IMG/VR virus record: IMGVR_UViG_3300048061_000326 | Coordinates: 1-23,475 of that record | DNA from: a virus | Length of the DNA: 23,475 nt | Reading direction: 5' to 3' (one strand) | Shown: in pieces, positions 1 through 23,475 of the stretch | Layout of the letters: each line of letters starts with the position of its first letter | Numbering within the stretch: the stretch's first letter is position 1 | Translations under genes and position numbers: made by a program | The notes under the pieces: generated by a model | The model's database searches: none | What the model saw: the letters and a program-made list of their open reading frames with translations, nothing else | Told to the model about the DNA's origin: nothing

Positions 1-18
1 TATTGTGAGAACGGACAT
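1..18 (-). CDS. possible 5' end of the next downstream gene (partial)
   Basis: An ATG lies just after the stop of the AAA ATPase gene, and six open codons run off the left edge. There is no strong Shine-Dalgarno sequence in front of it, only an A-rich stretch. It is listed because the gene spacing fits the operon; too little is visible to say what it encodes. Confidence 0.25.
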
Positions 19-27
19 TTAAATTCT

Positions 28-1050
28 TTAGCCTCGTTTCATACAAGTGGACTCTGCATAACTCTTCCACTTGTTGGCATTCATCTTCTTAAGGTCGGCA
101 ATTTTGAGTACCATTCTCAAACTCATCTCCCTAAGTTTATTCTTGTTAGTATAGATATAATCCATTAGATCCTTTTGTTCATCTTCAGGAAACTTGTAGC
201 TAGTAAGCATACCGTCAGCAACAATTTGTTTACAACGTAGGAACTTATCTCGCATTGTGTCTAGTGTCAAATCCAAATAGTGACAACGTGACATAATAGC
301 ATCCAAGTGATCCTTCAACTTGCCTCGAGTACGTTCAAACTTTACGTTAGTGATAAAGATGATCGAACCTTTAAACTCGAACGTGTCTGGAACACCATTG
401 TTAGCAAGTGCTCTACTTTCTGAACGCCAGCTTAGTGTCCGCTTAGGACTACTATCCAATGCCGCTTTGAGCAAGTTCAAACTAAGTTCATCATACAGTA
501 CACTGTCACAATCGTCTAGCACTAGTACACTACCATTAGCACTGTAATCATATAGCAACTGGTAAAGTCCGATAGGTGTTGCCGCACCTTTCTCAACTCC
601 GAATTTACGCAAACTGTCCTGACTCAACTTCTTCATAATGCCAGCTTCTTTGAGTACCTTCTCAACTCCAAACGATTTACCAACGCCTGGAGGTCCAGTA
701 ACTACCATACCGCGGACGACCCCATCACATGCCGCATATGTCATGTCTTCTAGGATCTCAAATCGCTCCCTCAATCGTTCAATGATCTGATCATCTGTTT
801 CAGCTTGGGCGGCTTGGGCTGTCACAACACTCTCTCCATCTTCTAGCATTTCAAAGTCGTCTTTGCTAACAACTTTGATCCGAATGGAACGATCAGGGAA
901 TCCGGTAACTGCACTTCCATCCACTGTAATGAAGTTACCATTTTTACCTTCTTTGTAATCTTTTACTAAAGGAAACACTGCATCCTTTATCTCCAAGTTA
1001 CGGTATGTACCGTTAACAATTTTTACGTCTGTTGTAGTAGCTGTCTGCAT
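28..1050 (-). CDS. AAA-family ATPase
   Basis: A 340-residue P-loop ATPase. Walker A is GPPGVGKS (residues 119-126), Walker B is VLVLDD (175-180), a sensor-1-like IIFITN ends at N235, and a likely arginine finger is R255 in AIMSRCH. The first ~80 residues, including a TTGACA-free basic/acidic stretch before the ATPase core, match no domain I recognise. The start ATG has an AAGGAG site 9 nt upstream and follows an early-type promoter (1085-1112). Such single-domain AAA proteins remodel protein or nucleic-acid complexes and are common in large myophages, but the substrate cannot be read from sequence. A MoxR or replication-loader-like role is possible. The ATPase call is sure; the biological role is open. 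Confidence 0.85.
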   Translation of the reverse strand: MQTATTTDVKIVNGTYRNLEIKDAVFPLVKDYKEGKNGNFITVDGSAVTGFPDRSIRIKVVSKDDFEMLEDGESVVTAQAAQAETDDQIIERLRERFEILEDMTYAACDGVVRGMVVTGPPGVGKSFGVEKVLKEAGIMKKLSQDSLRKFGVEKGAATPIGLYQLLYDYSANGSVLVLDDCDSVLYDELSLNLLKAALDSSPKRTLSWRSESRALANNGVPDTFEFKGSIIFITNVKFERTRGKLKDHLDAIMSRCHYLDLTLDTMRDKFLRCKQIVADGMLTSYKFPEDEQKDLMDYIYTNKNKLREMSLRMVLKIADLKKMNANKWKSYAESTCMKRG

Positions 1051-1084
1051 TGGTTCTCACTCCTTTTTAACAACTTATATATAC

Positions 1085-1112
1085 ATAATAACATCATTAC
1101 AGATGTTGTCAA
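1085..1112 (-). promoter_or_regulatory. early sigma70-type promoter before the AAA ATPase gene
   Basis: On the minus strand a perfect TTGACA (1107-1112) is followed after 16 nt by TATTAT (1085-1090). An A-rich AAAAAGG lies directly upstream of the -35 box, as at the other early promoters here. It overlaps the end of the preceding 231-residue gene region and lies 35 nt before the ATPase start. Confidence 0.75.
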
Positions 1113-1117
1113 CCTTT

Positions 1118-1813
1118 TTATTGTTCTATTTTCACATAATTGAACACTGTTTCTTTACAATTAGAAAACTTACTTATATCATGTGTTTTAACTTTACCTG
1201 TAAGTGTAACATTCTTACCTTCGATGAGTTGTTGAATGTCAGGCTCACGATTGAAGAAAAACTTCACAATATTGTTTTCGTTAGTTAAACAGGTTACCAA
1301 ATGAATGTTGTATTTGGCAATAAACTTTACATCTTTGATATGTGCAGGAAAACGTAACCGCTCTCCAATTTTACCAACAAACTCACTGCCCTTACGATAC
1401 TTGTCAAAAAAGTTATCTAGTCCTTGACGTTTTTCTAAAACTCTAAAACTATTGGGCAAACTTGCTAGTACTGCTACACCAAACTTTTCAACTGTTTCAT
1501 TGCTGATACTTTGCAATACGTTAGTTTCAAAATCGTTAATTGTACCGCTTAGTTTTTTAGCAATCAGCTCTTGCTTGAATTCATCTACAATCTTATCAGC
1601 TTGTTCTACAGAACTTTCACTGATATCCATCATAGGAGCTTCAGGTGCACCTATAAGCATATTTAGGATTGCAGTTTTATTATCGTAAACTTGCTTGTCT
1701 GATTCTCGATCATAATAACCATATCCGCTTTTTATAAAGCCTTGCTTCTTATCTACTTCAATGGCTAATTCTAAAACTTGACGTGTATTAAACTGTGCTT
1801 TTTGACGTGCCAT
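1118..1813 (-). CDS. hypothetical protein, 231 aa
   Basis: No family is recognised. The protein is mixed-charge and soluble, with no signal peptide or membrane segment. The N-terminal half is helical in appearance, with a charged helix around residues 65-110. The last ~60 residues are beta-rich and contain VTLTGKVKTHD (about 203-213), a pattern reminiscent of OB-fold nucleic-acid-binding proteins; that is only a resemblance. The start ATG has an AGAGGAT ribosome binding site. It is transcribed from the early promoter at 1844-1871, and the AAA ATPase gene follows with a promoter between them, which suggests an early, DNA-metabolism or host-takeover setting. Confidence 0.7.
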   Translation of the reverse strand: MARQKAQFNTRQVLELAIEVDKKQGFIKSGYGYYDRESDKQVYDNKTAILNMLIGAPEAPMMDISESSVEQADKIVDEFKQELIAKKLSGTINDFETNVLQSISNETVEKFGVAVLASLPNSFRVLEKRQGLDNFFDKYRKGSEFVGKIGERLRFPAHIKDVKFIAKYNIHLVTCLTNENNIVKFFFNREPDIQQLIEGKNVTLTGKVKTHDISKFSNCKETVFNYVKIEQ

Positions 1814-1843
1814 TTTTCTTATCCTCTGTTAAGTTACTCATTT

Positions 1844-1871
1844 ATATTAACATCGATACTTGTGTTGTCAA
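1844..1871 (-). promoter_or_regulatory. early sigma70-type promoter before the 231-aa gene
   Basis: Minus-strand TTGACA (1866-1871) and TAATAT (1844-1849) are separated by 16 nt. The spacer ends in GATGT, as does the spacer of the 1085-1112 promoter. The -35 box begins one base after the stop codon of the 44-residue gene. Confidence 0.7.
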
Positions 1872-2006
1872 TTAGAAAATAAAAATTAATAGACAAATAA
1901 ACAAAGAAGTACCATAAGCAAATCTATAAAAATCACTTATAAGCCAAATATAAAATCTGACAGGCAAAAGTATAAATTTTATAGTTTCCCATATAAGATG
2001 TAACAT
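1872..2006 (-). CDS. membrane microprotein, 44 aa
   Basis: A small gene between two early promoters. The ATG has an AAGGTGG ribosome binding site 5 nt upstream. The product is very hydrophobic: residues 9-24 and 33-44 could each enter the membrane, with a short polar turn (ISDFYR) between them. It ends only one base before the -35 box of the next promoter. Two-helix microproteins of this kind are common in phage early regions and may act on the host membrane; no function is assigned. Support comes from the promoter, the ribosome binding site and the clean fit between neighbours; no homologue is recognised. Confidence 0.55.
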   Translation of the reverse strand: MLHLIWETIKFILLPVRFYIWLISDFYRFAYGTSLFICLLIFIF

Positions 2007-2034
2007 TAGACCACCTTTTTTAAATTACTCTTAT

Positions 2035-2063
2035 ATAGTAACACCAAGATGTCATACTGTCAA
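2035..2063 (-). promoter_or_regulatory. early promoter, conserved-spacer class
   Basis: TTGACA (2058-2063), a 17-nt spacer GTATGACATCTTGGTGT, then TACTAT (2035-2040), preceded by AAAAAAAGG. The spacer is nearly identical to those at 3848-3876 and 22820-22848. It would drive the 44-residue membrane gene. Confidence 0.8.
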
Positions 2064-2073
2064 CCTTTTTTTA

Positions 2074-2104
2074 ATTGCAACTAATAGTAAGAATTATTTG
2101 CAAT
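2074..2104 (-). repeat. long imperfect inverted repeat (hairpin) upstream of an early promoter
   Basis: ATTGCAA and TTGCAAT arms extend inward (TAAT/ATTA) to give 11 pairs of 12 around a 7-nt loop. In the minus direction it is followed by AAAAAAA rather than T, so it is not a normal terminator. It lies in the ~90-nt gap between the 85-residue gene and the promoter at 2035-2063. It could be a transcript 3' end, a processing site or a protein-binding site. Confidence 0.45.
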
Positions 2105-2154
2105 AAGAGTCTGTGGAGAGTGCGTAGACTGACAAAACCTAATTTGGCAGTAAC

Positions 2155-2412
2155 TTATACTGAGAACAAGTCGCCTTGTTCTGTATACCCTTTAACTGTC
2201 TCTATGGTCATTATACCTTGACACCAATTATATGAGGCATCTTTAACGTAGGTAAATGACTTGTTATAGTATGGAATAATGCCAACAATTTTGTCATGTT
2301 CGTAAAAACTACACTGTAAAAAATCGTCATCTACAAGACTGATTACGCTCAATCTGTTTAGTTCTTTGTTCTCAGTTTTGTTATACCAACTTGGTCCAAA
2401 ATCGTCTGCCAT
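2155..2412 (-). CDS. hypothetical protein, 85 aa
   Basis: A small soluble acidic protein with many aromatic residues (W9, Y10, several Y and F, W63). It looks beta-rich (repeated short hydrophobic strands such as LSVISLV and IVGIIPYY), with no membrane segment. The ATG is preceded by a perfect AGGAGG site. It is the last gene of the unit that starts at the early promoter 3848-3876 and includes the tRNA cluster. I do not recognise a family. Confidence 0.7.
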   Translation of the reverse strand: MADDFGPSWYNKTENKELNRLSVISLVDDDFLQCSFYEHDKIVGIIPYYNKSFTYVKDASYNWCQGIMTIETVKGYTEQGDLFSV

Positions 2413-2429
2413 TAACTTCCTCCTATAGA

Positions 2430-2636
2430 TCAGCTAAAGTGTTTTTCAATCATTTCTAAACGATCGCTTGCCGCCGCCATTTTATCAAGTTCTGCAATAA
2501 TAGCTTCAGTAACATCACTGTGTTCTCCAATGCCTGCAGGCATTGCTCTATAGACTTCAATGTTTGCTCTGTGTACTGCTATTTCGCCTTCAGCTTGCTT
2601 TCTAGCGGCTTCAATTAATACTTCTCCAACTTTCAT
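2430..2636 (-). CDS. hypothetical helical protein, 68 aa
   Basis: A short, almost wholly helical protein, rich in Ala, Glu and Lys with heptad-like spacing (residues 4-40 and 44-68), so it could form a coiled coil or helical bundle. The ATG has a modest AGGAT ribosome binding site. It lies just after the tRNA cluster and 17 nt before the 85-residue gene. No family recognised. Confidence 0.65.
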   Translation of the reverse strand: MKVGEVLIEAARKQAEGEIAVHRANIEVYRAMPAGIGEHSDVTEAIIAELDKMAAASDRLEMIEKHFS

Positions 2637-2654
2637 CTTTTATCCTATTGATTG

Positions 2655-2671
2655 GCTAGCGTTCTGCTAGC
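2655..2671 (-). repeat. GCTAGC hairpin 3' of the tRNA cluster
   Basis: Two copies of GCTAGC flank a 5-nt loop, giving a 6-bp hairpin between the last tRNA and the 68-residue gene. No T-run follows, so it is more likely an RNA-processing or mRNA-stabilising structure than a terminator. A late-like CATAAATATC motif sits just before it (about 2677-2686), overlapping the tRNA-Thr CCA end. Confidence 0.4.
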
Positions 2672-2683
2672 TATTGATATTTA

Positions 2684-2759
<76 letters not shown>

Positions 2760-2763
2760 GATT

Positions 2764-2837
2764 TGGAGCGGGTAAGGAGAATCGAACTCCTGTCTTCAGA
2801 TTGGAAATCTGTAATAATACCATTATACGATACCCGC
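2764..2837 (-). tRNA. tRNA-Gly(TCC)
   Basis: Acceptor GCGGGTA/TACCCGC, anticodon loop TTTCCAA with TCC at 2803-2805, T-arm AGGAG-TTCGATT-CTCCT, and an encoded TCCA 3' end. The D-arm is weak (GTAT/ATTA-like), as is usual for bacterial tRNA-Gly. It reads GGA/GGG. Confidence 0.95.
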
Positions 2838-2841
2838 TTCT

Positions 2842-2919
2842 TGGTGGGCCCTGTTGGATTTGAACCAACGATCGATCCGTTATGAGCGGATGGCTTTAAC
2901 CAGACTAAGCTAAAGGCCC
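2842..2919 (-). tRNA. tRNA-Ile2(CAT), probably lysidine-type (or Met)
   Basis: Acceptor GGGCCTT/AGGGCCC, anticodon stem ATCCG/CGGAT, loop CTCATAA with CAT at 2882-2884, T-arm GTTGG-TTCAAAT-CCAAC, encoded CCA. The T-arm and acceptor look closer to E. coli tRNA-Ile2 than to elongator tRNA-Met, so an AUA-reading tRNA after TilS modification is preferred. The elongator Met reading cannot be excluded without a model search. Confidence 0.9.
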
Positions 2920-2922
2920 AAT

Positions 2923-3012
2923 TGGCGGACAGTCAGGGATTCGAACCCTGGGAAGGCGTTAACCTTCGTCGGTTTAGTAGACCGGTGCTTTAAACCTCTC
3001 AGCCAACTGTCC
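2923..3012 (-). tRNA. tRNA-Ser(ACT), unusual A34
   Basis: A class II tRNA of 90 nt: acceptor GGACAGT/ACTGTCC, long variable arm GAAGG-TTAACG-CCTTC, T-loop TTCGAAT, discriminator G and encoded CCA. The anticodon loop is CTACTAA, giving anticodon ACT (2976-2978). Bacterial AGY-reading tRNA-Ser normally has GCT. The outermost anticodon-stem pair is C-A. The rest of the molecule is intact, so it is probably functional, reading AGU or, if A34 becomes inosine, AGU and AGC. Confidence 0.88.
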
Positions 3013-3018
3013 AATTAT

Positions 3019-3095
3019 TGGCCCGCTCTACAGGATTCGAACCTGTGACCTACTGCTTAGAAGGCAGTTGCTCTATCCAGCTGAGCTAAGAGCGG
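3019..3095 (-). tRNA. tRNA-Arg(TCT)
   Basis: Acceptor CCGCTCT/AGAGCGG, D-arm GCTC/GAGC, anticodon stem ACTGC/GCAGT, loop CTTCTAA with TCT at 3059-3061, T-arm ACAGG-TTCGAAT-CCTGT, discriminator G and encoded CCA. It reads AGA/AGG. It is the first tRNA of the five-gene array in transcription order. Confidence 0.95.
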
Positions 3096-3101
3096 ATTCT
3101 T

Positions 3102-3353
3102 TTATTCGATTCCTTTGTTTGTTTTCCAAACACGATATTTGGCCTCTGACCATACCATTGTTGCTATCATTATAATAACAAATGGTATTCCAAAAGTCAA
3201 TATCCCATATAGTTCTGCTTCAACTTTTCCAACACCATTCTGTGTATAGATCCATTGAAAGCCATTTATCATACCAAATATGACAGCAATTATTACTACC
3301 CATTTGGCTAAAATTTTTGTTGCTTCTACAACGGTTTGCATTGTTTCACTCAT
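3102..3353 (-). CDS. two-helix membrane protein, 83 aa
   Basis: Two clear membrane segments (about 16-36 and 48-68) joined by a polar loop, with a basic C-terminal tail (KYRVWKTNK) that should face the cytoplasm. The ATG has an AGAAGGA site 7 nt upstream. It lies between the LPD29-like gene and the tRNA array in one early transcript. It has holin-like size and topology, but so do many phage inner-membrane proteins and there is no lysis gene nearby, so no role is assigned. Confidence 0.7.
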   Translation of the reverse strand: MSETMQTVVEATKILAKWVVIIAVIFGMINGFQWIYTQNGVGKVEAELYGILTFGIPFVIIMIATMVWSEAKYRVWKTNKGIE

Positions 3354-3425
3354 ATTATATTCCTTCTGTTGAGCGGGGCATCATTGCCCGGGTAAAAAAT
3401 TTCCTCCCAAAAATACTCTCCCGTT

Positions 3426-3812
3426 TTATTTTTGAACGTATGGTGTATTCCAACTACCAACATTCATACTAATGTAGTAGGCTGTTTCAAAGTAATCTAT
3501 CATTGAATTACTGTTGTCATACCAACCTTTGTTCTTGTGATAACCTTCTCCTTTGATAGGAGCAGTTTTAATAATCTCATGCACTTTGTCAAAAAATGTT
3601 TGATGATCACCATACATATGTGTATGATACTGATTGATCGGAGCATAGCCTTCATCACCTCGGAAACAATCGCTAAAGTCTGTTGGTCCAGACTTAATTG
3701 TAACGTCTACACTTGAATGATGTTGCTTACGAACACCAAATTTAAACTTTGGAAACGTAGCTTTAAGTTCGTTACGGATTGCTTTTACATCTTCTGCGTT
3801 AATAAATGCCAT
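3426..3812 (-). CDS. LPD29-like small protein, 128 aa
   Basis: The N-terminus (FINAEDVKAIRNELKATFP, then KFGVRKQHHSSVDVTIKSGP) follows the pattern I know as large polyvalent protein-associated domain 29 (LPD29): a helix, then a basic beta segment with an S-x-V-x-V strand and a 'GPT' turn. Function of the domain is unknown. I take the start at 3812 because AAGGAG lies 8 nt upstream. The longer frame to 3860 would begin at TTG and would overlap the -10 box of the promoter at 3848-3876. It is the first gene of the early unit containing the tRNAs. Confidence 0.75.
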   Translation of the reverse strand: MAFINAEDVKAIRNELKATFPKFKFGVRKQHHSSVDVTIKSGPTDFSDCFRGDEGYAPINQYHTHMYGDHQTFFDKVHEIIKTAPIKGEGYHKNKGWYDNSNSMIDYFETAYYISMNVGSWNTPYVQK

Positions 3813-3847
3813 GTCGTCAACTCCTTGTTTGCTTAACTTACTCTTAT

Positions 3848-3876
3848 ATACTAACACCAAGAGTTCATACTGTCAA
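3848..3876 (-). promoter_or_regulatory. early promoter, conserved-spacer class, for the tRNA unit
   Basis: TTGACA (3871-3876), spacer GTATGAACTCTTGGTGT (17 nt), TAGTAT (3848-3853), preceded by AAAAGG. The TGA inside the -35 box is also the stop codon of the upstream HNH gene. Confidence 0.8.
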
Positions 3877-4250
3877 CCTTTTATGGCATCTTTTTTCATC
3901 TTTTTTCGTTCTTTTGCTATTTCATGCTGTCTAAACCATTCTCTATTTTTGAATGTTTCTACTACATGACAATTTTTACATAGTATTCTACACTTGCGTA
4001 TTTCTTTGAATACTGTAATTATTGCTTGGGTATTTTTCTCTTTATCTCTGTAAATTTTACTGTAAAGTTTAGACATACCACTACCAGCGCCATATGCCGC
4101 TCCGCTGTGCTTTTCTGTACCATCTCTATGTGCAAAATCTAATGCAAGCGGGCTTTTATCAAATCCACAATATTCACATCCTTTAGATTGTTTGATCTTT
4201 CTTAACCAATACAATCGTCGATCTTTACGCCATCTTCTCCAGTCGTGCAA
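3873..4250 (-). CDS. HNH-type zinc/endonuclease-like protein, 125 aa
   Basis: The pattern C25-x2-C28, an aspartate/histidine pair in LDFAHRD (D38, H41), then C91-x2-C94-H95 is that of HNH proteins with a structural zinc. The ends are very basic (WRRWRKDRR and KERKKMKK), consistent with DNA binding. No ATG fits: the frame is open upstream to a TTG at 4292, but I choose TTG at 4250, which has GGAGG 8 nt upstream and cuts the overlap with rpiB to 26 nt. That same GGAGG encodes the conserved EGG of RpiB, so it may be fortuitous. It could be a free-standing homing-type nuclease or a phage nicking enzyme. Confidence 0.7.
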   Translation of the reverse strand: MHDWRRWRKDRRLYWLRKIKQSKGCEYCGFDKSPLALDFAHRDGTEKHSGAAYGAGSGMSKLYSKIYRDKEKNTQAIITVFKEIRKCRILCKNCHVVETFKNREWFRQHEIAKERKKMKKDAIKG

Positions 4251-4650
4251 CGTGTCTTCCTCCTTCAAATTCTGTTGAAAGAAAGGTATCAACTATATTA
4301 ATAATCCACGCTGGCTCAGTTACTCTTGCACCCAAACACAATACATTTGCATCATTGTGTTGTCTAGTGAGCATTGCAGTATGTGTGTCTTTACATAGTC
4401 CTGCACGAATCTTTGGATTTCTATTAGCCGCCATACTCATACCAATACCTGTACCACAAACAAGGATACCAAAATTTGCACCTCCACTGGCTACAAGTTC
4501 ACATACACCTTTGGCAAAGTCCGGATAGTCGCAACTTTCTTCACTATCACAACCCCAGTCTCTAACGTTGTGTCCTTGATCTGTCAACCATTCAATGATT
4601 GCTTCTTTTACTTTGTAACCTCCGTGGTCACTTGCTATTGTAACTATCAT
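4225..4650 (-). CDS. rpiB: ribose-5-phosphate isomerase B
   Basis: A full-length RpiB/LacAB-family protein (141 residues; E. coli RpiB is 149). It interconverts ribose 5-phosphate and ribulose 5-phosphate in the pentose phosphate pathway. Visible family features are ASDHGGY at 6-12, the catalytic cysteine C65 in ILVCGTGIGMSMAANR, the RQHNDANVL segment with H98, and EGGRH near the C-terminus. No key residue is missing, so it should be active. The ATG overlaps the oxygenase stop (ATGA), so the two are translationally coupled. Within the gp32-uvsX-uvsY unit its likely benefit is ribose 5-phosphate for nucleotide synthesis during replication; that is inference. Confidence 0.95.
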   Translation of the reverse strand: MIVTIASDHGGYKVKEAIIEWLTDQGHNVRDWGCDSEESCDYPDFAKGVCELVASGGANFGILVCGTGIGMSMAANRNPKIRAGLCKDTHTAMLTRQHNDANVLCLGARVTEPAWIINIVDTFLSTEFEGGRHVARLEKMA

Positions 4651-5288
4651 AATGGTCCTAACCTACTTAATTTACTAACTTCTCCGATGCCGCCTTCAAA
4701 CCATGTATTAAAACTTAAAACACATCTTGTTCCATCGATAGGCTTTTGCCCATCAACAGAATGCATAAGTTGTGAAGGGAACAGTACCAAGCGTCCTTGC
4801 TTACTTGCAACTTTCTTCCAATGAAAATTCCATGGTGATGTTGCTATCATCTCTGGGTCCATTTCCCAAGTAACGCTAGGAGACTGATTAATGTTTGACC
4901 TGTGAAATGTTAAGTCACCACTATCTTCGTCAGCCGCTACATAATAAGCACCACTGATAATACTATTAGGATGTGAATGCGGAAATACTTCCTGCTTTAC
5001 ATCATTATGTTTTAAACACCAGCTTTGTGTAAGTTTTAATTTTTGATGAGTTGACAATGCATACTGTGAATAATTGTCTAATTGCTGTTGTATCCAATTT
5101 CTTAAATTAGGTACATGGTTATCTAATACATATGAATCTGTTGACGTTTCAAACTGACCAAATGAATTTTCTGTAACGCTGTATTCAAGATCCAATATTG
5201 CTGAATGATCATCAAAATTATCGTTATCTACAATACCTATTGCAGTAGGAAAGATTAGTTCAATATTTAAATTATAATCACTTTCCAT
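4647..5288 (-). CDS. 2OG-Fe(II) oxygenase
   Basis: A 213-residue protein of the phage-type 2-oxoglutarate/Fe(II) dioxygenase class (2OG-FeII_Oxy_5-like). The double-stranded beta-helix signature is HSHPNSIISGAYYV (about 104-117), SGDLTFHR (about 123-130), then LFPSQLMHSV with the distal histidine (about 176) and TRCVLSFNTWF with the 2OG-binding arginine (about 188). The substrate may be protein, nucleic acid or a small molecule and cannot be told from sequence. I take the ATG at 5288, which overlaps the uvsY stop as TGATG; a GTG one codon upstream is the alternative. Its stop overlaps rpiB as ATGA. Confidence 0.87.
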   Translation of the reverse strand: MESDYNLNIELIFPTAIGIVDNDNFDDHSAILDLEYSVTENSFGQFETSTDSYVLDNHVPNLRNWIQQQLDNYSQYALSTHQKLKLTQSWCLKHNDVKQEVFPHSHPNSIISGAYYVAADEDSGDLTFHRSNINQSPSVTWEMDPEMIATSPWNFHWKKVASKQGRLVLFPSQLMHSVDGQKPIDGTRCVLSFNTWFEGGIGEVSKLSRLGPL

Positions 5289-5743
5289 CACAAACTTACA
5301 TCCTCTAATCCAGCCGCTCTCAGCTTTACAATATTGTTTATTTGAAATTGCTTTGCATCTATTGCTTTTATTAATCCCATGAACTTATTACGGATCAATG
5401 CAACTTCATTAATAATATGTTGCTGGTCAATTACTTCACTTTCACCATCAGCATACTTTTCAGCATCTCTACTTGAGAGTGCTTTGTTATATCCTTCCAA
5501 ATACTTGCGATAATGTTTGTTGCGTATTTTACGCATTTCAATATTCAAGTATTCTAAGATAGCTTCAAGTTCCTGCAATTGATTAAAACGATACTCAACT
5601 ATACCCGGCATGTCACGTGAATGTTTTTCCACATTGCCTTTGAGTCCGCAATCTAATCTTGCTTCATCTAGTTGTTTTTCGAAGTATTCAATTGCAGGAA
5701 CTATATTAGCTATATTCTGCCTTACTTTACTATACCAGGTCAT
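5288..5743 (-). CDS. uvsY: UvsY-like recombination mediator
   Basis: A 151-residue helical, charged protein. Its C-terminal half (HYRKYLEGYNKALSSRDAEKY, then the NKFMGLIKAIDAKQFQINNI stretch and LRAAGLED) matches the type I know from T4-like marine phage UvsY proteins; T4 UvsY has 137 residues. UvsY helps load UvsX on ssDNA coated with gp32. Location strongly supports this: gp32, uvsX and uvsY lie in one unit with only the small acidic gene between uvsX and uvsY. Its ATG directly follows the TAA of that gene, without a gap. Confidence 0.85.
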   Translation of the reverse strand: MTWYSKVRQNIANIVPAIEYFEKQLDEARLDCGLKGNVEKHSRDMPGIVEYRFNQLQELEAILEYLNIEMRKIRNKHYRKYLEGYNKALSSRDAEKYADGESEVIDQQHIINEVALIRNKFMGLIKAIDAKQFQINNIVKLRAAGLEDVSL

Positions 5744-6001
5744 TTACCAATCATCATATTCATCAGAGTCTTCATCAATATCGTCATATGCATCTTCATA
5801 ATAACAATCTCTTATTACTCTGTCAAGTGTTGAATCGTGCCCAAACCATTCGTCGCATACTTCGCTCAAATCAGCAATGTTTTCATTAATTACTGCTAGA
5901 AACTTTTCGCATGCCAGTTCTTTGTCTTTGGCGTTAATATAAGGTTTTAAAGATAGCCACATATCAACGTATGCGGCTATTTCTTCATCATCCATCTTCA
6001 T
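5744..6001 (-). CDS. acidic protein between uvsX and uvsY, 85 aa
   Basis: An acidic helical protein whose last ~18 residues are almost all Asp, Glu and Tyr (DIDEDSDEYDDW). It overlaps the uvsX end by 14 nt, and uvsY starts right after its stop, so the three are translationally linked. A second ATG two codons in (5995) is possible. No domain is recognised. The acidic tail resembles DNA-mimic or gp32-tail-like interaction tails, and the location suggests a partner or modulator of the recombinase; that is inference. Confidence 0.75.
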   Translation of the reverse strand: MKMDDEEIAAYVDMWLSLKPYINAKDKELACEKFLAVINENIADLSEVCDEWFGHDSTLDRVIRDCYYEDAYDDIDEDSDEYDDW

Positions 6002-7109
6002 GTATAGGTTCTTCCTCAGGTAAGATATCTTGTTGCTCGTCCTGGATATTTAGCTCTTCTTGAACAGCATCGACCACTTCGTCGTTCCATTCTTTCATAA
6101 TGAGATCCAAAGCATTATCTTTGTTCAAGTTCCAAGGCTTGCGAAACATTTTGATTACTTCACCTGTAGTTGGGCTAGTGTATTCTAAACTGTTACCACT
6201 TTTCTTAAGAACTTCTTTTGCTTCAAAAAACTCAACTAATCCACTATACGGACTCATACCTGTCTCATAAGGAATTTCAACCTGTACACTTTCAAAAGGT
6301 TTAGCATAACGTGTTTTCATTACTTTACACGCCGCTCTAATACCATGTACTTGTGATGTTTTGTTACCTTCTGCGTCTACTTTTAGTTTAAGTTTACGCA
6401 TAGCAATAACAATACTTGATGCATAGATAAAGCCTTGTCCACCACTGATCTTGTCATCGGGGTCAAACATATCCTGCGATGCATATGTATGGTTAGTTGC
6501 TAGTAGTCCTACGTTAAATTCACCGAACATGTTAACTGTGTTCCTAACAAGCGATGTTAGTGCTTTGGGCTTACGACCCATATCACCTTTCATATCACCT
6601 TTTTGAAACTGATCAACATCTGTTGGTGTTAGTAGCATACCTAAACTGTCTACGACAAATAATACTTTAGGACGCTCGTCATGTTCCTTGTCTGTATATT
6701 CTGCTTTGTAGTCTTTCATAAAATCACTAATAGTTCTAGCGACATCATCAATCATACTCATATTAAGTTTAAGTAATTTTTCATCACTTGTGTCTACATC
6801 TAGTGCATGTAGCCATTTTGCATCTAGTGCATTTTCGCTGTCAATTAGTACAACAAAAATACCTTGATCCTGTGCCGCTTTAATTACGTTACCTGCGGCT
6901 ATGTAACTTTTACCTGCTCCGGATTCTCCTGCAAGTACAGTTACCTTACCCAGTGGAATGCCTTTTTCAAATTCTCCACTGATTAGTTTGTTTAGTGTGT
7001 AATTACCTGTACTGATCCATGTATCCGGATCATTAAACCCGACACTTAGTCCGGGCACCGCTTTGGTAATACTTTTGCGGAATTTACTTACATCAAAAGG
7101 TTTTGCCAT
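5988..7109 (-). CDS. uvsX: UvsX recombinase (RecA/Rad51 family)
   Basis: A 373-residue RecA-type recombinase that drives strand exchange and recombination-dependent replication. Walker A is GESGAGKS (residues 61-68) and Walker B is VLFVVDS (149-155). LLATNHTYASQDMFDPDD and the KISGGQGFIYASS stretch correspond to the DNA-binding loop region of T4 UvsX; T4 UvsX is 391 residues. I choose the ATG at 7109, where GGAG lies 7 nt upstream; the ATG at 7121 has no ribosome binding site. The Glu/Asp-rich last ~25 residues resemble the acidic tail of RecA-like proteins. Confidence 0.96.
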   Translation of the reverse strand: MAKPFDVSKFRKSITKAVPGLSVGFNDPDTWISTGNYTLNKLISGEFEKGIPLGKVTVLAGESGAGKSYIAAGNVIKAAQDQGIFVVLIDSENALDAKWLHALDVDTSDEKLLKLNMSMIDDVARTISDFMKDYKAEYTDKEHDERPKVLFVVDSLGMLLTPTDVDQFQKGDMKGDMGRKPKALTSLVRNTVNMFGEFNVGLLATNHTYASQDMFDPDDKISGGQGFIYASSIVIAMRKLKLKVDAEGNKTSQVHGIRAACKVMKTRYAKPFESVQVEIPYETGMSPYSGLVEFFEAKEVLKKSGNSLEYTSPTTGEVIKMFRKPWNLNKDNALDLIMKEWNDEVVDAVQEELNIQDEQQDILPEEEPIHEDG

Positions 7110-7130
7110 TAATTTCTCCATAAAGCCACT

Positions 7131-7153
7131 GTAGGCGACATAATGCCGCCTAC
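7131..7153 (-). repeat. perfect 10-bp hairpin between gp32 and uvsX
   Basis: GTAGGCGGCA and TGTCGCCTAC pair around a TTA loop (one G-T wobble) in the 60-nt gp32-uvsX gap. No T-run follows in the direction of transcription, so full termination is not expected. It is more likely an mRNA processing or stability element that lets gp32 be made in excess over UvsX. Confidence 0.55.
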
Positions 7154-7169
7154 TATATTATTTTTTCAA

Positions 7170-8198
7170 TTAGTTGCTACGATTTCTAATTGCCGCTAAT
7201 ATGTCTTGGGCATTAGGTTTTGCACCGCCTTCAGCCGGAGCCGTTGCCGCTACTGCCGCCGCTACTTGTTCCTGTTTTTCAGGTGGAGTAACTGGAGCAG
7301 GTGCCGCTTCTGCTACTGGAGCAGGTTGTGGTGTTGGCTCAGGTGCCGGAGCAGGTGTTGCTGTTGCACTTTCTGCCTTTGGAGCACTATTACTAGTGTC
7401 GATTTGTACACCAGCTGGGCGATAAAAATTACCCCAACGTGCTGGATCATACATTTCACCATTTACACTAGCTTCAAACATTTCACCAATAACACGAAGT
7501 TCTTCATCGTTTGGTTGCTTAGGAAGATAATCATTAAGATTAAACAACCCGTGAGCATCAATTGCCGCACGTTCGTTGCTATCTAAGCTACGTTCTCTTC
7601 GTGCCCAACTACTAGTACTGTAGTCAGCATACTGTCCTTTAGTTGTCTTAGTAAGACGGAAGTCAGTACCTTGTTCAGTATCTGTTGGAAGTTCAGTAAA
7701 GTCACTATCCATAAGTGCGCCTTTAATAATATTAAAAATGCTTGGATTAATAACAAACCTACGAATTGGATTGTCTGGTGTAGTGTCTTCTTGTAGACTG
7801 CTTTCAGCTACAAAGCCTTGGAAAACGTATGAACGTTTCTTCCAATACTTACGACCCATGTCTTCTAGTGCAGGATCTTTAAACCAAGGACGTACCTCAG
7901 CTAGTACAGGACATGATCCTGTCGGTCCCCACATTTCGTTACATGGAACGTTCACTGTAACTGCACGACTATTACTATCGCCTTTTACACCTGAAAATCC
8001 TAAACGGATCATTTGACGTTCACGCCAAAAGTAAGTATTGCTCGCATCACCATCTGGTAAGAAGCGAAGTACACTTGTTGAGTTTTCTGGGATATTCCAA
8101 AAAGGGAAGATAGCGTTGTCGCCACCTGATTGCGAACCACGTCCGCCACTTGTTTCTTGCTCTTGCAATTTTGCACGAATTTCTGCCAATGTTGCCAT
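7170..8198 (-). CDS. 32: gp32-like single-stranded DNA-binding protein
   Basis: A 342-residue T4 gp32-type protein that coats ssDNA in replication and recombination. The N-terminus (ATLAEIRAKLQEQE) is a basic/helical cooperativity arm. The core has NIPENSTSVLRFLPDGD, then GRKYWKKRSYVFQGFV with the aromatic and basic residues expected of the OB fold. C86 and C96 keep the T4 C77/C87 spacing, but the third T4 zinc cysteine (CPxC) is L99 here. The tail (about 265-325) is an Ala/Pro/Glu spacer ending in NAQDILAAIRNRSN, unlike T4's acidic tail. AGGAG precedes the ATG. It is first in the unit starting at promoter 8284-8312. Confidence 0.92.
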   Translation of the reverse strand: MATLAEIRAKLQEQETSGGRGSQSGGDNAIFPFWNIPENSTSVLRFLPDGDASNTYFWRERQMIRLGFSGVKGDSNSRAVTVNVPCNEMWGPTGSCPVLAEVRPWFKDPALEDMGRKYWKKRSYVFQGFVAESSLQEDTTPDNPIRRFVINPSIFNIIKGALMDSDFTELPTDTEQGTDFRLTKTTKGQYADYSTSSWARRERSLDSNERAAIDAHGLFNLNDYLPKQPNDEELRVIGEMFEASVNGEMYDPARWGNFYRPAGVQIDTSNSAPKAESATATPAPAPEPTPQPAPVAEAAPAPVTPPEKQEQVAAAVAATAPAEGGAKPNAQDILAAIRNRSN

Positions 8199-8228
8199 AG
8201 TTTTTCTCCTAAATTTTTGCCTATGTGT

Positions 8229-8243
8229 GTTGCGTAATGCAAC
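8229..8243 (-). promoter_or_regulatory. hairpin in the gp32 leader, possible autoregulatory site
   Basis: GTTGC and GCAAC pair around ATTAC about 30 nt before the gp32 start. A further GGCAACA just upstream could pair with the same GTTGC, giving an alternative fold. T4 gp32 represses its own mRNA through a 5' leader pseudoknot; this leader is a candidate for the same control. Confidence 0.4.
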
Positions 8244-8262
8244 TGTTGCCTAAGTATGCCTC

Positions 8263-8282
8263 ATGACTACTTATATAGTCAT
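8263..8282 (-). promoter_or_regulatory. 5'-end hairpin of the gp32 mRNA
   Basis: ATGACTA and TAGTCAT form a 7-bp stem with a 6-nt loop right after the -10 box, so it would lie at the very 5' end of the gp32 transcript. It could stabilise the mRNA or nucleate gp32 binding to the leader. Confidence 0.45.
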
Positions 8283-8283
8283 T

Positions 8284-8312
8284 AGTATATGTTATCTAAA
8301 GTTGGTTGTCAA
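8284..8312 (-). promoter_or_regulatory. early promoter for the gp32-uvsX-uvsY-rpiB unit
   Basis: TTGACA (8307-8312), 17 nt, TATACT (8284-8289). The TGA of the upstream 454-residue gene lies inside the -35 box, so the early unit begins exactly where the previous gene ends. Confidence 0.82.
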
Positions 8313-9673
8313 CTAAAAAGTTTATTAAAATCGTAATTATTAAAATTACTTTCGAATGTTTCCTCCCAATCCGTCTTAACATCTGTGTCTTCACTTGCTG
8401 TAGCTGTGAGCTTTTTGAATAGGGAGTTAATCGCTTGTACTCCTGACATCATAATGGCTTTGTCTTTGACACGTTCCATTTCATCGCTCATTCTAGTTAG
8501 CAACTGACTTAACTGATCCTCACCTTTCTTTGCATAGTCAATGGAGTTACCTAAGTATTCCATAACTACTGCAATCTGATTTTCCTTAGGCATGTTTCCA
8601 AAACTTTTCAAGTTCATTGGATTCTCAGGATCAGATTTTACATTGATACCCTTGCGTAGTGATACTGTATTCATTTTAGCTATAGTATCTACAAGACTAT
8701 CCATGGTCTCTTTTGCAAAGTCATCAGCCTCTTTGAGTGCTTTCATCTCTTTGACTAATGCATTTACATACGGTAGTGCTTCATCTAAACTTTCATCAAA
8801 TGAGCGTACTGTAAACTGACTACGAAGTTTATTACGATCTGTTTCATTGATCTTAACTTCTTTACTTTCAAACTTTTCTTTTGTTTCTCTATAGCATTTA
8901 CTGCCTTTAAGTTTGTTCATTTTTTCTCTGATATTAACAATGCGATTAGAAACCGCTTCTACAATATCTGCTGTATCTTCGTTTACCAAGCTGTTACGAA
9001 GACTGTACTTTTTAAATTCTTTTAGTTTATTGAGTTCATTGCACTGTTCTTGAATATGTGTACCAAACTCGTCATATGGTGCGCCACCTTCTTTAACATG
9101 ACGTAGCATAGCTCTGCCGCCTGCTAAGTTGTTTGTTGGCATCTTGTAACGTTCACCTTCTGCATTTTCAATATAGATAGCACTAATATTCCTGCTTCTA
9201 CTGCCACGTGATTCTTCGTTAACTGCCTTTGTATGTTTAATGATTAGTTTAGCATTTTCTAACTGCTGGTAACTGCTCTTGCTACTACCATATGCGGCGC
9301 CAATGCCTTCTGATACATCTTGTTTCATATCTCTTACTTTCTGTGCTTGGTAATCTTGGTCTTTTGGTTCTATTGCTTTAGTAAAACTTTTTAGTGTATA
9401 TTCAACAACATATCGATTAGCTAGATTTTTAAGTAGTGCTAGTGTATCTTTAAATTCACTAACGTCGGTGTTTTGATTGACACTTACTCTTAATTCTCTT
9501 TTTGCATCAGTCTCATCTAGGTTAATCATACTACCTAAGTTAGGAATATAAAAACGTCTAGCGGATTGCGGATCAACTGTATTTTCACCTTCATCGGTAA
9601 AAATTTTAATATTATACCCGTTGCCTTTAAGAATATTAAAAACATCTTGTGCAATTCTGTCGCTTGTAATCAT
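8309..9673 (-). CDS. conserved hypothetical protein, 454 aa
   Basis: A soluble, charged, mostly helical protein with no signal peptide or membrane segment. The most distinctive segment is YKMPTNNLAGGRAMLRHVKEGG (positions about 176-197) followed by PYDEFGTHI. I associate that pattern with an uncharacterised family of T4-like marine phages, without certainty. Helices in 225-300 and 320-440 could form coiled coils. It follows terL and carries a late-type promoter that overlaps the terL stop codon, so it is probably a late product: virion component or assembly factor. AAAGGAA is its ribosome binding site. Confidence 0.75.
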   Translation of the reverse strand: MITSDRIAQDVFNILKGNGYNIKIFTDEGENTVDPQSARRFYIPNLGSMINLDETDAKRELRVSVNQNTDVSEFKDTLALLKNLANRYVVEYTLKSFTKAIEPKDQDYQAQKVRDMKQDVSEGIGAAYGSSKSSYQQLENAKLIIKHTKAVNEESRGSRSRNISAIYIENAEGERYKMPTNNLAGGRAMLRHVKEGGAPYDEFGTHIQEQCNELNKLKEFKKYSLRNSLVNEDTADIVEAVSNRIVNIREKMNKLKGSKCYRETKEKFESKEVKINETDRNKLRSQFTVRSFDESLDEALPYVNALVKEMKALKEADDFAKETMDSLVDTIAKMNTVSLRKGINVKSDPENPMNLKSFGNMPKENQIAVVMEYLGNSIDYAKKGEDQLSQLLTRMSDEMERVKDKAIMMSGVQAINSLFKKLTATASEDTDVKTDWEETFESNFNNYDFNKLFS

Positions 9674-9688
9674 ACTAAAGTTCCTTTA

Positions 9689-9700
9689 ATGTATTTATGT
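9689..9700 (-). promoter_or_regulatory. late-type promoter motif before the 454-aa gene
   Basis: Minus-strand CATAAATACATT resembles the T4 late consensus TATAAATACTATT. It overlaps the terL stop codon and lies 16-27 nt before the 454-residue start. Confidence 0.5.
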
Positions 9701-11245
9701 TAGAAACACAAATGGCATGGGGTCAACTGACTCTTCATCTGAGAAACTATCTTTTAGTTCATCATATGCATTTTCATCATACTGTGCTACCTGTTGTGCA
9801 ATGCGTACTACCAGTACACATGCCATTACTAAGTCATCTGTTTCACCTTCTTTTGCACTAAAACTGCTACCTCTAGCAATAAATGTTTTGATCTCTCTTA
9901 ACAATGCACTGCTGGCAATTTCCATTCTATCTGTTTCGACCCATGTTTTAAGTTTACTACATGCCGCCAGTTTGCTTTTGTTTGTAGTAGTAAAGCCTTT
10001 TCTGAAAGCTCTATTAGCACTGCGAGGTTGACTTATAAACTGTCCTGGTATATTGTCTTCACCCATTTCATTTATTACAACTAGTGCGGCTTCTCCTAGT
10101 GTATTGTTTTCCACACTCCAATATATTTCACTGTCGGGTGCTTGTTCTTGTATTTCTAATAGCATTTGTCTCAGTATTCGTATTTGTTCTGTAATACTAG
10201 TTTTGTTGTGCATCCATTCTGCTACCTGTTTCATACCTGGTAATTCATATATTTGTATAGCACTGTTATCACCGCCTGTACCTAAACTTGGATCTAAACC
10301 AGCAACATATGTTTTACCTTTTACAATATTTTTGTACCAACGTACTTGCCCTGTGCGTTTGTATACATCTCTACTCTCCATTACAGCAAGTTTTAAACTG
10401 CTGATTAGTGTTTCGTCATATGCAATAAATTCATTAAGGTGTTCTCTGCGAAAGCGTTCTTCACCTATTTTACCTTCTTCTTCATCTGCCCAGGATTGGT
10501 CTCTATCAGGGTGTTGCTTCCAATCTGCACTGTAACTCTTAAATCCGTTTTTACCTGTTTCTTTTTCATTTCCAAACTCATCTATTGTATTACATGCGGC
10601 ACGCCAAATTTGTGCAAATTGATCGTCGTCTTGATTTGGCGTACTTGTAATAATACACTTACCACCTGTACTAAGTGTTGGTGACAAACTGGTCCAAAAC
10701 TCACGGGCAATACTAGGTCTCACAAATGCAAACTCGTCCAAGTATGCTAGCGAAATACTCAAACCACGTCCTGTGTTTTCTGTTGTGGCTTGTGCAATAA
10801 TACGGCTACCATTATCAAATTCGAGTGACCCTTTGTTGTATGCTGTACAACCTGCTCTTACATGGTCTGGTAATAGTTCATATGCAAATCTAATACGTTG
10901 CATAATCTCTTGGGCACCGCTGTATTTGTGTGCCGCAATAAGAATAGTTTGGTCAGGTACATACATTGCATACCATAACAAATATGCGCCAGCCGCTGTC
11001 GACTTGCCCATTTGTCTACTGATAAGTGCTATACTGTATCTGTGACTATGATAAGCATCTAACAATCCACGTTGAAAGTCAAACAAGTCAAACTTCAATC
11101 TGCCTTTGACTGGATGCTGTATCCATACAAAGTTCTCAATAAAATATTGAGGATCTTGTGTACACTTAACGATCTCTTCAATTTGTTGTTGATTGAACTT
11201 CTCACGTTTGTACGGGCTTTTGATTAAATTTGTATCTACACTCAT
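9695..11245 (-). CDS. terL: terminase large subunit (gp17)
   Basis: A 516-residue packaging ATPase/nuclease. The ATPase domain has the Walker A variant SRQMGKST (76-83), Walker B with catalytic Glu in LAYLDEFAF (D170, E171), and the coupling motif ITSTPN (199-204). The RNase H-fold nuclease has AGLDPSLGTGGD (D318), the VENN segment (E379) and TDDLV (D470/D471) as metal ligands. T4 gp17 is 610 residues; this is a compact version. The start ATG has no Shine-Dalgarno sequence; a late-motif variant ATAAGTACTAC lies directly in front of it. Unlike T4, terS is not adjacent: five genes separate the two. Confidence 0.97.
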   Translation of the reverse strand: MSVDTNLIKSPYKREKFNQQQIEEIVKCTQDPQYFIENFVWIQHPVKGRLKFDLFDFQRGLLDAYHSHRYSIALISRQMGKSTAAGAYLLWYAMYVPDQTILIAAHKYSGAQEIMQRIRFAYELLPDHVRAGCTAYNKGSLEFDNGSRIIAQATTENTGRGLSISLAYLDEFAFVRPSIAREFWTSLSPTLSTGGKCIITSTPNQDDDQFAQIWRAACNTIDEFGNEKETGKNGFKSYSADWKQHPDRDQSWADEEEGKIGEERFRREHLNEFIAYDETLISSLKLAVMESRDVYKRTGQVRWYKNIVKGKTYVAGLDPSLGTGGDNSAIQIYELPGMKQVAEWMHNKTSITEQIRILRQMLLEIQEQAPDSEIYWSVENNTLGEAALVVINEMGEDNIPGQFISQPRSANRAFRKGFTTTNKSKLAACSKLKTWVETDRMEIASSALLREIKTFIARGSSFSAKEGETDDLVMACVLVVRIAQQVAQYDENAYDELKDSFSDEESVDPMPFVFLT

Positions 11246-11260
11246 TATAGTAGTACTTAT
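11246..11260 (-). promoter_or_regulatory. possible late promoter abutting the terL start
   Basis: ATAAGTACTACTATA directly precedes the ATG. It differs from the motif before gp4 (ATAAATACTACTAGA) by two bases. If used, the leader would be only a few nucleotides long, which fits the lack of a ribosome binding site. Confidence 0.35.
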
Positions 11261-11264
11261 GTGA

Positions 11265-11765
11265 CTATGATATTGGGCCGCTTTTCTTTAGGTTGTGGCG
11301 GGCTTTTGCAGTTTTAGCACGTTGATTCATTACATTGCCAACCCAGGCATTTTGTTTTATTCGATCATCTGGATGAACTTGTTTAGGTGGCGGTACTAAT
11401 TCTCTTGTAGTTACACCAAGATTTCCAGTATCGTCGCCTGTATCATTTCTTGTCCAGTTACCTGTAGGATATTTTTTTCTATACTCACGGTCTGCTTTTT
11501 GAGCCGCCGCTCGTTCTCGATCATTTTTGTCTTGATGATATGCTCTAGTATTAGCACTACCGTCTGGTTTTACAAAGCCAGCATCTTTAGCTTTTTGCCG
11601 AGTTGCATTCATTCTCTGTTGCATCTTATGCTTTGTTCCATAAGCAAAAGGTGTGTTAGGCTCAAAGTCATCCATACCTTTTTTCTTAGGCGCCCATCCA
11701 GCTGGTCTAAGTTTTGGAGTGTCCTTTGGATCATTTGGATCTTCAAATAATTCAGACATTCGCAT
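11265..11765 (-). CDS. basic hypothetical protein, 166 aa
   Basis: A basic, hydrophilic, probably disordered protein rich in Lys, Arg, Asn, Asp and Pro. It begins MRMSELFEDPND; M3 (11759) is an alternative start. The N-terminus is a short amphipathic segment ending in L-F-E, which fits the (L/I)-x-E recognition pattern of T4 prohead protease gp21, but a single match is weak. The gene lies between terL and three other late unknowns. A DNA-binding or capsid-internal protein is possible; no family recognised. Confidence 0.65.
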   Translation of the reverse strand: MRMSELFEDPNDPKDTPKLRPAGWAPKKKGMDDFEPNTPFAYGTKHKMQQRMNATRQKAKDAGFVKPDGSANTRAYHQDKNDRERAAAQKADREYRKKYPTGNWTRNDTGDDTGNLGVTTRELVPPPKQVHPDDRIKQNAWVGNVMNQRAKTAKARHNLKKSGPIS

Positions 11766-11766
11766 T

Positions 11767-12384
11767 TTACTGTTTCATTTCTCTAATTGTGTCAGTGCCA
11801 ATCAGTTTTTTTAATCTAGTTAGTTCTTCTGTTTCTGCAACTGATTCCATGTTAGTGCCGCCTTCTAAATGAGCTACACCATCATCTTGCATGCCTTGTT
11901 CGCTAAATGAAAGATCCATACCAACTATTTCACTCATTTCTTTTTCAAATCCACTGTCTGTGTAAATTGTCCAAGGACCATTGTGCATAACATATAGGCT
12001 TACATAACCTTCTTCGTCTTTTTCAAATTTATAGTCTGTAACAGTAACAGTTTTTGGATTAGGTTCATCTCTATCCCAAATGCTGTCACCAGCTAGTTCT
12101 ATTTCTATTGGAAACTTTGGCTTGCTAGGATCTTCGGTCATACCTAGTTTTTGTTTTACTGCTTCTACTTCAACACTACCCATTGCATCATAGTGTGCAT
12201 CTTCTAATGCACCATACAAGTTGTCAAATGCTTCTTGTATAGCACCAAAGTCTTGACTACCGCCAACGTCAACTACTGCTTTAGCAAGTCCGCCATCATC
12301 ACGGAAAACTTTTTGCAATCGATTGATTTGATCCATTGCACCATTAAACGTATTGTCTACTCTCATTTCTTGTGATGTTGGCAT
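11767..12384 (-). CDS. acidic hypothetical protein, 205 aa
   Basis: An acidic protein. An N-terminal helical half (about 10-75) is followed by a beta-rich half with KTVTVTDYKFEKDEEGYVSLYV and GPWTIYTDSG (about 112-147), and a C-terminal helix LTRLKKLIGTD. The last piece resembles the L-x-x-LAG motifs of the neighbouring 481-residue protein. Start and stop fit the neighbours within a few bases: AGGA precedes the ATG. The gene is in the block between terS and terL, so a structural or assembly role is likely; no family recognised. Confidence 0.68.
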   Translation of the reverse strand: MPTSQEMRVDNTFNGAMDQINRLQKVFRDDGGLAKAVVDVGGSQDFGAIQEAFDNLYGALEDAHYDAMGSVEVEAVKQKLGMTEDPSKPKFPIEIELAGDSIWDRDEPNPKTVTVTDYKFEKDEEGYVSLYVMHNGPWTIYTDSGFEKEMSEIVGMDLSFSEQGMQDDGVAHLEGGTNMESVAETEELTRLKKLIGTDTIREMKQ

Positions 12385-12387
12385 TGT

Positions 12388-13833
12388 TTATAATCCTGCT
12401 AGCTTTCTAAGGTCATTGATTGATTCATTTTCTTGTACTTCAATGTCGGCTTGTTTCATCCCACCTTCAGCAACTGGTAGTCCTGCTAACTGTTTTAGTG
12501 AATCGATGTCGTCAGCTAATTTCTGTGCAGTATCTTTTTTCATTGTAGTTTTGTGTGTTTTACCACCAAACTCAAAACTATCTTTACCTGCACGAACTGC
12601 CGCGGCAGCCGCTTGATTGAAAGCATTTTCGTCAATGTCTGATTCGCCTAGTCCAGGAGATCTTCCTTTAGCGGCTCCTCTAGCCGCATCAGCATCATCT
12701 CCGCCAATAACATCACCGGTTTTCGTGTCAATAACAACACCTGAGTTTGGATCAACTTCTAGTGTTGTTGGAATTCCGCCAACTGTACCTGGTACTAGTG
12801 TACCTAATTGATCTAATGGTAAGCCATCTCTATCAGCATAAGCTTCAGCGTCTGCTCTCATTTGTGGTGTGAGAAAAGGAACTTTTGATGGTTTAGGTGA
12901 TATATCACTTGGCTTTTCTGGTCCACCACCTGGAGTAGCTGGATCAGTAGGTGTTGGACCTATTGCATCTGGTGGTCTTGTTCCTGAAGCAGGAGGTGTA
13001 GGTGTTGGACCTATTGCATCTGGTGGTCTTGTTCCTGCGGGTGGATCTGCTGGTGTAGGTGTTGGACCTATTGCATCTGGTGGTCTTGTACCTGCTGGTG
13101 GATTTGCTGGTCCGCCAGGTTCTCCCATACCGCCCATTGGATCTTCTGGAGTTGGTAAAGGTCTTACCGGCTCAATGCCAATATCTAATTCTGGCTCTTG
13201 TACACCTGGTGTAAAGCCTCTATCACCTTTTAATCTATCCGCTGGTACTTGATCACCCATTGGATCAAAACCTCTGTCATTTTTTAATCTATCTGCTGGT
13301 TCTTGACCGCCCATTGGATCATAACCTCTATCATTTTTTAATCTTGTTTCTGGCTCTTGTACGCCTGGAGTAAAACCTCTATTACCTGGTTTGCCAATCG
13401 CATCCGGTGGTGTTGTACCTCTGCGTGATTGGTCTGATGGTCTTTCAGTTAATTTGTATGCTTGCCATGCTTCAGTAATATCTTCTACTTTGTGATCTTC
13501 ATACACTTTTGTTTCGTCTACAGTTACATGCTCGCCGTTGGCTCCTAAGTATCTACGCAAACTTAAATCTGCTGGGCTACCTAGTGTGCCGTTGTATGCT
13601 TCTGGTTCACCAGCATACTCGTCTCCGCTATTAGCAAAACCTTCTTCTTCAACTGGAGTATCTCCAACTAGTTGATTCAGCTGTTCTGGAGTTACCAAAG
13701 CAATCATTGCTTTCATATCGTCTCTGCCGTCCATTGGTTGTTCAGCTACTGGTTGTTCCACTGGTTGTGGTTCTATTGCAGGTGCATCGTCTCTGGGAAT
13801 TCCTGCTAGTTTGTATAAGTCATTTAAATCCAT
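12388..13833 (-). CDS. repeat-rich Pro/Asp protein with LAG motifs, 481 aa
   Basis: An unusual low-complexity protein. It opens with MDLNDLYKLAGIP, and its C-terminus carries DSLKQLAGLPV and INDLRKLAGL: the same short helix at both ends. The middle holds two repeat arrays: 17-18 residue units of the type RLKNDRGxDPMGGQEPAD (four copies), then three copies of TRPPDAIGPTP. Both are Pro/Gly/Asp-rich and should be extended and disordered. Residues about 325-395 look folded (VPFLTPQMRADAEAYADRDG onwards). AAGGTG lies 8 nt before the ATG. Position among late genes suggests a virion or assembly protein with terminal docking helices joined by a flexible linker; function unknown. Confidence 0.72.
   Translation of the reverse strand: MDLNDLYKLAGIPRDDAPAIEPQPVEQPVAEQPMDGRDDMKAMIALVTPEQLNQLVGDTPVEEEGFANSGDEYAGEPEAYNGTLGSPADLSLRRYLGANGEHVTVDETKVYEDHKVEDITEAWQAYKLTERPSDQSRRGTTPPDAIGKPGNRGFTPGVQEPETRLKNDRGYDPMGGQEPADRLKNDRGFDPMGDQVPADRLKGDRGFTPGVQEPELDIGIEPVRPLPTPEDPMGGMGEPGGPANPPAGTRPPDAIGPTPTPADPPAGTRPPDAIGPTPTPPASGTRPPDAIGPTPTDPATPGGGPEKPSDISPKPSKVPFLTPQMRADAEAYADRDGLPLDQLGTLVPGTVGGIPTTLEVDPNSGVVIDTKTGDVIGGDDADAARGAAKGRSPGLGESDIDENAFNQAAAAAVRAGKDSFEFGGKTHKTTMKKDTAQKLADDIDSLKQLAGLPVAEGGMKQADIEVQENESINDLRKLAGL
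12948..13102 (-). repeat. coding tandem repeat, three TRPPDAIGPTP units
   Basis: Three nearly identical copies of a ~48-60 nt unit within the 481-residue gene. The DNA copies are closer to each other than needed to preserve the peptide, suggesting recent duplication or recombination. Confidence 0.85.
13189..13377 (-). repeat. coding tandem repeat, four 17-18-residue units
   Basis: Four units of 51-54 nt, beginning GFTPGVQEPE or G(Y/F)DPMGxQ, most followed by RLKxDR. The first and last share GFTPGVQEPE, so the array looks like an expansion from the ends. Confidence 0.8.
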
Positions 13834-13838
13834 TGTCG

Positions 13839-14339
13839 TTACACCTTATATTCTGTATTCAATTCGCCTTTTGGTTGAGCTTTAACAAACTTATCTACAA
13901 ACTCGTTACCATAATTTTCACTGTGATCTACTTTTTCAGCGTCACTGTAATCTGCGTCGGCTAGTACGCTCTTTGGTTCTTCGTCCTCATCTTTGATTTC
14001 ATCATTCCAAAGTTCTTCTGATTCATTCATATTGTTTACTATAATACTTCCCTCATTGCAACCACAAATTCTTGCAATTTCTTCTTGTAGTGCATTAGGA
14101 GTTGCTGGAAGTTTTAGTTCCATATCGCAAATAAAAACTTCATTTGGACCTACGTCACCAAATCCTCTGGGTTTACTTTGCATAATTGTTTTTTTACAAG
14201 CACTCATGCTTTCCATATTGTACTTTTTCATATGAGACTCGATTCGATCCATATGATCATCTGAGATTTCACTGAGACTACGAAGTCTAAACTTGTAGCT
14301 TTTCTCAGATTCTGCTAGATATTGTTTTAAACTTTTCAT
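13839..14339 (-). CDS. putative internal head protein with capsid-targeting N-terminus
   Basis: A 166-residue protein starting MKSLKQYLAESEKSY. T4 internal proteins (IPI-IPIII) and Alt carry a ~10-residue capsid-targeting sequence of the form MKTYQEFIAE, cleaved by gp21 after (L/I)-x-E. Here MKSLKQYLAE matches in length, the MK start, an aromatic near the end and a final L-A-E. The body has a folded region (residues 15-105: RLRSLSEI, a long helix, VFICDMELKLP) and an acidic tail (from about 110). It has its own late-type promoter and an AAGGAT site. Packaging into the head is inference; the domain is unknown. Confidence 0.65.
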   Translation of the reverse strand: MKSLKQYLAESEKSYKFRLRSLSEISDDHMDRIESHMKKYNMESMSACKKTIMQSKPRGFGDVGPNEVFICDMELKLPATPNALQEEIARICGCNEGSIIVNNMNESEELWNDEIKDEDEEPKSVLADADYSDAEKVDHSENYGNEFVDKFVKAQPKGELNTEYKV

Positions 14340-14356
14340 CGCGATATATCCTTCGT

Positions 14357-14370
14357 TATAGTTATTTATG
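14357..14370 (-). promoter_or_regulatory. late-type promoter motif before the capsid-targeting protein
   Basis: CATAAATAACTATA on the minus strand, 18-31 nt before the ATG and right after the stop of the glycosyltransferase-like gene. A second ATAAATAATT overlaps that stop codon. Confidence 0.5.
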
Positions 14371-14374
14371 CAAT

Positions 14375-15775
14375 TTAATTATTTATTCTAGTGCAAAACT
14401 GTAGCAATATATGGAACAGATTAGCTCTTACATTCTTAGTTGGTAATCTAGAAACTAAGTCTGCGTTATGTAATAATTGTGGTAACATATCATATAACAT
14501 ATTGTTTAGTTGACCTAAAGTTAAATTTTGAAGTCTTTTAAATTCAGCAAGCCCCATTTCCCATCTTTTAATTGGATCAACTTCGTTATCATAACTATGG
14601 TCAATCCATTCGTCAAACATTTCAAACCCCATATTTCTAAGTGTTTCAATATTTTGATAACATCCAATTGACACAAAAGGTTGAAACTGAAAAAACGGCT
14701 TGTAGGATTTTTCAGTTATAAAAGACCATTCACACCCATAATGCCATGTTTCAGTTACAATCTGAAAGTAAGATTTTAATCCATGCTCATAACATATTAC
14801 ATTAGCTTGATTAATAGATAGATCTACATCGGGTTCCTCAATATGTGGTAATATGTCCTTGTTGTATTCTCGTAATTTTTGATAGTAATTTACTAGTTTT
14901 TTATCAGCTACTTTAGAAAGTAGTTGTTTTTCTTCTTCACTATCTCCCATAGCTGGATTCAAGTCTAGTTTTCCCAAACTATGTAAACATTCTTCTTCAA
15001 ATCTTTGTTGTTGTATAAATGCCACTGTTAAAAATCTATTCAGTCTGGGTAGTCTGTTATAGCAAAGAGATTTGTGATCAAGTACTTTCTTGTTTGTTAT
15101 ATCTTTTACTTTTTGTGCTATGTGTAATTTTTGCTTTTCTCCAGCAGTATAAGAAGTCTGTGCGGCAAGCAGGTGGTTTAATTCGTATGATGTAACACAA
15201 TTATATCCATGTTTTTTAGCTATCTCTTTCACTCCGCTTCCTTGAGCGGCAGTTAGTAATGTTAAATCCTGAGAGTTAGTAATGTTAAACGTATATCTAA
15301 ATTTGTTAACATCATATCCAAAACTTGGATCTAATAGCATAGATTCATCGCCCCAATCAATTACCCAATGCACTAACCTTTTATAACTATCTTCCCAGAT
15401 TCGAGCGGGCATCGGAAATTCATTACGTTTTCCTGTATGGTAAAATGAAAAAACTGGGCTGAAACGTTCGTCACAAATGCTTTCATACCAGTTTAGATAT
15501 ACTACATATTTTTGACCTGGTGGTATATCATCTAAGTATTTGTATTCTACAAGGTCATCACATCCAATAGGAATAAAACAGTCTTGCCATGTTTTACTAT
15601 TAATGCCTGCATCGGGTGCATTATCTAAATTAGAACGTCTATAATGTATATGATCAGAAACTGGCGGTAGTCCTATATTGGTACCTGTGTGATCATCATA
15701 TTTTAAAAAAGTAATTTTATCCATTTTGGAGGTAGGGGCTAGGCCTCTCCATTTGTAATGTGCTGGGTTGTTCAT
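14375..15775 (-). CDS. glycosyltransferase-like protein, 466 aa
   Basis: The C-terminal part has the signature FITEKSYKPFFQFQPFVSIG (352-371), then a GFEMFDEWIDHSYD stretch (383-396). With LCYNRLPRLNR (238-247), this is typical of a phage-borne family related to the fucosyltransferase/GT10-type C-terminal domain. Such enzymes use a nucleotide sugar, and T-E-K-x-x-x-P is the likely donor-binding region. The N-terminal ~200 residues do not match anything I recognise. It lies within the late packaging genes; its ATG overlaps the terS stop (ATGA), so it may modify a virion protein or surface sugar. The target is unknown. Confidence 0.62.
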   Translation of the reverse strand: MNNPAHYKWRGLAPTSKMDKITFLKYDDHTGTNIGLPPVSDHIHYRRSNLDNAPDAGINSKTWQDCFIPIGCDDLVEYKYLDDIPPGQKYVVYLNWYESICDERFSPVFSFYHTGKRNEFPMPARIWEDSYKRLVHWVIDWGDESMLLDPSFGYDVNKFRYTFNITNSQDLTLLTAAQGSGVKEIAKKHGYNCVTSYELNHLLAAQTSYTAGEKQKLHIAQKVKDITNKKVLDHKSLCYNRLPRLNRFLTVAFIQQQRFEEECLHSLGKLDLNPAMGDSEEEKQLLSKVADKKLVNYYQKLREYNKDILPHIEEPDVDLSINQANVICYEHGLKSYFQIVTETWHYGCEWSFITEKSYKPFFQFQPFVSIGCYQNIETLRNMGFEMFDEWIDHSYDNEVDPIKRWEMGLAEFKRLQNLTLGQLNNMLYDMLPQLLHNADLVSRLPTKNVRANLFHILLQFCTRINN

Positions 15776-16263
15776 TTCTTTGACATTTTATCTATTACTG
15801 CATTAATCAAACTGTTACGATCCTCAAACTCTTCTGCTTCGCCTTGTATAGTATCATCGCCACCTTTTGCTTTGGCTTCTTGTGCATCAAATTTAGCTTT
15901 TTGCAGTTGTAGTTGAACCATTTTTAGTTTTTTGTCCATTTTTGCTGTTTTAGCTGTAATAGCATTGGTCATCATCTTACTTGCTGTATCAAATACAGCC
16001 GCGGCATGTCTATCTTCAACATTTTGTCCTAGATCCATAAGGTCCTGAAAGGCATGCATTGCTTTATCAGCATACTTGTCCATGTCAGCATCTAGTTGTT
16101 CTAAATCTCTTACCATTGGCAATGCGGCATCAATTTTATCTGCTACATCTAATTGTTGTTGTAGTTGTGCAATATCCAATCCAGTCTCTTCCTGTTTGAT
16201 AGGCTCATCTATTTGTTCATTTGCTGGTGGCAGATTAAATACATCTTCTATTTTATTAGTCAT
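15772..16263 (-). CDS. terS: terminase small subunit (gp16)
   Basis: A 163-residue protein, essentially the length of T4 gp16 (164). The central segment NVEDRHAAAVFDTASKMMTNAITAKTAKMD aligns by eye with T4 gp16 [21 protein letters not shown], the helical oligomerisation core. Long helices with acidic ends (residues 25-70 and 85-135) would form the ring that presents DNA to TerL. GGAG lies 8 nt before the ATG, which overlaps the upstream stop. It is separated from terL by five genes. Confidence 0.8.
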   Translation of the reverse strand: MTNKIEDVFNLPPANEQIDEPIKQEETGLDIAQLQQQLDVADKIDAALPMVRDLEQLDADMDKYADKAMHAFQDLMDLGQNVEDRHAAAVFDTASKMMTNAITAKTAKMDKKLKMVQLQLQKAKFDAQEAKAKGGDDTIQGEAEEFEDRNSLINAVIDKMSKK

Positions 16264-16475
16264 GGTTTATCTCCAGTATGATAACATGCGAGTTGAATTT
16301 TGTAATAAGGATTTTTTTCATATTTTCCCCAGTTTTGTCCAGCAATGAACTCACTACATTCTGTTAAAGTCATTGGTTGTTGCTGTACATATTGATTACC
16401 AATGTACTGCCATTCTCCTGAAGACGTTTGTCCCCATAATGAAACTACTAAAACTACCATATCTGTTAAATTCAT
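16260..16475 (-). CDS. small hypothetical protein with hydrophobic N-terminus, 71 aa
   Basis: Residues 3-14 (LTDMVVLVVSLW) are hydrophobic and could be a short signal or anchor. The rest is polar with two cysteines (in TECSEFI and LACYHT) that could form a disulfide outside the cytoplasm. Similar two-cysteine mini-proteins are frequent in marine phages, without known function. The start overlaps the gp4 stop (ATGA) and the stop overlaps terS, so the three genes are coupled. Confidence 0.65.
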   Translation of the reverse strand: MNLTDMVVLVVSLWGQTSSGEWQYIGNQYVQQQPMTLTECSEFIAGQNWGKYEKNPYYKIQLACYHTGDKP

Positions 16476-16915
16476 TTGCGTTTCCTTTTCTTAGGTTGGT
16501 TGAATAATTCATTTTCAGTGAGTACTCTAAATCCAACTCCCTGTCTTTGTGCAAATACTTTTGCGGCTTGCCACTTTGCTTCATTTACAATAGCCGCCGC
16601 TTTTTGCATTGGACTCTTAGCATGTGCTAGTGTTTGTCCTGCAGGTTTAATTTCTATAAATTCAGCTTTTCTAGCTTTGTCCTTATCTTCATATACTATA
16701 AAAAAATCTGGAACATAATGTGTGTTCTTACCAGTAGCTGGATTTCTATATGGTATACGATGACTTTCGCTAGCCCATGCAAGTATATTAGGGTGTGTAT
16801 CTAATAAACGCATAAACTTTAATTCCCACCCACTACGATATTTTGGGCGATGTTTGCCTACATACTTACGTGGATTTCTGACTTCATATATACCCTGTTG
16901 AAATTTATTTGCCAT
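16472..16915 (-). CDS. 4: head completion protein gp4
   Basis: A 147-residue match to T4 gp4 (150 residues), which finishes packaged heads before tail joining. Shared features are YRSGWELKFMRLLDTHPNI (cf. T4 YRSNWEKFFFEWLDKNPEI), IPYRNPATGK, and an ExK nuclease-like core: E31, D70 (VPDFF), E88 and K90 (EFIEIKP), then KWQAAKVFAQRQGVGFRVLTE. The endonuclease-type active site is complete. The ATG has no ribosome binding site; a late-type motif lies directly upstream, suggesting a very short leader. In T4 gene 4 is far from genes 16-19; here it is beside the tail tube and terS. Confidence 0.88.
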   Translation of the reverse strand: MANKFQQGIYEVRNPRKYVGKHRPKYRSGWELKFMRLLDTHPNILAWASESHRIPYRNPATGKNTHYVPDFFIVYEDKDKARKAEFIEIKPAGQTLAHAKSPMQKAAAIVNEAKWQAAKVFAQRQGVGFRVLTENELFNQPKKRKRK

Positions 16916-16916
16916 T

Positions 16917-16931
16917 CTAGTAGTATTTATC
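16917..16931 (-). promoter_or_regulatory. late-type promoter abutting the gp4 start
   Basis: GATAAATACTACTAG, the closest match in the window to the T4 late consensus, ends 2 nt before the gp4 ATG. Initiation about 6 nt downstream of the ATAAATA core would give an almost leaderless mRNA. Confidence 0.55.
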
Positions 16932-16935
16932 GATA

Positions 16936-17847
16936 CTATTCTTCGGGCAACATTCCTTCGATAGCCCCGCCAGCTACACCAGGCGGTGGGTTATTTGGCA
17001 CAACAAAAGTTTTACCACCTATATTTCTAAGTGATTCTTTTGCTTGATTGTATACACCGTTGAACACTCTCTGTCCAGTTTGAGTCTGAGATAATGCTAG
17101 TGCCGCGGCTCCTAATGCAAGTCCTGGTCTACTTGATACTTTGCTTGCAATATCACTAAGTAGTCCTTGTCTTGTAGCTTGTGTTTCATTAATAAACTCT
17201 TCTCCAAGATTACCTATGTTTACATGCTCAGGCTGAAATTGTGCAGTGTAACTAGAAGTACCGCTAGATGCGTAATCAAATGTAGTGTGTTGTATTTGTG
17301 TAACCATACAGTTAAACAATGTAGTTGTTCTGCCACCTTGGGCAGTATCTTTGTTATGTATTCTTATTTCTTCAAAAAAGTGTCTAGCATTTGCTGGTAT
17401 AGTTTTGGCGCCAAATTCATGTCCTGCACCTGAACTAAACTGTTCATCTAACGTATTGTATCCGTTAAAATTACCACTTCCCATTTCGTGTCCTTGGAAG
17501 TAATGATTACCGTATGCTTTTAATAGTGTTTGAAATTGATTGTCTTTGGTATCATAAAATACAACATTCATAGGACCAGGAGTCATTCTCGTTGGTACTT
17601 GTCTTATTCTGTTGTATTGATTAACTGGCATCAAGCCGTAGTCAAAGTCTGGCATTGTTACACTTACTACTCTGTTAAATGTAAAGTTTCTGCCAAAGCT
17701 ATCGTCTTCCATAGCTACGTTTTCATTAAGTAAGAATTGTATGCTAAAATTGTACGACAGTCTCGGAGTTTTGACCATTACTGGATCATCTGCTCCGAAA
17801 TGCTCTGCGGCGGCGTTATATGGGCCGGTATTACTAGTTAATCCCAT
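16936..17847 (-). CDS. second tail-tube-like protein, 303 aa
   Basis: A virion protein with the layout of a tail-tube monomer. RLSYNFSIQFLLNEN opens the first sheet; FNRVVSVTMPDFDYGLMPVNQ and RIRQVPTRMTPGPMNVVFYD follow the pattern of gp19-like folds (position in a groove, then a long strand), and TTLFNCMVTQIQHTTFDYAS closes it. The last ~90 residues (Ala-rich helix, then Pro/Gly tail) are extra. It directly follows gp19, so it may be a paralogue serving as tube initiator or terminator (T4 gp48, gp54 or gp3 are functional analogues). AAGGTAG precedes the ATG. Confidence 0.7.
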   Translation of the reverse strand: MGLTSNTGPYNAAAEHFGADDPVMVKTPRLSYNFSIQFLLNENVAMEDDSFGRNFTFNRVVSVTMPDFDYGLMPVNQYNRIRQVPTRMTPGPMNVVFYDTKDNQFQTLLKAYGNHYFQGHEMGSGNFNGYNTLDEQFSSGAGHEFGAKTIPANARHFFEEIRIHNKDTAQGGRTTTLFNCMVTQIQHTTFDYASSGTSSYTAQFQPEHVNIGNLGEEFINETQATRQGLLSDIASKVSSRPGLALGAAALALSQTQTGQRVFNGVYNQAKESLRNIGGKTFVVPNNPPPGVAGGAIEGMLPEE

Positions 17848-17861
17848 TTATGCTACCTTAG

Positions 17862-18467
17862 TTAAGCCTGTGTACCACCGCCAGTTGCGTTACTTACTGT
17901 CTGATCCTGATCAGCGCCTGTTAGTGTTGCATTACCTGCGGCATCAAAAATTTCTGCGTTGTCGTATCTTATACCTACTGTTACCTGTACTTGATCACTG
18001 CTAGCATATGCCATGTCGCCATAGCTAATATTTGCAATGTAACATCCTGCTAGTTCAAACTTATCCAATACTCCTGGTGTTGGACTTGCGCCATCTAATG
18101 TTTCCATAATGGTTTGGAACTTATAGCTTGCACCTGCTCTTGGACCACTTTGGTTAGCGTGATCAACTTGTCTATTCAATTGATTGTTTAATTCTCTTAG
18201 CACTACGCTGTCTACATCATCTCTTAATACAACAGACACTGTGTCCCAAGTATGCTTACCTGCAAGGTAAATTCTTGAGTTGTATGCATCTAACGGAATT
18301 TCATCGTGTGTCAATGCGGGTCTTGTTGTACTAATAACACTTCTAGTAGGAGTAGCGGTGAACCCTTCACCTACGAACGTCACTCTAAAACGATACTGTA
18401 GTTTGGGCATGATTGTTGTGGTGTTTCCTGAATTGTCTGGAACCCCTAATGTTGTAATAACTGCCAT
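17862..18467 (-). CDS. 19: tail tube protein gp19
   Basis: A 201-residue tube protein (T4 gp19 is 163). After MAVITTLGVPDNSG it shows the tube fold: KLQYRFRVTFVGEGF, VISTTRPALTHDEIPLDAYN, HTWDTVSVVLRDD (the long tube strand), then FELAGCYIANISYGDM and VQVTVGIRYDNAEI. A 20-30 residue Ala/Asp/Thr-rich tail is extra. The start at 18467 has GAGGAG 6 nt upstream; the longer frame starting at 18530 would include the promoter at 18492-18504 and the terminator. It follows gp18 across a strong terminator, so it is transcribed from its own late promoter. Confidence 0.87.
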   Translation of the reverse strand: MAVITTLGVPDNSGNTTTIMPKLQYRFRVTFVGEGFTATPTRSVISTTRPALTHDEIPLDAYNSRIYLAGKHTWDTVSVVLRDDVDSVVLRELNNQLNRQVDHANQSGPRAGASYKFQTIMETLDGASPTPGVLDKFELAGCYIANISYGDMAYASSDQVQVTVGIRYDNAEIFDAAGNATLTGADQDQTVSNATGGGTQA

Positions 18468-18491
18468 TTCGATCTCCTCATAATACCGGCT

Positions 18492-18504
18492 AATTGTATT
18501 TATT
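18492..18504 (-). promoter_or_regulatory. late-type promoter for gp19
   Basis: AATAAATACAATT on the minus strand, about 25 nt before the gp19 start and just after the gp18 terminator. Confidence 0.6.
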
Positions 18505-18514
18505 AAAAACCGCC

Positions 18515-18544
18515 AAAAAAAATGGACCACACGAAGCAGTCCAT
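18515..18544 (-). terminator. rho-independent terminator after gp18
   Basis: ATGGACTGC and GTGGTCCAT form a 9-bp stem (two G-T pairs) with a TTCGT loop, followed by seven or more T. It lies 22 nt after the gp18 stop and would limit gp18 transcripts reaching gp19. Confidence 0.9.
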
Positions 18545-18565
18545 TAAGTATTCAGTTAATTTTTA

Positions 18566-21049
18566 TTAGTTTGTTGAGTTTAGTGTGCCTGTGTTAACCA
18601 ATCTAATTGGAACGTAGATAAATTCTGCCGCTTTTGCTGGTTCAATAGCAACATCAACATAAAATTCATTACGATCAATTCTTGCTGGCGTATTGTTTGT
18701 TTCATCACAAACCACTGCAAAGTCGTTAAGTCCTCGTCTACTTAGAATGTCTGCAAGGAATCTTTCAAATACAACTTTTGCTCTAGCTCTAGTTTGTGCA
18801 TCATTGATTTCAAACAAGAACGGACGAGCAATCTCATCAAATCTTTCTCTGAGATAAGCAACCAAACGTGCAACATTAACTCTGTCCAAACTACTAGTAC
18901 TAGGATGTAGAGTTTTCTGTCCAAATACTATTGTACCTTGTCCAGGAAATGTTGTAATTGGATTCAGCTTTGCTGTATACATTGCATCACGTTGTCCTTG
19001 TGTAAGGCTAATTGCTTTAAATTCACCTTCTGTAGTCAAATGTCCAACTGCACTTGCGTTTTGTACAACACCTCTTGTAGTTCCTGCTGGAGCAAACCAT
19101 TGGAAACTAATGTTGTCGTTGTAAGCAATAGTGTATAGTGCCATATGACTTGGAGGAACAGTTACAGTCGCACCATTTAATGGTTCTGTAGTTTGTCCTG
19201 CTGGATAGTAAACTGCACTGTATGTGTTTTTAGTTACTAGTCCATCTTCGCCGTTTTCACTTGCACTGTTACTGTTGTTTACCCAAGTAATAACATCTGT
19301 TGGATTCTTACGCATTGGTGAATCAATAACAATAAATGCTGTCTCACCTCTATCACTGTTTAGTGTAACCATTTCGTCAACTAGTTCTGGATAGTTTGGT
19401 GAAGCAATTAAGCTGTACTTGTACTGTGGATCTCTGAGATCTGTACCAGTAATAGCCGCTTGCATTGCAGTTGCAATAACACCACGTTGTGCATATCTGC
19501 CAAAACGTCCGCTACCATCTGCATGATTACCTGAACCATTTCTCCAAGCTGTACCATTCCAAGCACGAACTGTATTTTTACTTTGTGCCATGTTTACAAC
19601 TAACATACCTGCTGGATAAACTGCCGCATTTGGTGCGCCTGCAATTGGTGCGCCGCCACCTGCTGTATCATCGATATCTGCAAACAATACACCTGTATTG
19701 GTTGTTTGGTCTGTGTTATCATGTAATACCCAAGCAGTGTTACCTGTGTTTCTTACATAAAGTTTTGGATATGCTCTTTCGTTAGCTTGGTTTTCAGCGG
19801 CTAATGTTGTATCTACCCATACATCTCCTGCACTTGCACCTGTTGGTTCTGTTGATGAATATGTTGCACTAGTGGGTGCATATGCACCACCTGCTACTTT
19901 GTATAGATCCAAACTGTTGATTGTGTTATCAAACCAGTAAGTGCCACTTGCTACTGTAGCAGTCGGTGTTGCATCTTGTGCTAACACTGTAGTTGCACTT
20001 AAATCGCCAACTATACCGCCTGTGATAATTTCTCTAAGAATAATAGTAGCTTTGGTATTTGCTTGTTGGTCTAACAAGTATTGACCTACTACGGCTGTAC
20101 CAGTTGCTAATGCAGTTACACTTGATCCATCTTGTGGAACAAAGTCTGTAATAGCGCCAGCACCATCTGCTTGAGTAGTACTAATACCTTGTACTGTTGC
20201 ACCTACAAATGAAGTACCGTCATGTAAACTTAATGCTAGATTCAAACCATTACCTGGTCTTGTGGTCTTAACCCAAATATCGTTATTAGCAGGACCTGCT
20301 GGAGCACTATAATGTTCGTCATATGTTACAGCTTCACCACCACTTAGTGCGGCATCACTGTCTAGTATTTCCCATGCGCCACCTACACCATAAAAGTATT
20401 CAATACTCATTTGTCTTGCTGGACTTGTTGATACTTCATTATCAACATGTACTACAACTAGGAATGTTCCGTTTGTTGTGGCACTTGCGGCTGTAGCTGG
20501 TGTATGTACATCACCTACAACGTCTGTACCGTCATCTACGTTAACTTCAACTGCTGGAATTTTGTTAACCCACTTACTAGAAGCATTATCGTATTGATGG
20601 ATACCAAATTTACTAGCATCTGTATCTAACCATAATGTATTTGCTGTACTATAACTCGCAACTGGTGCGGTTGTACTTGCTTCTAATTGACCTAAATTTA
20701 AGTCTGCTCTAACGACAAATGCTTGGCTACCTTGTCCAAGATAACTATATGCCGCCATAAGACCATATTCACTGGTCTCACTACCTTGTACTACACTAGA
20801 TCCGCTTGTGGTAAATGTTGGGTTACCAAAAAATTGTGTTAATTCTCTCTGACTTGTTACTTTAACAACTTTGCCAGCTTGAGCACTTTTGGTGAACTTT
20901 GCAATTCCGTCAGCTTCACTTCCTGTAGGATCTGTTTTGTCCTGACGTGTTGCAACCATTAGTAGTGGTACTGTACCGGCGCCCGGAGCACCGTATGCAC
21001 TTTCATCTACTACTGATACATTTACACCAGGGGATACTAATACTGCCAT
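18566..21049 (-). CDS. 18: tail sheath protein gp18
   Basis: An 827-residue contractile sheath subunit. The conserved N-terminus is MAVLVSPGVNVSVVDESAYG, and the C-terminal handshake domain (about 680-827) holds NPITTFPGQGTIVFGQKTL, RVNVARLVAYLRE and YVDVAIEPAKAAEFI. T4 gp18 is 659 residues: most of the extra length is a Thr/Ala/Asp/Gly-rich block at about residues 130-510 with repeated beta modules. The start is set at 21049, where AAGGAG lies 6-7 nt upstream; the longer frame to 21100 would contain the late promoter. The gene is flanked by terminators on both sides, fitting a very highly expressed single-gene unit. Confidence 0.95.
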   Translation of the reverse strand: MAVLVSPGVNVSVVDESAYGAPGAGTVPLLMVATRQDKTDPTGSEADGIAKFTKSAQAGKVVKVTSQRELTQFFGNPTFTTSGSSVVQGSETSEYGLMAAYSYLGQGSQAFVVRADLNLGQLEASTTAPVASYSTANTLWLDTDASKFGIHQYDNASSKWVNKIPAVEVNVDDGTDVVGDVHTPATAASATTNGTFLVVVHVDNEVSTSPARQMSIEYFYGVGGAWEILDSDAALSGGEAVTYDEHYSAPAGPANNDIWVKTTRPGNGLNLALSLHDGTSFVGATVQGISTTQADGAGAITDFVPQDGSSVTALATGTAVVGQYLLDQQANTKATIILREIITGGIVGDLSATTVLAQDATPTATVASGTYWFDNTINSLDLYKVAGGAYAPTSATYSSTEPTGASAGDVWVDTTLAAENQANERAYPKLYVRNTGNTAWVLHDNTDQTTNTGVLFADIDDTAGGGAPIAGAPNAAVYPAGMLVVNMAQSKNTVRAWNGTAWRNGSGNHADGSGRFGRYAQRGVIATAMQAAITGTDLRDPQYKYSLIASPNYPELVDEMVTLNSDRGETAFIVIDSPMRKNPTDVITWVNNSNSASENGEDGLVTKNTYSAVYYPAGQTTEPLNGATVTVPPSHMALYTIAYNDNISFQWFAPAGTTRGVVQNASAVGHLTTEGEFKAISLTQGQRDAMYTAKLNPITTFPGQGTIVFGQKTLHPSTSSLDRVNVARLVAYLRERFDEIARPFLFEINDAQTRARAKVVFERFLADILSRRGLNDFAVVCDETNNTPARIDRNEFYVDVAIEPAKAAEFIYVPIRLVNTGTLNSTN
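19519..20662 (-). repeat. insert in gp18 with about five diverged beta modules
   Basis: The block encodes repeating pieces of the form (G/N)-D-x-W-x-D-T-T ... L-x-x-x-(D/N)-x-x-x-x-W: ANTLWLDTDASKFG, NNDIWVKTTRPGNG, SGTYWFDNTINSLD, AGDVWVDTTLAAEN and a degenerate AGMLVVNMAQSKN, each followed 8-20 residues on by an aromatic strand (for example KWVNK, FVG, AWVLH, AWRNG). They look like small strand modules found in phage fibres and would project from the sheath surface. Confidence 0.6.
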
Positions 21050-21080
21050 GTCTTTCTCCTTATAAAAGTATTTGCTTCTA

Positions 21081-21091
21081 GTAGTATTTAC
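21081..21091 (-). promoter_or_regulatory. late-type promoter for gp18
   Basis: GTAAATACTAC on the minus strand, about 30 nt before the gp18 start, sharing TAAATACTACTAGA with the motif before gp4. Confidence 0.55.
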
Positions 21092-21150
21092 CTGGACCAC
21101 TATATATCAGGGTGGTTATGAGAGTTAACCTAGTAGTTAATGAATTAGTC

Positions 21151-21178
21151 AAAAAAAATAGGACCCGAAGGTCCTATT
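21151..21178 (-). terminator. rho-independent terminator after the HTH gene
   Basis: AATAGGACC and GGTCCTATT form a perfect 9-bp stem with a TTCG tetraloop, followed by six or more T. It closes the single-gene unit of the HTH protein, 22 nt after its stop. Confidence 0.95.
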
Positions 21179-21199
21179 TTGAGGGGGGATATTTGGTTA

Positions 21200-21445
21200 T
21201 TAAGCAAACATCTTTGCTCTGCTACCATTTACATCACGAGCAGTAATGCTATATCGTGTTGCGCCTGTTGTAGCAATATCAGTCTTGACGTTAAGTCCAG
21301 CTGATTTCATTTCGCTCATTCTAGCAGGAAGTTGCTGAATGCCAAACCTTGCATTTGCGTCTTTCGCAGTCAAAGTTTTACCAGTACCTCGTAGATAAGT
21401 TTCTAGGAAAGTCTTCTGGTTAGTTTTAATTGTAGTAAAAGCCAT
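21200..21445 (-). CDS. winged-helix/HTH DNA-binding protein, 81 aa
   Basis: Residues 24-52 (LTAKDANARFGIQQLPARMSEMKSAGLNVKT) are a helix-turn-helix followed by a wing-like hairpin (RYSITARD) as in HTH_39-type phage regulators; F34-G35-I36 falls at the turn. The N-terminal helix contains many Thr and Lys. GGAGG lies 5-6 nt before the ATG. It sits alone between an early promoter (21501-21529) and a strong terminator (21151-21178), the arrangement of an independently controlled regulator. It could repress or activate phage promoters, perhaps its own. Confidence 0.75.
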   Translation of the reverse strand: MAFTTIKTNQKTFLETYLRGTGKTLTAKDANARFGIQQLPARMSEMKSAGLNVKTDIATTGATRYSITARDVNGSRAKMFA

Positions 21446-21471
21446 TATTGCCTCCAGTTTTTTAAAATCAA

Positions 21472-21490
21472 CTTAAGGTGTTTCCCTAAG
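21472..21490 (-). promoter_or_regulatory. hairpin in the leader of the HTH gene
   Basis: CTTAGGG and CCTTAAG pair (one G-T) around AAACA, 10-30 nt downstream of the promoter and about 27 nt before the ATG. Possible RNA-level control or operator dyad. Confidence 0.35.
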
Positions 21491-21500
21491 TTATTCATGC

Positions 21501-21529
21501 AGTATAGCACCACATAAATTCGTTGTCAA
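21501..21529 (-). promoter_or_regulatory. early promoter for the HTH gene
   Basis: TTGACA (21524-21529), 17-nt spacer ending TGTGGTGC, TATACT (21501-21506), preceded by AAAAAAGG. The TGGTGC next to the -10 box matches the conserved-spacer promoters. Confidence 0.82.
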
Positions 21530-21535
21530 CCTTTT

Positions 21536-21745
21536 TTATCCCCAATCTTTAAAATCTCCAGCATCTTCATTGTCATTATACCCTTTGGTATATGCAGTGA
21601 TCTCAGCTGGTGTCATCATTTCCATTGGGATACAATCGCTCTGCATACTAGCGCCTGTATAATAGTGTGGTTGGAAACCTCTTCGGTAGTAGCTGTCTGC
21701 CCCACCTCGGTCATATGGACCGCCATGTCTATCATCATACTTCAT
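21536..21745 (-). CDS. small GGPYDRG family protein, 69 aa
   Basis: Begins MKYDDRHGGPYDRGGADSYY then RRGFQPHYYTG and ends in AYTKGYNDNEDAGDFKDWG. This Asp/Gly/Tyr-rich pattern (GGPYDRGxADSYYxRxxxPHYY) is one I know from many marine T4-like phages, always without an assigned function. The middle has a helical segment (MTPAEITAYTKGY). It begins in the last codons of the upstream 90-residue gene and runs to just before the HTH promoter, so it ends the small early operon. Confidence 0.75.
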   Translation of the reverse strand: MKYDDRHGGPYDRGGADSYYRRGFQPHYYTGASMQSDCIPMEMMTPAEITAYTKGYNDNEDAGDFKDWG

Positions 21746-22007
21746 TTATATTCTCCACATCTGCAAATTTTACAACATAAGTTTTTGGTTTACCATCTAC
21801 TTTGGAATCTTCAACTTCCATAAGTTTGGTGTTCAAGTCACGAGCAACAATGGCTCCAGTGCTTGTATAATCTCCAATTTTCTCAACTGGTATGTCTGCT
21901 AAACTGTACATACCTCCCGGACGACCAAATGTATCCAGTGGAATATTTTTTACTGTAAAGGTGCATTCATATCCTTTACCAACTTCAAGTGTTTCGGGTG
22001 TAATCAT
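21735..22007 (-). CDS. hypothetical protein, 90 aa
   Basis: A soluble beta-rich protein: MITPETLEVGKGYECTFTVK, a Pro/Gly turn region, then GAIVARDLNTKLMEVEDS and KTYVVKFADVENI as strands. No cysteine pair or membrane segment. GGAG lies about 6 nt before the ATG, in the stop region of the 54-residue gene; its end overlaps the GGPYDRG gene by 11 nt. The gene set runs as one operon with no promoter between members. No family recognised. Confidence 0.72.
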   Translation of the reverse strand: MITPETLEVGKGYECTFTVKNIPLDTFGRPGGMYSLADIPVEKIGDYTSTGAIVARDLNTKLMEVEDSKVDGKPKTYVVKFADVENINEV

Positions 22008-22016
22008 AACTTACTC

Positions 22017-22181
22017 CTATCCAAAAAACCATATTAACAATGCACCAACAACTATCCAAGGTGCATACTTCCATCCAATTTTTATTGCGCCAAATACTAC
22101 TGCTAGAAACACACCAACAGTGACGCCACCAATAATGAGAGGTTTTAAAACTTCCCATGCAAGGTCAAAATCTCCGCCCAT
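22017..22181 (-). CDS. two-helix membrane protein, 54 aa
   Basis: Begins MGGDFDLAWEVLKP, then a membrane helix (about 14-32, with GG and AVVFGAI), a short basic loop (KIGWKYAP) and a second helix (39-53). The ATG overlaps the TAA of the 56-residue gene (TAATG), so it is translated by coupling. Small size and topology suit an inner-membrane protein of unknown role; holin function is possible but unsupported. Confidence 0.7.
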   Translation of the reverse strand: MGGDFDLAWEVLKPLIIGGVTVGVFLAVVFGAIKIGWKYAPWIVVGALLIWFFG

Positions 22182-22351
22182 TATGCAGAGACCTTAACTA
22201 TACCAAGTTTAACATCATCGAATACTTTTTGCAAGGCTTGCATTATCCATTCTTGCTTATTTTTTTCAGCTTCGACATAGGCATTTTTTACACCTTCAAA
22301 TTCAGCTTTTGAAATTGATTTTACTTCAACTGGTAGATAAGTGTATGCCAT
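22181..22351 (-). CDS. hypothetical helical protein, 56 aa
   Basis: A short basic, helical protein (MAYTYLPVEVKSISKAEFEG, then a Lys/Glu-rich helix and KVFDDVKLGIVKVSA). The ATG has AAGGAG 7 nt upstream, and it is the first gene after the gene-free structured stretch 22368-22550. No family recognised. Confidence 0.7.
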   Translation of the reverse strand: MAYTYLPVEVKSISKAEFEGVKNAYVEAEKNKQEWIMQALQKVFDDVKLGIVKVSA

Positions 22352-22367
22352 TTTGTTCTCCTTGTTT

Positions 22368-22429
22368 AAAAAAAGTGCCGGGCTTTTAGTGTGGTCGCTT
22401 CACTGTCAGTCTGACTAGTCCGGACTTTT
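22368..22429 (-). terminator. terminator-like stem at the end of the candidate RNA
   Basis: A long-range stem (AAAAGT + CCGG against CCGG + C + ACTTTT, 10 pairs) followed directly by T7. The ~38-nt enclosed part holds a 4-bp hairpin and an AGTG/CACT stem, so the structure is larger than a standard terminator. Confidence 0.5.
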
Positions 22430-22550
22430 AGCTAGCCAGCCCCTTAACTCCTTGCTTCACCATAACTTTCAATTCTTAAGGGAGAACCTACTCGTGCTTT
22501 TTGCGGTGTTACGTTATGCTAATCCATCTTCTCCGACTCCTCTTGGTTGA
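22368..22550 (-). ncRNA. candidate structured RNA in a gene-free stretch
   Basis: About 200 nt (22352-22554) has no convincing gene. Read on the minus strand: CATAAC (22513-22518) pairs with GTTATG (22461-22466), while CCCTTAA (22476-22482) pairs with TTAAGGG (22441-22447). These interleave (a-b-a'-b'), so a pseudoknot is possible. The 3' part has an AAAAGT-CCGG arm (22420-22429) and a CCGG-C-ACTTTT arm with one bulged C, ending in seven T: a terminator-like end enclosing GTCA-GAC-TGAC. Inferred from complementarity only; no known RNA family is recognised. Confidence 0.45.
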
Positions 22551-22554
22551 GGGT

Positions 22555-22788
22555 TTAAACAAATAAGGGTTTCATTTTTGAGAACACTTTGTTAAAAGCA
22601 TTCACTTCATATTCAAAATGCTCAAAGAAAACATCATCATCTTCAGCATCGGACTTACAATGTTCTTCCCAAGCACGATTCATTGCTTCCATACCTTCAA
22701 GCATGTCACCGTTACCAAAGTTTTTAATTGTACGACATGCATCATCAAAGGTCACATTCATCTCATAAAAGCTAGGGATTCTAAACAT
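22555..22788 (-). CDS. acidic hypothetical protein, 77 aa
   Basis: An acidic helical protein (MFRIPSFYEMNVTFDDACRT, then a cluster EDDDVFFEHFEYEVN near residue 50-63). The charge and small size fit an early phage protein acting on a host target. AAGGAG lies 8 nt before the ATG and an early promoter (22820-22848) just upstream. No family recognised. Confidence 0.68.
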   Translation of the reverse strand: MFRIPSFYEMNVTFDDACRTIKNFGNGDMLEGMEAMNRAWEEHCKSDAEDDDVFFEHFEYEVNAFNKVFSKMKPLFV

Positions 22789-22819
22789 CTATCAACTCCT
22801 TGTTTCTAACTATACATAC

Positions 22820-22848
22820 ACTATAGCACCAAGATGTCATACTGTCAA
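22820..22848 (-). promoter_or_regulatory. early promoter, conserved-spacer class
   Basis: TTGACA (22843-22848), spacer GTATGACATCTTGGTGC (17 nt), TATAGT (22820-22825), preceded by AAAAAAGG. The spacer matches that at 2035-2063 at 16 of 17 positions. Confidence 0.85.
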
Positions 22849-22854
22849 CCTTTT

Positions 22855-23445
22855 TTATACGATTTTTTCAATCTTTTTTTGTAATTCTTCTAAACTTGAT
22901 TCATTGCATACAATTTGATCAAAACTACTATTACTTTCAATCCATGCCCATTCACTTGGATGTACACCTTCGGGTTTTATACCTTCATCTCTATAAGAGT
23001 AGAACCATGATGGTAATTCACCTCTACGAACCTGCCATACCTGTCCTTGTATATTATCAATCATACGCATTTCGTTAGGAAAACGTACATCAGGTATTAC
23101 CCAATTTGTATCTGGATTTTCAAGTATTTGCTTTTTTACTAAACTTACCCAAATGCCGTCATAGAATCCATTACGCATACAATCAGTACCAAATAGTTGT
23201 AGTATTAATCTTGGAGTAACAGACATGCCAGTTTCATTTGACCAAAACTCGTCTTCTTTTTCTCGCCATATACGACTCCTGTCAGTGTCGCCTTCCAGCA
23301 TATCTCTATCCCAGTCAAACACACTAGCAACCCCATCTTTGAGTTTGTCAGCAAAACTAAGTTTTTGGAAGTTATGATTTTCTACTAAAATATCGGCAAC
23401 GGTTCCTTTACCACTGCCGATTAAACCGCATATACCAATTATCAT
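22855..23445 (-). CDS. deoxynucleoside monophosphate kinase (gp1-like)
   Basis: A 196-residue P-loop kinase of the T4 gp1 type, which phosphorylates dNMPs to dNDPs for phage DNA synthesis. Walker A is GLIGSGKGT (7-15); LQLFGTDCMRNGFYDGIWVSL resembles T4 gp1 MQALGTDLIVNNFDRMYWVKL, and NWVIPDVRFPNEM gives the strand with the acid pair before the lid. It is shorter than T4 gp1 (241 residues). The N-terminus and the GGAG-type ribosome binding site (23450s) are inside the window. It lies upstream of the early promoter at 22820 and ends just before it. Confidence 0.85.
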   Translation of the reverse strand: MIIGICGLIGSGKGTVADILVENHNFQKLSFADKLKDGVASVFDWDRDMLEGDTDRSRIWREKEDEFWSNETGMSVTPRLILQLFGTDCMRNGFYDGIWVSLVKKQILENPDTNWVIPDVRFPNEMRMIDNIQGQVWQVRRGELPSWFYSYRDEGIKPEGVHPSEWAWIESNSSFDQIVCNESSLEELQKKIEKIV

Positions 23446-23475
23446 ACGCTACTCCGTAAATTGTTATTTTTTACA

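Follow-up and report, generated by a model that had tools for sequence, protein, structure and literature searches.

A structured RNA, which the sequences of its diverged homologues make near certain to be real, is encoded on the minus strand of an intergenic gap in an uncultured phage, and its core is a double pseudoknot preceded by a mini-ORF of only a few codons. We suggest tentatively, and with somewhat less than even confidence, that it represents a new class of phage RNAs in which a start-stop site would load a ribosome flush against the double pseudoknot and the RNA would act on that ribosome. Its members would be virus-made RNAs that dock ribosomes in bacteria, and the class would be common among uncultured marine phages, both T4-like and of other types.

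The window, that is the whole stretch of 23,475 nucleotides that was analysed, is a 23.5-kb fragment of an uncultured phage with T4-type genes. The nearest isolate relatives of its terminase are the PA5oct-like giant Pseudomonas phages (56%), and five tRNA genes are clustered on the minus strand at 2687-3095. The large gap of about 200 nt noticed previously measures 203 nt (22352-22554) and separates a 77-aa gene from a 56-aa gene, both on the minus strand. The features of this region are listed below in the 5' to 3' order of the RNA.

22820-22848, minus strand: sigma-70 promoter TTGACA-17-TATAGT with extended -10, matching the consensus at 11 of 12 positions and preceding the 77-aa gene
22555-22788, minus strand: 77-aa gene preceding the RNA, unmatched in PHROG
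22368-22542, minus strand: whole structured RNA element, 5' end uncertain; covariance-model core at 22435-22535
22531-22542, minus strand: Shine-Dalgarno region GAGGAGTCGGAG, from sequence
22519-22527, minus strand: start-stop mini-ORF ATG GAT TAG (Met-Asp-stop), from sequence and start-stop counts
22504-22508, minus strand: helix Pa, 5' strand CACCG, covarying
22496-22497, minus strand: helix Pb, 5' strand GC (pseudoknot); members show GC/GC, GU/AC and CC/GG
22484-22493, minus strand: near-invariant GAGUAGGUUC with invariant columns, comprising the AGUA of a possible loop-E (sarcin-ricin-like) motif and the Pg 5' strand
22476-22483, minus strand: helix Pc, 5' strand TCCCTTAA, in the Pg loop, covarying
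22467-22475, minus strand: near-invariant columns GAAUUGAAA, comprising the Pg 3' strand and the GAA side of the possible loop-E motif
22458-22462, minus strand: helix Pa, 3' strand TGGTG, covarying
22454-22455, minus strand: helix Pb, 3' strand GC, from the pairing alignment
22440-22447, minus strand: helix Pc, 3' strand TTAAGGGG, covarying
22411-22439, minus strand: hairpin Pd (CTGGCTAG / CTAGTCAG) with loop CUAAAAGUCCGGA; relatives carry unrelated yet complementary arms
22391-22403, minus strand: small hairpin Pf GTGAAGCGACCAC
22378-22381, minus strand: Pe 3' strand CCGG, kissing with the Pd loop CCGG at 22420-22423, from partner swapping
22368-22374, minus strand: U7 run following Pe; about half of the homologues have one
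22181-22351, minus strand: 56-aa gene downstream of the RNA, with its own Shine-Dalgarno sequence AAGGAG

Covariation in the double-pseudoknot core

The aligned core structure comprises the helices Pa (5 bp), Pb (2 bp), Pg (5 bp) and Pc (9 bp). Interleaving of Pa, Pb and Pc makes the core a double pseudoknot, to which the Pg hairpin loop contributes one strand of Pc. In an alignment of 21 sequences, from which the window type with its Pc loop one base shorter was omitted, 95.7% of the cells are standard pairs, compared with 32-49% after sliding of the 3' partners (best slide 48.8%). Double-sided changes were detected in 13 of the 21 core pairs and amounted to 71 such cells versus 25 in shuffles, a value reached by none of 500 shuffles, with the caveat that the related sequences are not fully independent. 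In the partner-swap tests, in which the window type was included as L037, swapped partners beat the own ones in 0 of 2000 trials for Pa and for Pc and in 5 of 2000 for Pb. The pair CACCG/TGGTG of Pa, for instance, is replaced in relatives by AGCCA/TGGCT, AUCCCA/UGGGAU, CGUCA/UGACG and others, and Pg shows one change from C-G to U-A, in L084. The invariant AGUA and GAA flanking Pg possibly form a loop-E (sarcin-ricin) motif, which they resemble in sequence; a loop-E-like element is also present in the glnA and Downstream-peptide RNAs. Folding of the single sequence by minimum free energy gave no signal on either strand (z 0.2 and 0.7), as is to be expected for pseudoknots.

An earlier note on this DNA, made from the letters alone, had proposed a new structured RNA with a pseudoknot in this gap, to be examined for covariation in homologous regions. 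The proposal is borne out by the covariation of Pa, Pb and Pc among the 21 diverged sequences, by a core without a match in Rfam and by the lack of a conserved protein frame. With respect to the two interleaving helices that it had named, CCCTTAA/TTAAGGG occurs in the window (22476-22482 paired to about 22441-22447), forms part of the pseudoknot and covaries strongly among homologues, whereas CATAAC/GTTATG exists in the window but keeps only two to five of its six pairs in diverged relatives. The true interleaving partner of CCCTTAA/TTAAGGG is the adjacent CACCG/TGGTG of Pa, so that CATAAC/GTTATG has to be replaced by the neighbouring CACC/GGTG. An intact protein frame conserved across the homologues had been named as the finding that would speak against an RNA; instead, stops interrupt each of the three frames of the RNA strand in nearly all members. 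The ordinary folding energy of the single sequence would suit mere chance complementarity or an overlooked protein gene, but the covariation together with these stops contradicts both, and we regard either explanation as practically untenable.

The 3' domain and a kissing loop

The core is followed by a second domain in which the pairing of hairpin Pd is kept with wholly different sequences, including CTGGCTAG, ACACACTAG, CACCCCAAA, CTCCTGGA and others. In the small hairpin Pf, the pairs GUG/CAC, GGG/CCC and GAG/CUC were recognized by eye in relatives. The loop of Pd and the 3' end of the RNA pair as CCGG/CCGG, CCUG/CAGG, CCAG/CUGG, CUAG/CUAG, CUGG/CCAG, UUCCCC/GGGGAA or UUCUGG/CCAGAA. Partner swapping for this helix Pe yielded 0 of 10000, a count that is less formal because the arms were picked by hand. 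The variants L030, L033, L038, L046, L050, L092, L097 and L098 contain a different 3' part.

A 10-pair stem ending in T7 had been regarded as the RNA's own terminator. The T7 run is indeed located at 22368-22374, but the stem is unsupported and shows no covariation: its 5' arm varies (GUCGG, GACGG, GCCGG, GCGGG) opposite a constant 3' arm CCCGGC, which is constant because it pairs with the hairpin loop UCCGG. A GC-rich hairpin directly before the U run, as in an intrinsic terminator, is absent in the window, and the U run is optional among the homologues, so that the idea of an own terminator is unsupported.

A start-stop mini-ORF at a near-fixed distance from the pseudoknot

An AUG followed in frame by zero to three codons and a stop codon was identified upstream of the pseudoknot in 17 of 19 non-redundant copies, compared with 3.3 expected from dinucleotide shuffles, and the combination with a Shine-Dalgarno match in 14 of 19 (0.64 expected). 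A stop within four codons of the chosen AUG occurs in 16 of 17 cases in frame 0, in one of 17 in frame +1 and in nine of 17 in frame +2. The start-stop forms are ATGTAG, ATGTGA, ATGGATTAG (window), ATGACCTGA, ATGATGTGA, ATGGTATGA, ATGTGTTTATAG, ATGACGAATTAG and ATGATTTGGAACTGA, and the specified peptide is variable (M, MV, MM, MT, MD, MF, MCL, MTN, MIWN). All three stop codons UGA, UAG and UAA occur, and no codon is located between AUG and stop in eight of 20 copies. Given that peptide and stop codon both lack conservation, what is preserved seems to be initiation with termination directly after it. Exceptions are L098, without an AUG, and L092, with an AUG that lacks a Shine-Dalgarno sequence at normal spacing. 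The earlier note mentions neither this mini-ORF nor the kissing loop nor the weak relation of the 3' domain to GP20-b.

Relative to GAGUAGG, 16 of 20 copies have the first base of the stop codon at -30 to -28, even though the distance from AUG to stop ranges from 6 to 15 nt. Pa starts about 15 nt before GAGUAGG, leaving about 11 spacer nucleotides between stop and Pa; this distance is shorter in L033, L050, L064 and L095. As a ribosome extends at its front about 12-16 nt beyond the A or P site, a spacer of this length would bring a terminating ribosome just into contact with Pa. Most simply, these sequences suggest that a ribosome is meant to bind the start-stop site without running into the fold, and docking of a ribosome at this site appears likely. 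Stop-codon readthrough of the gammaretroviral gag-pol type likewise involves a pseudoknot only a few nucleotides downstream of the stop, but the phage RNA differs in having no long or conserved frame after the stop. Readthrough of the mini-ORF stop was rejected, as members differ in the frame that the conserved motif has with respect to the AUG. To our knowledge, no bacterial stand-alone RNA has previously been described in which a minimal ORF precedes a pseudoknot at a fixed distance.

With regard to function, we consider it about evenly balanced whether the element is a non-coding phage RNA acting in trans, on which a ribosome docks at a start-stop site next to the double pseudoknot. An RNA of about 175-190 nt would be made as a separate sigma-70 (host-type) unit in many phages and as an operon member in the window. 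The Shine-Dalgarno sequence and the AUG near its 5' end would recruit a host ribosome that stops after zero to three further codons with its leading edge against the first pseudoknot helix, so that the RNA would stay folded with the ribosome at its 5' end. The second domain would complete the fold by the kissing of the Pd loop with the 3' end, with Pf in between. The ribosome-bound RNA may then be the working form, acting in trans, for instance on host ribosomes, which it would hold or modulate in the early phase of infection. We infer real initiation, the ribosome-bound working form and the biological purpose including the action in trans from the arrangement described above. The conserved start-stop would provide a concrete and cheaply testable link of a phage non-coding RNA to the ribosome.

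The same anatomy would suit a ribosome that merely serves as a guard, blocking decay that depends on the 5' end, with the stop preventing unfolding and with the function residing in the pseudoknot or the 3' domain, unrelated to translation. This explanation, which we consider rather doubtful, is consistent with the lack of conservation of peptide and codons and with an AUG close to the predicted 5' end of the transcript wherever a copy has its own promoter, but protection alone does not explain the near-fixed distance from stop to pseudoknot. A Shine-Dalgarno sequence and AUG in a fixed structural setting might also mimic an mRNA and titrate a protein that binds initiation sites, such as a RegA-like repressor or a nuclease that cuts Shine-Dalgarno sequences. 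A decoy of this kind, a role also named in the earlier note, is conceivable but improbable, since it has no need of the conserved in-frame stop and since strength and sequence of the Shine-Dalgarno region vary.

A further mini-ORF encoded by a phage is the bar minigene of lambda, AUG-AUA-UAA, which acts through tRNA depletion by peptidyl-tRNA drop-off (PMC8012679). The phage RNAs described here share with it the form AUG-NNN-stop, and the length of AUG, one codon and stop would fit a toxic minigene that depletes one tRNA, but their second codon varies or is absent, their stops vary, and a minigene would not need the structure. AUG-AUA-UAA was found in none of 20 copies, and we know of no structured RNA attached to lambda bar; a toxic minigene is accordingly very improbable.

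Distribution among uncultured phages

Homologues of the RNA were detected in about 45 IMG/VR contigs by a DNA pattern built on the conserved motif GAGTAGGTTC..GAATTGAAA and by two looser patterns. The pattern matches L036, L043, L044, L058 and L085-L090, which in the sequences inspected resemble protein genes, were removed. Members searched with the core covariance model, including the sequences from which it was built, scored 54-104 bits, with 83.9 bits for the window copy, and exactly one copy per contig was present in the 31 records that were scanned whole. Among contigs with relatives of the 77-aa and 56-aa genes, the element is identical or nearly so in L001-L005 and L015, moderately diverged in L008-L010 and more diverged in L016. 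In the close window relatives L006, L007, L013 and L014 a protein gene replaces the RNA after the 77-aa gene, which characterizes the RNA as an optional module; L011 starts in the same way before its sequence ends.

The gene neighbourhoods of the RNA vary among the carriers. T4-type major capsid genes were found in L035, L039 and L050, whereas other carriers have different terminases. The copies of L060 and L101 are flanked by genes unlike those of the window type and have no clear upstream promoter, and the L060 record contains a terminase unlike the T4 type. In view of this terminase and of the foreign neighbours in both records, the element seems to have crossed phage types.

The nearest isolates of the L039 and L050 capsids are Methylophilales phage Melnitz and the Pelagibacter phages Mosig and HTVC008M (72-77% identity), in all three of which the covariance search found the RNA to be absent, so that the hosts of the carriers are a guess only. 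The nearest cultured relatives of these two carriers infect Pelagibacter and the methylotroph clade OM43, and a well-supported structured RNA thereby joins the inventory of phages whose relatives infect abundant bacteria of the ocean. No match to family members was found by BLASTN among 50,697 isolate phages, and a 741-base query including the flanking genes gave scattered weak matches only. Seven isolates (the pelagiphages HTVC008M and Mosig, Melnitz, S-SSM7, PA5oct, Atu_ph07 and AG-345-F15) were searched with the covariance model; the resulting 17-bit matches lack the motif and were judged to be chance. A scan of genome contigs yielded one real match, L075, whose length (19,724 bases) identifies it with the viral contig L064 and which is hence probably a mis-binned phage; the remaining matches, dissimilar in gap lengths and sources, were taken for chance.

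Comparison with known structured RNAs

A search with the covariance models of 4227 Rfam families revealed no match at the element at gathering score; in permissive scans the window gap gave chance-level matches only and the core none. The earlier view that the RNA is neither a tmRNA nor the glnA/Downstream-peptide riboswitch agrees with these data: no tRNA-like domain was found at the element by ARAGORN or Rfam in the window and 17 other loci, and no Rfam riboswitch model of this type matched. GOLLD, glnA, Downstream-peptide, wcaG and manA are likewise structured RNAs of marine phages or bacteria and gave no covariance match here.

A possible relative of the 3' domain is GP20-b (Rfam RF03003), a 62-nt model of the type Cis-reg. 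In a permissive scan it matched L060 with 31.7 bits (E 1.9e-5) over the domain from Pd and Pf to the 3' end, and in a scan of 20 members its full model was aligned by the 3' domains of L060 (31.7 bits, E 2.4e-4) and L084 (31.3 bits, E 3.2e-4). Hairpin Pd, hairpin Pf (GUGA.GC.ACCAC) and the subsequent UAAAAAGC are common to GP20-b and these two loci; the match to L101 is weak (20.3 bits), and 17 of the 20 members were unmatched. None of the 20 members reached the gathering score of 36.2, the best being 31.7 bits, and the window gave no match. The model contains neither the mini-ORF nor the double-pseudoknot core of the new RNA. In a search for genuine GP20-b members none of 34 records scored above the cut-off, and BLAST gave nothing credible in phages. 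Judging from the aligned loci, the 3' domain is probably distantly homologous to GP20-b, and GP20-b may be explained as the 3' domain of a larger RNA. GP20-b reportedly originates from a 2017 paper of 224 candidate RNAs. No description of the new RNA was found in the literature searched, outside of which that paper lay.

Transcription units and the question of action in cis

Sigma-70 consensus promoters, defined by a spacing of 16-17 nt (nearly always 17) and at least nine of 12 consensus matches, were found upstream of 14 of 22 examined copies, compared with 5.6 expected, and their -10 element ends about 55-80 nt upstream of GAGUAGG. A dedicated promoter is lacking for the copy in the window; the nearest one is located at 22820-22848 before the 77-aa gene, which places the window RNA inside an operon, and this promoter is likely to drive the unit that holds the RNA.

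The position between co-directional genes, followed by U7 and a Shine-Dalgarno sequence, would be compatible with a cis element of polycistronic early transcripts, either an attenuator or a shunt-like device in which a ribosome leaving the mini-ORF would encounter the structure, with an effect on translation or transcription of the next gene. The Cis-reg type of GP20-b likewise favours this explanation and counts against docking in trans. Additionally, a short ORF ends 7-8 nt before a stable stem at the take-off site of the ribosome shunt in RTBV and RTSV (PMC5902531), which resembles the short ORF about 11 nt before a stable structure in the phage RNA. The shunt differs in that it involves eukaryotic scanning and a simple long stem and starts a downstream ORF, whereas the phage RNA is a pseudoknot and often its own transcription unit; the plant pararetrovirus shunt is thus at most an analogy of parts. 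Regulation in cis is moreover difficult to reconcile with downstream genes that differ widely and have their own Shine-Dalgarno sequences, with the lack of a terminator hairpin and with a second sigma-70-like promoter between the RNA and the next gene in L027, L031, L039 and L054; in some phages hundreds of non-coding bases follow the RNA. These observations also weaken the previous suggestion of a cis-acting leader for the 56-, 54- and 90-residue genes, as the RNA precedes many unrelated genes. We consider a cis element unlikely, and a trans-acting RNA that docks a ribosome remains our preferred reading.

Further RNA-like modules near the element

A second unclassified RNA-like module of about 100 nt, GTCGA-NN-GAGTATAAAC ... 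AACGAC ... CAGG, was observed directly 3' of the element in L052, L100 and L103 and additionally in L126-L166. Its pattern occurs in 44 viral contigs, several times beside tRNA genes, and two loci tested against Rfam gave no match. By eye, its arms seem to covary (AGTG/CACT, ACG/CGT, GGG/CCC; CCTG/CAGG, GCTTA/TAAGC). Long, apparently non-coding tracts were also noticed 3' of the element in L028, L030, L033, L038, L046, L050, L061, L062, L066 and L092. They have motifs in common, such as TTAAGGTTGGT...GTAAAGTTCC (L033, L066) and TTTTGGGTT...TCCCCCACTGAC (L038, L061) as well as the late-promoter-like AATCTATAAATGCAATA, and probably represent further RNA genes.
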